A stretch of 64,000 nt of DNA from Candidatus Denitrolinea symbiosum (GCA_017312345.1 BLAA01000001.1:558001-622000), one strand, 5' to 3'; shown: positions 1-64,000, counted from the stretch's first letter. Translations and numbers: made by a program. The notes: a model not told the origin generated them from the sequence alone.

Positions 1-610
1 CCTGCGCGTGGATGGACATCATCCCGCCCGCGGGCAGGAGCGGCTCGCCGGTGAACGGATTCTTCAGCCAGCCGTAGAAGACGATGATGAGAATCAGTCC
101 CAGCCAGAATTCGGGGATGGCCTGCCCCGCGAACGAAAAGGTGGTGGCGGCGATGTCGAAGCTGGAATACTGGCGGATGGCGGAAAGGATTCCGATGGGA
201 ACGGCGATGAGGAGCGCGGTCAGCAGCGTGACGCTCATCAGGTAGATGGTGTTGGGCAGTTTCTGGGCGATCTCGGCCAGGACGGGCTGGCGCGAGCGGA
301 ACGAGAAGCCGAAGTCGCCGCGCAGGATTCCCCGCCGCGTGCCGTAACTTTCGAGGAGTCCGTCGCCGTCGGCGTCCACTTTCATCCAGTCGTTGCCCGC
401 CAGCCAGATGAGATATTGGGTCGGCAGGGGTTTATCCAGCCCGAGTTGGCGCTTGAGGATGGCGATCTTTTCCGGGCGGACATGGCGGCTTTGTCCCTGC
501 CCGGCCAACGGTCCGCCCGGCGCGAGATTGACCAGCGCGAAGAACACAACGCTCAGCAGGAAGAGCAGGCCGATGGTCTGGGTCAGGCGCCGGGCGATGT
601 AGGCGGTCAT
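1..610 (-). CDS. ABC transporter permease, DppB/OppB type (partial)
   Basis: Inner-membrane permease of a peptide/nickel-type (family 5) ABC importer; the 3' part lies beyond the left window edge, leaving 203 codons. The protein starts MTAYIARRLTQTIGLLFLL, a typical first transmembrane helix of the DppB family. It continues through the periplasmic segment containing QLGLDKPLPTQYLIWL and the FGFSFRSRQPV region into further membrane helices. It starts 6 nt after the stop of the substrate-binding lipoprotein gene on the same strand, so the two are almost certainly one operon. Substrate cannot be told from sequence. Confidence 0.88.
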   Translation of the reverse strand, partial: MTAYIARRLTQTIGLLFLLSVVFFALVNLAPGGPLAGQGQSRHVRPEKIAILKRQLGLDKPLPTQYLIWLAGNDWMKVDADGDGLLESYGTRRGILRGDFGFSFRSRQPVLAEIAQKLPNTIYLMSVTLLTALLIAVPIGILSAIRQYSSFDIAATTFSFAGQAIPEFWLGLILIIVFYGWLKNPFTGEPLLPAGGMMSIHAQ

Positions 611-616
611 GGAAGA

Positions 617-2332
617 TTACTTGGTTAGCGTCCAGTCTGCCGCGTTCCAGGTGACGAGGTCGTTGGCGGAGGTCTGTACGCCGAGCAGCCGCGCGGAATG
701 CGCGTCGGCGTTGACAACGGTGAAGAGGAGCAGTTCCGGCAATTCTTCGTCGAGCAGGGTCGCCATCTTGCAGAAGACCTCCTGCCGCGCCGACTGGTCG
801 AGGGTGGAGGTCTCGTCGAGCAGCGCTTCGAAGTCCGCGTTCACCCAGCGCCCGTAATTGTAGCCCATGTCGGGGACGGCCGCGCCGGCCGAATAGTAGC
901 TTTGCAGGTACTCGGCGGGATCCAGGCCGGTGTAGCCGTCGTCCCAGATGTCCATGTCGAAGTTGCCGCTTTGTTCGATGCCTCCGTCTGCGGTGGCCGC
1001 CCACAGCACGCTGCCCTCCACGACGGACAGGTTCAGTTTGACGCCGATCCTGCCGAGCATTTCCGCGATCAACTGCTGGGTGAGTTCGAGCGCCTCGCCG
1101 AATTCGGAATAGGTGATGAACTCCATTTCCATCTTGTAGCCTTCTTCGGCGGTTTTACATCCATGGCATTCGCGCACGCCGTCGCCGTCCGTATCCGTCC
1201 AGCCGGCCGCTTCGAGCAGGGCGGCCGCGGCGGCCGGGTCGAAGACCGGACGCGGGATGTTGTTGCAGGCGTACGGCGGGCGGAAGAATTCCGTCCACAC
1301 CGGCTGGGCGTAGCCGAAGTAGAATTCTTTTGAGATGGCGTCCACGTCAATCGCCATGCGGATGGCGCGGCGGACGCGCAGGTCCGAAAGGATCGGGTGA
1401 GGCGAGGCGGCGGGATCGGTCGTCCCTTTGGCGGCCAGGTTAAAGAAGATGCGCATCACCCAGCGGTTTTCGGGGCTTATGCTAACCTTGACGTTGGGCG
1501 CGTCTTTCAGGTCTTCGATGACCGGCTCGGTCGTCCACATGTCGAGGTCGGCGTCGCCCTTGAGGAGCATCGTCTTGCGGACCTCGCGGTCGGGGACCAC
1601 GCGCACGATGACGCGGTCGATCGCGGGCTTGCCTTTGACGTAATAGTTCTCGTTGCGGACAAAGGTCAGGTGGTCGCCGGCCATCCAATCTTTCAGGATG
1701 TAGGGGCCGTTGCTCAGGGGTTCTCGGGAGCAGTCCCAGGCCGAGAACCCCTGCGAGGCGTCGCAGTAATGCGCGGGCCAGACGACGACCTGCTCGCCGC
1801 CGAGTTGCGTCAGGTAGCCGGGGAAGATGCCGTTGTAATGGATGGTGAAGGCGTAATCGTCCACCTTGTCCACGCTGTCAATGTAGTCAACGCCGGGGAT
1901 CCAGGTGCCTGTGTCGGGGTCCTGGATGGCGGCGAGGGTGAAGAGCGCGTCGTCCGCGGTGACGGGAGTTCCGTCGCTCCACTTCACGTCCTGCCGCATC
2001 TTCCATGTGACGTCCATCGTGCCGGCTTCGGGATCGATCGTCACGCCGCCGTTTTCCTCGGTGGGCAATTCCGCGGCCAGTTCGGGGAAGACGTTGCCCT
2101 GGGCGTCAATATCCGTCAGCCCGAGCATGACGAGTTCCATCACGAGGGAGTCGTAGCCCGCGTCGGTGATGACCGGGTTGAACGAGGGCGGCTCCTCCGC
2201 CACAACGATGACGACGGCCGACTGGTCGGCCGCGCCGCCGCCGGCCGGGGGGTGATTCCCAGCCTGGCATCCGGGCAGGCTGAAGGTCAGGATGCAGATG
2301 ACGATCCCTATCCAGATTTTTGACGCGGACAT
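617..2332 (-). CDS. ABC transporter substrate-binding lipoprotein, family 5
   Basis: Extracytoplasmic solute-binding protein of about 571 aa for a peptide-type ABC importer. I chose the start at 2332 (MSASKIW...) because an AGGAGG-like Shine-Dalgarno sits just upstream; the longer reading frame begins inside that site. The N-terminus is a lipoprotein signal with the lipobox LPGC. A core like SBP_bac_5 follows: ADDALFTLAAIQDPDTG, the SNGPYILKDW motif, and a C-terminal region with repeated Asp-rich segments. It is first in an operon with the permease gene. The acidic TDTDGDGVREC stretch could bind calcium but is common in thermophilic and Chloroflexota homologues. Ligand unknown. Confidence 0.9.
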   Translation of the reverse strand: MSASKIWIGIVICILTFSLPGCQAGNHPPAGGGAADQSAVVIVVAEEPPSFNPVITDAGYDSLVMELVMLGLTDIDAQGNVFPELAAELPTEENGGVTIDPEAGTMDVTWKMRQDVKWSDGTPVTADDALFTLAAIQDPDTGTWIPGVDYIDSVDKVDDYAFTIHYNGIFPGYLTQLGGEQVVVWPAHYCDASQGFSAWDCSREPLSNGPYILKDWMAGDHLTFVRNENYYVKGKPAIDRVIVRVVPDREVRKTMLLKGDADLDMWTTEPVIEDLKDAPNVKVSISPENRWVMRIFFNLAAKGTTDPAASPHPILSDLRVRRAIRMAIDVDAISKEFYFGYAQPVWTEFFRPPYACNNIPRPVFDPAAAAALLEAAGWTDTDGDGVRECHGCKTAEEGYKMEMEFITYSEFGEALELTQQLIAEMLGRIGVKLNLSVVEGSVLWAATADGGIEQSGNFDMDIWDDGYTGLDPAEYLQSYYSAGAAVPDMGYNYGRWVNADFEALLDETSTLDQSARQEVFCKMATLLDEELPELLLFTVVNADAHSARLLGVQTSANDLVTWNAADWTLTK

Positions 2333-2412
2333 CTTCTCCTCCTTTTCACAATTCTGTGAATGATTGGCTGAACGGCGCAATTATTGCACGTTTTCAGGCG
2401 AATGTCACGGTT

Positions 2413-2451
2413 AAAAAAAAAGACTCCCGAAGTTTTCGGCTTCGGAAGTCT
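2413..2451 (-). terminator. Rho-independent terminator after the hsp20 gene
   Basis: A 12-bp stem (AGACT with CCCGAAG pairing CTTCGG with AGTCT, one wobble) with a 7-nt loop, followed on the minus strand by nine U. It lies 36 nt past the stop of the small heat-shock gene and separates it from the ABC operon. Confidence 0.88.
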
Positions 2452-2487
2452 GGACGTTGTTTCGGCGGCGGATGGGCCGCGCCCGGC

Positions 2488-2883
2488 TTACTTGGCGGCG
2501 ATCTTGATCTTCTTCGGGCGGGCCGACTCGGCCTTGGGCAGGCGGAGCGTCAGCACGCCGTCGGCGATCTTCGCCTCGGCCTTGTCCGCGTTGACGGGGG
2601 CGGGCAGGCGCAGCGAGCGGCTGAACTTTCCGCTGGGCAGTTCGCGCAGCAGGTATTCGTTCTCGTCCTGCGGGAACTCGCCCTCCACAGAGACGACCTC
2701 TTCGAGGATATTGATGGTCAGGTCGTCGGCTTTGAGGCCCGGCACAAGGGCGGTCAACACAAAGGCGTCCTCCTCGTCACGGACGTTGGCGGCCAGGCGG
2801 CGTTCGATGGATTCGTCGGCCATGCGCATCCAGCGGCGCGGCATGGAATGGCGGTGCGGGAAAGGTTGGACGTAGAAAGTCAT
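2488..2883 (-). CDS. Small heat-shock protein (Hsp20/alpha-crystallin family)
   Basis: ATP-independent holdase chaperone of 131 aa, cytoplasmic. After a short N-terminal arm (MTFYVQPFPHRHSMPRRW) comes an alpha-crystallin domain at about residues 35-125, including the conserved turn GVLTLRLPK (the family GVLxxxxPK motif). The C-terminal tail ends KKIKIAAK, which contains the I-x-I motif used for oligomer assembly. A GGAG ribosome site precedes the ATG by about 8 nt, and a strong terminator follows, so it is probably monocistronic. The 132-nt gap to the trpB-type gene carries A+T-rich promoter-like sequence. Confidence 0.93.
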   Translation of the reverse strand: MTFYVQPFPHRHSMPRRWMRMADESIERRLAANVRDEEDAFVLTALVPGLKADDLTINILEEVVSVEGEFPQDENEYLLRELPSGKFSRSLRLPAPVNADKAEAKIADGVLTLRLPKAESARPKKIKIAAK

Positions 2884-3015
2884 AATTTAATCTCCATTTA
2901 CCGATCAGGTTGGTTCGTTGGGCATATCTTATCGCCCGATTGTAAGAAAACCGATAATGAGACTTATACGATATGTAAGAGACCGCCGCCCGCCGCGCGA
3001 AGCCAGGCGGATCGT

Positions 3016-4389
3016 TTACGCGGGGATCGTCACCCGCGGCAGACGCGCCAACGCCTCCTCCGCCGCTTCGGCGGGGTACTCGTAGTCTTCGAGTTCGCCT
3101 TGCAGATACTTCTCGTACGCGGCGAGGTCGAAGTTGCCGTGTCCCGACAAATTGAACAGAATGACGCGCGTCTCGCCCCTGGCCTTCGCGTCCAGCGCCT
3201 CATCTATCGCGGCGCGGATGGCGTGCGCCGACTCGGGCGCGGGGACGATTCCCTCCGAACGGGCAAATTGGATCGCCGCTTCGAACGTCGCCACCTGCGG
3301 GACGGCGACCGCGTCCACCAGCCCCGCGTCGCAAAACGCGGACAGCGAAGGCGCCATGCCGTGATAGCGCAGTCCGCCCGCGTGGATGCCCGGCGGGACG
3401 AAGGAATGTCCAAGCGTGTGCATCTTGACGACGGGCGCCATCTTGGCCGTGTCGCCGTAATCGAAGGTGTATGCGCCCTTCGTCAGCGAGGGCGTCGCGG
3501 TCGGTTCGACGGCCAGCAGGCGGGCGCGCTGTCCGTTTTTCAAGTTCTCGCGCAGGAAGGGATAGGCGATGCCCGCGAAGTTCGATCCGCCGCCGACGCA
3601 GCCGATGACCACGTCGGGATATTCGCCGGCCATGTCCATCTGCTTGAGGGATTCCTCGCCGATGACGGACTGGTGAGTCAGCACGTGGTTCAGCACCGAG
3701 CCGAGACTGTACTTCTTCGCGCCGTTCGACGCGGCCGCCACCTCCACCGCTTCCGAGATGGCGATGCCGAGGGAGCCGGGGCTGCCCGGGTCGGCGTCCA
3801 GGACCGAACGTCCGTAGTTCGTCCGATCGGTCGGGCTGGCGAAGACCTGCGCGCCGAAGGTCTCCATCAAGATGCGGCGGTAGGGTTTTTGCTGGTACGA
3901 GACCTTGACCATGTAGACTTCGAGGTCGAGGCCAAACATCTGGCAGGCCATCGCGAGGGCGGAACCCCACTGACCGGCGCCGGTCTCGGTGGTGAGGGCT
4001 TTCGTCCCCGCGATTTTGTTATAGAAGGCCTGCGCGGTGGCCGTGTTGGACTTGTGGCTGCCCGACGGCGAGGCGCCCTCGTATTTATAGTAGATGTGCG
4101 CGGGCGTGCCGAGGGCTTTCTCCAGGCGGCGGGCGCGGATGAGCGGGGTGGGACGATAGAGTTTGTAGATCTCGCGCACTTCGTCGGGGATTTGAATGTA
4201 GCGCTCGGTCGAAATCTCTTGCAGGATCAAGTCCATCGGGAAGAGTACCGACAGAAAGTCCGGGGTGACCGGCTCGAGCGTCCCCGGATGGAGGACGGGC
4301 GTCGGCGCGAGGGGGCTGTCGGCGGCGATGTTGTACCAAAACTTCGGCAGGTCGGATTCGTTCAGGATAAAGCGGGTCTGGTCGGACAT
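3016..4389 (-). CDS. trpB: Tryptophan synthase beta chain, TrpB2 type
   Basis: PLP enzyme of 457 aa that condenses indole with serine to make tryptophan. Length and N-terminal extension match the TrpB2 (stand-alone) subfamily and not TrpB1 (about 400 aa). The PLP-lysine is K113 in GSHKSNTA, preceded by [11 protein letters not shown]; the phosphate-binding loop is [15 protein letters not shown] site precedes the ATG. The gene lies downstream of a T-box leader with a UGG (Trp) specifier, which independently supports a tryptophan role. No trpA or other trp gene adjoins it, as is common for TrpB2, which may salvage indole. Confidence 0.93.
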
Positions 4390-4558
4390 GGAAAACTCCT
4401 TGTTTTAGAGAATAGAGAGCAGAGAGCAGTGGATACTGCGCCCGCGGGGAAGCTTCGCGATATTGCGCAAGAGTTGTAGATGAAAGAGAATCATCTTTCT
4501 GCTTTTATCCACGTTCTTCAAGGCGGGTGGAAGGTGACGGGGTGCATCGCAAGGCCTC

Positions 4559-4705
4559 CTACGGGATGAATACCGGCGCGGACAGCGTTTCCGCGTCGTC
4601 GGCCTGCCGCTCTCTGAGGGTCTCGCTGGCGGGCAGGGACTTGTCCTCCAGCGCGGCGGTCTCGACGGCCTGGATATTGGCGGTGGGTTCAGTTTGCGCG
4701 TTCAT
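4559..4705 (-). CDS. Small ORF (48 aa) between T-box leader and trpB
   Basis: Encodes 48 aa beginning MNAQTEPTAN and ending SAPVFIP. It is acidic, has no Trp codon, and has no membrane segment or cysteine. A clear AAAGGAG site sits 5 nt before the ATG. It lies 66 nt downstream of the T-box terminator, so it is the first translated frame of the Trp-controlled transcript. Just after its stop, another AGGAGG-like site precedes a 9-codon frame (4518-4547, MHPVTFHPP). Function unknown; it is not a classical attenuator leader peptide because it lacks Trp. Coding status rests on the ribosome site, position and bias only. Confidence 0.5.
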   Translation of the reverse strand: MNAQTEPTANIQAVETAALEDKSLPASETLRERQADDAETLSAPVFIP

Positions 4706-4770
4706 GGTTTCTCCTTTTGGGCGATTGAAATCGCCTCGACAAGTACGAAGTCCACCTTCGTGGACTGGTT

Positions 4771-5126
4771 AAACAAAAACGTCCATCCCAATCATGGGAC
4801 GGACGTGGAATCCGTGGTGCCACCCAGGTTAGGCTGGACATTGGCTATTTAACGAAAATTCCCGTTGTGATGCAACGGGATGCCAGCCTCACTCTTTTCA
4901 AGCACGTCACTGTTCATTGTCACTGATTACTGGTGACTGAAAACTGAACACTGATTATGCCCTAGCCCTGTAACGGGGGCAGCCCGGCGCGGGATACTTT
5001 CCGAAGAGTTCGCCCTGCAACTCGGAGGTCCATTCGGCGCTGTCGTCTCGGGCAGGGCTTTCACCAACCGCCTGCTCTCTGGAACCGTCGTCCAACGCGT
5101 ACTCGTCCTCGTCAATGTTTTTGTTG
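4771..5126 (-). promoter_or_regulatory. T-box riboswitch leader, tryptophan specifier (UGG)
   Basis: Transcribed leader read on the minus strand. Stem I contains the AGAGAGC and GGTTGGTGAAAGC blocks typical of T-box apical loops. The specifier context reads GAA-TGG-ACC, placing a Trp codon at 5030-5032. The conserved T-box sequence GGGTGGCACCACGG lies at 4812-4825. It is followed at once by a terminator hairpin (4779-4806, 12-bp stem) and a U-run at 4771-4778. Uncharged tRNA-Trp would stabilise the antiterminator and allow expression of the 48-aa ORF and trpB. Between stem I and the T-box lies a block of dispersed-repeat sequence (about 4906-4956). Confidence 0.92.
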
Positions 5127-5132
5127 GGCGGA

Positions 5133-5160
5133 ATTATACGCGGGATGGGGAGGATGTCAA
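5133..5160 (-). promoter_or_regulatory. Promoter of the T-box/trpB transcript
   Basis: Perfect sigma-70-type boxes on the minus strand: TTGACA (5160-5155), 16-nt spacer, TATAAT (5138-5133). Predicted start near 5126, just before T-box stem I. Confidence 0.85.
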
Positions 5161-5227
5161 TCCTTTTTTGCCACGGATTACACGGATTTCACAGATTGGC
5201 GGCACTGACTCACCATATCGAAATCGC

Positions 5228-5256
5228 TTGCTTTGAAGGGGAAGTTTCTGTATACT
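5228..5256 (+). promoter_or_regulatory. Promoter upstream of the TIR-like stub
   Basis: TTGCTT at 5228-5233, 17-nt spacer, TATACT at 5251-5256. It would drive the stub at 5319 and the 193-aa gene at 5383. A GC-rich inverted segment (CCCCAACCCTTCC / GGGGAAGGG) lies in the leader. Confidence 0.55.
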
Positions 5257-5318
5257 GAAAGCAAGACCCCATCCCCAACCCTTCCCCCAACGGGGAAGGG
5301 AGTCCAACGAGGGACACC

Positions 5319-5372
5319 ATGACCGCTCCTGCTGTTTTCATCAGTTACAGTCAAGACTCGGACGAAATTTAG
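5319..5372 (+). pseudogene. Truncated TIR/SEFIR-like N-terminus (17 codons)
   Basis: The frame reads MTAPAVFISYSQDSDEI then TAG. The PAVFISYSQDSDE block is the beta-A strand start of TIR/SEFIR domain proteins, which normally continue for more than 100 aa. Here it ends 10 nt before the ATG of the next gene, so nearly all of the domain is gone. The simplest reading is a deletion that joined the start of a TIR-type gene to the ribosome site of its downstream neighbour. A chance match or a functional leader peptide cannot be excluded. Confidence 0.5.
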
Positions 5373-5382
5373 AGGAGGCAAA

Positions 5383-5964
5383 ATGGATTGGCTACAAGTT
5401 TTTGTAAACCTGATAGTGACAGGTATACTTCTTTATGTCTTTCAAAGAGTCATCGACGAAAGATCCGAAAAACGGCTGGAGCAATTCAGATCAGAGTTGA
5501 GGACACTTGCCCATGAACAGGATACAAAATTTTCAAAATTACATGAAGTCCGTTCTGATGTTATTGCAAATCTTTATAAGAGACTTGTAGAGGTGCGCAA
5601 AAAATTAATTTCGCTAAAAAATGTTTTATCTTCAAAAGAATTCGAACAATCCGAATGCAAGAAAAAAATCTCTGATTTTTACCTTGCGACAAATCAATTT
5701 ATTGACTATTTTGGGGACAACGAAATATATTTGCCTAAGCACCTTGTTGATGACATCACGCAATTACGGGCGAAATCTTTGCAGGTCCGTGCAATAGGTA
5801 TTCTTACTTTAGATCCTAGGTATCCCAGTGAATTATCAACGCCAATCTATCATTCCGAAGAGGAACGAAAAGAAGATTTGGCCAAAATTTCCGAAATTCT
5901 CCTTGGAGTTGATCCACTAATTTCAAAGCTAGCGGAGGAATTTCGCAGTGTCATTGGGAGTTGA
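5383..5964 (+). CDS. Membrane-anchored coiled-coil protein, unknown function
   Basis: A 193-aa protein with one N-terminal membrane segment (about residues 5-20, FVNLIVTGILLYVFQ) followed by charged helical sequence. The stretch with EQFRSELRTLAHEQDTKFSK and LHEVRSDVIANLYKRLVEV resembles a widespread uncharacterised protein type often found in accessory and defence regions. It has an AGAGGAGG site 4 nt before the ATG. Its base composition is far more A+T-rich than the flanking housekeeping genes, which suggests transfer. It directly follows a truncated TIR/SEFIR-like frame, so it may be the surviving partner of a broken defence-type pair. No catalytic motif is visible. Confidence 0.72.
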   Translation: MDWLQVFVNLIVTGILLYVFQRVIDERSEKRLEQFRSELRTLAHEQDTKFSKLHEVRSDVIANLYKRLVEVRKKLISLKNVLSSKEFEQSECKKKISDFYLATNQFIDYFGDNEIYLPKHLVDDITQLRAKSLQVRAIGILTLDPRYPSELSTPIYHSEEERKEDLAKISEILLGVDPLISKLAEEFRSVIGS

Positions 5965-6223
5965 AACAGGTATCAACGATAGATAGCATGGAGGAAACCT
6001 TAAACACAAAGTCCACGAAGTCACTCAAAGGTTTGTTGCGTGGCGCAACGTGCCGCCTTCCCCTCGACCATCGCTCGTGATGATCGAAAGCGAAGAACCA
6101 CACCCCTCACTCAACCCACCTTCGTTGTCTTTGTGCCCCTTCGTGTTTAAAAAGAATTATCCGTGAAATCCGTCCAATCCGCGTAATCCGTGTACCGCAT
6201 TCCCCCCATGATAAAATACCCCC
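5965..6223 (+). other. Intergenic region with degenerate dispersed repeats; leaderless recG promoter at its end
   Basis: No gene seen. It contains copies of the intergenic words AAATCCGTCCAATCCGCGTA and CACAAAGTCCACGAAGT that recur elsewhere (for example 5170-5200, 20200-20290, 21990-22060). At 6212-6217 a TAAAAT box stands 6 nt before the recG ATG, indicating leaderless transcription. Confidence 0.6.
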
Positions 6224-8776
6224 ATGCTCCCCTCCCTCGAAAAACTCCGCAAATTCTTCCGTCTCGAACACGAGAACGGCTACAACAACACCGCCATCAT
6301 TGGCGGACTCGTCAAGATCCTCGACTTTTGGGAAAGTGAAGCCCGCGCCGAGAGCGTGGACGAGGCCGTCGTCCAGGCGGTGACCCAGCGGCTGAAAGGC
6401 TACGAAGCGCTGACTCCCCAGGGCCGCGCCGACTCGCTCAAGGGACTGTGGAAACGTCTCGGCGAGAGTTATCCCGAAGCCACGCAAAAACCGCAAGTCC
6501 AGCCGCGTCCGCAGCAGAGACCGAGGCCGCCGCAGGAACCGCGTCCGCAACCGCCCGCGCCGAAAGTCGAAAGCGACGAAATGCCGAAGTGGTTGGAGCC
6601 AGAGACCAAGCCCGCGCCGCCGCGCGAAAAAGCCGAAGCGCCGCGCCCGCCTCAGTCGCGCGCGCCCGCTCCCAGTCAGGGAAGAAGCGACACCGCGCCA
6701 GGCGGCAAGACGTCCGCCACGCCCGCCGCGCTCGGCGCGCAACTCACCGTCCTCCAGGGAGTCGGACCTCGTCACGCGCAGACCCTCGGTCAACTCGGCA
6801 TGGTCACGCTCGGCGACATGCTCTATTATTTCCCGCGTCGCTACGAAGATTACAGCCAGCTCAAACCCATCAAAAATTTGTGGGTCAACGAAATCGTCAC
6901 CGTCATCGGCGCGGTGCAATCGGTGGGGACGCGCCCCGTCAAAGGCGGCAAACTGCAACTCACCGAAGCCGTCATCACCGACGGCACGGGCGCGCTGCGA
7001 CTCACGTGGTTCAACCAACCCTGGATCGCCAACCGCATGAAGGTGGGCGACAACATCGCCGCCTCGGGAAAACTCACGCAAGCCCTGGGACGCCTCGTGA
7101 TGACCAACCCCGACTTCGAGCCCGTGGAAGCCGAGCACCTGCACACCAATCGCATCGTGCCGATTTATCCGCTCACACAGCGCATCACGCAAAAATGGCT
7201 GCGCGGACTGATGAACCAGGTGGTGACGTATTGGGCGCCCGCGCTCGTGGATCACCTGCCCGATTCGATTCGGACGTCGGCTGGACTCTCCGCCCTCGGC
7301 CGCGCGGTCGCCCAAGCCCACTTTCCCGATTCGCAAGCCGACTTAAAGCGGGCGCGTGAACGACTGGCCTTCGACGAAATTTTCTTCTTGCAGATGGGCG
7401 TGCTTTCGCAGAAACGCGACTGGCAAGCCGCCACCGCCCGCCGCTTCGAAATCTCTGACGAGCAGCTGGGCGCGCGTTTAAGCAGCCTTCCCTTCACCCT
7501 GACCTCCGCGCAGACCCGCGCCCTCGACGAGATCCGCCGCGACCTCAACGCTGGCCGCCCGATGAACCGTCTGTTGCAAGGTGACGTTGGCTCTGGCAAA
7601 ACTGTAGTGGCGGCTTTAGCCGCTGCCATCGTGAATCAATCAGGCGCGCAAGCCGCGATTATGGCGCCCACATCTATTCTCGCTGAACAACATTTCCGCA
7701 ACTTTACGAATCTTTTGAATGGCACGAATGTTCGTTTGCTCGTCGGCGACACGCCTGAATCCGAGAAAGCCGAAATTCGCGAGGGGTTGGCAAATGGCTC
7801 AATTAAAGTTGTTGTTGGTACACACGCGTTAATTGAAGACCCCGTCACGTTCCAGGATTTGCAACTCGCCGTCATTGACGAACAACACCGCTTCGGCGTC
7901 GAACAGCGCGCCGCCCTCCGCAACAAAGGGACGACGCCCCATCTCCTCGTGATGACCGCCACCCCGATCCCGCGCTCGCTCGCCCTGACTCTCTACGGCG
8001 ACCTCGACCTCTCCGTGATGGACGAAATGCCCGCGGGCCGTCAGCCCATTGAAACCTACGTGCTCCGTCCGCAAGAGTTGGAGCGCGCCTTCTCGCTCAT
8101 CCGCTCGCAAATCAAAGACGGACGTCAGGCCTTCATCATCTATCCGCTCGTGGAAGAGAGCGAGAAGATGGACAATCTCAAAGCGGCCACCGAGGAACAC
8201 GAGAAACTCCAAAAGGAAATTTTCCCCGAACTGAAACTCGGCCTCCTGCATGGACGCATGAAGCCCGACGAGAAAGACCGCGTCATGGCCGACTTCCGCG
8301 ACAAGAAGTACGACATCCTCGTCTCGACCACCGTCGTCGAAGTCGGCGTGGACGTGCCGAACGCGACGGTCATGCTCGTGGAGGGCGCGAACCATTTCGG
8401 TCTCGCCCAACTCCACCAACTGCGCGGACGCGTCGGACGCGGCGCGGCGCAGTCCTACTGTCTCCTCGTCCCCGACCACGAGGACGCGGTCGAGAACGAA
8501 CGTCTGCAAGCCATGGCCGAGACCAACGACGGATTCGTCCTCGCCGACCGCGATTTGCAGCAGCGCGGACCTGGCGAATTCCTCGGCACGCGCCAGGCGG
8601 GATTCGCGTCCACGCTTAAGATGGCGTCCATCACCGATATTCCCCTCATCGAGAAAGCCCGCAACCAGGCGCAGATGTTGTTCGAGAAAGACCCGAATTT
8701 GGAAATGCCCGAACACAAACTCCTCGCCGAAGCCCTCGGAAGATTTTGGGGCAAAGGAACGGGCGACGTTTCGTAA
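6224..8776 (+). CDS. recG: ATP-dependent DNA helicase RecG
   Basis: Branched-DNA helicase that remodels stalled forks and recombination intermediates; 850 aa. The first 165 or so residues are an extra N-terminal region ending in a Pro/Arg-rich linker. Then come the wedge/OB domain (LQGVGPRHAQTLGQLGM onward, with YYFPRRYEDYS) and the helicase core. Motif I is GDVGSGKT near residue 453, motif II is DEQH near 551, motif III is MTATPIPRSL, and motif VI contains HQLRGRVGRG. The protein ends in the usual RecG tail (ADRDLQQRGPGEFLGTRQAG). A TAAAAT box 6 nt before the ATG and the lack of a ribosome site suggest a leaderless mRNA. Confidence 0.97.
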   Translation: MLPSLEKLRKFFRLEHENGYNNTAIIGGLVKILDFWESEARAESVDEAVVQAVTQRLKGYEALTPQGRADSLKGLWKRLGESYPEATQKPQVQPRPQQRPRPPQEPRPQPPAPKVESDEMPKWLEPETKPAPPREKAEAPRPPQSRAPAPSQGRSDTAPGGKTSATPAALGAQLTVLQGVGPRHAQTLGQLGMVTLGDMLYYFPRRYEDYSQLKPIKNLWVNEIVTVIGAVQSVGTRPVKGGKLQLTEAVITDGTGALRLTWFNQPWIANRMKVGDNIAASGKLTQALGRLVMTNPDFEPVEAEHLHTNRIVPIYPLTQRITQKWLRGLMNQVVTYWAPALVDHLPDSIRTSAGLSALGRAVAQAHFPDSQADLKRARERLAFDEIFFLQMGVLSQKRDWQAATARRFEISDEQLGARLSSLPFTLTSAQTRALDEIRRDLNAGRPMNRLLQGDVGSGKTVVAALAAAIVNQSGAQAAIMAPTSILAEQHFRNFTNLLNGTNVRLLVGDTPESEKAEIREGLANGSIKVVVGTHALIEDPVTFQDLQLAVIDEQHRFGVEQRAALRNKGTTPHLLVMTATPIPRSLALTLYGDLDLSVMDEMPAGRQPIETYVLRPQELERAFSLIRSQIKDGRQAFIIYPLVEESEKMDNLKAATEEHEKLQKEIFPELKLGLLHGRMKPDEKDRVMADFRDKKYDILVSTTVVEVGVDVPNATVMLVEGANHFGLAQLHQLRGRVGRGAAQSYCLLVPDHEDAVENERLQAMAETNDGFVLADRDLQQRGPGEFLGTRQAGFASTLKMASITDIPLIEKARNQAQMLFEKDPNLEMPEHKLLAEALGRFWGKGTGDVS

Positions 8777-8791
8777 TTCGTAGGGGCGGAC

Positions 8792-8895
8792 CTGCGTGTC
8801 CGCCCTGCGTGTCCGCCCTGCGTGTCCGCCCTGCGTGTCCGCCCTGCGTGTCCGCCCTGCGTGTCCGCCCTGCGTGTCCGCCCTGCGTGTCCGCC
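8792..8895 (+). repeat. Tandem repeat, 8 x 13 bp
   Basis: Eight perfect copies of CTGCGTGTCCGCC between recG and coaD, abutting a second array of different unit length. No spacers, so not CRISPR. Confidence 0.95.
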
Positions 8896-9010
8896 CAGGG
8901 CAGACACATAGGTCCGCTCAGGGCAGACACATAGGTCCGCTCAGGGCAGACACATAGGTCCGCTCAGGGCAGACACATAGGTCCGCCCAGGGCAGACACA
9001 TAGGTCTGCC
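8896..9010 (+). repeat. Tandem repeat, 5 x 23 bp
   Basis: Five near-identical copies of a 23-bp unit beginning CAGGGCAGACACATAGGTCC. Copies 1-3 end CT, copy 4 ends CC, and copy 5 has one extra change. Parts of the unit (GGGCAGACAC) are nearly complementary to the 13-bp array (GTGTCCGCCC), so the two arrays can pair with each other as a large imperfect hairpin. Confidence 0.93.
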
Positions 9011-9021
9011 CCTACCATCAA

Positions 9022-9549
9022 ATGGAGAACAAATTGGTAAAGGCTATTTTTCCTGGAACATTCGACCCCATCCACTACGGTCACATGGACATTGCCCGCC
9101 GCGCGGCGCGTCTCTTCGACGAAGTGGCGATGGCCGTCTACGACAAGCCGCTCAAGAATTTATTGTTCTCGCCCGAGGAACGCATTGACCTCGTGAAGAA
9201 AGCCTTTGCCGATAACCCCAAAGTCAGCGTGACGGGCTACTCTGGCCTGACCGTGGAATTTGCCCGCAAGATCGGCGCGCAGGTCATTGTGCGCGGACTG
9301 CGCGTCTTCTCGGACTTCGAGTTCGAATTCCGCATGGCGCTGGCGAACCAGCGTCTCACGCCCGACATCGAGACCACCGCCCTCATCACCGCCGAGCAGC
9401 ACACCTTCCTCTCATCGAGCACCGTCAAGGAGATCGCCATGCTGGGCGGGGACGTGACCTCCATGGTCCCGCCGTTCGTCGCGGACGCGCTCCGCCGCAA
9501 GATCAGCGACGGGAATCACCAGCCACCGCCGAATGCATTACGCGATTGA
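9022..9549 (+). CDS. coaD: Phosphopantetheine adenylyltransferase
   Basis: Fourth step of coenzyme A synthesis: transfers AMP from ATP to 4'-phosphopantetheine to give dephospho-CoA; cytoplasmic; 175 aa, slightly longer than the usual 160. The nucleotidyltransferase motif GTFDPIHYGH is at residues 12-21 and the C-terminal signature ISSSTVKEIA-like block reads FLSSSTVKEIA. The RGLRVFSDFEFEFRMALANQ helix is typical. The start is directly after the 23-bp repeat array. No good ribosome site is seen, so expression may depend on the recG transcript. Confidence 0.96.
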   Translation: MENKLVKAIFPGTFDPIHYGHMDIARRAARLFDEVAMAVYDKPLKNLLFSPEERIDLVKKAFADNPKVSVTGYSGLTVEFARKIGAQVIVRGLRVFSDFEFEFRMALANQRLTPDIETTALITAEQHTFLSSSTVKEIAMLGGDVTSMVPPFVADALRRKISDGNHQPPPNALRD

Positions 9550-9621
9550 GTAGGACAAATTGTCAATTTGTCCCTCAACAAAATGCGATAGAATAACGTT
9601 ATCTGTTCCACGGAGGCCTTT

Positions 9622-10101
9622 ATGGACATCCTTCACCTCATTGACCGCCTCGAAGAACTCTTCAACGAATCACGCGCCGTCCCGCTCACGCGCAACGTGA
9701 TGGTGGACGAGGACAAGATGCTGGACATCATAGACCAGATGCGCATCGCGATTCCCGAAGAAGTCAAAAAGGCGCAGCAGATCATCGCGCAAAAGGAGCG
9801 CTTCCTGGCGCAGGCGCAGGAGGAAGCCAACCGCACGGTGGACATCGCCCGCCAGAAAGCGGACGATCTCGTCCAGCGCGACCTGATCGTGCAGGAGGCG
9901 CAGCGCCGCGCCGAACAGATCGTCGCGCAGGCGCGCCTGGACGCTGACGCCACCCGCCGCGACGCCGACGACTACGTGGTGGACGCGCTCTCGCATCTAC
10001 AGGACGAACTGGAGAAGATCGCCTCGCAGGTGCGGAACGGCATCCGCATGGTGGAGGAAGACCCGCGCCGCGCCTCCTCCGCTCCGCAAACCGAATCCTG
10101 A
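9622..10101 (+). CDS. Coiled-coil protein (ATP-synthase b/E-subunit-like helix), unknown role
   Basis: A soluble 159-aa protein, nearly all helical. The region about 45-140 is a long Ala/Glu/Gln/Arg-rich coiled coil (EEVKKAQQIIAQKERFLAQA, then RRAEQIVAQARLDADATRRD). It resembles stalk subunits of rotary ATPases or DivIVA-like proteins, but it has no membrane anchor and no adjacent ATPase genes. It follows coaD by 72 nt, has a GGAGG site 7 nt before the ATG, and is closed by a strong terminator. It is probably the same protein that sits beside coaD in related Chloroflexota (inference). Function unknown. Confidence 0.85.
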   Translation: MDILHLIDRLEELFNESRAVPLTRNVMVDEDKMLDIIDQMRIAIPEEVKKAQQIIAQKERFLAQAQEEANRTVDIARQKADDLVQRDLIVQEAQRRAEQIVAQARLDADATRRDADDYVVDALSHLQDELEKIASQVRNGIRMVEEDPRRASSAPQTES

Positions 10102-10107
10102 AAGAGC

Positions 10108-10136
10108 CGCCCCCGTCGTCTGACGGGGGCGTTTTT
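10108..10136 (+). terminator. Rho-independent terminator
   Basis: Perfect 10-bp stem CGCCCCCGTC / GACGGGGGCG with a 4-nt loop and five T (10132-10136). It ends the coaD-side transcription unit and abuts the convergent mutL stop at 10139. Confidence 0.95.
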
Positions 10137-10138
10137 GA

Positions 10139-11887
10139 TTACCGCGCGCCTCTTCTTCCAAACTGCCTCTCCAGCATATCCACTGACAAGTGAATCATCG
10201 TCGGCCTGCCATGCGGACAGGTGCGCGGCGACTCGCACGCTTCGAGGTCGTTGAGCAGGGCGCGCTGTTCGTCGGGAGAGAGCGTCTGCCCAGCCTTGAC
10301 CGCGAGACGTTTGCAGACGCGTCCCGCCAGTTTCGCCTCCACCTCGGACTGGAGGGGGGATTCGTCCTCCTCGAAATCCTCCACCACCGCCCGCAGCGCG
10401 GACTCGGGGTCCGCGCCCGCGAACAACGTCGGGATGGCGCGCACTTGGAACGAGTTGCCGCCGAATTCCTCCACCTCGAATCCGAAGCGGTTTAAGATCG
10501 GCAATTGGGCGGCGATCAATTGGGCGGATTGCGGAGGCAGTTGAACGACAGCGGGAGAAAGAAGGGATTGCGACGGAATTTTTTTCTGGTCGTGCTGCGC
10601 CATCAACTTCTCGAACAGGACGCGTTCGTGCGCGGCGTGCTGGTCAATCAGATACAACCCGTCGGGTCCCTCGGCGACGATGTAGGTCTGTCCGATCTGA
10701 CCGATGAGGCGCAAAAGCGGCAGGTTGAACGTTGATGGCGAGCGAGTGTCAGGGGTCAGGCGCGAGGCGTCAGGCGGCTGATCGCTGCCCACTGGTAACT
10801 GATCGCTGTCTTTCGCCATTGTCCAATCCAGTCCACCCTGCCGCGTCTCCGCGGGACGCGACGCGCCTCCCCACAAGACGGGCGCGACCGACGGGACGGG
10901 CGCGTACGCCAGCAGGGTCCGCCGCGCGGAGCGCTGGACGAAACTGAACACGCGGTCCTGGTTCTTGAACCGCACCTCGGCTTTGGCGGGATGCACGTTC
11001 ACGTCCACGTCGTCGGGTTTGATCTCGAGGAAGAGCGCCGCCATCGGATAACGTCCCACCATCAGCAGGGTGTGGTACGCCTGGATGAGAGCCGTCGTCA
11101 GCGGCGTATCCGACACCCAGCGGCCGTTGACGAAGAAGGTGATGTCCTTGCGGTTGGAACGCGTCAGCGCGACGGGACTGATGAAACCCGTCAGCCTGAG
11201 TCCCTCTTCCTCCGCGCCGACTTCGATCATCTGCTTCGCGACCTCGACGCCGTACAACGCCGCGAGGATCGCGCGTCGGTCGCCGTCGCCCGAAGTTTGC
11301 AGCGTGACGTTCTTATCCTCGGTCAACTTGAAGCGCACGTGCGGGTATGCCAGCGCGTAACGCGTCAACAGGCCGTCTATGGCGCGGCGTTCGGTCACGT
11401 CGGATTTCAGGAATTTCAAGCGCGCGGGGACGTTGTAGAACAGATCCTCGACGCGCACCAGCGTGCCGATCGGCGCGCCGACCTGTTCGAGTCTGCCGTT
11501 GATCCCGCCTTCCACTTTCAGGCGCGCGCCCGCGTCCGCGCCCGCGGCGCGCGAGACGATCGTCAGCCGCGAGACCGAGCCGATGGAAGCGAGCGCCTCC
11601 CCGCGGAATCCCAAAGTCGAGATGGAAAAAAGTTCGGCGGCCTGGAGCAGCTTCGAGGTCGCGTGACGCGCCGTCGCCAGTTCCAGTTCCGAGGCGGGAA
11701 TCCCCGTCCCGTCGTCCGCGATCTCGATGAGGCGTCGTCCCGCCTCCTGCACGGTCACGGTCACGGCGCGGGCGGAGGCGTCCAGCGAATTTTCGACGAG
11801 TTCCTTCACCACCGAGGCGGGGCGTTCGATCACCTCGCCCGCCGCGATCTGCGAGGCAACTTCGGGCGCGAGCAAATGAATGGGCAT
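10139..11887 (-). CDS. mutL: DNA mismatch repair protein MutL
   Basis: GHKL ATPase that couples MutS recognition to strand incision; 582 aa. N-terminal motifs: ELVENSLDASA, DDGTGIP and TLGFRGEALASIGS. The C-terminal domain carries the endonuclease motif DQHAAHERVLFE (DQHAxxExxxxE, near residue 415) and CPHGRP (near 557), so this is a nicking MutL as in bacteria lacking MutH. The linker (roughly residues 350-385) contains dispersed-repeat sequence read in frame. A TATAAT box 6 nt before the ATG, shared as a palindrome with the divergent HAD gene, implies a leaderless transcript. Confidence 0.97.
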   Translation of the reverse strand: MPIHLLAPEVASQIAAGEVIERPASVVKELVENSLDASARAVTVTVQEAGRRLIEIADDGTGIPASELELATARHATSKLLQAAELFSISTLGFRGEALASIGSVSRLTIVSRAAGADAGARLKVEGGINGRLEQVGAPIGTLVRVEDLFYNVPARLKFLKSDVTERRAIDGLLTRYALAYPHVRFKLTEDKNVTLQTSGDGDRRAILAALYGVEVAKQMIEVGAEEEGLRLTGFISPVALTRSNRKDITFFVNGRWVSDTPLTTALIQAYHTLLMVGRYPMAALFLEIKPDDVDVNVHPAKAEVRFKNQDRVFSFVQRSARRTLLAYAPVPSVAPVLWGGASRPAETRQGGLDWTMAKDSDQLPVGSDQPPDASRLTPDTRSPSTFNLPLLRLIGQIGQTYIVAEGPDGLYLIDQHAAHERVLFEKLMAQHDQKKIPSQSLLSPAVVQLPPQSAQLIAAQLPILNRFGFEVEEFGGNSFQVRAIPTLFAGADPESALRAVVEDFEEDESPLQSEVEAKLAGRVCKRLAVKAGQTLSPDEQRALLNDLEACESPRTCPHGRPTMIHLSVDMLERQFGRRGAR

Positions 11888-11893
11888 GGGTGA

Positions 11894-11901
11894 ATTATAA
11901 T
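11894..11901. promoter_or_regulatory. Bidirectional -10 palindrome for mutL and the HAD gene
   Basis: The 8-bp palindrome ATTATAAT provides a TATAAT box on each strand. Each box ends exactly 6 nt before an ATG: mutL at 11887 on minus, HAD at 11908 on plus. No ribosome site fits in either gap. Two leaderless genes thus seem to share one -10 element. No convincing -35 is visible on either side. Confidence 0.72.
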
Positions 11902-11907
11902 CGCCCC

Positions 11908-12549
11908 ATGAAATTTGCCGCCGTTTTCTTCGACCTCGACGACACGCTCTATCCCGCCTCGACGGGTTTGTGGCTCGCCATCAAAGAACGTATGAACGTT
12001 TACATGCGCGACCGCATGGGCTTCGACCCCGCCGAGATCCCGACCGTCCGCGAGAAATATTTCCGCGAATACGGCACGACTTTGCGCGGACTGCAAGCCA
12101 ATCACCAGATCAATGTGGACGATTTCCTGGCCTTCGTGCATGACCTCCCGCTGCGGGACTACCTGACTCCCGATCCGACTCTCCGCCCCGTCATCGCTTC
12201 GATCCCCACCCGAAAGTGGATCTTCACCAACGCCGACGCCTCCCACGCCCGACGCGTCCTCGCCGCGCTCGAACTGGACGGCCTCTTCGACGGTATCGTA
12301 GACGTCAACGCGGTCGCGCCGTACTGCAAGCCCATGCCCGAGTCGTTTCGGATCGCGATGGAATCCGCGGGCGAGACCGATCCCGCGCGCTGCGTGATGA
12401 TTGACGACCTGCCGCGCACCACCCGCGCCGCCCGCGAGTTCGGCATGTACGGGATCCTCTACGGGCAGGATGCCCCCCAGCCCGACGCCGACGCGTCCTT
12501 CACCGATTGGCGCGTCCTGCCCGCGCTGTTGAACGGGAGTAAACCATGA
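11908..12549 (+). CDS. HAD-superfamily hydrolase, pyrimidine 5'-nucleotidase-like
   Basis: Predicted cytoplasmic phosphatase of 213 aa. Motif I is FFDLDDTLYP (nucleophile and acid Asp both present), motif II is IFTNADASH, and motif IV is MIDDLPRTTRAAREFGM. The LDDTLYP start and the helical cap match the Sdt1/PPase-type (pyrimidine 5'-nucleotidase) group. I chose the ATG at 11908 and not one 18 nt upstream because a TATAAT box ends 6 nt before it. Its stop overlaps the next start (ATGA), so the two are co-translated. Substrate uncertain. Confidence 0.9.
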   Translation: MKFAAVFFDLDDTLYPASTGLWLAIKERMNVYMRDRMGFDPAEIPTVREKYFREYGTTLRGLQANHQINVDDFLAFVHDLPLRDYLTPDPTLRPVIASIPTRKWIFTNADASHARRVLAALELDGLFDGIVDVNAVAPYCKPMPESFRIAMESAGETDPARCVMIDDLPRTTRAAREFGMYGILYGQDAPQPDADASFTDWRVLPALLNGSKP

Positions 12550-12761
12550 ACACAGACGGTATCCTCGTGGCGGCGCTGGTCATCGGGATCGTCGTCCTCG
12601 CCAACGGGCTGATGTTCCTGTGGGCGCGTTCGTGGGCGCGCGGCGACAACGCGACCCGCGATTTTCTGAAAGGCGCGCAGAACGCCATCGGCAAGCCGTT
12701 CGAGAAACAGAACAGAGAATTGGACGAATTACACAGGCGGGTGGACGATTTAAAAAAGTGA
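12546..12761 (+). CDS. Small single-pass membrane protein
   Basis: 71 aa: an N-terminal membrane helix (about residues 6-27, GILVAALVIGIVVLANGLMF) followed by a charged cytoplasmic helix ending ELDELHRRVDDLKK, likely a short coiled coil. It overlaps the HAD gene by ATGA, which argues for real translation. Function unknown. Confidence 0.75.
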   Translation: MNTDGILVAALVIGIVVLANGLMFLWARSWARGDNATRDFLKGAQNAIGKPFEKQNRELDELHRRVDDLKK

Positions 12762-12874
12762 GATTTTTCTAGTTCCTGCAATCTTCTTACAATTTCCAGA
12801 CAATTATTTCATCCCGCCTTAATGCGGGCGTGATAATCTCGATTTTTGAACACTTTGGCAGCGAGGAGCATTTT

Positions 12875-14158
<1,284 letters not shown>

Positions 14159-14170
14159 GAAAGGTTCGCC

Positions 14171-14920
14171 ATGTTCTTTCTTGATCCCACCTATCTTTGT
14201 TTTATGGCTCCCGCCTTCCTGTTGATGGCGTTGACTTCGTGGTACGTGAAGTCGGCCTACAACAAATGGAGCCGGGTGCGCTCTCAAAGCGGGCTGACCG
14301 GCGCGCAGGCCGCGCAGCGGCTGATCCAGAACGCGCCCTACTATATCAACGAGGGCGGCGAAGGCCTGCGCGACGTCCGCATCGCGGGCATCGGCGGTAA
14401 TCTCACCGACAACTACGACCCGCGCACCAAAACGCTCAATCTCTCGCCCGGTGTGGCCAACACCCCCTCGGTGGCCTCCATCGCGGTCGCCGCGCACGAA
14501 CTGGGTCACGCCATGCAGGACAGCGAAGGCTACCTCCCCATGCGTCTGCGCTCGGCCCTCGTCCCCGCCGTCAACATCGGCTCGAACTTCGGCTGGATTC
14601 TCATCCTGATCGGCATCCTCCTCTACTCGTGGACGGGGGCCGGCTGGGGAATCAGCGTGGCGTGGATCGGCGTCATCACCTTCTCGGCGGGCGCGGTCTT
14701 CGCCCTCGCCACCCTGCCCGTGGAATTCAACGCGTCCGCGCGCGCGAAACGCATCCTCGTCCAAAGCGGGATCATCCAGGGCGACGACGAGATCCGCGGC
14801 GTCAACAACGTGTTGAACGCCGCCGCCCTGACCTACGTCGCGGGGCTGGTCTCGGCCCTCTCGCAACTTCTCTACTACGTCATGCTCGTCGGCGGCATGG
14901 GCGGGCGGCGCAGGGACTGA
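14171..14920 (+). CDS. Membrane zinc metallopeptidase, YugP family
   Basis: 249-aa integral membrane protein of the Zn_peptidase_2 (YugP-like) type. The HExxH zinc motif reads HELGH at residues 109-113, in VAAHELGHAMQDSEGYLPM. Membrane helices lie at about 8-24, 135-155, 160-180 and 220-240. The LPVEFNASARAKRIL motif is typical of this family. It lies 12 nt after the S41 protease gene, so two envelope proteases are co-transcribed. Cellular substrate unknown. Confidence 0.92.
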   Translation: MFFLDPTYLCFMAPAFLLMALTSWYVKSAYNKWSRVRSQSGLTGAQAAQRLIQNAPYYINEGGEGLRDVRIAGIGGNLTDNYDPRTKTLNLSPGVANTPSVASIAVAAHELGHAMQDSEGYLPMRLRSALVPAVNIGSNFGWILILIGILLYSWTGAGWGISVAWIGVITFSAGAVFALATLPVEFNASARAKRILVQSGIIQGDDEIRGVNNVLNAAALTYVAGLVSALSQLLYYVMLVGGMGGRRRD

Positions 14921-14937
14921 TCGTCTCATCCATTCGA

Positions 14938-14968
14938 GGCCGGGCTTCCGCAAGAGTCCGGCTTTTTA
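14938..14968 (+). terminator. Terminator after the zinc peptidase gene
   Basis: Stem GCCGG...CCGGC (with AAG/CTT extension) followed by TTTTTATTTT, 18 nt past the stop codon. Confidence 0.75.
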
Positions 14969-15043
14969 TTTTGCTCCGGGCCGGCGATATTCCAGCCGGC
15001 CTCCTCTTCATCTTTCATCCTTCATCCTTTACAATTCCCCCCG

Positions 15044-16045
15044 ATGAAAAAATTCATGGTCGTAGTCGTCCTCTTCCTCGGCGTGGCGCTGATTGCCCTC
15101 AGCTTTGGGGAACTGGAAAAAACCCTCGCCACCCTGCAAAAAGCGCACCTGCGCTGGGTGTTTCTGGCCCTGGGGTTGGAGGTCGCGTGGATGGCGAACC
15201 TCGGGCTGACCTACCAATCCATTTACCGCCTTCTGGGGATCAACGAGGACCGCGGCCGTCTGACCCTCGCGGCGGTCGCCTCCTACTTTGTGAACATCAT
15301 CGCGCCCACCGCGGGCGTGAGCGGGATCGCCTTCTTCGTCAACGAGGCCAGGCGGCGCGGCTATCCGACCGGCAAAGCCACTCTGGCCGGCGCGCTCTTC
15401 CTGCTGGTGGACCAGGCCGCCTTCCTGGCCGTCCTCGCCCTCGGCTGGATCGTCCTCCTGCGCCGCAACAACCTGAACGCCGGGGAGATCTCCGCCTCGC
15501 TGACGCTGCTGGTCCTCGCCTGTATTTTCGGCTTTTTCATCTACCTCGGTTATCGCTCGTCAGACGCGCTCGGCCGCGCCCTGGCGCGCGTCGCCCGCCT
15601 TGTCAACTGCGTCGTCCGCCCCTTCATCCACCGCGACTACCTCAGCGAAGACCGCGCCCACGCCTTCGCCTCCGAAGTGGCCGAGGGACTGTCGAGCCTG
15701 CCCGAGCATTCGGTCCAGCGGCTGATCCGTCCCCTGCTCCACGCGCTCCTCAACAAAGCCCTGCTCATCGGCATCCTGCTCTGCGCGTTCCTCTCGTTCG
15801 ACGTGCCGTTCTCCGCCGGGACGATCATCGCGGGCTGGGCCATCGGCTACCTCTTCCTCGTCGTCTCCCCCACCCCCAACGGCATCGGCATCGTGGAAGG
15901 CGTCATGCCGCTCGCCCTCTCCAGCCTGCGCGTCTCCTACGAAGCCGCGGTGGTCGTCACGCTGGTCTATCGCGCCGTCACCTTTTGGCTGCTGCTGGGC
16001 GCGGGCGCGTGGGCCTTCCGCCGCCTGCAACTTTCGGACGCCTGA
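15044..16045 (+). CDS. Flippase-like membrane protein (LPG synthase TM family, UPF0104)
   Basis: 333-aa multi-pass protein of the family that forms the membrane half of MprF/AglD-type proteins. About eight helices are visible. The family-typical FVNIIAPTAGVSGIAFFVNE stretch and the late VSPTPNGIGIVEGVM motif (the PxxxGxxEG signature) support the call. It probably moves or scrambles a lipid-linked head group, but there is no synthase domain here. A TACAAT box lies 8 nt before the ATG with no ribosome site. The helicase gene follows after 1 nt. Confidence 0.88.
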   Translation: MKKFMVVVVLFLGVALIALSFGELEKTLATLQKAHLRWVFLALGLEVAWMANLGLTYQSIYRLLGINEDRGRLTLAAVASYFVNIIAPTAGVSGIAFFVNEARRRGYPTGKATLAGALFLLVDQAAFLAVLALGWIVLLRRNNLNAGEISASLTLLVLACIFGFFIYLGYRSSDALGRALARVARLVNCVVRPFIHRDYLSEDRAHAFASEVAEGLSSLPEHSVQRLIRPLLHALLNKALLIGILLCAFLSFDVPFSAGTIIAGWAIGYLFLVVSPTPNGIGIVEGVMPLALSSLRVSYEAAVVVTLVYRAVTFWLLLGAGAWAFRRLQLSDA

Positions 16046-16046
16046 C

Positions 16047-18617
16047 TTGACTCTCGTCTCCCTGCTCTCCCGCTGGAAAACCGACCCCGACACCGCCCCC
16101 AACTTCGCCGCCTGGCGGACTCTCCCCCCGCGTCCCGCGGACCTCGTCCCGCTCCCGCCTCTCCCCGACCTTTTGCCGGCCGCGCTGACCCGGCGCGGGA
16201 TACACGCCCTCTATTCGCACCAGTCCGCCGCGTTCGAAGCCGCGCGGCGCGGCGGGAACGTCGTCCTCGCCACCGGCACGGCCTCCGGCAAGACCCTCGC
16301 CTACAACCTCCCCGTCATTGCCGCCCTCCTCGAAAACCCGCAGGCCCGCGCGCTTTATCTCTTCCCGACCAAAGCCTTAACCCAGGATCAACTTTCTAAT
16401 CTTCAAACTTTCCAACCTGCCAATATTCAGGCGGCAATTTACGACGGCGACACGCCTCAATCCCGCCGCGCCCAGATCCGCAAGACCGCCAACATCCTGC
16501 TGACGAATCCCGACATGCTCCACACGGGAATCCTCCCGCACCACGCCAACTGGGAGGAATTCTTTCGTAATCTAAAATTCGTCGTCGTTGACGAGTTGCA
16601 CACCTACCGCGGCGTCTTCGGCTCGCACGTCGCCAACGTGATCCGCCGCCTGAAACGCGTCGCCGCGTTCCACGGCGCGCATCCGCAGTTCATCCTCGCC
16701 TCCGCCACTATCGGCAACCCGAAAGAACTGGCGGAGAATCTCATCGAGGAACCCGTCGCGTTGATAGACCGCGACGGCTCCTCGCGCGGCGAGCGTCATT
16801 TCCTCATTTACAACCCTCCCATCGTGGACGAGTCCATCGGTCTGCGGAAATCCGCCTTCGACGAATCGCTCCGCCTCGCGCGGGACCTGCTGGAAAACAA
16901 CGTGCAGGGAGTCATGTTTGCGCGTTCGAGGAGGAGTGTGGAGATTCTGTTGACAAGATTGCACGATGACCTGAAAGACGAAAGAAGAAAGAAGACCGGC
17001 GGCAATCTCTTTCCTCTTTCTTCTTTCATCCGAGGATACCGAAGCGGATATTTACCAGGTCAGCGCCGCGAGATCGAAAAGGGACTCCGCGATGGAAGCG
17101 TCCGCCTCGTGGTGGCGACGAACGCCCTCGAGCTGGGGATCGACATCGGCGGACTCGGCGCGGCCATCCTCGTCGGCTACGCGGGAAGCGTCTCGTCCAC
17201 ATGGCAGCAGGCGGGTCGCGCGGGACGCGGGGACGACGCGGCCGCGGCGGCGCTGGTCGCGTCGCCCAATCCGCTCGACCAGTTCCTCGCCCACCATCCC
17301 GAATATTTTTTCGGGCAATCGCCCGAGCAGGCGCTGGTCAACCCCGACCATCTCCTGATCCTGCTGGAGCATCTGCGCTGCGCGCTGTTCGAGTTGCCGT
17401 TCAAAGCGGGCGAGGGCTTCGGCAAACTTCCGGCAGAGACCGTCCACGAATATCTCGACGTGCTGGTCGCCAATAACGAAGCGCACGCCTCGGCGGACAA
17501 AGTCTTCTGGATGGCGGACGCGTATCCCGCCGCGAACGTCTCGCTCCGTTCGGCCTCGCCCGCGAGGGTCGTCCTCCATACCGAAGACGAGGACGGCGCG
17601 CGCGTCATCGGCGAAGTGGACCTCGCCAGCGCGGTCTGGATGACGCATCCGCGCGCCGTCTACCTGCACGAGGGACAGCAATACTTTGTGCAGGAACTCG
17701 ACCTGACCCGCAACGTCGCCTCGCTGATCCCGGTCGGGTTGGATTACTACACCGAGCCCCTGCGCGAAACCGCCATTCAAATTCTCTCCACCGCCGACCA
17801 ATTTCCAATCTCCAATTCCCAATCTCCCGTCGCAAAATTCTGGGGAGAGTTGCAGGTCACAACGCAAGTGACCGGCTTCCGCAAACGCAGTTGGCTCGGC
17901 GGCGAAAACCTCGGCGAGGAGCCGCTCGACCTGCCTGCTTCCGATTTGCAGACGACCGGCTACTGGCTCTCCCTCGCCGAGGAGACGGCAGCGCGTCTGC
18001 GCGAGACCGGCAACTGGTCCAGCGTCCCGAACGACTACGGCCCCGACTGGACGAGAATCCGCGACCGCGTCCGCGCTCGGGACGGATTCCGCTGCCAGGT
18101 GTGCGGCCAGCCCGAAAACGGACGCCAGCACGACGTCCATCACAAGGTCCCGTTCCGAAACTTCGTGCGGAAGTCTCATAGCCGCGAGGACCGCGCCGCC
18201 GCGCTCCAGCAAGCCCATCGCCTGGACAACCTCGTGACGCTCTGCGCCTCTTGTCATCGCAAAGCCGAGCAGAACGTCCGTATGCGAAGTGGGCTGGCGG
18301 GACTCGGCTACCTGCTCGGTCAACTCGCGCCGCTCTTCCTGATGTGCGATCCCGGCGACCTCGGCCTGCACGTCGACGCGGTTGGAACGATCTTCGACGG
18401 CCAGCCGTCCATTGTCTTGTACGATCAAATGCCGGCAGGGATCGGCTTCAGCCAGAGACTGTTCGAGATCCACGACGAACTTCTCGCCCGCGCGCTCGAA
18501 CTCGTAAGCGAATGTCCCTGCGAAGACGGCTGTCCCTCCTGCGTCGGCCCGGCCGGGGAAAACGGCATCGGCGGCAAAGAGGAGACCATTGAAATACTAA
18601 AGGAGATTCTTCGATGA
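16047..18617 (+). CDS. MrfA/YprA-like DEAD/H helicase with internal HNH domain
   Basis: 856-aa superfamily 2 helicase. Core motifs: GTASGKT (Walker A), DELHTYRGVFGSH (motif II), LASATIGNP (III), ATNALELGIDIGGLG (V) and QQAGRAGR (VI). The C-terminus has the DUF1998-type four-cysteine cluster CPCEDGCPSC, as in the repair helicase MrfA. Between them, at about residues 667-745, sits an HNH-nuclease-like module: CQVC, then HDVHHKVPF, then LCASCHRKAE. Residues about 311-328 are encoded by an inverted-repeat insertion (16977-17030). TTG start, one nt after the previous stop. The HNH insertion would couple unwinding to cleavage (inference). Confidence 0.9.
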   Translation: MTLVSLLSRWKTDPDTAPNFAAWRTLPPRPADLVPLPPLPDLLPAALTRRGIHALYSHQSAAFEAARRGGNVVLATGTASGKTLAYNLPVIAALLENPQARALYLFPTKALTQDQLSNLQTFQPANIQAAIYDGDTPQSRRAQIRKTANILLTNPDMLHTGILPHHANWEEFFRNLKFVVVDELHTYRGVFGSHVANVIRRLKRVAAFHGAHPQFILASATIGNPKELAENLIEEPVALIDRDGSSRGERHFLIYNPPIVDESIGLRKSAFDESLRLARDLLENNVQGVMFARSRRSVEILLTRLHDDLKDERRKKTGGNLFPLSSFIRGYRSGYLPGQRREIEKGLRDGSVRLVVATNALELGIDIGGLGAAILVGYAGSVSSTWQQAGRAGRGDDAAAAALVASPNPLDQFLAHHPEYFFGQSPEQALVNPDHLLILLEHLRCALFELPFKAGEGFGKLPAETVHEYLDVLVANNEAHASADKVFWMADAYPAANVSLRSASPARVVLHTEDEDGARVIGEVDLASAVWMTHPRAVYLHEGQQYFVQELDLTRNVASLIPVGLDYYTEPLRETAIQILSTADQFPISNSQSPVAKFWGELQVTTQVTGFRKRSWLGGENLGEEPLDLPASDLQTTGYWLSLAEETAARLRETGNWSSVPNDYGPDWTRIRDRVRARDGFRCQVCGQPENGRQHDVHHKVPFRNFVRKSHSREDRAAALQQAHRLDNLVTLCASCHRKAEQNVRMRSGLAGLGYLLGQLAPLFLMCDPGDLGLHVDAVGTIFDGQPSIVLYDQMPAGIGFSQRLFEIHDELLARALELVSECPCEDGCPSCVGPAGENGIGGKEETIEILKEILR

Positions 18618-19411
18618 AACCCGCCTGGAAAGTTTATTGGACGATACTGATCGCCGCCCTGTTTGTCTTTGCCTGTTCCCCCGCGCCGACTCCGCCTTCC
18701 CTGCCGACGGACGCGCCCCTCCCGCCGCCCGCCGCGACCTCCGTCCCGTTCTATCTGAACCTGACGCTGAATCCCACCGACAAAAACGAGACGGGACAGG
18801 ACCCCGCCGACTACACCGTCGCCGCGCAAATCCCCACGCTGACCGGCAGCGACGATCCTCGCGTGACGGCCTTCAACGCCCTGGCCGCCTCCATCGTCCA
18901 GCAGGGCGTGGACGAGTTCAAATCCACCATGACCGACCTCCAGCCCCTGCCCGACATCGGCGCGGCCAGCGGATATACCTTGAAATACACGTCGCTTTCC
19001 GCGCAGCCGGGATACGTCAGCATCAAGTTCGAATCGGAGGGATATGTCGAGGGGATGGCGCACCCGTACCACGTCTCCCGCTCGCTCAACTACGACCTGG
19101 AGACGGGGGAGGAGATCAGCCTGGATTCCCTCTTCACGTCGGACTCGTCCTACTTGCAAGTCATCGCCGATTATTGCGCCGCCCAACTCCAGACGCGCGA
19201 TATCGGCTTCACGGATATATTCACCGACGGCGCGAAACCTACCGCCGAGAATTACCAGGTCTGGAACATCACCCCCGACGGCCTGCTGATCACGTTCAAC
19301 GAATACCAGGTCGCGCCGTACGCCGCGGGCCCGCAGACGGTCCTCGTCCCCTACGCGGAACTCGCCTCCATCATCAACCCGCAGGGCGCGCTGGCTGGCT
19401 ACCTGCCGTAA
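18614..19411 (+). CDS. Lipoprotein with DUF3298-like domain
   Basis: 265-aa exported lipoprotein: signal helix ending FVFAC (lipobox) and a Pro/Thr-rich linker. A globular part follows with a conserved sequence like RsiV-type DUF3298 domains (YHVSRSLNYDLETGEEISLD and VWNITPDGLLITFNEYQVAP). The ATG overlaps the helicase stop (ATGA). Related domains occur in extracellular parts of anti-sigma factors, but no sigma factor is nearby. Role unknown. Confidence 0.85.
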   Translation: MKPAWKVYWTILIAALFVFACSPAPTPPSLPTDAPLPPPAATSVPFYLNLTLNPTDKNETGQDPADYTVAAQIPTLTGSDDPRVTAFNALAASIVQQGVDEFKSTMTDLQPLPDIGAASGYTLKYTSLSAQPGYVSIKFESEGYVEGMAHPYHVSRSLNYDLETGEEISLDSLFTSDSSYLQVIADYCAAQLQTRDIGFTDIFTDGAKPTAENYQVWNITPDGLLITFNEYQVAPYAAGPQTVLVPYAELASIINPQGALAGYLP

Positions 19412-19454
19412 ACGCAAAAATGGGGGGAATGGCTCGGAGTAACTAATGACAGCA

Positions 19455-19481
19455 GTAGAGCGAGATGGTATCTCGCTCTAC
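19455..19481. repeat. Dispersed hairpin, GTAGAGCG family
   Basis: 27-nt near-perfect palindrome with arms GTAGAGCGAGAT / ATCTCGCTCTAC, between convergent genes. Same family as 49645-49669, 58225-58251 and 59021-59047; probably acts as a two-way terminator. Confidence 0.85.
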
Positions 19482-19528
19482 ATCATTTGTTTGAACCCAT
19501 TACCCAAAAATGAAGTCCGGGTCTTTTG

Positions 19529-20185
19529 TCATCCATAACTGGGCGTATCCCCGATGATCTCCCAGCCGCGTTCCAGCGCGGTGGACTTCAACTTCTCGTC
19601 GGGATAAACCGCCACAGGATGTTCGGCGTGTTCGAGCAGGGGGATGTCCTGCTCGGTGTCGCCGTAGGCAAAGTCCACGCGCGCCGCGTTCAGGCGTTGC
19701 AGCACTTTTTCGATTTTGTGTTCCGCCGCCGCCAGGTCTCCCGCGACCCGCACGCGTCCATTCCGATATTCGACCGGCGTGCCGATGGTCTGCGCGCCGA
19801 CGCGCCGCGCGAACGGCTCGATGATCGGCTCGACCACGCTGCTCGCGATGTAGACTTGCGCGCCGTTTTGCCGATGTTCGACCAGGCGCGCGATCACGTC
19901 CTCGCGGCGTTTGACCCACAGGTCGTGTTCGACGGCCCATTCGCCGATTTCCTGCATCTTCTCTGGGGTGGCGTTCCGCACCAGGGACAGGCTGTTGACC
20001 ATCAAGCCCTGTCCCCATTTCTGCCAGTCAATCCAGCGGCGTTTCGCCAGAAAATAAGACGGCGCGATCGAAGCCATGTAGAGTTTTGCCTGCCACTTGC
20101 TCTGGCGATGTCTCACCCAATCCACCAGTCCCAGCACCGGCGAGCCGGTACTGAGCGTTCCCATCATGTCTGAAATGACGATCAT
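19529..20185 (-). CDS. HAD-like phosphatase with altered motif I
   Basis: 218-aa protein resembling PSP-type HAD phosphatases. Motif I reads ISDMMGTLS: the nucleophile Asp6 is present, but the residue two positions on (general acid/base, normally Asp) is Met8. Motif II is the Ser pair in IASSVVEP, a Lys follows (HKIEKVL), and motif IV is YGDTEQDIPLLEHA. A GAGGAAA site precedes the ATG. With the acid missing, hydrolysis may be slow, or the enzyme may be a phosphotransferase or a binder. Substrate unknown. Confidence 0.82.
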   Translation of the reverse strand: MIVISDMMGTLSTGSPVLGLVDWVRHRQSKWQAKLYMASIAPSYFLAKRRWIDWQKWGQGLMVNSLSLVRNATPEKMQEIGEWAVEHDLWVKRREDVIARLVEHRQNGAQVYIASSVVEPIIEPFARRVGAQTIGTPVEYRNGRVRVAGDLAAAEHKIEKVLQRLNAARVDFAYGDTEQDIPLLEHAEHPVAVYPDEKLKSTALERGWEIIGDTPSYG

Positions 20186-20313
20186 GTTTCCTCTATTGTT
20201 TGTACACGGATTTCACGGAAACGGCGGACTTTCACAGATCTTTTAAATTTTTCCGTGCAAATCTTCAAAGTCCGCGTCATCCGTGTACCAAACCAAGACA
20301 AATTAAAGAGTCG

Positions 20314-20898
20314 CTACTCCGCCTCCCGCATCCAGCGCTTCACCGCCTCCTGTGGATGACGGTGATTCGCCAGCGCGTCCAGCAGTTTTTCGGGGTCGGA
20401 TTCGCAGCACAGGGCATCGCGGTGTTCGCGGAAGATGAAGCCCTCGTCAACGGCGTGATCCACCATGGCGAGCAGCGGCGCGTAATAATTGCGGAGGTTG
20501 AGCAGGCCGATCGGTTTTTGGTGCGCGCCGGTCTGCGCCCAGGTGATGGTCTCGAACAACTCGTCGAACGTGCCGAAACCGCCGGGCAGGGCAATGAAGC
20601 CGTCGGAGAGGGCGTTCATGCGAGCCTTGCGCGCGTGCATGTCTTCGGTCACGTCCATGCGCGTCAAACCGGCGTGCGCCAGCGGGTTGGTGTGCATCGA
20701 AGGGATGATCACGCCGACCGCCTCGCCGCCCGCCTCCAGCGCGCCGTCGGCGACCGCGCCCATCAGTCCCGTCTTGCCGCCGCCGAAGACGAGTCGCATC
20801 CCGCGCCGGGCCAGGACGCGGCCCATCGTCCGCGCGCCCGCCAGATAGTCCGCGTGGACCGAATCGGACGATCCGCAAAAAACGCAAATGGATTTCAT
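20314..20898 (-). CDS. LOG-family cytokinin-activating-type phosphoribohydrolase
   Basis: 194-aa Rossmann-like enzyme of the LOG (lysine decarboxylase-like) family, which cleaves ribose-5-phosphate from nucleoside monophosphates. It starts MKSICVFCGSSDS, has the nucleotide-binding GGGKTGLMGAVADGAL, and carries the signature PGGFGTFDELFETITWAQ (PGGxGTxxE). In bacteria such proteins often act as purine nucleotide hydrolases. Its -10-like TTAAAG lies 7 nt before the ATG with no ribosome site. Confidence 0.93.
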   Translation of the reverse strand: MKSICVFCGSSDSVHADYLAGARTMGRVLARRGMRLVFGGGKTGLMGAVADGALEAGGEAVGVIIPSMHTNPLAHAGLTRMDVTEDMHARKARMNALSDGFIALPGGFGTFDELFETITWAQTGAHQKPIGLLNLRNYYAPLLAMVDHAVDEGFIFREHRDALCCESDPEKLLDALANHRHPQEAVKRWMREAE

Positions 20899-21001
20899 GT
20901 CGCAACTTTAACCCAATTTGGCAAAACGCGCCATGTTAGAGTTGTATTAGTCAAAGCGCCGTATGCTTGACTCGCCAAATTGAAGGATTACAATTCAGGC
21001 G

Positions 21002-21904
21002 ATGGACTACAAAGACTATTACAAAATTCTCGGCGTGGAGCGCAAAGCCGGCGCGGACGACATCCGCAAGGCCTATCGCAAACTCGCGCTCAAATATCAT
21101 CCCGACCGCAACCCCGGCGACAAGGCCGCCGAGGAGCGCTTCAAGGAAGTCAACGAAGCCTACCAGGTCTTGAGCGACGAGCAGAAGCGCGCCCGCTACG
21201 ACCAACTCGGCAGCGCCTACTCCAACTGGCAGGGACGCGGCGCGCCGGGCAACTTCGATTGGGGACAATGGACGACCGGCGGTCAACGCGTGAACGTGGA
21301 AGACCTGAACGACCTGTTCGGCGGCGCGGGCGGGGACGCGTTCTCCGAATTCTTCCGCTCGATCTTCGGCGGGATGGGCGGCGCGTCTGCCCGGACCCCG
21401 GGCCGGGCGCGCCAGGCAACGGGCTACCAGCAGCCCCTCGTCATCTCGCTCGAGGAGGCCTTCAACGGGACGACTCGCCAGTTGCAGTCCGAGGCGCGCC
21501 GCGTGCAGGTGAAGATTCCCCCCGGCGTGCGGACCGGCTCCAAAGTGCGCGCGGCCGGCGCGGGTCCCAGCGGCGCGGACGTGTACCTCATCATCGAGAT
21601 CGCGGACGACCCGCGCTTCGAAATTGACGGCGACAACCTCCGCGCAACCGCCAGCGTGGACGCGTTCACCGCCATGCTCGGCGGCCAGGCCGAAGTGGAG
21701 ACGATGACCGGCAAGGTCAAGTTGACCATTCCCGCCGGGACGCAGCCCGACCAGGTCTTCCGCCTCGCGGGGCGCGGGATGCCGCACCTCAAAAACCGCA
21801 GCCAGAAAGGCGACTTGTTCGTGAAGTTGAAGGTTCAGGTGCCAAAGTATCTTTCCAACAAACAACGCGAATTGATCGAAGAAGCCTCGAAGATCAAATT
21901 TTAA
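21002..21904 (+). CDS. J-domain co-chaperone, CbpA-like (no zinc finger)
   Basis: 300-aa DnaK co-chaperone. The J domain is residues 1-70 ([20 protein letters not shown], with the HPD tripeptide in [17 protein letters not shown]). A Gly/Phe-rich linker follows, then two DnaJ C-terminal beta-domains ([20 protein letters not shown] and [20 protein letters not shown]). The CxxCxGxG zinc domain of DnaJ is absent, so it belongs to the CbpA class. A TACAAT box ends 7 nt before the ATG, so it is probably leaderless. No dnaK nearby. Confidence 0.94.
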
Positions 21905-21952
21905 GAACCTGTCTGTAAACGCGCGCCGCCTCGCATAAGAGACGTTCTCCAG

Positions 21953-21986
21953 GAGACTGTTTCTTAAGTACGCGGATGACGCGGAG
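21953..21986 (+). repeat. Dispersed repeat, copy 1
   Basis: About 34 nt starting GAGACTGTTTCTTAAGTACG, followed by degenerate ATCCGTG-type intergenic words up to about 22065. A near-identical copy lies inverted at 51949-51982. Confidence 0.8.
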
Positions 21987-22115
21987 TTGACGCATTCTCG
22001 CGGATGGAATCATTAAAAAATCCGTGCTTGTCCGTGCAATCCGTCAAATCCGTGTACAAAAAGGAGTGAAGAAACACTCTAACGTCGGCATAAGATGTCA
22101 AATGAAAGGAAAAGA

Positions 22116-23264
22116 ATGAAACGAATAGCAATTGCTTTATCGGTACTGGTTTTGGCAATGCTGGCCTGCTCGCTGGTTCAACCCGCCGCGCCGACCGCGC
22201 CGACCGCGCCGGTTGCGCCGGTCGTCCAGCCCCCGGCGCAATCCTCGGCCTCGGTCGTGAACTCGACGCAAAACCAGGAAGCGTTCGCGGCGCTCTTCCA
22301 AAACGTGAGCGCCGGCGTGGTCGCCATCAAGACGGTCGGCGCGCAGGCGGGCGCGCTCGGCTCGGGCTTCGTCTACGACGCGCAGGGACACATCGTCACC
22401 AACTACCACGTCGTGGAAGGCTCGAAGCAGGTGGAGGTGGACTTCACCAGCGGATTCAAAGCCTACGGGACGGTCATCGGCACGGACCTCGACTCGGACC
22501 TCGCCGTCGTCAAAGTGGACGCGCCCGCCGCGGAACTGCGCCCGCTCCCGCTCGGCGATTCGGACGCGCTGCAGGTCGGGCAGACGGTCATCGCCATCGG
22601 CAACCCCTTCGGGCTGAACAGCACCATGACGACCGGCATCGTTTCCGCGCTGGGACGCACGCTCGATTCGATGCACCAGACCTCCGGCGGAGGCGTCTTC
22701 ACCGCCGGCGACATCATCCAGACCGACGCGGCCATCAACCCCGGCAACTCGGGCGGTCCGCTCTTCAACCTGAACGGCGAAGTGATCGGAGTCAACCGCG
22801 CCATCCGCACGGTCAACTCCACCAACACGGGCGACCCGCTCAACTCGGGAATTGGGTTCGCAATCTCGTCGAACATCATCCGACGCGTCATGCCGAGCCT
22901 GATCCAAAACGGATATTACGACTATCCCTACCTCGGCCTCTCCTCGATGAACGACTTGAGCCTGCCGATCATCGAAGCGCTGGGGCTGAACAGCCAGACC
23001 GGGGCCTACGTGTTGGACGTGGCTAAAGGCGGTCCGGCCGACCAGGCTGGCCTCAAAGCGGGCAGCCAGAACACCAGCATCCAGGGACTGATGGCGGGCG
23101 GCGACCTCATCGTCGCCATTGACGGTCGTCCCATCCAGACCTTCGACGACCTCCTGCGCTACCTCATCAACAACAAAGCGCCGGGAGACGAAGTCACGCT
23201 CACCGTCCTGCGCGGCGATCAGACCGTGGATATCGTTGTCACGCTGGCGAAGAGGCCGAAATAA
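22116..23264 (+). CDS. HtrA/DegP-type serine protease lipoprotein
   Basis: 382-aa extracytoplasmic quality-control protease. An N-terminal signal has lipobox LAMLAC and an Ala/Pro/Thr linker. The trypsin-like domain has His98 (TNYHVVEG), Asp128 (SDLAVVKV) and Ser212 (NPGNSGGPLF). One PDZ domain follows (GAYVLDVAKGGPADQAGLKA ... DGRPIQTFDDLLRYL). The start at 22116 was chosen because AAAGGAAAAGA precedes it directly; the earlier in-frame ATG at 22095 has no such site. A strong terminator follows, so it is likely monocistronic. Confidence 0.95.
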   Translation: MKRIAIALSVLVLAMLACSLVQPAAPTAPTAPVAPVVQPPAQSSASVVNSTQNQEAFAALFQNVSAGVVAIKTVGAQAGALGSGFVYDAQGHIVTNYHVVEGSKQVEVDFTSGFKAYGTVIGTDLDSDLAVVKVDAPAAELRPLPLGDSDALQVGQTVIAIGNPFGLNSTMTTGIVSALGRTLDSMHQTSGGGVFTAGDIIQTDAAINPGNSGGPLFNLNGEVIGVNRAIRTVNSTNTGDPLNSGIGFAISSNIIRRVMPSLIQNGYYDYPYLGLSSMNDLSLPIIEALGLNSQTGAYVLDVAKGGPADQAGLKAGSQNTSIQGLMAGGDLIVAIDGRPIQTFDDLLRYLINNKAPGDEVTLTVLRGDQTVDIVVTLAKRPK

Positions 23265-23275
23265 AGAACGAAGAA

Positions 23276-23303
23276 GCCGCCGCTTTGAGCGGCGGTCTTT
23301 TTT
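23276..23303 (+). terminator. Terminator after the htrA-type gene
   Basis: 8-bp stem CCGCCGCT / AGCGGCGG with a 3-nt loop and a T-rich run to 23303. Confidence 0.92.
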
Positions 23304-23344
23304 ATATTTGTCCGAACCGCGCGGGAGAAGGTATAATCTCAGCG

Positions 23345-24151
23345 ATGCGAAACCGAGTGGTCATGGCCGCGTTAGTCGTGATTGCAATTGTGGCGGGCGT
23401 TTTGATCTATCTGAAGTTGACCCCATCCGGAGCGCGCTCCGGGCGGGTGTGGGATTTTCTGACCGACCCCGCGTCCCACGCGGATTGGAAACTGGCCGCC
23501 GGTTCGCGCTGCGGCTCCGCCCCCTTCATCTTCCCCACCGACGGGATGGCCGGCTTCCTCTGGGACGATTCCTTCCGCGTCGGCCACCGTCACCAGGGCA
23601 TTGACATCTTCGCCGGGACCGAGGCGGGCGTCGCCCCGGTTATCGCGGCCTACGACGGCTACCTCACCCGCCTCGCGGACTGGAAGTCCGCCGTCATCAT
23701 GCGCGTCCCCAGCGATCCGCTCTCTCCCGGCCGTCAGATCTGGCTCTACTACGCCCACATGGCCGCCGCGGACGGGACCTCTTTCATCGCCGAGGAATTC
23801 CCGCCCGGCGCGAGCGAAATCTTCGTCGCCGCGGGGACCTTCCTCGGCCGCCAGGGCGATTACTCCGGCGACCCAAACAATCCCGTCGGCGTCCACCTGC
23901 ATTTCTCCATCGTGAAAGACGACGGACAGGGGAATTTTATGAGCGAGTTATCCATCCGCAACACGTACGACCCCTCTCCGTATTTCGGCATCGAATTGAA
24001 CGCAAAGAACAACGACGGTCAGCCGCCTCTCTGTAACGCCCTGGCGCGGCTGCATTCCCCTCATTTTTTTTCATTCCGTTATTCCATTTCCCCGATTCAT
24101 CCCTTTTTTCAAGAGGAGGCATCATGGAATTCCGAGATAAAGTCGTACTGA
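23345..24151 (+). CDS. M23-family (lysostaphin-type) metallopeptidase
   Basis: 268-aa predicted secreted or membrane-anchored cell-wall peptidase. N-terminal anchor: MRNRVVMAALVVIAIVAGVL. The M23 zinc ligands are seen in HRHQGIDIFAG (HxxxD) and VHLHFSIV (HxH), with WLYYAHMAAADG between. I place the start at 23345 because a TATAAT box ends 7 nt before it. The last 35 or so codons (after PPLCNALARLH) are T-rich, look like intergenic sequence, and overlap the next gene by 28 nt. The 3' end may have been extended by a lost stop or frameshift. Confidence 0.85.
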   Translation: MRNRVVMAALVVIAIVAGVLIYLKLTPSGARSGRVWDFLTDPASHADWKLAAGSRCGSAPFIFPTDGMAGFLWDDSFRVGHRHQGIDIFAGTEAGVAPVIAAYDGYLTRLADWKSAVIMRVPSDPLSPGRQIWLYYAHMAAADGTSFIAEEFPPGASEIFVAAGTFLGRQGDYSGDPNNPVGVHLHFSIVKDDGQGNFMSELSIRNTYDPSPYFGIELNAKNNDGQPPLCNALARLHSPHFFSFRYSISPIHPFFQEEASWNSEIKSY

Positions 24152-24795
24152 TCACCGGGGCGGGAAAAGGCACAGGCCGCCAGGTGGCCGCCGCGTTCGC
24201 CGCGCAGGGAGCGCGCGTGGCCGCCAACGATATTTCGCCGCAAAGCCTGGACCTGCTGACGGCCGAACTCAACCTGAGCGGACAGTCCATCAAAACCTAC
24301 GTGGAAGACGTCGCCAAAAAGGTCGGGGTGCAGGCGCTCGTCAAACAGGTGGAGGACGACTTCGGCCGCATTGACATCCTCGTCAACCACGCTTCGGTCG
24401 AGCCGCACTCTCCCCTGCTCGATATGGACGAGTGGGACTGGCGCCGCACCCTCGACGTGAATGTGACCGCCGCCTTCCTCGCCATGCAATCGACAGGCCG
24501 CATCATGCGCGAACGCGGCGGCGGGGTCATCGTCAACCTGGCCTCCTTCTCCGGCGGCACAGTGGCGCTCGACCGTTCGGCCTACGTTACCAGTCTCTTC
24601 GGCCTCATCGGGCTGACGCGGCAGGCGGCGCGCGAACTGTTCGCCTATGGCATCCGCGTCCACGCGGTGGGACGCGGGCTGGGACGCTTCCAGAACACCG
24701 GCGCCACCGTCCCCGCGGACCTGTCGCGCGCGATCCTCTTCCTGTGCAGCCCGCGCGCCGCGCATCTCACCGGTCACATCGTCAACCTGCCGTAG
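24124..24795 (+). CDS. SDR-family protein lacking the catalytic lysine
   Basis: 223-aa short-chain dehydrogenase fold. The cofactor motif is TGAGKGTG at about residues 12-19, then NHAS (the NNAG equivalent), Ser in VNLASFSGG, and Tyr154. The YxxxK active site reads YVTSL, with Leu158 replacing Lys. The C-terminal part is also short. GGAGG lies before the ATG. It may be a non-catalytic or altered SDR; alternatively one codon change has inactivated it. Substrate unknown. Confidence 0.85.
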   Translation: MEFRDKVVLITGAGKGTGRQVAAAFAAQGARVAANDISPQSLDLLTAELNLSGQSIKTYVEDVAKKVGVQALVKQVEDDFGRIDILVNHASVEPHSPLLDMDEWDWRRTLDVNVTAAFLAMQSTGRIMRERGGGVIVNLASFSGGTVALDRSAYVTSLFGLIGLTRQAARELFAYGIRVHAVGRGLGRFQNTGATVPADLSRAILFLCSPRAAHLTGHIVNLP

Positions 24796-24830
24796 GCGGG
24801 ATAAAATTTCGCCTGAAGCCGGAGGCGCGC

Positions 24831-25292
24831 ATGGAACAACTGCTCGAATACCGCCAAAAACTGCTCGACCGCTACGAGGCCGCCGCGCGGGAGTTCCGCG
24901 AGGCCGTCGAAGCCGCGCCCCAGCCGGACATCCCGCGCGAGGCGGGCGGGTGGAACGTCCGCCAGATCGCGGCGCACACGCGCGACGTCGAGAAATTCGT
25001 CTACGGGGCGCGCGTCCGCCGCACGCTCGAGGAGGACGATCCGCTGTTCGAGAATTTCGACGGCGAGACTTACATGACCGAACATTACCGCGCCGACGAG
25101 CCGCTCGCTTCGATCCTCGACGAGCTGGCGGCCTCCGTCCGAGACAACGCGGCGCGCCTGCGGACTCTCCCTCCCGAGGCGTGGACGCGTCCCGGCCGTC
25201 ACGCGACGTACGGAGGCGGCTTCACCATCCAAGCCTGGGTGGAGCGCGCGCTGGCGCACATCGAGGAGCATTTGAAAACGGTGCAGGGTTAA
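24831..25292 (+). CDS. DinB-like four-helix protein
   Basis: 153-aa protein of the DinB/YfiT type (putative metal-dependent thiol transferase or hydrolase). The metal-binding-type histidines are visible in QIAAHTRDVEKF and ALAHIEEHLKTV. The GGWNVRQIAAH opening is typical of the family. A GGAGG site stands 6 nt before the ATG. It follows the SDR gene by 35 nt and may be co-transcribed, although a TAAAAT box at about 24801 could give an own promoter. Confidence 0.85.
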   Translation: MEQLLEYRQKLLDRYEAAAREFREAVEAAPQPDIPREAGGWNVRQIAAHTRDVEKFVYGARVRRTLEEDDPLFENFDGETYMTEHYRADEPLASILDELAASVRDNAARLRTLPPEAWTRPGRHATYGGGFTIQAWVERALAHIEEHLKTVQG

Positions 25293-25296
25293 ACAG

Positions 25297-25338
25297 AGAA
25301 CCCAGGTTTCTTTAAGAAAGCTGGGTTCTGAGTTTTTT
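25297..25338. terminator. Terminator hairpin after the DinB gene
   Basis: Arms AGAACCCAG-TTTCTT / AAGAAA-CTGGGTTCT with a short loop, then AGTTTTTTGG on the plus strand. It may serve both directions, since PAP2 is convergent. Confidence 0.75.
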
Positions 25339-25351
25339 GGCAGGTTGGAAT

Positions 25352-25370
25352 CCGAAAGTTCTACTTTCGG
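25352..25370. repeat. Dispersed palindrome CCGAAAGTTCTACTTTCGG, copy 1
   Basis: 19-nt near-perfect palindrome, downstream of convergent genes. Two further copies lie at 28790-28808 and 28832-28850. Confidence 0.85.
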
Positions 25371-25401
25371 CGATTCGTTCCGAGGCGGAACTTCGGGAAT
25401 C

Positions 25402-25959
25402 TTAAACCAACAAGGGCAGGAGGTTTCCGAGCCACGCCAGAAACGCGGGGGCGATCTTGAGGCCAATGATCCCCACGACGATTCCCAGCGCCATGCCCGC
25501 GACGACATCCGAAACATAGTGGACGCCCATCGCCACGCGCGCCAGCGCGACGAGCGGCGCCCAGACGCAGAGGAGAATCGCCAGCCAGCCGGGACCGAGT
25601 CCAAGAGCGAGGACGGCGATCAGGAAGGCGCGCGCCGCGTGTCCCGAGGGAAAGGAGTGCGGGTCGGTGTTGCGGTAGATGCCTCCCCATTCGCCTTCGG
25701 GACGGCGGCGGCGGACGGTGAATTTGACGGTCAGCACGATGACGGCGAGAATGGCAATGGCCGCGAAGAGGACGAGCGCCCAGCGTTTCCAAAACGGGTC
25801 GCCCAGCCGCCAGAGCAGGATCAGTCCCAGCCCCCAGAACCAGGAATCGCCCGAATGGGCAAAGAAGACCGCCAGCGCGCGGAGGAGGCCGGGCTTCTCA
25901 GCTACGCGCAGGCGGTCGGAGAGACGCGCGTCGAGTTCGAGGATGGAGCGGAAGGTCAT
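25402..25959 (-). CDS. PAP2-family membrane phosphatase
   Basis: 185-aa integral membrane lipid phosphatase (undecaprenyl-pyrophosphate or phosphatidic acid type). Motifs: KFTVRRRRPEGEW (KxxxxxxRP), FPSGHAARAF (PSGH) and ARVAMGVHYVSDVVAG (SRxxxxxHxxxD, with Ala in place of Ser). Helices lie around these motifs. Its ATG overlaps, as ATGA, the TGA that ends the extended frame of the upstream nucleotidyltransferase, which suggests the two were once translationally coupled. Confidence 0.93.
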   Translation of the reverse strand: MTFRSILELDARLSDRLRVAEKPGLLRALAVFFAHSGDSWFWGLGLILLWRLGDPFWKRWALVLFAAIAILAVIVLTVKFTVRRRRPEGEWGGIYRNTDPHSFPSGHAARAFLIAVLALGLGPGWLAILLCVWAPLVALARVAMGVHYVSDVVAGMALGIVVGIIGLKIAPAFLAWLGNLLPLLV

Positions 25960-26087
25960 TTCTTTTTGACGGGCGTTTTGGGTTTCGGATTTGCCTTTGC
26001 TTTCGGTTCGGCTTTTTTGGCCGCCGGTTTCTTCGCGGGGGCCTTCTTCACAGTCTCTTTGACGGCTGCCGCTTTCGCCGCTTTTCT
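25956..26087 (-). other. In-frame Lys/Ala-rich tail beyond a TAG stop
   Basis: Directly after the TAG of the nucleotidyltransferase gene the same frame stays open for 43 codons: RKAAKAAAVKETVKKAPAKK and on to TPVKKK, ending at TGA 25958-25956. The peptide is a histone-H1-like Lys/Ala/Pro tail, in character continuous with the KEKRAAKSA that precedes the stop. The TGA overlaps the PAP2 ATG. Read together, the TAG looks like a recent nonsense change, a readthrough site or a sequence error. Confidence 0.7.
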
Positions 26088-26888
26088 CTAGGCGGATTTG
26101 GCGGCGCGCTTCTCTTTGGCCTGCTGCGTTTCGAGGTCGGCGCGCAGGAGTTCGAGCTGGTGCGGCTTATCCACGTCCATGCACGGCTCGGCGCGCTCCC
26201 AGACAATGGCGCGGCCTTTGATGTTGAGCCGCCTGCAGACGTGTTCCACCAGTTCGTCGAGCGTGGCGCTGCGGGTGATCACTTTCCAGAAAGTGTCGAG
26301 GCCGACGAGGGAGGCTTGCCGCATCGGGGACTTGCGATTGCCGATCAACTGCTCCCAAAGATCGAGATGCTCCGTCGCCATGCGGACGTGGGTAAGGTTG
26401 ATGTCCGCGCCGCACAGGTCAATATCTTTAAGACGGGTGTAGGTGCGCTTCGAGCCGGGGAAGCGCGCCTCCATCACCTCGCGCGGGCAGACGCCATAGT
26501 AGATGTCGTCTCTCGTCTCCATGCACTTTGAGACCAGCCAGTCCACCATCTCGCCTTTGAGCGCGGGGATGTCGGACGAGACGATCAGGACGTATTCGGT
26601 CTTCGGATCGAGTTCGAGCGCCTTGTGGACGCCGGCCACGACGTTGGCGAGCATGCGTCCCTGGTTGGAGAGGTAGTGGACCGGCTTGGCGCTGACCAGT
26701 CCGCTTTTGGCGGAGAGGCCGACCAGGATGATTTCGTCCACCTGACGCGCGGCGTTGAGCGCGTCGAGCGTCCATTGGATCATCGGCTTGCCGGCGATGT
26801 CTATCAGGGCTTTGGAATCGCCTTTAGAATGGACATATAAGGGTTCTTCCGGTTGTGGAATTCCGCCTGCGGTGACAATGGCGTACAT
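26088..26888 (-). CDS. Nucleotidyltransferase, MobA/GlmU-like fold
   Basis: 266-aa predicted NTP transferase: starts MYAIVTAGGIPQPEEPLY, followed by the sugar- or cofactor-pyrophosphorylase signature SKALIDIAGKPMIQWTLDAL and the VSSDIPALKGEMVDWL metal-site region. I chose the start at 26888 because GGAGG sits 4 nt before it; an in-frame ATG lies 36 nt upstream. The C-terminus turns Lys/Ala-rich (QAKEKRAAKSA) and is cut by TAG with an open frame beyond. Together with the adjacent 301-aa gene it may form an operon. Substrate not identifiable. Confidence 0.85.
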   Translation of the reverse strand: MYAIVTAGGIPQPEEPLYVHSKGDSKALIDIAGKPMIQWTLDALNAARQVDEIILVGLSAKSGLVSAKPVHYLSNQGRMLANVVAGVHKALELDPKTEYVLIVSSDIPALKGEMVDWLVSKCMETRDDIYYGVCPREVMEARFPGSKRTYTRLKDIDLCGADINLTHVRMATEHLDLWEQLIGNRKSPMRQASLVGLDTFWKVITRSATLDELVEHVCRRLNIKGRAIVWERAEPCMDVDKPHQLELLRADLETQQAKEKRAAKSA

Positions 26889-26937
26889 ATAGCCTCCTTG
26901 GGTTTGCGATTTGGAGATCGTCAATCGAAACCGCGAA

Positions 26938-27843
26938 TCAATTGAGTTCCTGCAACTGGGGTTCGAAGCCGAGCCGGTCGAGCATTTCGGTCAATTCGGG
27001 CCAGGAGAGGGCGCGTCCCTTGCCGGCCACGGCGACGAGCGCGGCTTCCATCATGTTTGTGCCGAACGAGCGTCCGTCCATGACGGGCGTGGTGGTGAGG
27101 AGGTATTTCACGCCGCATTGACGGAAGAGTTCCACGTCTTCGGGCGTGGTGGTGTTTGTCACGATGACCTTGCCCTTCATGTCGTCGGGCATGTTGCGTT
27201 TGATATAGAGACAATCGCCCGCGACGACGGTCGCCCACTGATAGTACTTTTCCCATTTCGGCGTGCGGACGTTCTGCTTTTCGCCCGTCGGGTAGAGCCA
27301 CTCGAACGGGAAGCGCGTCACGATGGGGATCATGATGGCCGCGAGGACGCGCAGCGCGCTCATGGAGCGGAGGGGAATCGGGACGTCGAGCGTGAACATC
27401 AGGTCGCAGAAGACGGTTTCGTAACCCGCCTCGACGAAGGATTTGGAGAGTCCCCAGCGGTCCACGCCGACGGTGATCATCACTTTGCGTCCGCGTTCGT
27501 CGAGGTAATCCTTGATCTTCTTTTCGAGGAAGGCGGGGGCTTTGTTTTCGAGCGTATTTTTCAACCCGCCGCCGTCCACGACGGGAGTCTTTTCGATGTA
27601 GCGCACCAGTTTTTGGACGGAATGGAAGGGATAGAATTTCCCCTCCACGATGGCGCCCAGGTCGGCTCCGCCCACGCCGAAGGCGTCCACTTGCCCGTCG
27701 AGTTCCTTGTATTTGAGCGCGGCGGCTTCCATGTCGCCGTCCGTGCCGATGCGTTCAATGCTGACCTGTTCGCCGAGCAGCGTCACTTCCACTTTCTTGT
27801 TGCGCTTCGACGATCCAATGCTGATGCTGACCGCGCGTTTCAT
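26938..27843 (-). CDS. Conserved protein of unknown function (301 aa)
   Basis: Soluble alpha/beta protein beginning MKRAVSISIGSSKRNKKVEV, with a Gly-rich VDAFGVGGADLGAIVEGKFY and a second Gly-containing segment GAGYETVFCDLMF-like region (EAGYETVFCDLMFTLDVPIP). Similar proteins are sometimes auto-annotated as quinate dehydrogenases, but I see no classical dehydrogenase nucleotide loop and do not adopt that name. GGAGG precedes the ATG and a TATACT box lies about 40 nt upstream. It sits just ahead of the nucleotidyltransferase (50 nt gap), suggesting an operon. Confidence 0.8.
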   Translation of the reverse strand: MKRAVSISIGSSKRNKKVEVTLLGEQVSIERIGTDGDMEAAALKYKELDGQVDAFGVGGADLGAIVEGKFYPFHSVQKLVRYIEKTPVVDGGGLKNTLENKAPAFLEKKIKDYLDERGRKVMITVGVDRWGLSKSFVEAGYETVFCDLMFTLDVPIPLRSMSALRVLAAIMIPIVTRFPFEWLYPTGEKQNVRTPKWEKYYQWATVVAGDCLYIKRNMPDDMKGKVIVTNTTTPEDVELFRQCGVKYLLTTTPVMDGRSFGTNMMEAALVAVAGKGRALSWPELTEMLDRLGFEPQLQELN

Positions 27844-27960
27844 CTACGGGCCTCCTTTGGAAAATCTTCGGCGAGTATACACTGAATTGTAAGAAGATGT
27901 AAAATCAGGACTTCACGAAAGTTTTTCGCGATTCACACCAAAATTGACATGGAGGCTGGC

Positions 27961-28743
27961 ATGGCTCGGAAATTGATGTGGGTTTTTCTCGGTATTTTTA
28001 TCGTTTTGACCGCGTTCAATATCGCGGCGCTGCGCCTGAACCTGAGTTCGCCGTTCTATCTCTTCGTCACGGCCGTCACCCCGCTGTTTGGACTTTTGAC
28101 CGCCCTCCTGCATGCCAGCCTGCGCTGGAACTGGCGCGCCGCGTTGACCCTCTTCGCGGTCTCGTTCGTCGTCAGCCTGGCGTTCGAAAGCGTCGGCGTC
28201 GCCACGGGACTGGTCTACGGGCCGTATCGCTACACCGAAAAACTGGGACCGAAGTTCCTCGGCCTCGTCCCGTACATGATACCGGCCGCGTGGTTCATGA
28301 TGATGTACCCGTCCCTCGTCATCGCGGAGCGCGTCGCGCCGCGCGTCGACGGATGGAAGCGCGGGTTGACGGTCGCCGCGCTCGGCGGGATCGTGATGAC
28401 CGCCTGGGACGTGGTGATGGACCCGATGCTGGTGCGCGGCGGTCACTGGGTCTGGGAGACGAACGGCGCGTACTTCGGCGTCCCGCTTCAAAACTATTGG
28501 GGCTGGTGGCTGACGACGTTCAGCGTGTTCCTCGTCTTCTGGCTGTTGACGCGTCGAAACGGCGACCCCGCGCGGGGTGTGGACGACCGAATCGCGGTCG
28601 CGGTCTACATCGTCACCGGGCTGGGAAACATCCTGACCTGCCTCGATCCCGACGCCGTCCAGCAATTGGGCGGCGCGGCGCTGGCGGGCATCTTTGCGAT
28701 GTCGCCGTGGGCGATCATGGGATGGCTGAAATCCAAAGAATAG
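27961..28743 (+). CDS. Carotenoid biosynthesis protein, CruF-like (DUF422)
   Basis: 260-aa multi-pass membrane protein with about seven helices. It resembles CruF, the carotenoid 1',2'-hydratase family. Characteristic parts are FESVGVATGLVYGPYRYTEK, LVPYMIPAAWFMMMYPS, TAWDVVMDPMLVRGGHWVWE and YFGVPLQNYWGWWLTT. Start at 27961 follows GGAGG by 5 nt. No other carotenoid gene is in the window, so the precise substrate is open. A hairpin (CCGCCCGAC / GTCGGGCGG) at 28749-28772 follows the stop. Confidence 0.8.
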   Translation: MARKLMWVFLGIFIVLTAFNIAALRLNLSSPFYLFVTAVTPLFGLLTALLHASLRWNWRAALTLFAVSFVVSLAFESVGVATGLVYGPYRYTEKLGPKFLGLVPYMIPAAWFMMMYPSLVIAERVAPRVDGWKRGLTVAALGGIVMTAWDVVMDPMLVRGGHWVWETNGAYFGVPLQNYWGWWLTTFSVFLVFWLLTRRNGDPARGVDDRIAVAVYIVTGLGNILTCLDPDAVQQLGGAALAGIFAMSPWAIMGWLKSKE

Positions 28744-28748
28744 AAAAA

Positions 28749-28881
28749 CCGCCCGACAACGAGTCGGGCGGAAATTTGGGAAAGGGGATCCGAAAGTTCT
28801 ACTTTCGGCTTTGGCCGTTGGGAAAGGGAATCCGAAAGTTCTACTTTCGGTTTGGACCAATCCTGAAGTAGAACTTCAGGA
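28749..28881. repeat. Cluster of palindromes after the CruF-like gene
   Basis: Contains a 9-bp-stem hairpin at 28749-28772, two copies of CCGAAAGTTCTACTTTCGG (28790-28808, 28832-28850) spaced 42 nt apart within a direct repeat (GGGAAAGGGNATCCGAAAG), and a related palindrome TCCTGAAGT/ACTTCAGGA at 28861-28881. Between convergent genes. Confidence 0.85.
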
Positions 28882-28895
28882 TTCCAATTGCGAAT

Positions 28896-29570
28896 TTATT
28901 TCACAAAGATCGTGTTGGGAAAACCGAGCGCGGCGAAGAAGCGCAGCAGGTAGGCCTCGGCATTGATCTGCGCCTGTGTGAGAATGCCGTCTTCCATCGC
29001 GGCTTTGAGAATCTCCTGCTCGGCAGTCTGGCGCGCCAGCGTTTCGAGATCGTTGACGCCTTTGGTGAAAATTCCCGTGTTGCGGTCGTAAACGTAGGAT
29101 TTCTCGTTGTTGAGCGTGGCGACGAATACTTCCGCAGACGGCAGGGTCACATATAGCACGCCGCCGTCGTAGCGCATGTGCTGGGGCTCGATCTTGTTCA
29201 TGTCGATGCCCGCGATAACGAGGCCGTGCGCGACGAAGAGCAGTTTGTCGCCGAAGAGGAAGTCGAGGGAGCCTTGTCCGCTTTCCGCGGTGATGACTTT
29301 CTCCACGCTGTATTGGATCGTCTCCAGACGCGCCAGCGCGCGGATCTCGGTGATGTACGTTACCGGGTCGGGGATGATCGTGGGCGTGGGATTCATCAAT
29401 TGCGCCACCTGCGTCTGCATGGACTGGTTGGCCTGCGCCAGGGGCTGGAGCGCGGAGTTGGCGTTGGCCGCGGTCTGATGTACCGCGTCGCGCACGGTGG
29501 TGACGATAAAGTAGATGCCCGCCGCCAGCACGATCAGGAAAATTAGGTTGAACCATCCGTTGTTCTTCAT
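28896..29570 (-). CDS. DUF4230 membrane-anchored protein
   Basis: 224 aa: an N-terminal membrane helix (MKNNGWFNLIFLIVLAAGIY) then a DUF4230 domain. Typical parts are LARLETIQYSVEKVITAE, GDKLLFVAHGLVIAGIDMNK, VTLPSAEVFVATLNNEKSYV, and the C-terminal helical AEQEILKAAMEDGILTQAQ. The start at 29570 was chosen because a TATAAT box ends 7 nt before it (leaderless). A longer in-frame reading to 29816 would run through the promoter and a repeat element. Function unknown. Confidence 0.87.
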   Translation of the reverse strand: MKNNGWFNLIFLIVLAAGIYFIVTTVRDAVHQTAANANSALQPLAQANQSMQTQVAQLMNPTPTIIPDPVTYITEIRALARLETIQYSVEKVITAESGQGSLDFLFGDKLLFVAHGLVIAGIDMNKIEPQHMRYDGGVLYVTLPSAEVFVATLNNEKSYVYDRNTGIFTKGVNDLETLARQTAEQEILKAAMEDGILTQAQINAEAYLLRFFAALGFPNTIFVK

Positions 29571-29626
29571 GCGCGGTATTATAAACCACGAGGGGACAAG
29601 GGAAAAGGATTTTTCCGCCCTGGGTT

Positions 29627-29797
29627 GGCGCGTTTTATGGCCGTAGCAAAGTCGCTTGACAAGTTGGCCGATATGAAACGCGAATAGCGCGAATGGGCGA
29701 ATTTCGCGAATTTTCTTAGGCTTTTTCGCGTCATTCGCAAATTCGCGGCATTCGCGATGAAAATCCTCAGACTTTGCTACAGCCATGGGCGCGTTTT
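29627..29797. mobile_element. MITE-like element with terminal inverted repeats and direct repeats
   Basis: Inverted ends ATGGCCGTAGCAAAGTC (29637-29653) and GACTTTGCTACAGCCAT (29770-29786) match at 16 of 17 positions. The element is about 150 bp and has no ORF. It is flanked by a perfect 10-bp direct repeat GGCGCGTTTT (29627-29636, 29788-29797), as expected for a target-site duplication. The interior is itself partly palindromic (GCGAAT/ATTCGC words). Lies between DUF4230 and the response regulator. Confidence 0.78.
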
Positions 29798-29864
29798 CCC
29801 CGCCCTTGTCAGACATTCCGCCCTCGACTAAAATCCTAGCCTAACCAGAGGAAGTAGAGAAGCA

Positions 29865-30524
29865 ATGGCAAAACAACGCATCCTGCTCGTGGACGACCAT
29901 GAGGTGGTGCGGCTGGGATTAAAATCCCTGCTGGAACGGCACCCCCAGTTCGACGTTATCGGCGAAGCCGGCTCGGCGCGCGAAGCGCTGGAACAGGTCA
30001 ACAGCCTCCAGCCCGACGTGGTGGTGATGGACATCCGCCTGCCGGGAGTTTCAGGGATCGAAGCCTGCGAGGAGATCGTCAACCGCCACCCCAACACCAA
30101 AGTCATTATGCTGACCTCCTACGCGGAGGATGAAATGCTCTTCTCGGCCATCCGCGCCGGGGCTTCGGGCTACATCCTCAAGCAGATCGGGAGCGAGGAC
30201 CTGGTCAAGGCGCTCGAGGCGATCGGACGCGGCGAGGCGCTGCTCGATCCCGCGGTGACCCAGCGCGTCTTCCAGGAAGTCCGCCGCGCGGTCAAGGAGG
30301 AGGAGGCCTCGGCTTTCGCGCATCTCAGCCAGCAGGAGAAGCACGTTCTGCTGCTGGTCTCCGAGGGCAAGACCAACCGCGAGATCGCCAAGAACCTGTT
30401 CCTCGGCGAGGGGACGGTACGGAACTACGTCAGCAGTATCCTTTCCAAACTCGGCATGAACAACCGCGCCGAGGCCGCGGCCTACGCGGTGGAACACAAC
30501 CTGAGGGAATACATCGCCACGTAA
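29865..30524 (+). CDS. NarL/LuxR-family response regulator
   Basis: 219-aa two-component transcription regulator. Receiver domain 1-125: acidic pair DD at 10-11, phospho-acceptor Asp56 in VVMDIRLPG, Thr/Ser at MLTSYAED, and Lys in YILKQIG. A LuxR-type HTH follows ([20 protein letters not shown], then [17 protein letters not shown]). AGAGGAAG precedes the ATG. No histidine kinase adjoins; the GAF kinase at 45549 is a distant candidate only. A terminator-like hairpin (AGCCTGCG / CGCAGGCT with T-run) lies at 30530-30555. Confidence 0.95.
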
Positions 30525-30559
30525 CCCACAGCCTGCGGAAACGCAGGCTTTTCTTTGTC

Positions 30560-31123
30560 ATGTTCGAACAACCCCTGCTCACCGACAAAGTCGTTTTGCT
30601 GCGCCGCTTCCAGCCGCGCGACGCGGAGGCGCTCTATGCCGCGACGCGCGAATCGCTGGACGATCTCATCCCGTGGATGTCGTGGGCGAATCCCTCCTAC
30701 GCGGGCGCGGACGTGGCCGAATATCTCCGCGTCGTCGCGGACAGTTGGGAGAGCGGACGCTACTACGCCTTCGCCATCGCCGACGCGCGCGACGGGACGC
30801 TGCTCGGCGCGGCCAGTTTGAGTCACGTCCACCCCGTCTATAGTTTTTGCAACCTCGGTTACTGGATCCGCTCTTCGCGCCGCGGCGCCGGTCTCGCCCC
30901 GCGGGCGGCGCGTCTCGCCGCGAAGTACGCCTTCGAGCGTTTGGGACTCCTGCGCGTGGAGATCGTCGTCGCCGTCGAAAACGCGGCCAGCCTCAGGGCC
31001 GCGGAAAAGAGCGGAGCGCGCCGCGAGGGCGTCCTGCGCGACCGCATGACGGTGCGCGAAAAAGTCCACGACGCGGTCATGTTTTCCTTCATCCGCGCGG
31101 ACTTCGGCCTCCCGCCGTTATAA
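30560..31123 (+). CDS. RimJ/RimL-type N-acetyltransferase
   Basis: 187-aa GNAT enzyme that acetylates an N-terminal or small-molecule amine using acetyl-CoA. The opening MFEQPLLTDKVVLLRRFQPR and the acetyl-CoA segment YWIRSSRRGAGLAPRAARLA (RRxGxA/G) are characteristic. The C-terminal NAASLRAAEKSGARREGVLR block is the RimJ/RimL hallmark. It follows a terminator and has no clear ribosome site. Substrate unknown. Confidence 0.92.
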   Translation: MFEQPLLTDKVVLLRRFQPRDAEALYAATRESLDDLIPWMSWANPSYAGADVAEYLRVVADSWESGRYYAFAIADARDGTLLGAASLSHVHPVYSFCNLGYWIRSSRRGAGLAPRAARLAAKYAFERLGLLRVEIVVAVENAASLRAAEKSGARREGVLRDRMTVREKVHDAVMFSFIRADFGLPPL

Positions 31124-31219
31124 AGGATGAAAGCGCCCTCATCTCACGAGATTTTCCTTCGTTGACTCCGCGAAGCGCCCTGTGGGTTGTGACACTTTGT
31201 GTTTAAGAGATTTCCCTGA

Positions 31220-32452
31220 ATGAAAATCCTTTTAGTCAACCAGGTCTTTGTCTCGTTTGACGAGCCGGGCTTCACCCGTCATTTCGAGATGGCGAAATAC
31301 CTGCGCGAGCGCGGACACGAGATGGTTATCGTCGCCAGCGACGTGAACTACCAGACCGGCCGGCGCATCGTGGAGCATCGCGGCTTCATCGCCGAGCAGG
31401 AGATCGAGGGCGTGCGCGTCCTGCGCGGATTCATGCTGCCGTCACTGCACCGCAATTATTTCTGGCGCATCGTCTCGTTCATGGGATTCATGGTCAGCGC
31501 GGTGATCGCCTCGCTGCGCGTCCGCGACGCGGATTTCGTCATCGGCACTTCGCCGCCCATCTTCCAGGCCTTCGCGGCGTGGGTGGCGGCCTTCCTGCTG
31601 CGCAAACCCTTCCTGTTCGAAGTGCGCGATCTCTGGCCGCAGTTCGCCATTGACATGCAGGTCATCAAAAATCCGCTTGTGATCCGCCTCGCCTACATGG
31701 TGGAAAAATTTCTCTACCGCCGCGCGGCGCGCATCCTCGTCAACTCGCCCGCCTATAAAGCCTACATCGTCGGACGCGGCGTCCCTGCCGAAAAGATCGC
31801 CTTCATTTCCTACGGCGCCGACCTCGCGATGTTCATGCCCGAAGCGGACGGTTCCCCCGTCCGCCGCGAACTCGGCCTCGACGACAAGTTCGTCGTCCTC
31901 TACGCCGGCGCGATGGGACAGGCCAACGACGTCTACACCATTCTGCGCGCCGCCCAGCGCCTGCGCGACGACGCGCGCATCCGCTTCGTCCTGTTCGGCG
32001 ACGGGAAGGAGAACGCCAATCTCCGCGCCGAAGCCGAGCGCCTGCGCCTCCCCAACCTGACCTTCGCGGGCGCGGCCCCCAAGACGCGGATGCCCTCCGT
32101 CGTCGCCGCCGCGGACGTGTGCCTCGCCATCCTGATGGACATCCCCGGCTTCCGCATGACGTATCCGAACAAGGTCTTCGACCACATGGCCGCGGGACGC
32201 GCCACCGTCCTCGTGATAGACGGCGTCATCCGCGAGGTCATCGAGGCCAGCGGCGGAGGCGTCTTCGTCCGGCCCGGCGACGACGCGGAACTGGCGCGCG
32301 TCCTGCGCGAACTGTCGAACGACCCCGACCGCGTCCGCGCCATGGGACGCGCGGCGCGCGGCTACCTCGTCCGTCACTTCGACCGCCGCGACAAACTCGC
32401 CGAGACGCTGGCGCTATTCGAGAGCGTCGCGAAAAAAGAGACTCCGCAATGA
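31220..32452 (+). CDS. Family 4 glycosyltransferase
   Basis: 410-aa GT-B enzyme. The N-terminal Rossmann domain begins MKILLVNQVFVSFDEPGFTR; the acceptor-side domain has a membrane-associating helix near residue 90 (FMGFMVSAVIASL). The donor domain has YAGAMGQANDVYTILRAAQ, FAGAAPKTRMPSVVAAADVC, and PNKVFDHMAAGRATVLV with the later E-rich site. Probably adds a sugar to a lipid-linked or surface glycan. It stands alone; the next gene starts its own operon 62 nt downstream. Confidence 0.93.
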   Translation: MKILLVNQVFVSFDEPGFTRHFEMAKYLRERGHEMVIVASDVNYQTGRRIVEHRGFIAEQEIEGVRVLRGFMLPSLHRNYFWRIVSFMGFMVSAVIASLRVRDADFVIGTSPPIFQAFAAWVAAFLLRKPFLFEVRDLWPQFAIDMQVIKNPLVIRLAYMVEKFLYRRAARILVNSPAYKAYIVGRGVPAEKIAFISYGADLAMFMPEADGSPVRRELGLDDKFVVLYAGAMGQANDVYTILRAAQRLRDDARIRFVLFGDGKENANLRAEAERLRLPNLTFAGAAPKTRMPSVVAAADVCLAILMDIPGFRMTYPNKVFDHMAAGRATVLVIDGVIREVIEASGGGVFVRPGDDAELARVLRELSNDPDRVRAMGRAARGYLVRHFDRRDKLAETLALFESVAKKETPQ

Positions 32453-32514
32453 CAATGTAATTTTCCGCCTCATTTCGCCGCTCTTCCTTAAAAGAATTGT
32501 GCTATACTTTTGCC

Positions 32515-32754
32515 ATGCAAACGCCGCGACCGAACTGGACCCTCTGGGCAGAGCAACTCCATCGTTGGCGACTCGACGTCCTCGCCGCCTGGGCGCTCGA
32601 AGCGGGCGCGCCTCTCGCGCTGCTGGGCGCGCAGGCGTTTTTTTTCGCCCGTCCCTTTTTGGGCGCGCAGAGCGAAGCCATCGCGAACATGCTCGAAGAT
32701 GAAAACGAGACGCGCGCCTTTGCCGCGTATTTGCGAGGGGAGGCTTTGGCATGA
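32515..32754 (+). CDS. 79-aa protein, first gene of the DUF6754/GlmL operon
   Basis: Small protein MQTPRPNWTLWAEQLHRWRL..., with a hydrophobic stretch in the middle (LAAWALEAGAPLALLGAQAF) and an acidic end (NMLEDENETRAFAAYLRG). The -10 box TATACT (32503-32508) ends 6 nt before the ATG and no ribosome site is present, so it is leaderless and marks the operon promoter. Its stop overlaps the next ATG (ATGA). Unknown family. Confidence 0.75.
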   Translation: MQTPRPNWTLWAEQLHRWRLDVLAAWALEAGAPLALLGAQAFFFARPFLGAQSEAIANMLEDENETRAFAAYLRGEALA

Positions 32755-33491
32755 ACGAATTGATCGCCCTCGGCCTGACCATCTTCGCGGCCGTCCTCCT
32801 TTTAGCCCTGACCTTCATTAAACGAAAATCGCCGCCCGTCTTCCGCGAGATCGCGGCCTTCACGCGATTGCGGCGGGCGGCGGGAATGTCCGTTGAAGAC
32901 GGGACCCGCCTCCACGTCTCGCTGGGACGCGGCGGGTTGATCTCGCCGCGCGGCGCGGCCTCGTTGTCGTCGCTGGCGTTGCTGCGTCAACTCGGCGAGC
33001 AGACCTCCATCAGCGACCGTCCGCCCGTCGCCACCTCCGGCGACCCGGTGGTGGCCGCGCTTTCACAGGATACTTTGCAGGCCGCCTACCAGGCCGCGGG
33101 CGCGGAGGAGTCCTTCCAACCCGACAGCGGACGCCTCGGCGGTCTGACGCCCTTCTCGTACGCGGCCGGCGCGATGACCGTCGCGCGCCAGGAGCAGGTC
33201 TCCACGAACGCGGCGGTCGGCGATTTCGGCGCGGAGGTCGGCCTGCTGGCCGAGGCCTCCGAGCGCGAGAACGCCGCCCTCATCGCCGCCGCCGTGGACC
33301 CGGCCGCGCAAGCCATCCTGTTCGCGTCCGCGTCCGAGCCGCTGGTGGGCGAGGAGTTGTTCGCCGCGCCCGCCTACGTCGGGAACGACGCGGCCCAGCG
33401 CGCCAGTTTGCGGGTGCAGGACGTCTTGCGCTGGCTGGTCATCCTGGCTCTGCTGGCCGCGGCCGCTTTGAAAATGACGGGACTGCCATGA
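32751..33491 (+). CDS. DUF6754-like membrane protein
   Basis: 246 aa with a helix at each end (about 5-23 and 226-244) and a central soluble domain resembling DUF6754. Recognisable parts: LHVSLGRGGLISPRGAASLS, SFAYAAG-type FSYAAGAMTVARQEQVSTN, FGAEVGLLAEASERENAALI, and FASASEPLVGEELFAAPAYV. The family has no known function. ATGA overlaps join it to both neighbours, so it is translated as part of a fixed gene set. Confidence 0.8.
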   Translation: MNELIALGLTIFAAVLLLALTFIKRKSPPVFREIAAFTRLRRAAGMSVEDGTRLHVSLGRGGLISPRGAASLSSLALLRQLGEQTSISDRPPVATSGDPVVAALSQDTLQAAYQAAGAEESFQPDSGRLGGLTPFSYAAGAMTVARQEQVSTNAAVGDFGAEVGLLAEASERENAALIAAAVDPAAQAILFASASEPLVGEELFAAPAYVGNDAAQRASLRVQDVLRWLVILALLAAAALKMTGLP

Positions 33492-34114
33492 AACCTCGCC
33501 CTGTAGCCGCGGCCATCGCCATTTCGGTCGGCATCATTATCCTGCTGGGCTATTTCCTGCCGATCCCGCTCCTCGTCCCGGTTCGGATCGAACTGCTGCA
33601 TTGGGCGGTGATTTTGGCGGGCGTGGCCGTTCTGGTGGGGGTGGGAAATCTCTTCAGCGTTCATTTTCAGAAATTGCGCCGCCGCGAAAAGGGATCGGTC
33701 TACAGCCTGACTTTGCTCGTGGCGATGCTGGCGACGCTGCTGGTCGGCGTATTGACGGGCCCGGATCATCCGTGGATGCAGGCCGTTGTGACGGCCATCA
33801 TCATCCCGGCGGAGGCCTCGTTGATGGCGCTGCTCGCGGTGACGCTGCTCTACGCCTCCATCCGCCTGCTCCGCCGCCGCGCCGACACGATGACCATCGT
33901 CTTTTTGGGAAGCGCCATCCTGATGCTGGCTGCTTCGATCTCCCTGCCCCTGCTGGGCGAGATCCCCATCCTGGGCGACTGGGTGCGTCCCTGGCTGATC
34001 TATACCCCGGTCGCGGGCGGCGCGCGCGGACTTTTGCTGGGCGTGGCGCTCGGAGCGCTGGTCACCGGCTTGCGCGCGCTCTTCGCCCTTGACCGTCCCT
34101 ACGGGGGAAAATAA
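33488..34114 (+). CDS. Multi-pass membrane protein of the DUF6754/GlmL operon
   Basis: 208 aa with about six helices (for example AAIAISVGIIILLGYFLPI, YSLTLLVAMLATLLVGVLTG, ASLMALLAVTLLYASIRLL). A cluster of basic residues lies after helix 2 (KLRRREKGS) and helix 4 (RRRADT). No catalytic motif. Overlaps the previous gene by ATGA and the next by TAATG. Confidence 0.82.
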   Translation: MKPRPVAAAIAISVGIIILLGYFLPIPLLVPVRIELLHWAVILAGVAVLVGVGNLFSVHFQKLRRREKGSVYSLTLLVAMLATLLVGVLTGPDHPWMQAVVTAIIIPAEASLMALLAVTLLYASIRLLRRRADTMTIVFLGSAILMLAASISLPLLGEIPILGDWVRPWLIYTPVAGGARGLLLGVALGALVTGLRALFALDRPYGGK

Positions 34115-36318
34115 TGGCCGACCAATTCTGTCCCAACTGCGGCATGCCCAACGCGGAAGAGCAGGAAGTCTGCTCGTTCTGCCAGCAGTCGCTGCGCGTG
34201 GACGCGGGCGCGGCAAGCATCCGTCCCGGCGAGACGCCCACCCGAAAGACCACCGCCGAACTGGAACCCATCCTGCCGGCCTGGCTGCGCGACGCCCGCG
34301 AGACCGCCCGCCGCGCCGACGCCGAGACCGCCGCAGAGGAGGCCCAGGCCGCCGCCGAAAACCCCGCGCCGAAGGAGGAAGTCCCCGACTTTTTAGCCGG
34401 GCTGGCCTCGGCCGCGCGCGACGACCAGGACGACGAACTCCCCGAATGGATGCGCGGCGCCGCGCCCTCTTCTGCCCCCGCGAAACCCGACAAGGAAGAG
34501 CAGGCCTTCCCGCGCCGCTCCGAAATCCGCTGGGGAGACGATCAATCGGACGAACTCGGCGGCATGGCGACCACGCCCGTCACGCCCGCGCCGGAAAGCG
34601 GCGACGCCCTGCTCCCCTGGATGCAGGCTCGCGACGGAGCCGCCTCCGACTCCGCCGGCCGCGAACCCTCGCAGCCGGTCACGCCGTTTTCGAACGGCGC
34701 CGTCGAACCTCCCCACACCGGCGAATTGACCGACTGGCTCGAACAGGCCGCCGCCCAACCTGCCGCGCCGGCCGAACCGTCCGCGCCCGCCTCGGAGGAA
34801 TCGCTCGACGACTGGCTCTCGAAGTTGCCGCGCGATGTGGAGATTCCCGCCGCCAGCGAGTCCCCTGCGTCTTTCGACGAGACGATAGACCTCCCCGACT
34901 GGATGAAACCCGCCGCGACGGAGGAAGTCTCCGCCGCGGACGCCGAACTTCCCGACTGGATGGCTTCCTTCCGTGAACAGAAGCCGTTCGCGCCGCCTGA
35001 GGTCTCTCCTCCCGAATCCGCCGAACAACCGCCAGCCGCCCCGGCCTTCGTCCCCGAAGCGGAACCGGCCGCCGAAACCCCAGCGAACGACCTGTTCTCC
35101 ATCGAAATGCCCGACTGGCTTTCGAACATCGCGCCCGTCGAAACTGAAGCGCCCGCGGCGGACGAATCCGCTCCCGACCAGCCCATCGCCCCGGCCGAAC
35201 TGCCCTCGTGGGTGCAGGCCATGCGCCCGGTCGAGACCGTCCTGCCCGACGCGCCGTCGGCGCAGGCCGCGGTCGAAGGTCCGCTGGAAGAGGCGGGGCC
35301 GCTGGCCGGACTGCGCGGCGTTCTGCCCTTCGTCGGCGGGATCGTCCAACCCGGCAAGCCGGTGGGACAGTCGTTCCGCCTCCAAGCCAGCCAGTCCCAG
35401 CAGGAGGACGCGTCCCTGCTCGGGCAATTGATCGCCGCCGAGACGCAGCCCAAGCCGCTGCGCGGCGCGAGACTCTTCCGTTCGCAGCGCGTCCTGCGCT
35501 GGGTCCTTTCGGCCCTGCTCATCTTGCTGGCAAGCGCCGCCATCCTTGGCCGCACGCAGGCCGTGCCGCTGCCCGCGGCGCTTTCGCCTGAGAGCGCGCT
35601 GGCGCTGCCCATTCTGGAATCCCTGCCGAACGACGCGCCGATTTTGATGATCTTCGACTACGACCCCGCGCTATCCGGGGAACTCGAAGCCGCCGCCGCG
35701 TCCTTCGTGGACCGTCTGCTGGGTCTGCGTTCCCCGCGCGTGACCGTCCTTTCGACCTCTCCCATCGGCCCGGCGCTGGCCGAGCGTTTCTTTGCCGCGA
35801 GCGTCGCGAGACAAAACTACCGTCCCGGACAGGACTACGTCAACCTGGGCTACCTGCCCGGCGGCGAGACCGGCATCCTGTCGTTCGCCGTCAACCCGCG
35901 CGCCGCGCTCCCCTCGCGCTCCTGGGACGCGCCCGCCGCGCAGGGCGTATCCCGCTTCTCGGACTACGCCGCGGTCGTCCTGCTCACCGACCAGGCCGAG
36001 ACCGCCCGCGCCTGGGTGGAGCAGACCGCCGCCCACCGCGCGGGACATCCCCTGATCGTCGTCGCCAGCGCGCAGGCCGCGCCCATGATCCAGCCCTACC
36101 TGCTTTCGAGACAGGTCAGCGCCCTCGTGAGCGGATTGCGCGACGGCGCGGCCTTCGAAGCCTCCAGCGAGACGGGCGGCCCCGTCCGCAAATATTGGGA
36201 CGCGTACAACTTCACGCTCACGCTCGCCGTCCTGCTCATGGCATTCGGCGGCTTGTGGAATCTCATTGCCGGCGCGCGCTCGCGCCGAGTTTCGGACGAG
36301 GCCCGACATGAATCCTGA
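34114..36318 (+). CDS. Zinc-ribbon protein with repeated PxW motifs and a membrane anchor
   Basis: 734 aa. Residues 1-30 form a zinc ribbon (CPNCGMPNAEEQEVCSFC). Residues about 40-400 are disordered, acidic and Ala/Pro-rich, and hold about ten copies of a short Trp motif: LPAWL, LPEWM, LLPWM, LTDWL, LDDWL, LPDWM (twice), MPDWL, LPSWV and a Phe version VPDFL. A membrane helix follows (WVLSALLILLASAAILG, about 470-490). Then comes an extracytoplasmic alpha/beta domain and a final helix (LTLAVLLMAFGGLWNLIAG). It looks like a scaffold joining cytoplasmic partners to the membrane. No enzyme motif seen. Confidence 0.82.
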   Translation: MADQFCPNCGMPNAEEQEVCSFCQQSLRVDAGAASIRPGETPTRKTTAELEPILPAWLRDARETARRADAETAAEEAQAAAENPAPKEEVPDFLAGLASAARDDQDDELPEWMRGAAPSSAPAKPDKEEQAFPRRSEIRWGDDQSDELGGMATTPVTPAPESGDALLPWMQARDGAASDSAGREPSQPVTPFSNGAVEPPHTGELTDWLEQAAAQPAAPAEPSAPASEESLDDWLSKLPRDVEIPAASESPASFDETIDLPDWMKPAATEEVSAADAELPDWMASFREQKPFAPPEVSPPESAEQPPAAPAFVPEAEPAAETPANDLFSIEMPDWLSNIAPVETEAPAADESAPDQPIAPAELPSWVQAMRPVETVLPDAPSAQAAVEGPLEEAGPLAGLRGVLPFVGGIVQPGKPVGQSFRLQASQSQQEDASLLGQLIAAETQPKPLRGARLFRSQRVLRWVLSALLILLASAAILGRTQAVPLPAALSPESALALPILESLPNDAPILMIFDYDPALSGELEAAAASFVDRLLGLRSPRVTVLSTSPIGPALAERFFAASVARQNYRPGQDYVNLGYLPGGETGILSFAVNPRAALPSRSWDAPAAQGVSRFSDYAAVVLLTDQAETARAWVEQTAAHRAGHPLIVVASAQAAPMIQPYLLSRQVSALVSGLRDGAAFEASSETGGPVRKYWDAYNFTLTLAVLLMAFGGLWNLIAGARSRRVSDEARHES

Positions 36319-36979
36319 ACTCATCTCCGGCATCGTCGGTTTCATCCTCACGCTGATGATCTTAAGTTACCTCGTCGGCGATAACGCCCTCTTCCGCTTC
36401 GCCGTGCATGTCTTCGTCGGCGTCTCGGCGGGATATGTGGCCGTGATCGCGCTTTACCAGGTCGTCATCCCCTACCTGGTTGCCCCGCTGATGAGCGCGC
36501 CCATGCTGGAACGCGGCCTCCTGCTGATCCCCCTGATTTTGAGCGTGTTGATGCTGATGAAGATCTCGCCGCGTCTCGGTCGTCTGGGCGGACCGGCCGT
36601 CGGCTACCTCGTCGGCGCGGGGACGGCGGTGGCGGTCGGCGGAGCCGTACTGGGGACGATCCTCCCGCAGGTCGGCGCGGCCGCCGAACCGTTCAATATC
36701 GCCGCCCTGATCCAGCGCGGCGTCAACCCGATCGAGTCGCTGTTGAACGGCGCGGTCATGCTGGTCGGCGCGGTCGCCACGCTGGCCTATTTCCACTTTG
36801 GCGCGCGCCGCGCCGAAGACGGTTCCGTCAAACGCGGCTTCCTGTTCGAAGCCTTCGCCTGGCTCGGGAAGTTGTTCGTGGCCCTCACGCTCGGCGCGCT
36901 GTTCGCGGGCGTCTATAGCGCCGCGCTGTCCGCGCTGGTGGAACGCGTTCATTCCCTGTTCTCCATTTTTGGATTCTGA
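36308..36979 (+). CDS. Second multi-pass membrane protein of the operon
   Basis: 223 aa with about six helices (ISGIVGFILTLMILSYLVG, VFVGVSAGYVAVIALYQVV, LLLIPLILSVLMLMKIS and others). The MKISPRLGRLGGPAVGYLVG segment is conserved-looking. Start at 36308 overlaps the preceding stop by 11 nt; an upstream in-frame ATG exists but would overlap more. The next gene follows after 2 nt. Function unknown. Confidence 0.82.
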   Translation: MNPELISGIVGFILTLMILSYLVGDNALFRFAVHVFVGVSAGYVAVIALYQVVIPYLVAPLMSAPMLERGLLLIPLILSVLMLMKISPRLGRLGGPAVGYLVGAGTAVAVGGAVLGTILPQVGAAAEPFNIAALIQRGVNPIESLLNGAVMLVGAVATLAYFHFGARRAEDGSVKRGFLFEAFAWLGKLFVALTLGALFAGVYSAALSALVERVHSLFSIFGF

Positions 36980-36981
36980 TT

Positions 36982-38727
36982 ATGCCGATCTCATTGACGG
37001 ACGACCATTCCCTGCTGGCTGTGGACGTTGGCGCCACGACCACGCGGGCCGCGCTTTTCGACGTGGTGGAGGGCGGCTACCGCTTCCTCGCGGTGGGACA
37101 GGCCCCCAGCACAGCCGAAGCGCCCTTCAAAGACATCGGCCTCGGCGTGCGCGCCGCCATCGAAAACATCCAGTCCATCACGGGGCGGACTTTTCTCGAC
37201 GCGGACCGCAAATTGATCTCGCCGTCCCGCGCCGACGGTTCGGGCGTGGACCTGTTCACGGCCACGCTTTCGGCCGGGCCGTCCATCCGAACCGTCATCG
37301 TCGGTCTGCTCGCCGACGTCTCGCTCGAATCGGCCCGCCGCCTCGCGGAGACCGCCTACGGCCGCGTCGTCGAAAGTCTCAGCCTGGCAGACCGCCGCCG
37401 CCCCGACGAGCAGATAGACGCCATCCTGCGCGCCCGCCCGGACCTGATCGTGCTGGCCGGCGGGACGGACGGCGGCGCGTCGCGCTCCGTCCACATGATG
37501 CTCGACACAGCGGGACTGGCCTGCTACCTCATGCCAAAAGAGAAACGTCCCGCCATTTTATTCGCCGGAAACAACAGCCTCGCCGACGACGTGAAGCGGC
37601 TGCTGGAAAGCCTGACGCCCGCCCTGCACTTCAGCCCGAACCTGCGTCCCTCGCTGGACGTGGAAGACCTCGACCCGGCCATGAGCGAGCTCTCGCAAAT
37701 CGTCACCGGCATCCGCCGCGGACAGTTGCGCGGCGTGGACGAACTGGAGGCCTGGTCGAACGGACACGTCTTCCCCACAGCCTACGCCACCGGGCGTATG
37801 ACGCGCTTCCTCAGCCGCCTGACCGGCGCTTCCGGCGGCGTGTTGAGCGTAACCCTCGGCGCCTCCGCCGCGAGCGTGGCCGCGGGCTTCAACGGCGACC
37901 TGTGCCTGCGCGTGTACCCGCAATACGGACTGGGCGAAAACCTGGCCGCCCTCGCCCAAAACACGGACCTGGACGAACTCATCCGCTGGCTCTCGCTGGA
38001 CATCCACCAAAACAGCGTGCGCGACGCCATCTATCAACGCTCGCTGTATCCGTCCACCGTGCCGGCCACGCCCGAGGAACGCGCCATCTCGCAGGCGTTG
38101 GCGCGTCACACCCTGCATTTAGCCGTGCGCGCCGCCCAGCGCGACTTCCCGCCCGCGGCGCGGTCCGACCTCCTGCCGGCCTTTGAATTCATCTTCGCCA
38201 GCGGCGCGGCCCTCACCGACGGCGCTACGCCCGGCCAGAACCTGCTCCTGCTCTTAGACGCCCTCCAGCCGACGGGCGTCACCCAGGCGATGCTCGACCG
38301 CAACAACCTCCTGCCCCTGCTGGGCGCGGCCGCCGATTTGAATCAACTCCTGCCGGTGCAGGCGTTGGAATCCGGCGCGTTCCTGAACCTCGGCACGACG
38401 GTTTCGGTCGTCAGCGCCGCCTCGCACGGCGCTCCGGTCCTGCGGGCGCGCCTGAGATACGCCGATCGCAACGAAGCCAACATCGAAGTCAAGCGCGGCG
38501 CTTTGGAATTGCTCCCGCTTGGGGCCGGGGAGGCGGCCAAACTCACCCTGCAGCCGCTCCACCGCGCCGACGTGGGATTCGGCCCCGGCCGCGGCCAGAC
38601 CATCACCGTCCACGGAGGCGCGCTGGGACTGGTCATCGACGCGCGCGGCCGCCCGCTGCAATTGCCGTCCGACGCGGTGCGCCGCCGCGAGCTCTTCAAA
38701 AAATGGCTGTGGACGCTGGGAGGCTAA
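36982..38727 (+). CDS. GlmL-like (glutamate mutase L family) ASKHA ATPase
   Basis: 581 aa. The phosphate-1 loop LLAVDVGATTTRAALFDVV and the later VLAGGTDGGASRSVHMML and FAGNNSLADDVKRLLE blocks match the glutamate mutase MutL/GlmL family, an ASKHA-fold group distinct from mismatch-repair MutL. In clostridia the protein neighbours the B12 mutase GlmES, but no mutase subunits are here; instead it lies inside a membrane-protein operon. I infer it acts as the ATPase or switch of that complex. It is followed after 2 nt by the next gene with GGGAGG in its end. Confidence 0.85.
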   Translation: MPISLTDDHSLLAVDVGATTTRAALFDVVEGGYRFLAVGQAPSTAEAPFKDIGLGVRAAIENIQSITGRTFLDADRKLISPSRADGSGVDLFTATLSAGPSIRTVIVGLLADVSLESARRLAETAYGRVVESLSLADRRRPDEQIDAILRARPDLIVLAGGTDGGASRSVHMMLDTAGLACYLMPKEKRPAILFAGNNSLADDVKRLLESLTPALHFSPNLRPSLDVEDLDPAMSELSQIVTGIRRGQLRGVDELEAWSNGHVFPTAYATGRMTRFLSRLTGASGGVLSVTLGASAASVAAGFNGDLCLRVYPQYGLGENLAALAQNTDLDELIRWLSLDIHQNSVRDAIYQRSLYPSTVPATPEERAISQALARHTLHLAVRAAQRDFPPAARSDLLPAFEFIFASGAALTDGATPGQNLLLLLDALQPTGVTQAMLDRNNLLPLLGAAADLNQLLPVQALESGAFLNLGTTVSVVSAASHGAPVLRARLRYADRNEANIEVKRGALELLPLGAGEAAKLTLQPLHRADVGFGPGRGQTITVHGGALGLVIDARGRPLQLPSDAVRRRELFKKWLWTLGG

Positions 38728-38729
38728 CC

Positions 38730-39785
38730 ATGCTTGCGCCGGTCACACACATTCTTGCGCTAACCGCCATCCAACGGGAACGTCTCCTGCCCGTGCCGGG
38801 CGTCGTCAACGCGCGGATCAACCAGCGCGTCTCGGCCAGCGACGTGGTGGCCGAAGCCCACTGGGCGCGCGAACACGTTTTGATCGACGTGGCGCGCAAA
38901 CTGGGCGTCGCGTCCGCCGTGGCCGACCGCCTGATCCGCTGCGCGGAGGGCGACCAGGTGGTCGCCAACGCGCTGATCGCCAGCGGGAAAGGCGTGTTCC
39001 CGCGCGAAGTCCGCGCCCCGCGCGATGGCCGCGTGGCCGTGGTGGGCGGGGGCCGCGTCCTGCTCGAAGTCGGCGAGGTGAACGTGGAACTGCGCGCCGG
39101 GCTGCCGGGCCAGGTGACGCAGATAGTCCCCGACCGCGGCGTTGTCATCCAGACCGCCGGGGCGCTCGTCCAGGGCGTCTGGGGCAACGGGCGCATCGAC
39201 GCCGGCCAGTTGATCAACCTGATGGAGAAACCCGATTCCGAATTCGACGCCGGGCGGCTGGACGTGAGCCTGCGCGGGTTCGTCATCCTCGGCGGGGCGG
39301 CCGGCAAAGCCGAGGCGCTGCGGGCCGCGGCCGAACTGCCCGTGCGCGGACTCATCCTCTCCAGCCTGCATCCCGCGCTCATCCCGACGGCGCTGCAAAT
39401 GCGCTATCCTATTTTGGTGATGGACGGCTTCGGCAAACTGCCGATGAACTCCGCCGCCTACCGCCTGTTAAGCACCAACGTCAACCGCGAGGCCACCGTC
39501 AACGCCGAGACGTTCGACCGCTATAGCGGCGCGCGCCCCGAGGCGATCATCCCCCTGCCGGTGGCATCGGAACCCGCGCCGCCTCTGGATGTGGAGGAGT
39601 TTGCCGCCGGCCAGCAGGCGCGCCTGCGCGCCGCGCCGCATTACGGAGCGATCGCCTCCATCGTCCGCCTGCTGCCCGGGCTGACGACCCTGCCGAGCGG
39701 ATTGCGCGCGCCCGCCGCGGAAGTCCGCCTCGAAGCGGGCGGCGAGACCATTGTCCCTCTGGCAAATTTGGAAGTTGTGGGATAA
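38730..39785 (+). CDS. Operon protein with a barrel-sandwich-like segment
   Basis: 351 aa, soluble. A central segment (about residues 85-160) reads VRAPRDGRVAVVGGGRVLLE, then QVTQIVPDRGVVIQTAGALV, like the barrel-sandwich hybrid folds of RnfC or lipoyl-type domains. A following Rossmann-like part has FVILGGAAGKAEALRAAAEL and YPILVMDGFGKLPMNSAAYR. A KOW-like beta stretch ends it. Start at 38730 follows GGGAGG by 6 nt; an in-frame ATG at 38703 would sit inside the GlmL-like gene. Last gene of the compact operon. Function unknown. Confidence 0.8.
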   Translation: MLAPVTHILALTAIQRERLLPVPGVVNARINQRVSASDVVAEAHWAREHVLIDVARKLGVASAVADRLIRCAEGDQVVANALIASGKGVFPREVRAPRDGRVAVVGGGRVLLEVGEVNVELRAGLPGQVTQIVPDRGVVIQTAGALVQGVWGNGRIDAGQLINLMEKPDSEFDAGRLDVSLRGFVILGGAAGKAEALRAAAELPVRGLILSSLHPALIPTALQMRYPILVMDGFGKLPMNSAAYRLLSTNVNREATVNAETFDRYSGARPEAIIPLPVASEPAPPLDVEEFAAGQQARLRAAPHYGAIASIVRLLPGLTTLPSGLRAPAAEVRLEAGGETIVPLANLEVVG

Positions 39786-39835
39786 TTATGCTATCATTCA
39801 ATGAAACTGGACAACGCGCAAGAGGAGAGTGACCC

Positions 39836-40387
39836 ATGTATGAAGGCGACGACCTGGACACCCTGGAAGACGAAAATCCCCCGGAAGAATCGGGGAACCG
39901 CGCCTTCCTGATTGTGGCCGCGATCTTAGGCGGGATTGTCTTTCTGTCCATTGCATGTCTGGCTGTGTATGGCCTGTATGTGTTGCCGCGCCAAAAACAG
40001 GCGGCCGTAAACCAGCAAAACACGCTGGTGGCGCAGAACTTGCAAGTGAACGAGGCCTTGACGCAAAAAGCCGTCTCGGACGCGCTTTCTCAAACGCCGG
40101 CCGCCACCGCGACCCTCGAACCGACCGCCACGCCTCTCATCCCGCCGTCCACGACCACCCCTGAAGCCGCCACCGACACGCCCGACCCGCAAACGGCCAC
40201 CGTCGCCGCGGCGTTGACCCAGGCCGCGCAAGCCCAATTGACGGTGACCGCCATGCCGACTACCACGCAGCTGCCCAACACCGGCTTCTTCGACGACGCC
40301 GGCGCGCCGGGACTCTTTGTGATGGCGCTGGCGCTGGTCGTCGTCATTCTGCTGGCGCGCAGGCTGCGGACTTCGCCGACCAAATAG
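39836..40387 (+). CDS. Surface protein with LPXTG-type sorting signal
   Basis: 183 aa. N-terminal acidic 20 residues, a membrane helix at about 23-49 (FLIVAAILGGIVFLSIACLA), then a Thr/Ala/Pro-rich linker. A C-terminal sorting signal follows: LPNTG at 146-150, a hydrophobic helix (LFVMALALVVVILLA) and the positive tail RRLRTSPTK. AGAGGAG precedes the ATG. It lies 50 nt after the GlmL-type operon and may share its transcript, ending at a very strong terminator. The acidic N-terminus before the first helix is unusual for a sortase substrate. Confidence 0.8.
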   Translation: MYEGDDLDTLEDENPPEESGNRAFLIVAAILGGIVFLSIACLAVYGLYVLPRQKQAAVNQQNTLVAQNLQVNEALTQKAVSDALSQTPAATATLEPTATPLIPPSTTTPEAATDTPDPQTATVAAALTQAAQAQLTVTAMPTTTQLPNTGFFDDAGAPGLFVMALALVVVILLARRLRTSPTK

Positions 40388-40408
40388 AACATATCCAAAA
40401 TTAAAATC

Positions 40409-40446
40409 AACGGGACGGCAGTCAATCTGCCGTCCCGTTTTTTTTA
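40409..40446 (+). terminator. Strong terminator ending the GlmL-type operon region
   Basis: Perfect 13-bp stem AACGGGACGGCAG / CTGCCGTCCCGTT, 5-nt loop, eight T after it. Confidence 0.96.
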
Positions 40447-40450
40447 TCAT

Positions 40451-41188
40451 TCATTCAATGTTTGGAGTTTCATCGGAATTTATTTTGTAGATGCCGCCCG
40501 GCTCGGCAATTTTTCGCGAACCATCGGGGGATGGAGGAAAAACGATCTTATCAACCAAAAATTTCCCGATTGTGTCGTAATCCAGCATGTATTTTGGAGG
40601 GCGCGGCTTGCCGTTACTATTTCGTCCCTGGTGATGAATGCCAAGAGCAGATCTGTTTTTTGAGGTCACAACCAGAAATAATATTTCGACAAGTTCCGCC
40701 TTCGTTTTTCTGTAACGCGATACGCTGGTTCTTTGTTCGCGATCAATTTCGTATTTTGATTTGCCTCCTTTTAATTTTCCGTGCCATTTTTGAAACGACC
40801 TGTTCATATCGTTGTATTCGACATCGCACAGGGCGATAACAAGTCCGTGCGCGCCATACTGTTTGATGCTCCAATCCATTGCTTCCGAGTCGTTTAGAAT
40901 TGACCGGTGATCATCTGATTTTAGAGCCTTGGCTTTCAAATCCCAATTGATTGTCCCTTTGAAGTCGAAACATGCTGTTTTGACTCTTCCAAATTTGTCG
41001 CCAGGAATTAAAAACGATCCTGCCAATTTCTCAAACGCGATGTACTCAAAATAGAACCCCCACCACTCCATTTGCCGCCAATTGAAATTTGCCGCTTTTA
41101 GTTCCAATACACTTTTTCGCCCGTCCCAAAAGACAGGAAAGTCATTCAGCAGGTTCTTTGCCAATAGAATATCACGTTTCACCGTCAT
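40451..41188 (-). CDS. Putative restriction endonuclease (partner of the m4C methyltransferase)
   Basis: 245 aa, starting MTVKRDILLAKNLLNDFPVF. A possible PD-(D/E)xK core is visible: ELKAANFNW, then FDFKGTINWDLKAKALKSDD (D...KAK pattern). It is called a nuclease mainly because its start lies 9 nt after the stop of a type II-like DNA methyltransferase, and because its A+T content and codon use are foreign to the region. A second methyl-sensitive role is possible. Recognition sequence cannot be inferred. Confidence 0.65.
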   Translation of the reverse strand: MTVKRDILLAKNLLNDFPVFWDGRKSVLELKAANFNWRQMEWWGFYFEYIAFEKLAGSFLIPGDKFGRVKTACFDFKGTINWDLKAKALKSDDHRSILNDSEAMDWSIKQYGAHGLVIALCDVEYNDMNRSFQKWHGKLKGGKSKYEIDREQRTSVSRYRKTKAELVEILFLVVTSKNRSALGIHHQGRNSNGKPRPPKYMLDYDTIGKFLVDKIVFPPSPDGSRKIAEPGGIYKINSDETPNIE

Positions 41189-41197
41189 GTCATCTCC

Positions 41198-42097
41198 TTA
41201 AAACAACTTTTGCTGGGATCGAAACTCACTCTCGATCCGCCTGCGCGCGATCTCACAATATTCGTTGCTAACCTCAATTCCGATATATTTGCGATCGTTG
41301 TTGTGCGCCATGACGCATGTTGTACCGCTACCGCACATGGGATCCAAAACAACATCGCCCGGTTCAGAAAAGCATAAGATCAGATCCTCGGCAAGTTTGT
41401 CTGGAAATGTAGCGGGATGTTGAAGCTTTAACCGATTGCCTTCCGTATTGCTCGTTGAATATTGCCAGACCGTCCCCCGACATTTCATCGGGTTTACTGC
41501 TTTTGGCTCGATCGTTTTGAAACCGCCGTTTGTCAGCCTATCCGTTCCCGAATAGATTTTACCTGCATGTTTACTAGGCACCATAAGGTGTTCTTTATGA
41601 AAAGTCTTGGGGCGATCTCCCTTGAAGAAAATCAAAATATATTCATGATCCACTCGAAAACGCTGATTCCACCATGCGCCCGGGTTGCCATCACGTTTAT
41701 ATATCACGCTTTCAAAAAGTTTCCACCCGGCCTCGTCCACCCAATTGACAGCCAGTCGAAATGACGTGAGCGATTTTGCAAAGTTCTTTGTCCCATCGCC
41801 GATAACCACAATAGCCGCTCCGCCGTCCTTTGTGATCCTGTATAGATGTTTGCCGAGCTTTTCGAAATCAAAAGACCAATTTTTTTTATAATCTCGAATT
41901 CCATCATAGGGCGGGGAAAAAACGATTAGATCTATGACATTATCAGGGAAAGTTGAAAGCAGTTCCAAACAATCGCCATTTAAAATTTGATCCAGGTTTA
42001 ATTTGGCGGCCTGACTGCTGTTTTCACGAGCCGTATCCTGTAATTTTTTTTGTTTGATGGAATATGCAATTTGGGCTTGTTCTTTTACTTTTCTCAT
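41198..42097 (-). CDS. DNA methyltransferase, beta class, N4-cytosine type
   Basis: 299-aa modification enzyme. Catalytic motif IV SPPYDG is at residues 61-66 (the SPPY form favours N4-cytosine). The SAM motif DPMCGSGTTCVMAHNNDR follows near 254, giving the IV-before-I order of the beta class. The region between (NPGAWWNQRFRVDHEYILIF) fits target recognition. A TAAAAT box ends 6 nt before the ATG, so it is probably leaderless. Co-directional nuclease-like gene follows. A+T-rich, so likely transferred as an R-M cassette. Confidence 0.92.
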   Translation of the reverse strand: MRKVKEQAQIAYSIKQKKLQDTARENSSQAAKLNLDQILNGDCLELLSTFPDNVIDLIVFSPPYDGIRDYKKNWSFDFEKLGKHLYRITKDGGAAIVVIGDGTKNFAKSLTSFRLAVNWVDEAGWKLFESVIYKRDGNPGAWWNQRFRVDHEYILIFFKGDRPKTFHKEHLMVPSKHAGKIYSGTDRLTNGGFKTIEPKAVNPMKCRGTVWQYSTSNTEGNRLKLQHPATFPDKLAEDLILCFSEPGDVVLDPMCGSGTTCVMAHNNDRKYIGIEVSNEYCEIARRRIESEFRSQQKLF

Positions 42098-42133
42098 GCC
42101 TGTATTTTACCTTCAACCCAGCATAAAGTATCC

Positions 42134-42595
42134 TTAACCCGCCGCTTTCTTCACCAGCGCGGCGATCCTGGTCTCTTCGGCGGCGGTCAACTTTTCCAGC
42201 GCGAAGGCGACCGGCCACATCGCGCCTTCGTCAAGATGCGCGTCGTGCTGGAAACCGAGCGTCGCATACCTTGTGTTGAATTTTCCCGCGGACTGGAAAA
42301 AGCAGACCACCTTCCCGTCCTTATTGGCATAGGCAGGCATCCCATACCAGGTCTTCGGCAGGAGGGACGGCGCGCTGGCTTTGACGATCTCATGGAGCCG
42401 CTTCGCCATGGAACGGTCCGGCTCCGTCATCGCGGCAATCGCCGCCAGCACGGCCTTTTCCCCGGCTTCCCTGTCTTTGCTGGCGCGCTCTTCCGCCTTC
42501 AGTTCTTTGGCGCGTTCCCGCATCGCGGCTTTTTCTTCATCCGTAAATCCCGCAGATTTATTCTCGGGCTTTTGTGCGCTTTTCTTCGGACTCAT
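42134..42595 (-). CDS. DUF1801-family protein
   Basis: 153 aa: a Lys-rich helical N-terminus ([20 protein letters not shown]) followed by a DUF1801 (YdhG-like) domain with [20 protein letters not shown] and [20 protein letters not shown]. Start at 42595 follows AAAGGAG by 7 nt; an earlier in-frame ATG lies inside that site. Some relatives are implicated in metal handling or surfactin-like regulation, but no function is firm. Confidence 0.85.
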
Positions 42596-42677
42596 GGAAA
42601 TCTCCTTTGGCAATTGACTTTTAAATCGAAATTCGCTCGCCCAAAACGGGCGGATGGAGCCACTCTAACCAGCGCGG

Positions 42678-43412
42678 CTATATTTTCTCCACCACCCAAA
42701 AATGGGACAGTCCCAGCCCGCGCAGGGGCGTCTTTTCCAAAAACTGCAAAACGCCGCGCAGGAACTTCCCGAACGCGCCGAAGCGCGCGATGATATTGTC
42801 GTACGCGCCGAAGACGACCGTGCGTTCCACGAAACGGACGGGCAGTCCCGTGAACAGTTTCTCCAGGTCGCGGCGCGAATAGACGCGCACGTGCGGCGCG
42901 AGTCTGTCGCGCCAGGCGCGCGGCAGGTAATTCACCAGCGGGATGTTGCCGAACTTGTACCGTCCGCGCCAGTAGATGCCATGCGTCTCAAAAGGATAGC
43001 CCCGGTTCGGACAAAAGATCACGGCCCGCCCGCCGGGATATAACACGCGGATCATCTCGCGCGCCGCCTCGCGGTCGTCCTGCACATGCTCCAGCACCTC
43101 GTGACTCAGGATCAGGTCGAAGGACTCCGACGGAAACGGGAGACGTTCCCCTGCCGCGTTCAGGATGCGCGGCGAACGCGTCCGCGCCTCGGCCGCGCGG
43201 GCGAAGTCGTACTCCAGCCCGAACACCGTCCCGCCGAGCGCCGCGAGCTTCTCCACATACATCCCCACGCCGCAGCCGTTTTCCAGGACGCGCCCGCGGG
43301 CGCGCGCCCCCGCCGCGCGCAGGATCATCGCCAGGCGGCGGTCCTGTCCGGCGCGCCACACATACGAGGGTTCGCCGCGCAGCGCGGCCTTGTCGAAATC
43401 GCGCTCCGTCAT
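42678..43412 (-). CDS. Class I SAM-dependent methyltransferase
   Basis: 244 aa. SAM-binding motif I reads RVLENGCGVGMYVEKLAALG, followed by the acidic post-I region FGLEYDFARA, then SFDLILSHEVLEHVQDDREA typical of Methyltransf_11. Start at 43412 overlaps the M20 stop as ATGA. Last gene of a four-gene operon. The hydrophobic C-terminal third (HIYWRGRYKF region) resembles enzymes acting on lipid-linked or quinone-type substrates; substrate unknown. Confidence 0.9.
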   Translation of the reverse strand: MTERDFDKAALRGEPSYVWRAGQDRRLAMILRAAGARARGRVLENGCGVGMYVEKLAALGGTVFGLEYDFARAAEARTRSPRILNAAGERLPFPSESFDLILSHEVLEHVQDDREAAREMIRVLYPGGRAVIFCPNRGYPFETHGIYWRGRYKFGNIPLVNYLPRAWRDRLAPHVRVYSRRDLEKLFTGLPVRFVERTVVFGAYDNIIARFGAFGKFLRGVLQFLEKTPLRGLGLSHFWVVEKI

Positions 43413-44536
43413 CGTCTCACCGCAAACGCCTTCTCCGCAAAATCGGCCAGCGCGTTCAGTCCCCGCGCCAGCGGCGCCACATCCACAAATTCGGCGGACG
43501 TGTGCGCGCCGCCGCCGGTCGTCACGCCCATCACCAGCGCGGGCAGGCCGCGGCTGATGGGCGCGTTCGCGTCCGTCGAACCGCCGATGAGACTCGCCTC
43601 GATTCCCTGCGCGCGCAGACATTCGACCGCGCATTGGACGAGCGGATGCGACGCGGGGATCTCCCCGCCCGGCCGCCGTCCGATCGACTCCGCCTCCACG
43701 CGGACGCCGGGGCGGTTCGCGGCTTCGACGAGCGCGTCCACGCCCGCGACGAGATTCGCCAGCGCCAGCGTGGATTCGGAGCGCAGGTCCAATTCGAACG
43801 CGGCCTCCGCCGCGATGGTGTTGATCGAAGTCCCGCCGGAGATCGTCCCCACGTTCAGCGTCGTGCGCGGCGAAGTTGACAGGGACAGCGCCGCGATGCG
43901 CGCCGCGAGATTCGCCAGTTCATGCACCGCCGAAGGCTGGCCGTAATCCGACCAGGCGTGCCCGCCCGCCGTCCGCGCGGAGACGCGGTAACGCTGCACC
44001 GCCATCGCACGATGGTAGACGTGTCCCAGCGCCATCCCCTCGACGACGAGGTAGGCCGTCACGCCCGCGCCGAAGCGCTCCACAACAGCCTTCATGCCGC
44101 GCAGGTCGCCGAGACCTTCTTCGCAGGTATTTGCCGCCAGCCAGAGATCGCCCGGCAGGCGGGCGCCGCGCTCGCGTAGTTTCCACACGAGGCCGAGGAG
44201 CGCCGCGACGCCCACCGAGTTGTCGCCGATGCCTGGGCCGTGGATCCGCTCCGGGTCGCGCGTGAGGCGCAGGTCGGTCCCGCGCGGGAACACGGTGTCG
44301 AGGTGCGCGCTGACGACCAGCGGCGGCGCGTCCCCGCCGGGAATCCGCCCGAAGACGTTGCCAGCCGCGTCGGTTCCGACATCCAGCAAACCTTCCGCGA
44401 GGAACCGGGCGCGCACGAATTCCGCGCGCTCGCGTTCGTCGAAGGTCGGCGCGGGGATCTGCTGGATTTGGACAGCCAGTTCGATCACGCGCTCGGTTAT
44501 ATGATTCTGCCGGTCGTTTTCCATAGTTCGTTTCAT
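43409..44536 (-). CDS. M20-family metallopeptidase
   Basis: 375-aa amidohydrolase. Zinc-site motifs: VVSAHLDTVFPRG (His-x-Asp), GPGIGDNSVGVAALLGL (bridging Asp), AANTCEEGLGDLRG (catalytic and metal Glu) and VEGMALGHVYHRA; a later His lies in GGGAHTSAEFVDV. This is closest to the peptidase T/carboxypeptidase G2 subtype. A dimerisation domain lies in the middle (ARTAGGHAWSDYGQPSAVHE). ATGA overlaps on both sides place it in the operon with PfkB and the methyltransferase. Start could also be 12 nt downstream. Confidence 0.92.
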   Translation of the reverse strand: MKRTMENDRQNHITERVIELAVQIQQIPAPTFDERERAEFVRARFLAEGLLDVGTDAAGNVFGRIPGGDAPPLVVSAHLDTVFPRGTDLRLTRDPERIHGPGIGDNSVGVAALLGLVWKLRERGARLPGDLWLAANTCEEGLGDLRGMKAVVERFGAGVTAYLVVEGMALGHVYHRAMAVQRYRVSARTAGGHAWSDYGQPSAVHELANLAARIAALSLSTSPRTTLNVGTISGGTSINTIAAEAAFELDLRSESTLALANLVAGVDALVEAANRPGVRVEAESIGRRPGGEIPASHPLVQCAVECLRAQGIEASLIGGSTDANAPISRGLPALVMGVTTGGGAHTSAEFVDVAPLARGLNALADFAEKAFAVRR

Positions 44537-45531
44537 ACAACCCGGACGGTTTCTCGTAGCGCGTCCAGCCGCGCTTCGACCAGTCCGCGCATGGCGTCGA
44601 GCGGATGGTACGGGCCGGAGCCCTCCACCGCCAGCGAAGCCGAGACGTTGCCGAACAGCGCGCCTTCGAGCGGGTCGAAATTTTTACGGTAGCCCGCTAA
44701 AAAACCGCCGCAGAAGGCGTCGCCCGCGCCGGTGGGGTCCACGAGACGTGCCGGGTAGGCGGGAACTTCCCAGCGGCGTTGGGACACCGCGTCGTAGACC
44801 AGTTGTCCGCGCTCGCCGCATTTGACGATCACGAATTCGCAGCCCCACTGGCCGATGGCCGCGGCCATCTCCCAGGGGTCGCGCGTCTCGCCCCAGAAGA
44901 GGGACGCGAGCTCCTCCAGCGAGGGCAGGAAGGCCGTCAACCCGTGGACGAGGACGCGCGCTTCGCGTTGACGTTCGGGGAGCATCACCGCCGCGGGCGG
45001 GTCGAGGGTGAGGACGCGCATCGCGCCGCTCAGCCGGTCGGTGAACTGCCGCTGTGTGGACAGTTCCAACGGGCAGATGTGCATCGCGTCGGCGTCCGAG
45101 TAATCGGTCGGGAGGTCGGCCAGCTGCGGCGAGGCCGGGTCGGGCGGCGCGCCCGCCGTCTGCGAGTCGGAGCGGAGTCCCAGCAGCGCTTTGGGGAAGG
45201 GAATCCCGCGCTGCGCGAATTGTCCGACTGGGTTCGCGCGCGTGGCCTCGAAGTTTTCGTTGTAGGCGATGAAGGCGCGCTGGTCGAGCGCGCCCTGTTG
45301 GATGCGGATGCCGCGCGTGTCCCAGCCGCGGCTCGCCAGGTCTTTCAGCCATTGGCGCGGCAGGTCTTCTCCGGCGCGTCCCACCAGCCCGACGCGCTTT
45401 TCCCACACGCCCAGCCCGCCGGCGGCGTAGAGGAGGTTTCCGCCGGGAGAATCGAGCCGGGGCGCGCCGACGGGCGGGAGCAGGTATTCGCGTCGGATCT
45501 GGCCGACCAGGACAAAAAAGGACGGATTCAT
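44533..45531 (-). CDS. PfkB-family carbohydrate/nucleoside kinase
   Basis: 332-aa ribokinase-fold sugar kinase. Signature 2 reads DPTGAGDAFCGGFLAG, with the catalytic Asp in GAGD. An N-terminal Gly-rich SPGGNLLYAAGGLGVWEKRV and FIVKCGERGQLVYD are typical. The start is 17 nt after the histidine kinase stop. It lies between a signal-transduction kinase and a peptidase gene in one operon; the sugar is not evident. Confidence 0.92.
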   Translation of the reverse strand: MNPSFFVLVGQIRREYLLPPVGAPRLDSPGGNLLYAAGGLGVWEKRVGLVGRAGEDLPRQWLKDLASRGWDTRGIRIQQGALDQRAFIAYNENFEATRANPVGQFAQRGIPFPKALLGLRSDSQTAGAPPDPASPQLADLPTDYSDADAMHICPLELSTQRQFTDRLSGAMRVLTLDPPAAVMLPERQREARVLVHGLTAFLPSLEELASLFWGETRDPWEMAAAIGQWGCEFVIVKCGERGQLVYDAVSQRRWEVPAYPARLVDPTGAGDAFCGGFLAGYRKNFDPLEGALFGNVSASLAVEGSGPYHPLDAMRGLVEARLDALRETVRVV

Positions 45532-45548
45532 GAATTGTGGATTTCCGC

Positions 45549-46796
45549 CTAGGAAATAAAAACCTTCTCGGCCGCGCTGGCTTGCGAGGCGTTGATCGGG
45601 AGCAGGAAAATGAAGCGGCTTCCCTGTCCCTCCACGCTTTCGGCCCAGATGCGTCCGCCGTGCATTTCCACCATGGCTTTGGCAACCGAGAGTCCCAGTC
45701 CCATACCGCCGTACCGCCGCGTGAGGTGATTCTCCACCTGATAAAACCGCTCGAAGACGCGCGTCAGGTCGGACGCGGGGATGCCGATGCCGTCGTCCGC
45801 GACCGAGACCTTGACGTAGCCCGGCACCGCCTCCACGCTGACGAGGACGTGCCCGCCGGGTTCGGTGAACGTGATGGCGTTGCGCACCAGGTGGCTGAGC
45901 GCCACCTCGATCTTGCCCGCTTCGCCCTCCGCCGTCAGCGGGGATGACGGCGCGGCGAGGCACAGGTCCACGCCTTTGCGCCGCGCCTCCTCGTGGAACG
46001 ATTCGACCACGTCCTGCGCGAGCCGCGTCATCACGACCTGTTTCTGCCGGACGCGCGCCGCGCCGCTCTGGTAGTTGTCCACGCTGGAGAGATTGTCCAC
46101 GATCTCTTTCAGCCGCGTGGCGTTGCGGATGATGAGATCCAACTGCTCGTGATATTTCTTGTCCGTCAATTCGCGCAGGAAGGTGGCGTGACCGAGGATC
46201 AGCCCGAGGGGAGTCCGCAGCTCGTGGGAGGCGATGGCGATGAAGTCGGCCTTGAGACGTTCCAGGCTGGAGGTCTCCGCCTGCAGGCGTTCGATCTGTT
46301 TTTGCAATTCGCTTTCGTGGATGGAGAAGGCCGCCAGCGCGGCGAGGGTCTCCAGCACGGCGATGTCTTCCTCGGTATATTCGCCCTTCCTTTTGTTGAC
46401 CGCTTCCAGCACGCCGAGCGGGCCGCCGCGGAACATGAGCGGCGCGGCCAGGATGGAGCGGGTGCGCGCGCCGGTCAGGCGGTCCACTTCCTTGTAGTGA
46501 CGCTTGTCGTGCGCGGTGTTCTGCACCAACAGCGGCTCGGCGTGACGGAACACCCAGCCGGCCGCGCTGCCTTCGAGCGGCACCTGCACCCCGCGCAGGA
46601 ACTGCAGCTGCTCGGGCGGCGCGGCGATGAAGAGCAGGTTGTCCGTCCCGGATTCGTAGCGCAGGATGGAGGCCGATTCGCTCGAAGTGAGTTCGCAGAC
46701 CTCCTCCACCACAGATTGCATGAACGCGTCGAACTCCAGGGACGCGCCCAGGGTCTGGACTACGGTCAGGAGGCGGTTGATGCGTTCGATGTCCAT
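45549..46796 (-). CDS. Soluble GAF-domain sensor histidine kinase
   Basis: 415 aa, no membrane segment. GAF domain at about 10-160 (QSVVEEVCELTSSESASILR, then VQNTAHDKRHYKEVDR). Phospho-acceptor His191 in ASHELRTPLGLILGH. ATPase: N-box SHLVRNAITFTEPGGH, G1 VADDGIGIPASDL, F-box RFYQVENH and G2 GGMGLGLSVAK. The expected partner regulator is not adjacent. A TATAAT box lies about 15 nt before the ATG, so the leader is very short. First gene of the operon down to 42678. Confidence 0.94.
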   Translation of the reverse strand: MDIERINRLLTVVQTLGASLEFDAFMQSVVEEVCELTSSESASILRYESGTDNLLFIAAPPEQLQFLRGVQVPLEGSAAGWVFRHAEPLLVQNTAHDKRHYKEVDRLTGARTRSILAAPLMFRGGPLGVLEAVNKRKGEYTEEDIAVLETLAALAAFSIHESELQKQIERLQAETSSLERLKADFIAIASHELRTPLGLILGHATFLRELTDKKYHEQLDLIIRNATRLKEIVDNLSSVDNYQSGAARVRQKQVVMTRLAQDVVESFHEEARRKGVDLCLAAPSSPLTAEGEAGKIEVALSHLVRNAITFTEPGGHVLVSVEAVPGYVKVSVADDGIGIPASDLTRVFERFYQVENHLTRRYGGMGLGLSVAKAMVEMHGGRIWAESVEGQGSRFIFLLPINASQASAAEKVFIS

Positions 46797-46925
46797 AAGA
46801 TGCCCGCGCAGATTATACTTGAGGGCCGGTAAGATGTTGCCTTTTTGAGGCCGTCAATTGATGGAATGCCCGTCTCGAAACCGTGTAAAATGGAGACCTG
46901 CAAAACATATTTCAAGGAGATTTAA

Positions 46926-48011
46926 ATGTCGCCAAAAAAAGTTCGCGTTGCCGTCATCGGAGTCGGCAATTGCGCCTCCTCGCTCGTGCAGGGAGTGGAA
47001 TATTACAAGAACGCCAAAGACAACGACGTCATCCCCGGAATCATGCACGCCCGCCTGGGCGGATACCACATCCGCGACGTGGAATTCACCCTCGGCATTG
47101 ACGTCAACATCACCAAGGTCGGCAAGGACCTCTCGGATGCCATCTTTGCCGAGCCGAACAACACCTACAAATTCTGCGACGTTCCGAACCTGAACGTCCC
47201 AGTCGTGCGCGGCATGACCCACGACGGCCTCGGAAAATACCTCTCGCAGATCGTCGTCAAGGCGCCCGGTCCAACGGCGGACATCGGAAAACTGCTCAAA
47301 GAGACGAAGACCGACGTGGTGGTCAACTTCCTGCCGGTCGGCTCCGAGATGGCGACGAAGTGGTACGTGGAACAGGCCCTGGAGGCCGGCTGCGCCTTCG
47401 TCAACGGTATCCCGGTCTTCATCGCCTCGTCCGAATACTGGTCGAAGCGCTTCCGCGACGCCAAACTCCCCATCCTCGGCGACGACATCAAATCGCAGGT
47501 CGGCGCGACCATCGTCCACCGCGCCCTCACCACCCTGTTCGTGGACCGCGGCGTGCGCGTGGACCGCACCTATCAACTGAACTTCGGCGGCAACACCGAC
47601 TTCCTCAACATGCTCGAACGCGAACGCCTCGAAAGCAAGAAGATCTCCAAGACCAACGCGGTCACCTCGATGCTGCCCTACAAACTCGATCCCGATAACG
47701 TGCACGTCGGCCCCTCGGACCATGTGCCGTGGCTGACCGACCGCAAGTGGTGCTACATCCGCATGGAAGGCACCACCTTCGGCGACGTGCCTCTCAACGC
47801 CGAGGTTAAACTCGAAGTGTGGGACAGTCCCAACTCGGCGGGCGTGATGATAGACGCCATCCGCTGCGCCAAGCTTGCCCTCGACCGCGGCCTGAGCGGA
47901 CCGATCGTCGGCCCCTCCTCCTACTTCTTCAAGACGCCGCCCAAACAATTCCGCGACGACGTCTGCCGCGAAAAAGTGGAAGCGTTCATCAAGGGAGAGA
48001 GCGACGAATAG
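46926..48011 (+). CDS. ino1: Inositol-1-phosphate (myo-inositol-3-phosphate) synthase
   Basis: 361 aa, converts glucose-6-phosphate to inositol phosphate with NAD, the entry to inositol lipids and compatible solutes. The NAD loop is [16 protein letters not shown]. The central [32 protein letters not shown] and [14 protein letters not shown] (catalytic Lys) segments match the actinobacterial-type short synthase. AAGGAG lies before the ATG and a TAAAAT box is near 46887. Inositol lipids are unusual in bacteria but known in this group. Confidence 0.95.
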
Positions 48012-48077
48012 GCGGCTATAAGTTGCATGTTGCCAGTTACACGTTACGAGTTACGTAACTTGTAACTCGTATCCCCC

Positions 48078-49265
48078 ATGACGAAACGAATCTTTCTCAC
48101 GCTGCTCCTCTTTGCGAGCATCATCTCCGCCTGCTCGCCCGCGTCGACTCCCGCCCCGACCGTGGACGCGAACGCCGCCATGACGCAGGCCTTCGCCACG
48201 GTCAACGCCGCGCTGACCGCGACCGCCTCCGCGTCCGCGCCCGAAGCGCCAACCGAAACGCCCGTCCCGTCCGCCACGCCGACGCGTAGCGGCCCGCCGC
48301 CTGAGTTGCCGCCCGCGTATCGGTCGGGCGCGTTGAATCCGCTCGATACGCCGCACACGTACATTTCCGACTCGTGCCAATATCTGCGCGCCAAATGGGA
48401 CCCGAACAACAGCGCGCCTGGCACGATCGTGATGGCGATCATGTTTCACAGCATCGAACAGGGTGTGCAGAGTTCGTCCAATCCCATGCACATTGGTTCG
48501 GGCGATTTCAAGCGCCTGATGAAGAATCTGCACGACTTCGGCTTTCAGGCCATCACTGCCAGCCAACTGGCCGACTTTCTCGATACCAACGCGAAGATCC
48601 CCGCCCGCTCGGTGATTCTGATTCAAGATGACCGTCACTCCGCGGAAAATTACAACGACTGGTTCCGCCCGTATTGGCAGGAGTTGGGATGGCCGGTGGT
48701 GAACGCGTGGATCAGTTTCGACGATAGCATTCGCGCCCGCATCCTTGCGGAAAATATCGCGCTGGGGCAGGAAGGCCTCGTGGATTTCCAATCGCACGGG
48801 ACGATCCACAACATCAACATGACCGACGCCTCGAGCGACGAGTACATCCGCAGTGAGCTTCAGGGATCGGTGACCGACCTCGAGCAGAACTTTGGCAAGA
48901 AGCCCGTCGCCATCATCTGGCCTGGCGGCGGATTCGGAATCCGCCCCGTGCAGATCGCGCGCGAATTTGGTTTCCGCATCGGCTTCACCACGCACCCGCG
49001 CGGACCGATTATGTTCAACTGGATTCCGCTGGCCGATGCAGACGATCCCGGCCGCCCCGCCTACGTTTCGGAGGGATACGTCAACGACCCGCGCATGGTG
49101 TTGCCGCGCTACTGGCCTTCGCAGGTGCTGGCAAACCTGGACACCGTCCGCATCATCGGCAACGAGGCCGCCGCCTACGCCGGGCAGAACAAGGCCGTCG
49201 AGTTGGACTACTACGACATCGTCTGCGCGCCGACGCTGGGGCCGATCCCCGCCCTCGCCCCGTAG
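48078..49265 (+). CDS. Polysaccharide-deacetylase-like lipoprotein
   Basis: 395 aa. Lipoprotein signal with lipobox IISAC, then an Ala/Thr/Pro linker (to about residue 85). The rest resembles a NodB-type carbohydrate esterase: MAIMFHSIEQG start, ILIQDDRHS (the Asp pair), VDFQSHGTIHNIN (His site) and VAIIWPGGGFG. The second His of the usual HxxxH is displaced, so activity is uncertain. Exported; likely acts on envelope glycans. Confidence 0.87.
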   Translation: MTKRIFLTLLLFASIISACSPASTPAPTVDANAAMTQAFATVNAALTATASASAPEAPTETPVPSATPTRSGPPPELPPAYRSGALNPLDTPHTYISDSCQYLRAKWDPNNSAPGTIVMAIMFHSIEQGVQSSSNPMHIGSGDFKRLMKNLHDFGFQAITASQLADFLDTNAKIPARSVILIQDDRHSAENYNDWFRPYWQELGWPVVNAWISFDDSIRARILAENIALGQEGLVDFQSHGTIHNINMTDASSDEYIRSELQGSVTDLEQNFGKKPVAIIWPGGGFGIRPVQIAREFGFRIGFTTHPRGPIMFNWIPLADADDPGRPAYVSEGYVNDPRMVLPRYWPSQVLANLDTVRIIGNEAAAYAGQNKAVELDYYDIVCAPTLGPIPALAP

Positions 49266-49298
49266 AAATTCTCCCATCCCATTTTGGAGCGTTACGCC

Positions 49299-49640
49299 AT
49301 GAGCGACTGCATCTTCTGTAAAATCGTGCAAGGCGAGTTCAAATCAGACCTGGTCCACCGCGACGAGCATGTGACCGTCTTCCGCGACATCCGTCCCGCC
49401 GCGCCGACTCACCTCCTCATCGTCCCCAACCGCCACATCGCCTCGGTCAACGACCTGGAGAAATCCGACGCGGCGCTGGTCGGACACATGTTCGTCGTCG
49501 CGAAGCAGGTCGCCGCGCAGCAGGGACTCGCCGAGAGCGGCTACCGTCTCATCGTCAACACCGGCGCGGAGGGCGGGCAGACCGTCTTCCACCTGCACTT
49601 GCATCTGCTCGGCGGACGTCAGATGCTGGCGTTGGGATAA
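49299..49640 (+). CDS. HIT-family nucleotide hydrolase
   Basis: 113 aa. The family signature HLHLHLLGG closes the protein; the N-terminus has the zinc-type CIFCKIVQGE and FRDIRPAAPTHLLIVPNRHI. Acts on AMP-NH2 or dinucleoside polyphosphates in relatives (Hint group). The start at 49299 follows GGAG by 9 nt; an ATG 15 nt upstream lies within the ribosome site. Confidence 0.96.
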   Translation: MSDCIFCKIVQGEFKSDLVHRDEHVTVFRDIRPAAPTHLLIVPNRHIASVNDLEKSDAALVGHMFVVAKQVAAQQGLAESGYRLIVNTGAEGGQTVFHLHLHLLGGRQMLALG

Positions 49641-49644
49641 AAAA

Positions 49645-49669
49645 TAGAGCGAGAAAATCTCTCGCTCTA
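49645..49669. repeat. Dispersed hairpin, GTAGAGCG family
   Basis: Arms TAGAGCGAGA / TCTCGCTCTA around a 5-nt loop, between the convergent HIT and LysM genes, immediately after the HIT stop. Confidence 0.85.
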
Positions 49670-49679
49670 CCGTTATCGG

Positions 49680-50522
49680 CTATCTGCGTCCCAGCCGGCT
49701 GGGCGGCTTTCTGGCCCGCATGGCGTACCAGCCCAACCCCATTCCCCCCAGCAAAAGGAGCGCGCCCAAAATTCCCGCCCACGGAATGACGCGCCCGCCA
49801 TCCGTCGGCGCGGGTTCCGCCGGCGCGGCCTGCACGCTCTTGGACTGCGCGCCGAAATCCACAAAGGCCAGGTCGCCGGCCTGAACGTCCAGTTTGTAGG
49901 ACATTTCGCGGGTGGGATTGTATCCTTCGGGGATGGCAACGCTGATATTGTACGTCCCCGCCGGGACGTCGGTGAAGCAGGCCTGGACCGGCTCCTGGTC
50001 CGCGTCGAAGGCGTTGACCGTGCTTTGCGTTTGCGAATACATGCCGTTCACGTCGGTCATGCTGACCTCGCCCCCGGCCAGCCCAGACTCGGCCGTCTCG
50101 CGCAGGCCGTTCCCGTTGATGTCGTCGAAGAGCAGGATGCAGACCTGGGTCGTCCCCGTGAAAGGCGTGGGCGTGGGCAGGGGCGCGGTGGGCGTGGGGG
50201 AAGGCCCTGGCGTGGGCGTGTAGGCGGCCGGGCCGCCGATCCCGATCAGCAGCTGCATGCCCGCCGTAAGGTCGGAGCAGTCCGCGCTCAACTGGGGATT
50301 CTGACCATACAACTGATCCAATGTCAGCCCATTCAAGGCCGCGATGCTGATGCAGTTGTCGCCCTCCTTGACGATGTAGATGATGCGTCCGTCTGGCATG
50401 GGCGTGGGCGTGGCGTATTGCGGAAGCTGCAGCGGGGGCGAGGCCTGCGCGGGAAGCGCCAACCCGAAGAAAACGACGACGGCGGCGAACAGGCTTGAAA
50501 GTAGAAGGAAACGTCGGTTCAT
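49680..50522 (-). CDS. Secreted LysM protein with SdrD-like domain and C-terminal anchor
   Basis: 280 aa. Signal peptide (FLLLSSLFAAVVVFFGLALP, cut near AQASP). LysM domain at about 48-95 (IVKEGDNCISIAALNGLTLD). A Thr/Pro linker, then a Sdr B-type beta domain with acidic repeats (LLFDDINGNGLRETAESGLA; FTDVPAGTYNISVAIPEGYN). A terminal membrane helix (WAGILGALLLLGGMGLGWY) carries a basic tail. The start at 50522 is supported by a TATAAT box ending 7 nt before it (leaderless). Confidence 0.88.
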   Translation of the reverse strand: MNRRFLLLSSLFAAVVVFFGLALPAQASPPLQLPQYATPTPMPDGRIIYIVKEGDNCISIAALNGLTLDQLYGQNPQLSADCSDLTAGMQLLIGIGGPAAYTPTPGPSPTPTAPLPTPTPFTGTTQVCILLFDDINGNGLRETAESGLAGGEVSMTDVNGMYSQTQSTVNAFDADQEPVQACFTDVPAGTYNISVAIPEGYNPTREMSYKLDVQAGDLAFVDFGAQSKSVQAAPAEPAPTDGGRVIPWAGILGALLLLGGMGLGWYAMRARKPPSRLGRR

Positions 50523-50544
50523 TGTCTGGATTATACACTGACAA

Positions 50545-50591
50545 AAACCCGTTTTTCGGCAGAAAACGGGTTTGGGCGCGTCTGATATAAT
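50545..50591. promoter_or_regulatory. Intergenic hairpin and purA -10 region
   Basis: Between divergent genes: an 11-bp stem AAACCCGTTTT / AAAACGGGTTT (50545-50573) and, just after it, TATAAT at 50586-50591 for purA, which then has a leader with AGGAGG. The hairpin could insulate the two promoters. Confidence 0.55.
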
Positions 50592-50612
50592 CCAGTCACC
50601 GCAGGAGGTCGC

Positions 50613-51902
50613 ATGTCTTTGAATATCGTCGTCGGCGCCCAGTGGGGCGATGAGGGGAAGGGGCGCATCGTGGATTACCTGGCCGCGGGGGCCGATTATG
50701 TGGCGCGCTACAACGGCGGCGACAACGCCGGGCATACCGTTACCGTGGGCGGAAAGATCTTCAAACTGCATCTCGTCCCTTCGGGCATTGTCCATCCGCA
50801 CACCACCGCCGTGATGGGAAACGGCATGGTCGTCAACCCGCGCACGCTCCTCGATGAGATGACCGCCCTGCGCTCGGCGGGCGTGTCCATCGCTCCCCAG
50901 CGCATGCACATCTCGCCCGCTGCGCATCTCATCACGCCCGCCCACCGCGCATTGGATAACGCCAACGAAGCCGCGCGCGGCTCCAGCCGGATCGGCACAA
51001 CGGGACGCGGCATCGGTCCCGCCTACATGGACAAGGCCGCGCGCCGCGGCCTGCGGATGGCCGACCTGCTCGCGCCAGACTTCGCCGAGCGGCTGCGCGC
51101 CCACCTGCTCGATTCCAACCGCGCCCTCAACCTGCTCTCCGCTCCCGAACTGGAGGTGGAAGCCGAGGCCGAATCCTACCTCGACGCGACCTCGCGCCTG
51201 GCCCTCTACATCCGCGATGTGGCGCTGGAACTCGCGCTGGCCCTCAAGCAGGGACAGACCGTCCTTGCCGAGGGCGCGCAGGGAACGCTGCTCGACCTCG
51301 ACCACGGCACCTATCCGTTCGTGACGAGTTCCGCCACCGTCGCGCCCGCCGCGCTGACCGGGCTCGGGCTGGGAATCGCCGCGGCGCGCGAAGCGCGCGT
51401 GCTGGGCGTGACGAAAGCCTTCCAGACGCGCGTCGGCTCGGGGCCGTTCGTCACCGAACTGGAAGGGGAGATGGCCGACCGTCTGCGCGGCACCGGCGCC
51501 AACCCGTGGGATGAATTCGGGACGACGACCGGCCGTCCGCGCCGCGTGGGTTGGCTGGACGGCGTCCTGCTGCGCTACGCGGTGCGCGTCAACGGGCTGA
51601 CCGACCTCATCATCACCAAATTGGACATTCTCTCCGGGCTGAGCAAGATCCAGCTTTGCACCGGTTATATCGTCAACAACGCGCTCATCCACGACCTGCC
51701 CGGCGGCGCGGACGGGCTTTCTGCCTGCGCCCCGGTCTACGAGGAATTCCCCGGCTGGCGGGCGGATATCACGAGGGTCCGCCGCTGGAAGGACCTGCCG
51801 AAGAACGCGCAAAAATACCTGGAACGCATCAGCGCGCTGGCTGAGACGCCGATCAAGTCGGTGTCGCTGGGTCCGGAGCGGGAACAGATATTGGAAGTGT
51901 AG
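50613..51902 (+). CDS. purA: Adenylosuccinate synthetase
   Basis: 429 aa; forms adenylosuccinate from IMP, aspartate and GTP, the first committed AMP step. N-terminal P-loop GAQWGDEGKGRIVDYLA, IMP loop VARYNGGDNAGHTVTVG, GTTGRGIGPAYMDKAARRGL and the C-terminal GTTTGRPRRVGWLDGV are all intact. AGGAGG site 4 nt before ATG. Confidence 0.98.
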   Translation: MSLNIVVGAQWGDEGKGRIVDYLAAGADYVARYNGGDNAGHTVTVGGKIFKLHLVPSGIVHPHTTAVMGNGMVVNPRTLLDEMTALRSAGVSIAPQRMHISPAAHLITPAHRALDNANEAARGSSRIGTTGRGIGPAYMDKAARRGLRMADLLAPDFAERLRAHLLDSNRALNLLSAPELEVEAEAESYLDATSRLALYIRDVALELALALKQGQTVLAEGAQGTLLDLDHGTYPFVTSSATVAPAALTGLGLGIAAAREARVLGVTKAFQTRVGSGPFVTELEGEMADRLRGTGANPWDEFGTTTGRPRRVGWLDGVLLRYAVRVNGLTDLIITKLDILSGLSKIQLCTGYIVNNALIHDLPGGADGLSACAPVYEEFPGWRADITRVRRWKDLPKNAQKYLERISALAETPIKSVSLGPEREQILEV

Positions 51903-51948
51903 CCTGTGTCTGGGGGGAGTTTCGACGCGGCGGCTTTTTTATGGTTCT

Positions 51949-51982
51949 GTCCGCGTCATCCGTGTATTTAAGAAACAGTCTC
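51949..51982 (-). repeat. Dispersed repeat, copy 2 (inverted)
   Basis: Minus-strand reading begins GAGACTGTTTCTTAAATACA and matches 21953-21986 with only about three differences; 30 kb apart, opposite orientation. Confidence 0.8.
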
Positions 51983-54900
51983 TAACGCGGGGCGGTCTTT
52001 TTCCTCCAGGCGGCGCTCATTGGAATGGGGCGTCCGATGCCGTAGCCCTGCGCTTTTTCCACGCCTATTTCCCGCAGGCGGTTAATGGTCTCTTGATTCG
52101 TGGCGTGTTCCGCGATGACTTGAATCCCGAGCGTATGCGCCACCTGGGTGATCGCCTCCACCATGGCCTGGTCTCCCGGATTCGACAGCATGTCGCTGAC
52201 GAAAACGCCGTCAATTTTGATATAGTCCAGGGGGAGGGTCTTGAGATAACGGAAGGAGGAGAATCCGCTCCCAAAATCGTCGAGCGCAATCCGGCCTCCC
52301 AGTTCGCGAAAGTCCCGAATAAAGCGCTGCGCCTTGCCGATGTGGTGAATGGCGGCGGTCTCTGTGATCTCGAAGCAGATCTGTTCGAGAGAAATGGAAA
52401 ATTCCCGCTGTTGTTCGAGAACGTACTCCAGAAGGTTGTCGTCGTCGAGCGAATTGCCCGAAAGATTGACGGTGACCTGAAGCCCCTCAGTGTCGTGCGT
52501 GGACATGGCGTGGAAGGTCTGGCGAATCACCCAGCGATCTATGGCCGTCATCAGGCCGTAACGTTCGGCGGAGGGGATGAACGCGTTGGGGAGGAGGACT
52601 TCATTGTTCTCTTTTGCCATGCGGATCAGCACTTCGTAGTGCTTGAACGCGCTCCCCGGCTCGCTCAGATGCTCGATGGGCTGGCAGTAAAGCAGGAGTT
52701 GATCGTTGGCGACCGCGTCGCGCATCTGCGCGGCCTGGATGATCTCGCCGTGCCGCTGGCTGGTTTCGCTGTCCTCGGTCTGGTAGACGTAGACGCGGTT
52801 GCGGCCCAGGTCTTTGGCGGTGTAGCAGGCGACGTCTGCCTGGGTGAGCAGTTGTTTGACGCTTTCCTTTTCCGCCGTGATCGGCACCACGCCGATGCTT
52901 ACGCCCACCAGAAACGTGTTTCCCTCCCAAATGAAGGGCAGGTTGTGAAGCCGGGCCAGGATCTCGCCGCAAATGACGAGGGCCCGGTCCAGCTGGCAGT
53001 TTTCCAGCAGGAGTCCGAATTCGTCGCCTCCCAGCCGCGCCAGCGTGTCGCGTTGGCGGAACAGGCCTCCCAGCATCCCGGCGACCTGCTTCAGCAATTC
53101 GTCGCCCGCCGCGTGTCCCACCGTGTCGTTCACTATTTTGAACTGGTCGAGGTCCAGGTAACAAAGGATGTGCGACAGGCCGCGTTCCCTGGTGTTGATT
53201 AAGGCCCGTTCCAGCCGCCTTTCGAACTCGCGCCGGTTGATGAGGCCGGTCAGGCTGTCGTGCGCGGCGTCGTGCGCCACCTGCCGCGACAGGCGTCTTT
53301 CGACGGTGACATCCTGGAATACAAGCACCGCGCCGATGACGTCTCCCCTGCGGTTGCGGATCGGCGCGGCGGAGTCGTTGATGGAATGTTCCCGGCCGCC
53401 GCGGCTGACCAGGATGGAATGATTAGCCAGCCCGACGACCTTGCCCTCCCTCAGGCAGCGCTCCACCGGGTTGACGACGGGCAGCCGGGTGTCTTCATTG
53501 ATGATGCGGAAGACGGCGCGCAGGGGTTGTCCTTGCGCCTCCTCCATGCTCCAGCCGGTGAGGATTTCCGCGGCCGGGTTGAAGTATTCCACGGTCGCGT
53601 GGACGTCTGTGGTGATGACCGCGTCCCCGATGGAGTGCAGGGTCACTTCGGCGCGTTCCTTTTCTTCGAACAGCACGTCCTGCATTCTTTTGCGTTCGCC
53701 CAGTTCAGCTTGCAGGGCGGCGTCGATCTGGCTGCGCTGGATGGCCCCCGCCAGCACGTTGGCCGCGGCCACCAACCCGTCCACCTCCGCGTTGGTCCAG
53801 GCGCGTTCCCGCGCCGCGTCGTCGAAGCCGATGCAGCCCCACCAGAAACCGTCAATGAAGATCGGCACGTCGAGCAGGGCTTTCATGCCGCGCCCCAGGA
53901 TGAACTGGTAGTCGTCGTCGTTCAGGCGTTTGCGATCTCCGATGTAGGGAAGCCCCCGGCTCATATTTTGATGCCAGCTTTCCAGGTCGTCTTCGCCCAG
54001 CGGCGATTGGATGTAACGCGGGTTCCCGAGGTCGCTTTCGAAACCCGGCATAGTCCACTCGAACAATATGGAGGTTGTCAGCCGGCCGTCTTCCAGCTTT
54101 GTGTTTTGAAACAGGTAGGCGTGCGAGGCGCCGATGCTTTTTCCCAGGCTTTCCAACATGTCGTCCACTTCGCTGCGCCAGTCGGAGGCTTTGAAAAGTC
54201 GTTCGGCGAATGCGGCCACCGCGTTCAAAATGGTCTCGCGTTGATGCAGGTCGGTCTCAGCCTGTTTGCGATCCGTGATGTCCAACGCGGAGGTCAGCTC
54301 ATACCGCGTGCCGTTGATTTCAAAATGGTCGTTGGATACGAGCGCGGCGCCGATCTCCCCAGACTTGGAGCGGAAGCGCAGTTCCAGGTTCCTGATTTCC
54401 CTGCGCTCCTCCGTCAGCTTGACGATCTTTTGGATGTCTTCGTCAAATGCCCACAAATTCAGTTCCGAGGCTTTCCGTCCCACCGCTTCTTCATATGCGT
54501 AGCCCATAATGTCGCAGAAGGCCTGATTCACGTCCACAAAGCGGCGGTCGGTTTCGATCGTCATCATCACAGGCGAGGAGTGGAAGGCCTGGTGGAAACG
54601 CTTTTCCGAAAATGCCAACGCGGCCTCGATCTGCTGTCGTTCGACCAGTTCTTTTTGCAGGCGCCGATTGCTTTGAAACAGCGCCTCAACGACCAGCCGT
54701 ACCATCACCGCGGTCAGGATCAACGCCAGGGAGACGGAGAAGAAGTCGCCGGTCACGCTGTGCGTGAACGGATTGGGTTCATAAAGCCCGTAAATATCCC
54801 CAAAAACCAGCCAGGCGACGCAGGCGATGCTGAAAGCGGTCAGAAGAAACAGCGCCCGTTTCCGGGCAACCAGGCTGACGATGATCAGGATGGCTGGAAA

Positions 54901-55239
54901 TCCCAGGATGTTGATGTTGTGCACGCCCTGGCCGCGGCTTGCGAGCCAGGTCATTACGGTAAGCATGACGAGCGCCAGCAGGATGGCGGCGCTCTCATAT
55001 TTTTTCCGACGCGCCAGATGGATGCCCGCCAAAACCGGTAGCGTGGAGACGCCCATGGCGACGGCGCTGACAACATTTCCGCTCAACGACAGGATCAGGG
55101 CGCCCGCGAGCAGCGCGGCCAGAGCCAGGCCGAGAAACCATTTGAAGATCGCCGCGATGCGCTGTTCGTCCCCGTAGAAATCCAGCGGGGACGGTCTGTG
55201 CTGCGGGTCAGGGGAGTCGCCGTTCATGTTTGGCGCCAT
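51982..55239 (-). CDS. Membrane PAS/GAF/GGDEF/EAL cyclic-di-GMP protein
   Basis: 1085 aa. N-terminal membrane region with several helices (WFLGLALAALLAGALILSLS, then LLTAFSIACVAWLVFGDIYG). PAS domain about 210-330 (RFHQAFHSSPVMMTIETDRR), GAF domain about 350-500, second PAS about 530-660. GGDEF follows with intact motif RLGGDEFGLLLEN (about 737). The EAL domain has EVL in place of EAL (HYEVLIRM, about 869) and conserved NLSGNSL, ETAAI and DDFGSGFSSF. Probably both makes and breaks cyclic-di-GMP. A palindrome overlaps its promoter. Confidence 0.95.
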   Translation of the reverse strand: MAPNMNGDSPDPQHRPSPLDFYGDEQRIAAIFKWFLGLALAALLAGALILSLSGNVVSAVAMGVSTLPVLAGIHLARRKKYESAAILLALVMLTVMTWLASRGQGVHNINILGFPAILIIVSLVARKRALFLLTAFSIACVAWLVFGDIYGLYEPNPFTHSVTGDFFSVSLALILTAVMVRLVVEALFQSNRRLQKELVERQQIEAALAFSEKRFHQAFHSSPVMMTIETDRRFVDVNQAFCDIMGYAYEEAVGRKASELNLWAFDEDIQKIVKLTEERREIRNLELRFRSKSGEIGAALVSNDHFEINGTRYELTSALDITDRKQAETDLHQRETILNAVAAFAERLFKASDWRSEVDDMLESLGKSIGASHAYLFQNTKLEDGRLTTSILFEWTMPGFESDLGNPRYIQSPLGEDDLESWHQNMSRGLPYIGDRKRLNDDDYQFILGRGMKALLDVPIFIDGFWWGCIGFDDAARERAWTNAEVDGLVAAANVLAGAIQRSQIDAALQAELGERKRMQDVLFEEKERAEVTLHSIGDAVITTDVHATVEYFNPAAEILTGWSMEEAQGQPLRAVFRIINEDTRLPVVNPVERCLREGKVVGLANHSILVSRGGREHSINDSAAPIRNRRGDVIGAVLVFQDVTVERRLSRQVAHDAAHDSLTGLINRREFERRLERALINTRERGLSHILCYLDLDQFKIVNDTVGHAAGDELLKQVAGMLGGLFRQRDTLARLGGDEFGLLLENCQLDRALVICGEILARLHNLPFIWEGNTFLVGVSIGVVPITAEKESVKQLLTQADVACYTAKDLGRNRVYVYQTEDSETSQRHGEIIQAAQMRDAVANDQLLLYCQPIEHLSEPGSAFKHYEVLIRMAKENNEVLLPNAFIPSAERYGLMTAIDRWVIRQTFHAMSTHDTEGLQVTVNLSGNSLDDDNLLEYVLEQQREFSISLEQICFEITETAAIHHIGKAQRFIRDFRELGGRIALDDFGSGFSSFRYLKTLPLDYIKIDGVFVSDMLSNPGDQAMVEAITQVAHTLGIQVIAEHATNQETINRLREIGVEKAQGYGIGRPIPMSAAWRKKTAPR

Positions 55240-55260
55240 TTTTCGTATGCTCCAATCTTG

Positions 55261-55296
55261 ATTTTACCGCGCGCCTTCGGATTGCCAATTGGCAAT
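55261..55296 (-). promoter_or_regulatory. Promoter of the GGDEF/EAL gene with overlapping palindrome
   Basis: On minus: TTGGCA (55288-55283), 16-nt spacer, TAAAAT (55266-55261). A perfect 16-bp palindrome ATTGCCAATTGGCAAT (55281-55296) covers the -35, so a dimeric repressor could block it. Confidence 0.6.
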
Positions 55297-55424
55297 ATGG
55301 AAAGGGGCGGGCGGACCGTCAAATAAGAAGGATGAGCCGATCTGCCGTCCCCTGCGCGGTATCCCGTCCGCCTGCCGATACGCGCGGCGGCGTGCGCGTT
55401 GAGAATAAACGATCGTGCCTCCCC

Positions 55425-55475
55425 TTGACAGGCCTGGGGTTTCGCTGTATATTGATTACTGACCGCTCGGTAAGT
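55425..55475 (+). promoter_or_regulatory. MFS promoter with TetR-type operator
   Basis: TTGACA (55425-55430), 17-nt spacer, TATATT (55448-55453). Overlapping the expected start, ACTGACCGCTCGGTAAGT (55458-55475) is an 18-bp imperfect palindrome with inner ACCG/CGGT arms, typical of AcrR/TetR operators. The TetR gene lies downstream at 57444. Confidence 0.75.
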
Positions 55476-55494
55476 TTTGAAACAAGGAGAAAAA

Positions 55495-56910
55495 ATGACA
55501 GATAAAACTCGCAACCAGTTGCTCCTGGTTCTCTTCCTTGGCGTGCTGATGGGCGCGCTCGATATTGCCATTGTCGCGCCCGCCCTGCCCGCCATCCAAA
55601 CCTATTATGGCATCGGCGACCGCGCCCTCACATGGACTTTCACTATCTACGTGCTGTTTAACCTGATCGGCACACCGCTGATGGCGAAACTTTCGGACAC
55701 CTTCGGGCGACGCTCCATTTATATTCTGGATATCGTTCTCTTCGCGCTCGGCTCGTTGATTGTCGCGCTTGCGCCTGCAAACCTGTTCGCAGGACTACTT
55801 TTCGGGCGCGCATTACAAGGCCTAGGCGCGGGCGGAATCTTCCCCGTTGCCAGCGCGGTGATCGGCGACACCTTCCCGCCCGAGAAGCGCGGTGGCGCGC
55901 TCGGTCTGATCGGCGCGGTATTTGGGCTCGCCTTTTTGATCGGGCCCATCCTCGGTGGAATTATCATGAGCGCCGCGACCTGGCAGTGGTTGTTCATCGT
56001 CAACCTGCCCGTCGCTCTGGTCGTGATCGTCATGGGATGGAAGTTGCTCCCCGCGCAACGACCCGATACACGCGGCGCGTTCGACTGGGCAGGCATGATC
56101 ACGCTCGGCGCTCTTTTGTCCGCGTTCGCGTATGGATTAAATCAAATTGATACAGCCAACTTTGTAGGCAGTTTCTTCTCGCTGAACGTTCTGCCCTTCA
56201 TCCTGCTTGCCGCGATTCTGTTGTTCGTGTTCGTCCGCATTGAGAATCAAGCCAGCGATCCCGTTCTGCAACTGACCTTATTCAAGAGTCGTCAATCGGT
56301 TTTGGCGAGCGCGCTTTCCGCGGGGGCGGGCATCGGCGAAGTGAGCATGGTCTTCATCCCCGCGCTCGCAATCGCCGCCCTGCCTGGCGTAGTGGACAAA
56401 CACACGTCCAGTTATTTGCTGATGCCCGTCGTCCTCGCGCTCGGGATCGGCTCACCGCTCGCGGGACGCATGTTGGACAAATTCGGCTCCAAAGCGGTCG
56501 TGACCGTCGGGACGATTCTGCTCGCCGCTGGTTCGCTCATGCTGGGGATTTGGAACTCGGCGCTTTGGATGTTCATCGCCGAAGGGGCGCTGATCGGACT
56601 CGGACTCTCCGCTCTGCTGGGCGCGCCGATCCGCTACATCATGCTGAACGAAGCGCCTGAATCGCAGCGGACTTCGGCGCAGGGCGCGATCGTCGTCTTC
56701 ACCAGCGTCGGGCAGTTGATCAGCAGCGCGCTGGTCGGCGCTGTCGCGGCTTCGGCGGGCGGCGGCGTGAACGGGTACGGCGTCGCCTATTTGGCGATTG
56801 GCGTCATCTCTGTGATGCTGGTTCTGCTGACCTTCGGGTTGAAGAGTCGTCAGCAAGAAATCAAACGCGCCGCGCAACTCCAAACTGTGGCGACGCACGG
56901 AGGCGATTAA
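55495..56910 (+). CDS. MFS drug-efflux transporter (DHA2-like)
   Basis: 471-aa proton antiporter with about 14 helices. The loop 2-3 signature GTPLMAKLSDTFGRRSIYIL (MFS motif A) and helix 5 GLAFLIGPILGGIIMSAATW (motif C, antiporters) are clear. Start at 55495 follows AAGGAG by 5 nt. It overlaps the next start by one base. Likely induced when the downstream TetR protein releases the operator. Confidence 0.95.
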   Translation: MTDKTRNQLLLVLFLGVLMGALDIAIVAPALPAIQTYYGIGDRALTWTFTIYVLFNLIGTPLMAKLSDTFGRRSIYILDIVLFALGSLIVALAPANLFAGLLFGRALQGLGAGGIFPVASAVIGDTFPPEKRGGALGLIGAVFGLAFLIGPILGGIIMSAATWQWLFIVNLPVALVVIVMGWKLLPAQRPDTRGAFDWAGMITLGALLSAFAYGLNQIDTANFVGSFFSLNVLPFILLAAILLFVFVRIENQASDPVLQLTLFKSRQSVLASALSAGAGIGEVSMVFIPALAIAALPGVVDKHTSSYLLMPVVLALGIGSPLAGRMLDKFGSKAVVTVGTILLAAGSLMLGIWNSALWMFIAEGALIGLGLSALLGAPIRYIMLNEAPESQRTSAQGAIVVFTSVGQLISSALVGAVAASAGGGVNGYGVAYLAIGVISVMLVLLTFGLKSRQQEIKRAAQLQTVATHGGD

Positions 56911-57380
56911 TGTCCTCTTTCGCAATCTTAAAGTTCGTGCATGTATTCTCTGCCATGATCGCGGTCGGGACGAATATCAGTTACAACCTGTTATTGATCA
57001 ACGCGGCACGCCGTCCCGAAACGACCGTGTTCACGCTCAAGACGATTCGGTTTCTCGACAGCCGACTGGCGAACCCTTCCTATGCTGTGACGCTCCTCGC
57101 GGGTTTGTGGATGGCGTTTGTCGTCCCATTCCCACTCATGACGCCTTGGATATTGGCTTCCATCATTCTTTATCTGCTCATCGCCGCGCTGGGATTTGGC
57201 GTTTACGCCCCGATCTTTCGCAAACAACTCAAACTCGCCGAGAGCGAAGGGACGCGGAGTCGAGCCTATTTACAGACAGCCCGGCAGGGGATGACTCTCA
57301 TCTTTATCGTTACGGTTCTCGTGGCATTGATTGTCTTCTTCATGGTGGTCAAGCCGCCGTTGTGGAGCGGGTGGTTTTAA
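56910..57380 (+). CDS. DUF2269-like membrane protein
   Basis: 156 aa with four helices; FAILKFVHVFSAMIAVGTNI (His in helix 1) and a final FIVTVLVALIVFFMVVKPP segment are typical of DUF2269. Its ATG overlaps the transporter stop by one base (TAATG), so it is co-translated. Function unknown; it may aid efflux. Confidence 0.85.
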   Translation: MSSFAILKFVHVFSAMIAVGTNISYNLLLINAARRPETTVFTLKTIRFLDSRLANPSYAVTLLAGLWMAFVVPFPLMTPWILASIILYLLIAALGFGVYAPIFRKQLKLAESEGTRSRAYLQTARQGMTLIFIVTVLVALIVFFMVVKPPLWSGWF

Positions 57381-57443
57381 AATCTTGCGCGCAACTAACG
57401 CTGGAGAGCGTCAACCGCGCGGCGAGAATGTTACAATTCGTTC

Positions 57444-58025
57444 ATGGCAAACACAGCGACCGGTCTCGACGAACAGATCCTTGAAACCGCAAAGGATTTG
57501 TTCATCAACAAGGGCTATCACGGCTTGTCCATGCGCGAGATTTCTGACGCGCTGGATGTTTCCAAAGCCGCCTTGTATTATTACTTCAAGGACAAGGAAG
57601 AACTTTTTCTGGCGATCCTGAAAGTATATTTGGACGATATGAGCGAGGCGTTGGACCGCATCCAATCTGAAGCCGCTCCCCGTCGTGAACAGATCCGTCA
57701 TTTCATCGAGTATGTGCTTGCTCAGCCATCTAAACAGCGCGCCACCATCCGCCTCGCCAGCCAGGAGATTGTCCACCTGACCCCGAAAGCGCGGAAAGCG
57801 TTCGCCGCCCTGTACCGCGAGAAGTTCGTCGGTAAAGTGCAGTCCATTTTGCAGCAAGGCATGGACGGCGGCGAATTTCGCGAGATAGAAATTGAAGTGG
57901 CGGTTTGGGCGCTGCTGGGAATCATGTTCCCCTATTTTTATCCCACGCATTCGGGCGACGCTCCCTTGCCGAACGAAGTAATTCAGGAAGTAGCAACGAT
58001 CTTCCTAAATGGGATTTGCAAGTAA
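57444..58025 (+). CDS. TetR/AcrR-family repressor
   Basis: 193 aa. N-terminal HTH: ILETAKDLFINKGYHGLSMR, then ISDALDVSKAALYYYFKDKE. The C-terminal ligand domain is unspecific. A TACAAT box ends 6 nt before the ATG, so it is leaderless and separately promoted. It likely represses the operon beginning at 55495 through the palindrome there. Confidence 0.94.
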   Translation: MANTATGLDEQILETAKDLFINKGYHGLSMREISDALDVSKAALYYYFKDKEELFLAILKVYLDDMSEALDRIQSEAAPRREQIRHFIEYVLAQPSKQRATIRLASQEIVHLTPKARKAFAALYREKFVGKVQSILQQGMDGGEFREIEIEVAVWALLGIMFPYFYPTHSGDAPLPNEVIQEVATIFLNGICK

Positions 58026-58097
58026 CGTTCCTGTGCGAGAGTCGTCCCGTTCTCGCAAACTCTTCACTCCCCTTATATTTACGCGATGCCAAAGAAT

Positions 58098-58185
58098 GTC
58101 GTTGCGAGACCCGCGAAGCGGGTCGAAGTAATCTCGTGTTACAAGGAGATTGCTTCGGGCGGCAGAACACCGCCCTCGCAGTGAC
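58098..58185. repeat. Long interspersed palindromic repeat (MITE/REP-like)
   Basis: About 88 nt with ends GTCGTTGCGAG / CTCGCAGTGAC, inner segments GAAGTAATCTCGTG and GGAGATTGCTTCGGGCGG. It is of the NTCATTGCGAG type, common between genes in many bacterial genomes. Confidence 0.75.
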
Positions 58186-58224
58186 ACGATTTGGGTTGTC
58201 ATTTCAATGTCCGATACTTCATCC

Positions 58225-58251
58225 GTAGAGCGGGATAGTATCCCGCTCTAC
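58225..58251. repeat. Dispersed hairpin, GTAGAGCG family
   Basis: 27-nt near-perfect palindrome with arms GTAGAGCGGGATA / TATCCCGCTCTAC. Confidence 0.9.
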
Positions 58252-58262
58252 CGTTTTAGAGT

Positions 58263-58345
58263 CCGATACTTCACCCGATGTGGGGTCAAATCCTTGCCAA
58301 ACTTCTCGCGCATCATGGTTTCGTAATCGGACCAGTTGCCGATAC
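58263..58345 (-). pseudogene. Duplicated fragment of the ettA 3' end
   Basis: Minus-strand reading gives IGNWSDYETMMREKFG then KDLTPHRVKYRT, matching the last 28 codons of the ettA gene at 59044 with one or two amino-acid changes and about 80% base identity. It is preceded, as there, by a GTAGAGCG-type hairpin. No upstream part of the gene is present. Confidence 0.85.
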
Positions 58346-58349
58346 GTTG

Positions 58350-58985
58350 TCAGTTTCCAGACTTCAACGGTGGCGGCACTGTCTTTGCCCCTTCGACAAT
58401 TCCCATTGCTATGATTCCAGCGCCTATATAGGGATCAATATCTTTTGCGCTAGTGATGTGATATTGAAAAACTATAGACGAGACAACCATACCTGCGCGA
58501 GCGGCGTTCAAATAATCAAGCCCATACTTTTTCATGATTTTGTCATATTGATCTTGATACTCGGCTTGAACCTGTTCGGTTGTCATTAAAGGCTTATCTT
58601 TTTCGGGAAATTCTGTAACAACAGGTTTTGCCATGACATCAATTCCATTTTGCTTGCAATAAAATGCAAACAAATTCATCAATTGAGGCCAGGCTTGGTT
58701 GACCTCTTCCGATAGGACAACAACCCCAGGTTCAACAGCGTGACTGTAATTCATCGCTCTGTACAGGTTTGTACCAGCAATTCGCGCTGCAATGGCTAGA
58801 ACGGTACCCGCATGGGGCTTGCCATTCACAAGCGGAATTTTCTCTTGAAGTTCCTTTACAAATTCCATTGCCGCCTCATAACGTTTCTTCTGCATTTCAG
58901 GCGAAATGAGATCTTTATCCACTTCTTGAGCTTGAGCAGAAGCATCCTTTTTCGATGGCTTTTTGAAAAAGTCAAATAATGGCAT
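58350..58985 (-). CDS. Unknown protein inserted beside ettA
   Basis: 211 aa, starting MPLFDFFKKPSKKDASAQAQ, soluble or peripheral. It has a Lys-rich N-terminus, a region TVLAIAARIAGTNLYRAMNY and a hydrophobic C-terminus (IVFQYHITSAKDIDPYIGAG). GAGG site before the ATG. Less G+C-rich than its neighbours. It lies exactly between the ettA 3'-end fragment and the intact ettA gene, as though brought in with the recombination that made the duplication. No known motif. Confidence 0.75.
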   Translation of the reverse strand: MPLFDFFKKPSKKDASAQAQEVDKDLISPEMQKKRYEAAMEFVKELQEKIPLVNGKPHAGTVLAIAARIAGTNLYRAMNYSHAVEPGVVVLSEEVNQAWPQLMNLFAFYCKQNGIDVMAKPVVTEFPEKDKPLMTTEQVQAEYQDQYDKIMKKYGLDYLNAARAGMVVSSIVFQYHITSAKDIDPYIGAGIIAMGIVEGAKTVPPPLKSGN

Positions 58986-59020
58986 GATATCCTCTTCTAA
59001 AATCAGCGTTTCAATTTTAA

Positions 59021-59047
59021 GTAGGACGAGATATTATCTCGTCCTAC
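59021..59047. repeat. Dispersed hairpin, variant, overlapping the ettA stop
   Basis: Arms GTAGGACGAGAT / ATCTCGTCCTAC; the ettA stop codon (59044-59046) lies inside its arm. Confidence 0.88.
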
Positions 59048-60717
59048 CGTTTCAACGTTCTATATTTGACCCGATGGGGTGTCAAATCCTTGCCGAACTT
59101 CTCCCTCATCATCGCTTCATAGTCTGACCAATTCCCGATATACATCTTCGCCTGCGAGTCATCTTCAAACACAATCAAATGCGTGCAGATGCGGTCGAGG
59201 AACCAGCGGTCGTGGGAGACGACGAGGGCTGTGCCTGCGAATTCGGTGAGGGCTTCTTCGAGGGCGCGGAGGGTGTTGACGTCGAGGTCGTTGGTGGGTT
59301 CGTCGAGGAGGAGGACGTTGGCGCCTTCGGTGAGGGTCTTGGCTAAATGGACGCGGTTGCGTTCTCCGCCTGAGAGGATGCCGACTTTCTTTTGCTGGTC
59401 ACTACCTGTGAAGTTGAATGACGAACAATAGCCGCGCGCATTGATTCTTCGTTTGCCGAGTTCGAGAGTCTCTGCGCCGCCTGAGATTTCTTCGTAGACG
59501 GTTTTGTCGGGGTCGAGCGTGCGGGATTGGTCAACGTAGGCGAGTTTGACCGTCTCGCCGATTTTGATCGTGCCGCTGTCGGGAGTCTCTTTGCCGACGA
59601 TCATCTTGAGGAGCGTGGTCTTGCCTGCGCCGTTGGGACCCACTATCCCGACGATAGAGCCTGGGGGAACTGTAGCAGAAAACCCGTCGAGAATGAGGCG
59701 GTCGTCGTAGGATTTCGTCAACTTGTCAAATTCAAAAACAACGTCACCGAGGCGAGGTCCAGGCGGGATGTAGATATCCAGTTCTTCGCGGCGCGCTTCG
59801 GCTTCTTGATCCAACAATTTTTCGTAGGCGCTGACGCGGGCTTGTCCCTTCGATTGACGCGCTTTGGGCGACATGCGAATCCATTCGAGTTCGCGTTCGA
59901 GGGTCTTTTGTCGTTTCGATTCGGCTTTCTCTTCGAGTCGGATGCGCTCCTGTTTTTGTTCGAGCCACGAGGAGTAGTTGCCCTTGTAGGGGATGCCGTA
60001 GCCGCGGTCGAGTTCGAGGATCCAGCCTGCCACGTTGTCGAGGAAGTAGCGGTCGTGGGTGACGGCGATGACGGTGCCTTTGTAGTCGCGCAGGTGATGT
60101 TCGAGCCACGCCACCGATTCGGCGTCGAGGTGGTTGGTGGGTTCGTCGAGCAGGAGGATGTCGGGTTCGGTGAGCAGGAGTCGGGTGAGGGCGACGCGGC
60201 GTTTTTCTCCGCCTGAGCAGACGCGGATGGGCGTATCCGACGGCGGGCAGCGCAGGGCGTCCATGGCGAGTTCGAGTCGGCTGTCGAGATTCCACGCGTC
60301 GTGTTTATCAAGTCCCTCTTGCAGTTTGGCTTGTTCGTTGACGAGGGCGTCGAAGTCGGCGTCGGGTTCGGCGAACTTGGCGTTGACTTCATCGTAGCGG
60401 GCGAGCATTTCGACGATGGGCGCCACCGCTTCTTTCACGACTTGGATGACTGTTTTGCTTTCGTCGAGTTTTGGCTCCTGTTCGAGCAAGCCGACGGTGT
60501 AGCCTTTGGACTGCGAGATTTCGCCGATGTAGTCTTTGTCCACGCCTGCCATGATGCGCAGTAACGTGGATTTGCCCGCGCCGTTCAACCCCAGCACGCC
60601 GATCTTTGCGCCGAGGTAGAAGCCGAGGGAGATGTCGCGCAGGATCTGTTTGTTGGGCGGGACGATGCGCCCCACTTTGTTCATTGAATAAATTACTTGT
60701 GTGGTTTCGTTACTCAT
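59044..60717 (-). CDS. ettA: Energy-dependent translational throttle protein EttA (ABC-F)
   Basis: 557-aa ABC-F ATPase acting on the ribosome E site. Two ABC cassettes: Walker A LNGAGKSTLLRIMAG and GPNGAGKTTLLKMIVG, signatures CSGGEKRRVALTRLL and LSGGERNRVHLAKTL. The linker has the EttA-type LEQKQERIRLEEKAESKRQK. No membrane segments. A TAAAAT box lies 9 nt before the ATG. Confidence 0.97.
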   Translation of the reverse strand: MSNETTQVIYSMNKVGRIVPPNKQILRDISLGFYLGAKIGVLGLNGAGKSTLLRIMAGVDKDYIGEISQSKGYTVGLLEQEPKLDESKTVIQVVKEAVAPIVEMLARYDEVNAKFAEPDADFDALVNEQAKLQEGLDKHDAWNLDSRLELAMDALRCPPSDTPIRVCSGGEKRRVALTRLLLTEPDILLLDEPTNHLDAESVAWLEHHLRDYKGTVIAVTHDRYFLDNVAGWILELDRGYGIPYKGNYSSWLEQKQERIRLEEKAESKRQKTLERELEWIRMSPKARQSKGQARVSAYEKLLDQEAEARREELDIYIPPGPRLGDVVFEFDKLTKSYDDRLILDGFSATVPPGSIVGIVGPNGAGKTTLLKMIVGKETPDSGTIKIGETVKLAYVDQSRTLDPDKTVYEEISGGAETLELGKRRINARGYCSSFNFTGSDQQKKVGILSGGERNRVHLAKTLTEGANVLLLDEPTNDLDVNTLRALEEALTEFAGTALVVSHDRWFLDRICTHLIVFEDDSQAKMYIGNWSDYEAMMREKFGKDLTPHRVKYRTLKR

Positions 60718-60754
60718 AGTGGCGGTATTTTACCCGATGATTGTTTTTAGGATG

Positions 60755-60781
60755 AAAAACCCCCGCTTCTTTCTACGGGGG
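60755..60781 (-). terminator. Orphan terminator-like hairpin upstream of ettA
   Basis: On the minus strand, CCCCCG/CGGGGG with a 10-nt loop then TTTTTC. No minus-strand gene lies directly upstream to be terminated; the nearest is at 62578 beyond the convergent R-M pair. It may be the end of a gene displaced by that island. Confidence 0.5.
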
Positions 60782-60846
60782 AGTTGGTTCGGCTTCGAGG
60801 GGCTTTGTGCTACGCTGTTAGCCCGCATTACATGATAAACTGACTC

Positions 60847-60874
60847 TTGATAATTTTTGCTTCTCGCTTATAAT
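60847..60874 (+). promoter_or_regulatory. Promoter of the m6A methyltransferase gene
   Basis: TTGATA, 16-nt spacer, TATAAT, on the plus strand; predicted start about 40 nt before the ATG. Confidence 0.8.
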
Positions 60875-60921
60875 GACATTTGTAGAATATACGTGCTAAT
60901 TATAAAATTAAAAGCAGCCCC

Positions 60922-62574
60922 ATGAACTTCAAAATTGACGAGACTCCAACTAAATTACGTGGTGGTTATTACACAGACCCCGATATTGCTGCATTTCTTC
61001 TGAAATGGGTTTTGAATATTCATCCAAAATCTATTTTAGAGCCGAGTTGCGGTGATGGCGTTTTTTTGCGTGGGCTTTCAGCATTAAGTACAAATGGCTT
61101 GAAGTCTGTTAGAGCATTTGAAATTGAACCTGTTGAAGCGGGAAAAGCAAAACAATCGGCTAATCAATTCAAAAAAGTTGACGTTGAAATTGAAAGACGA
61201 GACTTTCTTGGTTGGTCACTAACTAAACTGTTGAATCTGCCACAGTTTGATGCCGTTGTTGGGAATCCTCCATTTATTCGTTATCAATATTTAGATAGTA
61301 GCCTGCAAAACATTTCAGAGCAGATTTTCAAGGTTTTCCATCTTCCGTTTACGAAACATACAAATGCTTGGGTTCCCTTTGTGATCTCTTCATTGGCTCT
61401 ATTGCGCCCAGGTGGAAGATTGGCGATGGTTGTGCCTTCTGAATTATTACATGTGCTTCACGCAGAATCATTAAGGGCATATCTAACTCAGGTATGTTCT
61501 CGTGTTCTGATTTTTGACCCTCAAGAAATTTGGTTTGAAGATACGCTTCAGGGCGCTATTTTATTAATGGCTGAAAAAAAGAACGAACCTGAAGAACACT
61601 TCAAAGGCGTGTCAATTATCGCTACAAGAAGCAAAGATTTTCTATCTGAAGACCCAGAAGATTATTTCGAAAAAGCCAAATATACAAATGGGGAAACTGT
61701 AAAAGGCAAATGGATGCTTGCCTTACTCACAAGTGACGAACGTGATGTACTAAGAAAGGCAAAGGTAAACTCAGGCGTTCATTATTTCGATGATATTGCT
61801 GAAGTCGCTGTTGGTATTGTTACAGGCGCAAACAAGTTCTTTCTCGTATCAGACGAGATTGTCAAGCAGTATTCTTTGAAAAAATGGGCATATCCCATGT
61901 TCGGTAAAAGCGAGCATGTTCCAGGGGTTATTTTTGACGAAGACGCCATTGAAAGAAATAGAAAGCTGGGCTTGCCCACTAATTTCATTTGGTTTTCTGA
62001 TGAAAAAATGAGCGAATTGCCAGAACCAGTAAAGAATTACATTCATCTTGGCGAATTGCAAAACATACATAAAAGATATAAATGCCGAATTCGAGAGCCT
62101 TGGTATAGCGTTCCTTCGGTTTATGCCACATCTCTTGGAATGCTAAAGCGAAGCCATGATTTTCCACGCTTGGTTTTCAATAAAGCACAAGCATATACAA
62201 CTGACACCACTTATCGCGTCAAACACAAAAAATTCAATGAAGCAACAATCGTTGGCTCTTTCATTAATAGCCTTACCGCATTGAGCGCGGAGATTGAGGG
62301 AAGGCATTATGGCGGCGGAGTTTTGGAACTTGTACCTTCTGAAATAAGAAAGTTGTTAGTTCCAATCCAGAAGTTTGACCAGAAAGAACTTTACAAACTC
62401 AACACCCTTATTCAAAACGGAATTCCATCCGAAGAATTACTTTCTCAACGAGATAAAGAAGTTTTATTACCACTTGGTTTTGGTAAAAAGGAAACGACCA
62501 CGCTTTTAGAAGCATGGTCGCGCTTACGCTTGCGTCGTCAAAGGCAAGATGCTGATGAAGTTTTGGAAGAATAA
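60922..62574 (+). CDS. Adenine-N6 DNA methyltransferase, TaqI-like (gamma class)
   Basis: 550 aa. SAM motif LEPSCGDGVFLRG at about 39-51 and catalytic motif IV NPPFIRYQYL at 115 (NPPF, N6-adenine). Motif I precedes IV, the gamma-class order. The C-terminal half (from about 250, DDIAEVAVGIVTGANKFFLV) matches TaqI-type target-recognition domains. Strongly A+T-rich. Ends 3 nt from the convergent nuclease gene, so the two form a type II R-M system. Confidence 0.93.
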   Translation: MNFKIDETPTKLRGGYYTDPDIAAFLLKWVLNIHPKSILEPSCGDGVFLRGLSALSTNGLKSVRAFEIEPVEAGKAKQSANQFKKVDVEIERRDFLGWSLTKLLNLPQFDAVVGNPPFIRYQYLDSSLQNISEQIFKVFHLPFTKHTNAWVPFVISSLALLRPGGRLAMVVPSELLHVLHAESLRAYLTQVCSRVLIFDPQEIWFEDTLQGAILLMAEKKNEPEEHFKGVSIIATRSKDFLSEDPEDYFEKAKYTNGETVKGKWMLALLTSDERDVLRKAKVNSGVHYFDDIAEVAVGIVTGANKFFLVSDEIVKQYSLKKWAYPMFGKSEHVPGVIFDEDAIERNRKLGLPTNFIWFSDEKMSELPEPVKNYIHLGELQNIHKRYKCRIREPWYSVPSVYATSLGMLKRSHDFPRLVFNKAQAYTTDTTYRVKHKKFNEATIVGSFINSLTALSAEIEGRHYGGGVLELVPSEIRKLLVPIQKFDQKELYKLNTLIQNGIPSEELLSQRDKEVLLPLGFGKKETTTLLEAWSRLRLRRQRQDADEVLEE

Positions 62575-62577
62575 ACT

Positions 62578-63762
62578 TTAGGTTATTTGAATTGTAAATG
62601 GTTCAACTTCTCCTGGGGGCGGAGCGTAAAGGCTAAATGTTCTTCCAATAAGATTTAACTCTCGTATAACCTCTCCCAGTTCACCCCAATGCAGAATGGT
62701 AGTGTAGTTGTGCTGTCCTGCCTCTCCACTTGGCTTATGGCTAATCATAAGCTCATGGATACCATAACTCTCTCCAAGAATGTAAATATCAAAGTCGGCT
62801 TCTGTTCGTTCGCTATAGGGCGAAGCTCTCCATTCCCGCCAATCTAAATTGCCAAACACATTATTTCTAAAGTATGTGGTTTGGTCAATAGGATCGTCAT
62901 TTACACTCCATCTCGCTTGTGTTAATCTCAAGCCACCTGTAACATTTCCTGCTTGCCTTTGAACATCAGAAGCAGGAAGGTTGAGTTTTTGCCAAACTAA
63001 ATCTCCTATGATATTTCGCGGTGATGGCTCATTTGGTGTAGGAGCAGGTTGTCGAGTTCTTCTTGGTTGTCTGACAGCAGGGGGAGTTGATGATCGGCGT
63101 GTACGAGATGGACGATTGATTATTTCTACGCCAAATGGCGAAGCTGGAGAGTCTGAACGATCTTGTGCTCTCAAAGACCGCCTCTGATTTGCTGTAATCT
63201 CTCTTTCAGTTGGTACTTCACCTCTCCTTACCAGAGTATCGATCAGATTACCGTTTAGAACTTGAGCTGTGCTTCCTTGAGGATTTAAGTATCTGTTTAA
63301 TGACGAAAGGACTTCAGTATATTCGGTGATATCTTGAGGGAAATTAAAAGTAGTTTGAGTTGATGCTTCGTAATTGGTATAAAGCCCACCATCTGTTAGA
63401 TTGCTTGAACCCACGAAAAGCTCTGCTTTTAAGCCTGTCGCTTCGAATAAATAAATTTTGGGGTGAAAAGTGTGCCCTCTTCTAGCATTATGGACAAGAA
63501 TTGAATTTACTCTAAGAGAATCTATTCTTTGAAGAGCTTCTGCAGAGGTTGACTTTACATCAAAACCCACAGTTATAGAAATCTCTGCTCCACGATTTTT
63601 TGAAGCAAGTATGTTTTCTGTAAGACGGTCAATTGCCTGTGCGTTTGCAAAAGCAGAAATCAACCAAACTTTGTTATAGAAGGGATTTTCTGATGAGAGA
63701 AGGTCGTTGATGATTTCTCCCATTTTGACACTTGAAGGTTGAAGGACAACGCTGGTTTTCAT
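62578..63762 (-). CDS. PLD-family restriction endonuclease (BfiI/NgoFVII-like)
   Basis: 394 aa. N-terminal phospholipase-D nuclease domain with one HKD-type site: HPKIYLF (His100, Lys102), GSSNLTDGG (Asn121) and the Glu of NYEAST. Two copies would combine in a dimer. A Pro/Arg-rich linker (residues about 195-250) leads to a C-terminal domain (RNNVFGNLDWREWRASPYSE, SYGIHELMISHK) resembling B3-type DNA-recognition domains of NgoFVII. Convergent with the TaqI-like methyltransferase. Confidence 0.82.
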   Translation of the reverse strand: MKTSVVLQPSSVKMGEIINDLLSSENPFYNKVWLISAFANAQAIDRLTENILASKNRGAEISITVGFDVKSTSAEALQRIDSLRVNSILVHNARRGHTFHPKIYLFEATGLKAELFVGSSNLTDGGLYTNYEASTQTTFNFPQDITEYTEVLSSLNRYLNPQGSTAQVLNGNLIDTLVRRGEVPTEREITANQRRSLRAQDRSDSPASPFGVEIINRPSRTRRSSTPPAVRQPRRTRQPAPTPNEPSPRNIIGDLVWQKLNLPASDVQRQAGNVTGGLRLTQARWSVNDDPIDQTTYFRNNVFGNLDWREWRASPYSERTEADFDIYILGESYGIHELMISHKPSGEAGQHNYTTILHWGELGEVIRELNLIGRTFSLYAPPPGEVEPFTIQIT

Positions 63763-64000
63763 ATAATGTCCTTGATGAAATAATGTTTACAGTGATATTC
63801 CACATAGTATAAACGATAAGTGATATGTCAAAAGCAAAGGGGGGAGGGAGGGACCTCACCCTGATTGGCGGGGCTGATCGGCATGTCCGCTTGCCCCTCT
63901 CCAAATGGAGCTCCACAGGGGTGCTTCGCGAAGGGTATGGAGTTGACTTCTTTTCTGCGCCTGGTGGCGTGTTGGGTTTCCAGAGCAACGTTTCGTTTCA
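63763..64000. other. Right-edge intergenic sequence
   Basis: No gene supported. The first 70 nt are A+T-rich, with a likely minus-strand start region for the nuclease gene. The rest is G+C-rich with palindromic words (CCCCTCTCCAAATGGAG, TGCTTCGCGAAG) like other intergenic repeats here, for example at 5266-5300. It may mark the island's outer boundary. Confidence 0.55.

What the first reader, a model, noticed from the sequence alone, without database searches (positions are those of the whole stretch)
32515..39785. Compact operon of DUF6754-like, zinc-ribbon, membrane and GlmL-like ATPase genes: an uncharacterised envelope system
Seven genes overlap or abut (ATGA, TAATG, 11-nt overlap, 2-nt gaps) and are driven by one leaderless promoter at 32503. 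They combine a GlmL-type ASKHA ATPase, normally tied to B12 glutamate mutase, with two multi-pass membrane proteins, a DUF6754-like protein, a scaffold-like zinc-ribbon protein and a barrel-sandwich-like protein. No mutase gene is present. I infer one ATP-driven membrane complex of unknown task, with GlmL-like as its switch.
Basis: partly seen in the sequence, partly recalled or inferred. Interest (0 to 1): 0.85.

Follow-up and report, generated by a model that had tools for sequence, protein, structure and literature searches.

The report
Unrecognised membrane machine with GlmL-like ATPase
Seven overlapping genes encode an uncharacterised membrane machine with a GlmL-like ATPase, conserved across bacteria and archaea; in some lineages its membrane part is multiplied and sits beside amide- and peptide-degrading genes, suggesting an unrecognised kind of ATP-linked nutrient transporter.

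Summary
All junctions are as described, and a TGC-TATACT box lies 6 nt before the first ATG; the same box and spacing occur in three relatives. ORF2 is DUF6754. ORF6 has the MutL/GlmL fold plus an extra C-terminal domain and fails the GlmL equivalog cut-off. No glutamate mutase gene was found in this genome. The gene order recurs across Chloroflexota. The core tetrad (ORF2-3-4C-5) recurs in Bacillota, several archaeal groups, WOR-3, Elusimicrobia and others. An ORF6 homologue occurs in 55/56 Chloroflexota and 30/31 other DUF6754 genomes. ORF3, ORF4C and ORF5 have no Pfam family; ORF2 and ORF4C models match no solved fold significantly. New lead: tetrads are modular. Genomes hold 12 complete copies on a closed chromosome (27 DUF6754 matches in one draft) but fewer ORF6/ORF7 pairs. 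Paralogs are old and DUF6754 is the most conserved subunit. Flanking genes are enriched in amidohydrolases and M20 peptidases (16/75 versus 4/117 random). Best reading: substrate-specific membrane modules served by a shared ASKHA ATPase, probably importing amino-acid, peptide or amide compounds. Transport is inferred, not shown. ORF4 also carries a PxW[L/M] motif array after a zinc ribbon.

The parts
32500..32508 (+). extended -10 promoter box TGC-TATACT, 6 nt before the ORF1 start: predicted leaderless transcript of the operon
   Evidence: sequence; same box and 6-nt spacing before ORF1 homologues in L035, L037, L038, 10 nt in L033
32515..32754 (+). ORF1, small 79-aa conserved protein, predicted helical; no family
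   Evidence: homologues precede ORF2 in many Chloroflexota and precede ORF6 in some Bacillota, Elusimicrobia and Bathyarchaeota loci
32751..33491 (+). ORF2, DUF6754 (PF20539): TM helix, Rossmann-like alpha/beta domain (residues about 35-212, predicted cytosolic), TM helix
   Evidence: 7.5e-27; model pLDDT 93.9; no significant PDB fold match
33488..34114 (+). ORF3, multi-pass membrane protein, no Pfam family
   Evidence: follows ORF2 in 83 of 89 testable loci
34114..36318 (+). ORF4: N-terminal zinc ribbon, disordered region, TM, alpha/beta domain predicted outside the membrane (ORF4C), TM
34126..34197 (+). zinc-ribbon segment of ORF4 (CPNCG...CSFC)
   Evidence: below Pfam cut-off; CxxC pattern conserved in relatives
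34282..35220 (+). array of nine W[LMV] short motifs, mostly [L/M]PxW[LMV], in the disordered part of ORF4
   Evidence: 9 of 10 Trp in the motif, 0 of 20000 shuffles reach this; 787 of 879 Trp across relatives
35497..36318 (+). ORF4C: membrane-anchored alpha/beta domain homologous to the about 280-aa stand-alone third tetrad protein of Bacillota and archaea
36308..36979 (+). ORF5, multi-pass membrane protein, no Pfam family
36982..38727 (+). ORF6, MutL/GlmL-like ASKHA ATPase with an extra C-terminal domain of about 120 aa ending in a DARGRP motif
38730..39785 (+). ORF7, barrel-sandwich (RnfC_N/biotinyl-like) segment and C-terminal KOW domain; constant partner of ORF6
39836..40387 (+). ORF8, single-TM protein with LPNTG-like C-terminal anchor, conserved downstream only in the nearest families; possible accessory
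   Evidence: (Gram_pos_anchor below cut-off)

Best explanation
The operon encodes a membrane complex. The tetrad is ORF2 (DUF6754: cytosolic Rossmann-like domain held by two TM helices), ORF3 and ORF5 (multi-pass membrane proteins) and ORF4C (outward-facing alpha/beta domain held by two TM helices). It works with an ASKHA ATPase (ORF6), its partner ORF7 and the small ORF1. I propose that tetrads are substrate-specific solute transporters, most likely importers of amino-acid, peptide or amide compounds. ORF4C would bind or gate substrate outside, ORF3/ORF5 form the path, and the conserved cytosolic DUF6754 domain couple the tetrad to the shared ATPase ORF6/ORF7, which powers or resets it. Shown: conserved linkage, co-occurrence, modular copy numbers, paralog divergence pattern, enrichment of catabolic neighbours. 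Inferred: that solute is moved, the direction, that ORF6 hydrolyses ATP for it, and which surfaces touch. In Chloroflexota the system is single-copy with no conserved catabolic neighbour, and ORF4 has gained a zinc ribbon and a PxW[L/M] motif array that probably recruits ORF6 or ORF7.
For: Gene order kept across Chloroflexota and core across phyla and domains. ORF6 homologue in 55/56 and 30/31 DUF6754 genomes. Tetrad copies exceed ORF6/ORF7 pairs: Culexarchaeum 7 to 1 (1 ORF7); closed Fermentithermobacillus chromosome 12 complete tetrads to 5 full-length ORF6. Subunits multiply as whole units; in all five expanded genomes DUF6754 is the most conserved (mean identity 0.40-0.47 versus 0.31-0.39). 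Immediate neighbours: amidohydrolase or M20 in 16/75 versus 4/117 random genes of the same genomes (p about 1e-4), with tdh-kbl, D-aminoacylase-like and other amide hydrolases. Several are co-directional with short gaps (L229 3 nt, L240 6 nt, L234 26 nt). Topology and folds.
Against: No transporter fold or family matched. Enrichment weakens against genes 4 kb or more away in the same loci (8/110, p 0.005; 13/110 with creatininases, p 0.06), so part may reflect hydrolase-rich regions. Family assignment came from tallies, not per-gene review. Chloroflexota, including the window, have one copy and no conserved catabolic neighbour. ORF6-ORF7 with a motif-array protein occur without a detectable tetrad in some Chloroflexota. 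Phosphate-2 Asp is Thr in the window's ORF6. No ATPase has been measured.
Confidence: 0.45

Rival explanations
1. The tetrad is a membrane-bound enzyme or other machine, and ORF6/ORF7 is an ATP-dependent assembly or reactivation factor serving all tetrads in a cell, by analogy with GlmL and diol-dehydratase reactivases.
For: ORF6's nearest named relatives are mutase accessory proteins; one ORF6/ORF7 pair can serve many tetrads; ORF6/ORF7 exist without a detectable tetrad.
Against: No known catalytic family or fold in the tetrad. Pathways next to tetrads look complete without a further membrane enzyme (for example tdh-kbl). ORF6 is chromosomally tied to the tetrad in Chloroflexota, unlike a general chaperone.
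Confidence: 0.27
2. An envelope scaffold or receptor complex: the outer ORF4C domain senses or organises something, and the zinc ribbon/PxW[L/M] array gathers cytosolic partners at the membrane.
For: Single copy in Chloroflexota; expandable multivalent motif array, 3 to over 70 copies; N-terminal signal-peptide and FN3-like or HEAT extensions of DUF6754 in other phyla.
Against: The array is absent from Bacillota and archaea, where tetrads are most numerous; no signalling output domain found; tetrad expansion beside catabolic genes is unusual for a scaffold.
Confidence: 0.15
3. An ion- or electron-transfer complex related to Rnf/NQR, since ORF7 resembles the barrel-sandwich part of RnfC/NqrA.
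For: RnfC_N in 6 of 26 ORF7 homologues (best 2.9e-6); NQRA_N 0.0027.
Against: Only the barrel-sandwich segment matches; ORF7 ends in KOW; no iron-sulphur, flavin or other Rnf/NQR subunit family in the operon; neighbours do not indicate respiration.
Confidence: 0.05
4. A leftover or variant B12-mutase reactivation cluster.
For: ORF6 belongs to Pfam MutL.
Against: Far below the GlmL cut-off; mutase E over cut-off in 4/251 Chloroflexota, none of the four in the DUF6754 hit list, none in this genome; canonical GlmL copies score 455-567 bits against about 100-270 for these.
Confidence: 0.02

Closest known systems
GlmL / MutL family accessory proteins of B12 glutamate mutase (PF13941, NF040745)
   Same: ASKHA core with phosphate-1, phosphate-2 and adenosine-type motifs
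   Different: Extra C-terminal domain with DARGRP motif, fails the equivalog cut-off, partner is ORF7 and DUF6754 tetrads rather than mutase subunits
Group II ECF transporters (shared EcfAA'T module serving several S-components; PMC7755397)
   Same: Same logic of many specific membrane modules and few shared ATP modules, by copy number
   Different: No ABC ATPase or S-component found; the ATPase is of the ASKHA fold; membrane subunits have no Pfam family
ABC, TRAP and other multi-subunit importers
   Same: Outer domain, two multi-pass proteins, cytosolic coupling part, operons with catabolic genes
   Different: No ABC domain or known permease family; both soluble domains are membrane-anchored and without significant fold match
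RnfC / NqrA
   Same: Barrel-sandwich segment in ORF7
   Different: KOW C-terminus; none of the other Rnf/NQR subunits
PilM/FtsA-type membrane-associated ASKHA proteins (from memory)
   Same: An ASKHA protein working with inner-membrane partners
   Different: Sequence family and partners differ; no pilus or division genes in the operon

Membership tests
DUF6754 (PF20539) | profile match over the gathering score | tested here: met
   94.5 bits against 27
MutL family (PF13941) | profile match over the gathering score | tested here: met
   204.9 bits against 27, residues 12-461
GlmL, glutamate mutase accessory protein (NF040745) | equivalog cut-off 475 bits | tested here: not met
   94.1 bits
GlmL, glutamate mutase accessory protein (NF040745) | mutase E subunit in the genome | tested here: not met
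   no PF06368 match in G000
ASKHA ATPase | phosphate-1, phosphate-2, adenosine motifs | tested here: inconclusive
   phosphate-1 and adenosine-type motifs present; phosphate-2 Asp is Thr in the window, Asp in most relatives
ASKHA ATPase | ATP hydrolysis | not testable with these tools
   needs purified protein
ECF or ABC transporter | ABC nucleotide-binding domain in the operon | tested here: not met
   no ABC family in ORF1-ORF8
Group II ECF-like modular architecture (analogy only) | several specific modules share fewer ATPase modules | tested here: met
   7 DUF6754 to 1 ORF6 in G272; 12 complete tetrads to 5 full-length ORF6 in G261; not seen in Chloroflexota
Solute transporter | movement of a substrate across the membrane | not testable with these tools
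   only genomic context supports it
Rnf/NQR complex | RnfA-G or NqrA-F subunit set | tested here: not met
   only a barrel-sandwich segment in ORF7 homologues

The most novel reading that the evidence does not exclude
A new mechanistic class of primary transporter found in bacteria and archaea: substrate-specific four-protein membrane modules (DUF6754 tetrads) energised by a shared ATPase of the actin/Hsp70 (ASKHA) fold instead of an ABC or P-type ATPase.
Probability: 0.3. Interest if true: 0.95.

Novelty: categorically new. Interest (0 to 1): 0.8.

Why it matters
Four co-conserved membrane-linked protein families, three without any Pfam entry and two with high-confidence models lacking a significant solved-fold match, occur in both domains of life with no paper in the searched library naming DUF6754. 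If tetrads are transporters powered by an ASKHA ATPase, this is a new principle for driving transport and would explain how several uncultured thermophilic Bacillota and archaea take up amino-acid and amide substrates. The clade with 12 complete tetrads on one closed chromosome makes substrate assignment directly testable, and the motif array makes the recruitment step testable.

Tried and rejected
Sequence searches of the PDB with ORF2, 3, 4C, 5 and 6 profiles gave nothing significant. Foldseek best hits were E 0.011 for DUF6754 and 0.0013 for ORF4C, with low TM-scores to assorted Rossmann proteins; not used. Membrane-protein Pfam hits in single members (TMEM138, Solute_trans_a) were treated as chance. 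The lysozyme hit of ORF7 (5i8l, 1.2e-7 over 26 residues) was set aside as a repeat of short glycine-rich motifs. Neighbour clustering across phyla gave no single constant partner gene. The M20 peptidase at 43409-44536 in the window was considered as a link to the transporter idea and rejected: it has no match in the flanks of relatives. B12-mutase function rejected by co-occurrence. Papers on DUF6754 or PF20539: none. An FN3 call for the N-terminal extensions of DUF6754 is only weakly supported.

Full report
Observation. The seven genes and all junctions are exactly as described. The promoter box TATACT (32503-32508) with an extended TGC lies 6 nt before the first ATG. The same box with 6-nt spacing precedes the homologous gene in L035, L037 and L038, and with 10 nt in L033. 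Leaderless genes with TAtaaT-type boxes have been reported for Chloroflexi (PMC3160421). A leaderless start is therefore likely, though no transcript was measured.

Families. ORF2 is DUF6754 (7.5e-27). ORF6 is MutL family (2.6e-60) but scores 94 bits against the GlmL cut-off of 475. It carries an extra C-terminal domain of about 120 aa with an almost invariant DARGRP motif. ORF7 homologues show a barrel-sandwich segment (RnfC_N, 6 of 26) and a C-terminal KOW domain. ORF3, ORF5 and ORF4C have no Pfam family in any reliable sense and no sequence relative of known structure.

Conservation. DUF6754 occurs in 56 of 251 Chloroflexota genomes, one detected match each, and a MutL match is found in 55 of those 56 (over-cut-off MutL in DUF6754-positive versus negative genomes, Fisher p about 4e-25; related genomes are not independent). 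The order ORF1-2-3-4-5-6-7 recurs in many families. A scan of GTDB genomes found 403 DUF6754 relatives. The tetrad ORF2-3-4C-5 is kept in Bacillota, Bathyarchaeota, Culexarchaea/Methanomethylicota, a Thermococci MAG, WOR-3, Hydrothermota, Latescibacterota, Elusimicrobia, Planctomycetota and others. ORF3 follows ORF2 in 83 of 89 testable loci, and ORF7 follows ORF6 in 54 of 67. Outside Chloroflexota 30 of 31 DUF6754 genomes have an ORF6 homologue and 30 of 31 an ORF7 homologue. The exception, an Oligoflexia MAG, may be incomplete. Most of these genomes are metagenome-assembled.

Not a mutase accessory. Glutamate mutase E is over cut-off in only 4 of 251 Chloroflexota and absent from this genome. 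None of those four appears in the DUF6754 list. One of them (G176) does carry a divergent full operon at L180 that the Pfam model missed, beside a separate canonical GlmL.

Structure and topology. The DUF6754 model (pLDDT 93.9) is TM helix, Rossmann-like alpha/beta domain, TM helix. The ORF4C model (pLDDT 94.3, made on a Bacillota homologue) is TM, alpha/beta domain, TM. Neither has a Foldseek match at E 0.001 or better. The positive-inside pattern and the signal-peptide-bearing N-terminal extensions of DUF6754 in other phyla put the DUF6754 domain inside; the zinc ribbon before the first TM of ORF4 puts ORF4C outside. These placements are inference.

Modularity. Some genomes hold many DUF6754 matches: 27 in G260 (draft), 14 in the closed Fermentithermobacillus chromosome G261, 10 in G252, 7 each in G255, G272 and G279. 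ORF6 and ORF7 are fewer: 1 and 1 in G272, five full-length ORF6 in G261 (counts of matches include fragments and a few true GlmL-type proteins). ORF2, 3, 4 and 5 multiply as complete sets, and paralogs are old: mean identity 31-47% within a genome. In each of the five expanded genomes DUF6754 is the most conserved subunit and the membrane and outer subunits are more variable. That fits a common cytosolic contact and variable substrate parts.

Neighbours. Around expanded tetrads I saw tdh-kbl (both over NCBIfam cut-offs), D-aminoacylase-like and hydantoinase-like amidohydrolases, M20 peptidases, creatininases, TldD/PmbA and regulators. As a test, Pfam tallies of the 75 immediate neighbours gave 10 amidohydrolases and 6 M20; 117 genes from random regions of the same genomes gave 2 and 2; 110 genes at least 4 kb away in the same loci gave 4 and 4, plus 5 creatininases. 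Fisher p is 1e-4 against random, 0.005 against distal, and 0.06 if creatininases are added to the distal count. The enrichment is real but moderate, and the families were chosen after seeing the neighbours.

Mechanism. I propose substrate-specific tetrads served by a shared ASKHA ATPase, in logic like group II ECF transporters in which one ATP module serves several S-components (PMC7755397), but with unrelated parts. Linkage, co-occurrence, copy numbers and neighbour enrichment are shown; transport, direction and energising by ORF6 are inferred. A caution is that the window's ORF6 has Thr in place of the usual phosphate-2 Asp.

Chloroflexota specialisation. Here ORF4 has an N-terminal zinc ribbon and a disordered region in which 9 of 10 Trp sit in W[LMV], mostly [L/M]PxW[LMV] (0 of 20000 shuffles). 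Across relatives 787 of 879 Trp fit, with up to 72 copies. In several Chloroflexota without a detectable tetrad, a soluble zinc-ribbon protein with the same array directly precedes ORF6-ORF7. So the array probably binds ORF6 or ORF7 (inference), and ORF4 looks like a fusion of that recruiter to the tetrad's outer subunit.

Verdict. The finding is real, widespread and without a described counterpart in what I could search. The envelope-complex idea is partly supported; a modular transporter is the better-supported reading at 0.45.

Noticed in passing
window 34282-35220; relatives such as L061, L049: Disordered part of ORF4 is a multivalent array of PxW[L/M] short motifs, expanding from about 3 to over 70 copies between relatives; binding partner unknown.
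   Followed up: partly
L165, L166, L167, L168, L176, L177: Chloroflexota genomes with zinc-ribbon motif-array protein, ORF6 and ORF7 homologues but no detectable membrane tetrad: a cytosolic version of the system.
   Followed up: partly
L146:11190-11684, L152:11193-11672, L163:7937-8605, L145 near 6275: A small two-TM protein with a possible PH-like tail precedes ORF6 in Bacillota; possible extra subunit without Pfam family.
   Followed up: partly
L174:4233-8027: A 1264-aa protein that appears to fuse a B12-binding-like N-terminus to a MutL domain, next to peptide-transporter-like genes.
   Followed up: no
L087, L096, L110, L111, L122, L124: Two different tetrads in tandem, suggesting heteromeric or paired modules.
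   Followed up: no
window 40451-42097: Next to the operon: an N6_N4 DNA methylase (41198-42097) with an uncharacterised gene (40451-41188) that could be its restriction enzyme; no match in the flanks of relatives.
   Followed up: partly
window 39836-40387: Single-TM protein with LPNTG-like C-terminus conserved right after the operon in the nearest families.
   Followed up: partly
window 28896-29816: DUF4230 protein upstream (2.8e-30), unrelated to the operon.
   Followed up: no
L111:3385-4299 and L124:8664-9578: A 304-aa protein of unknown family sits between two tetrads in WOR-3 bacteria.
   Followed up: no
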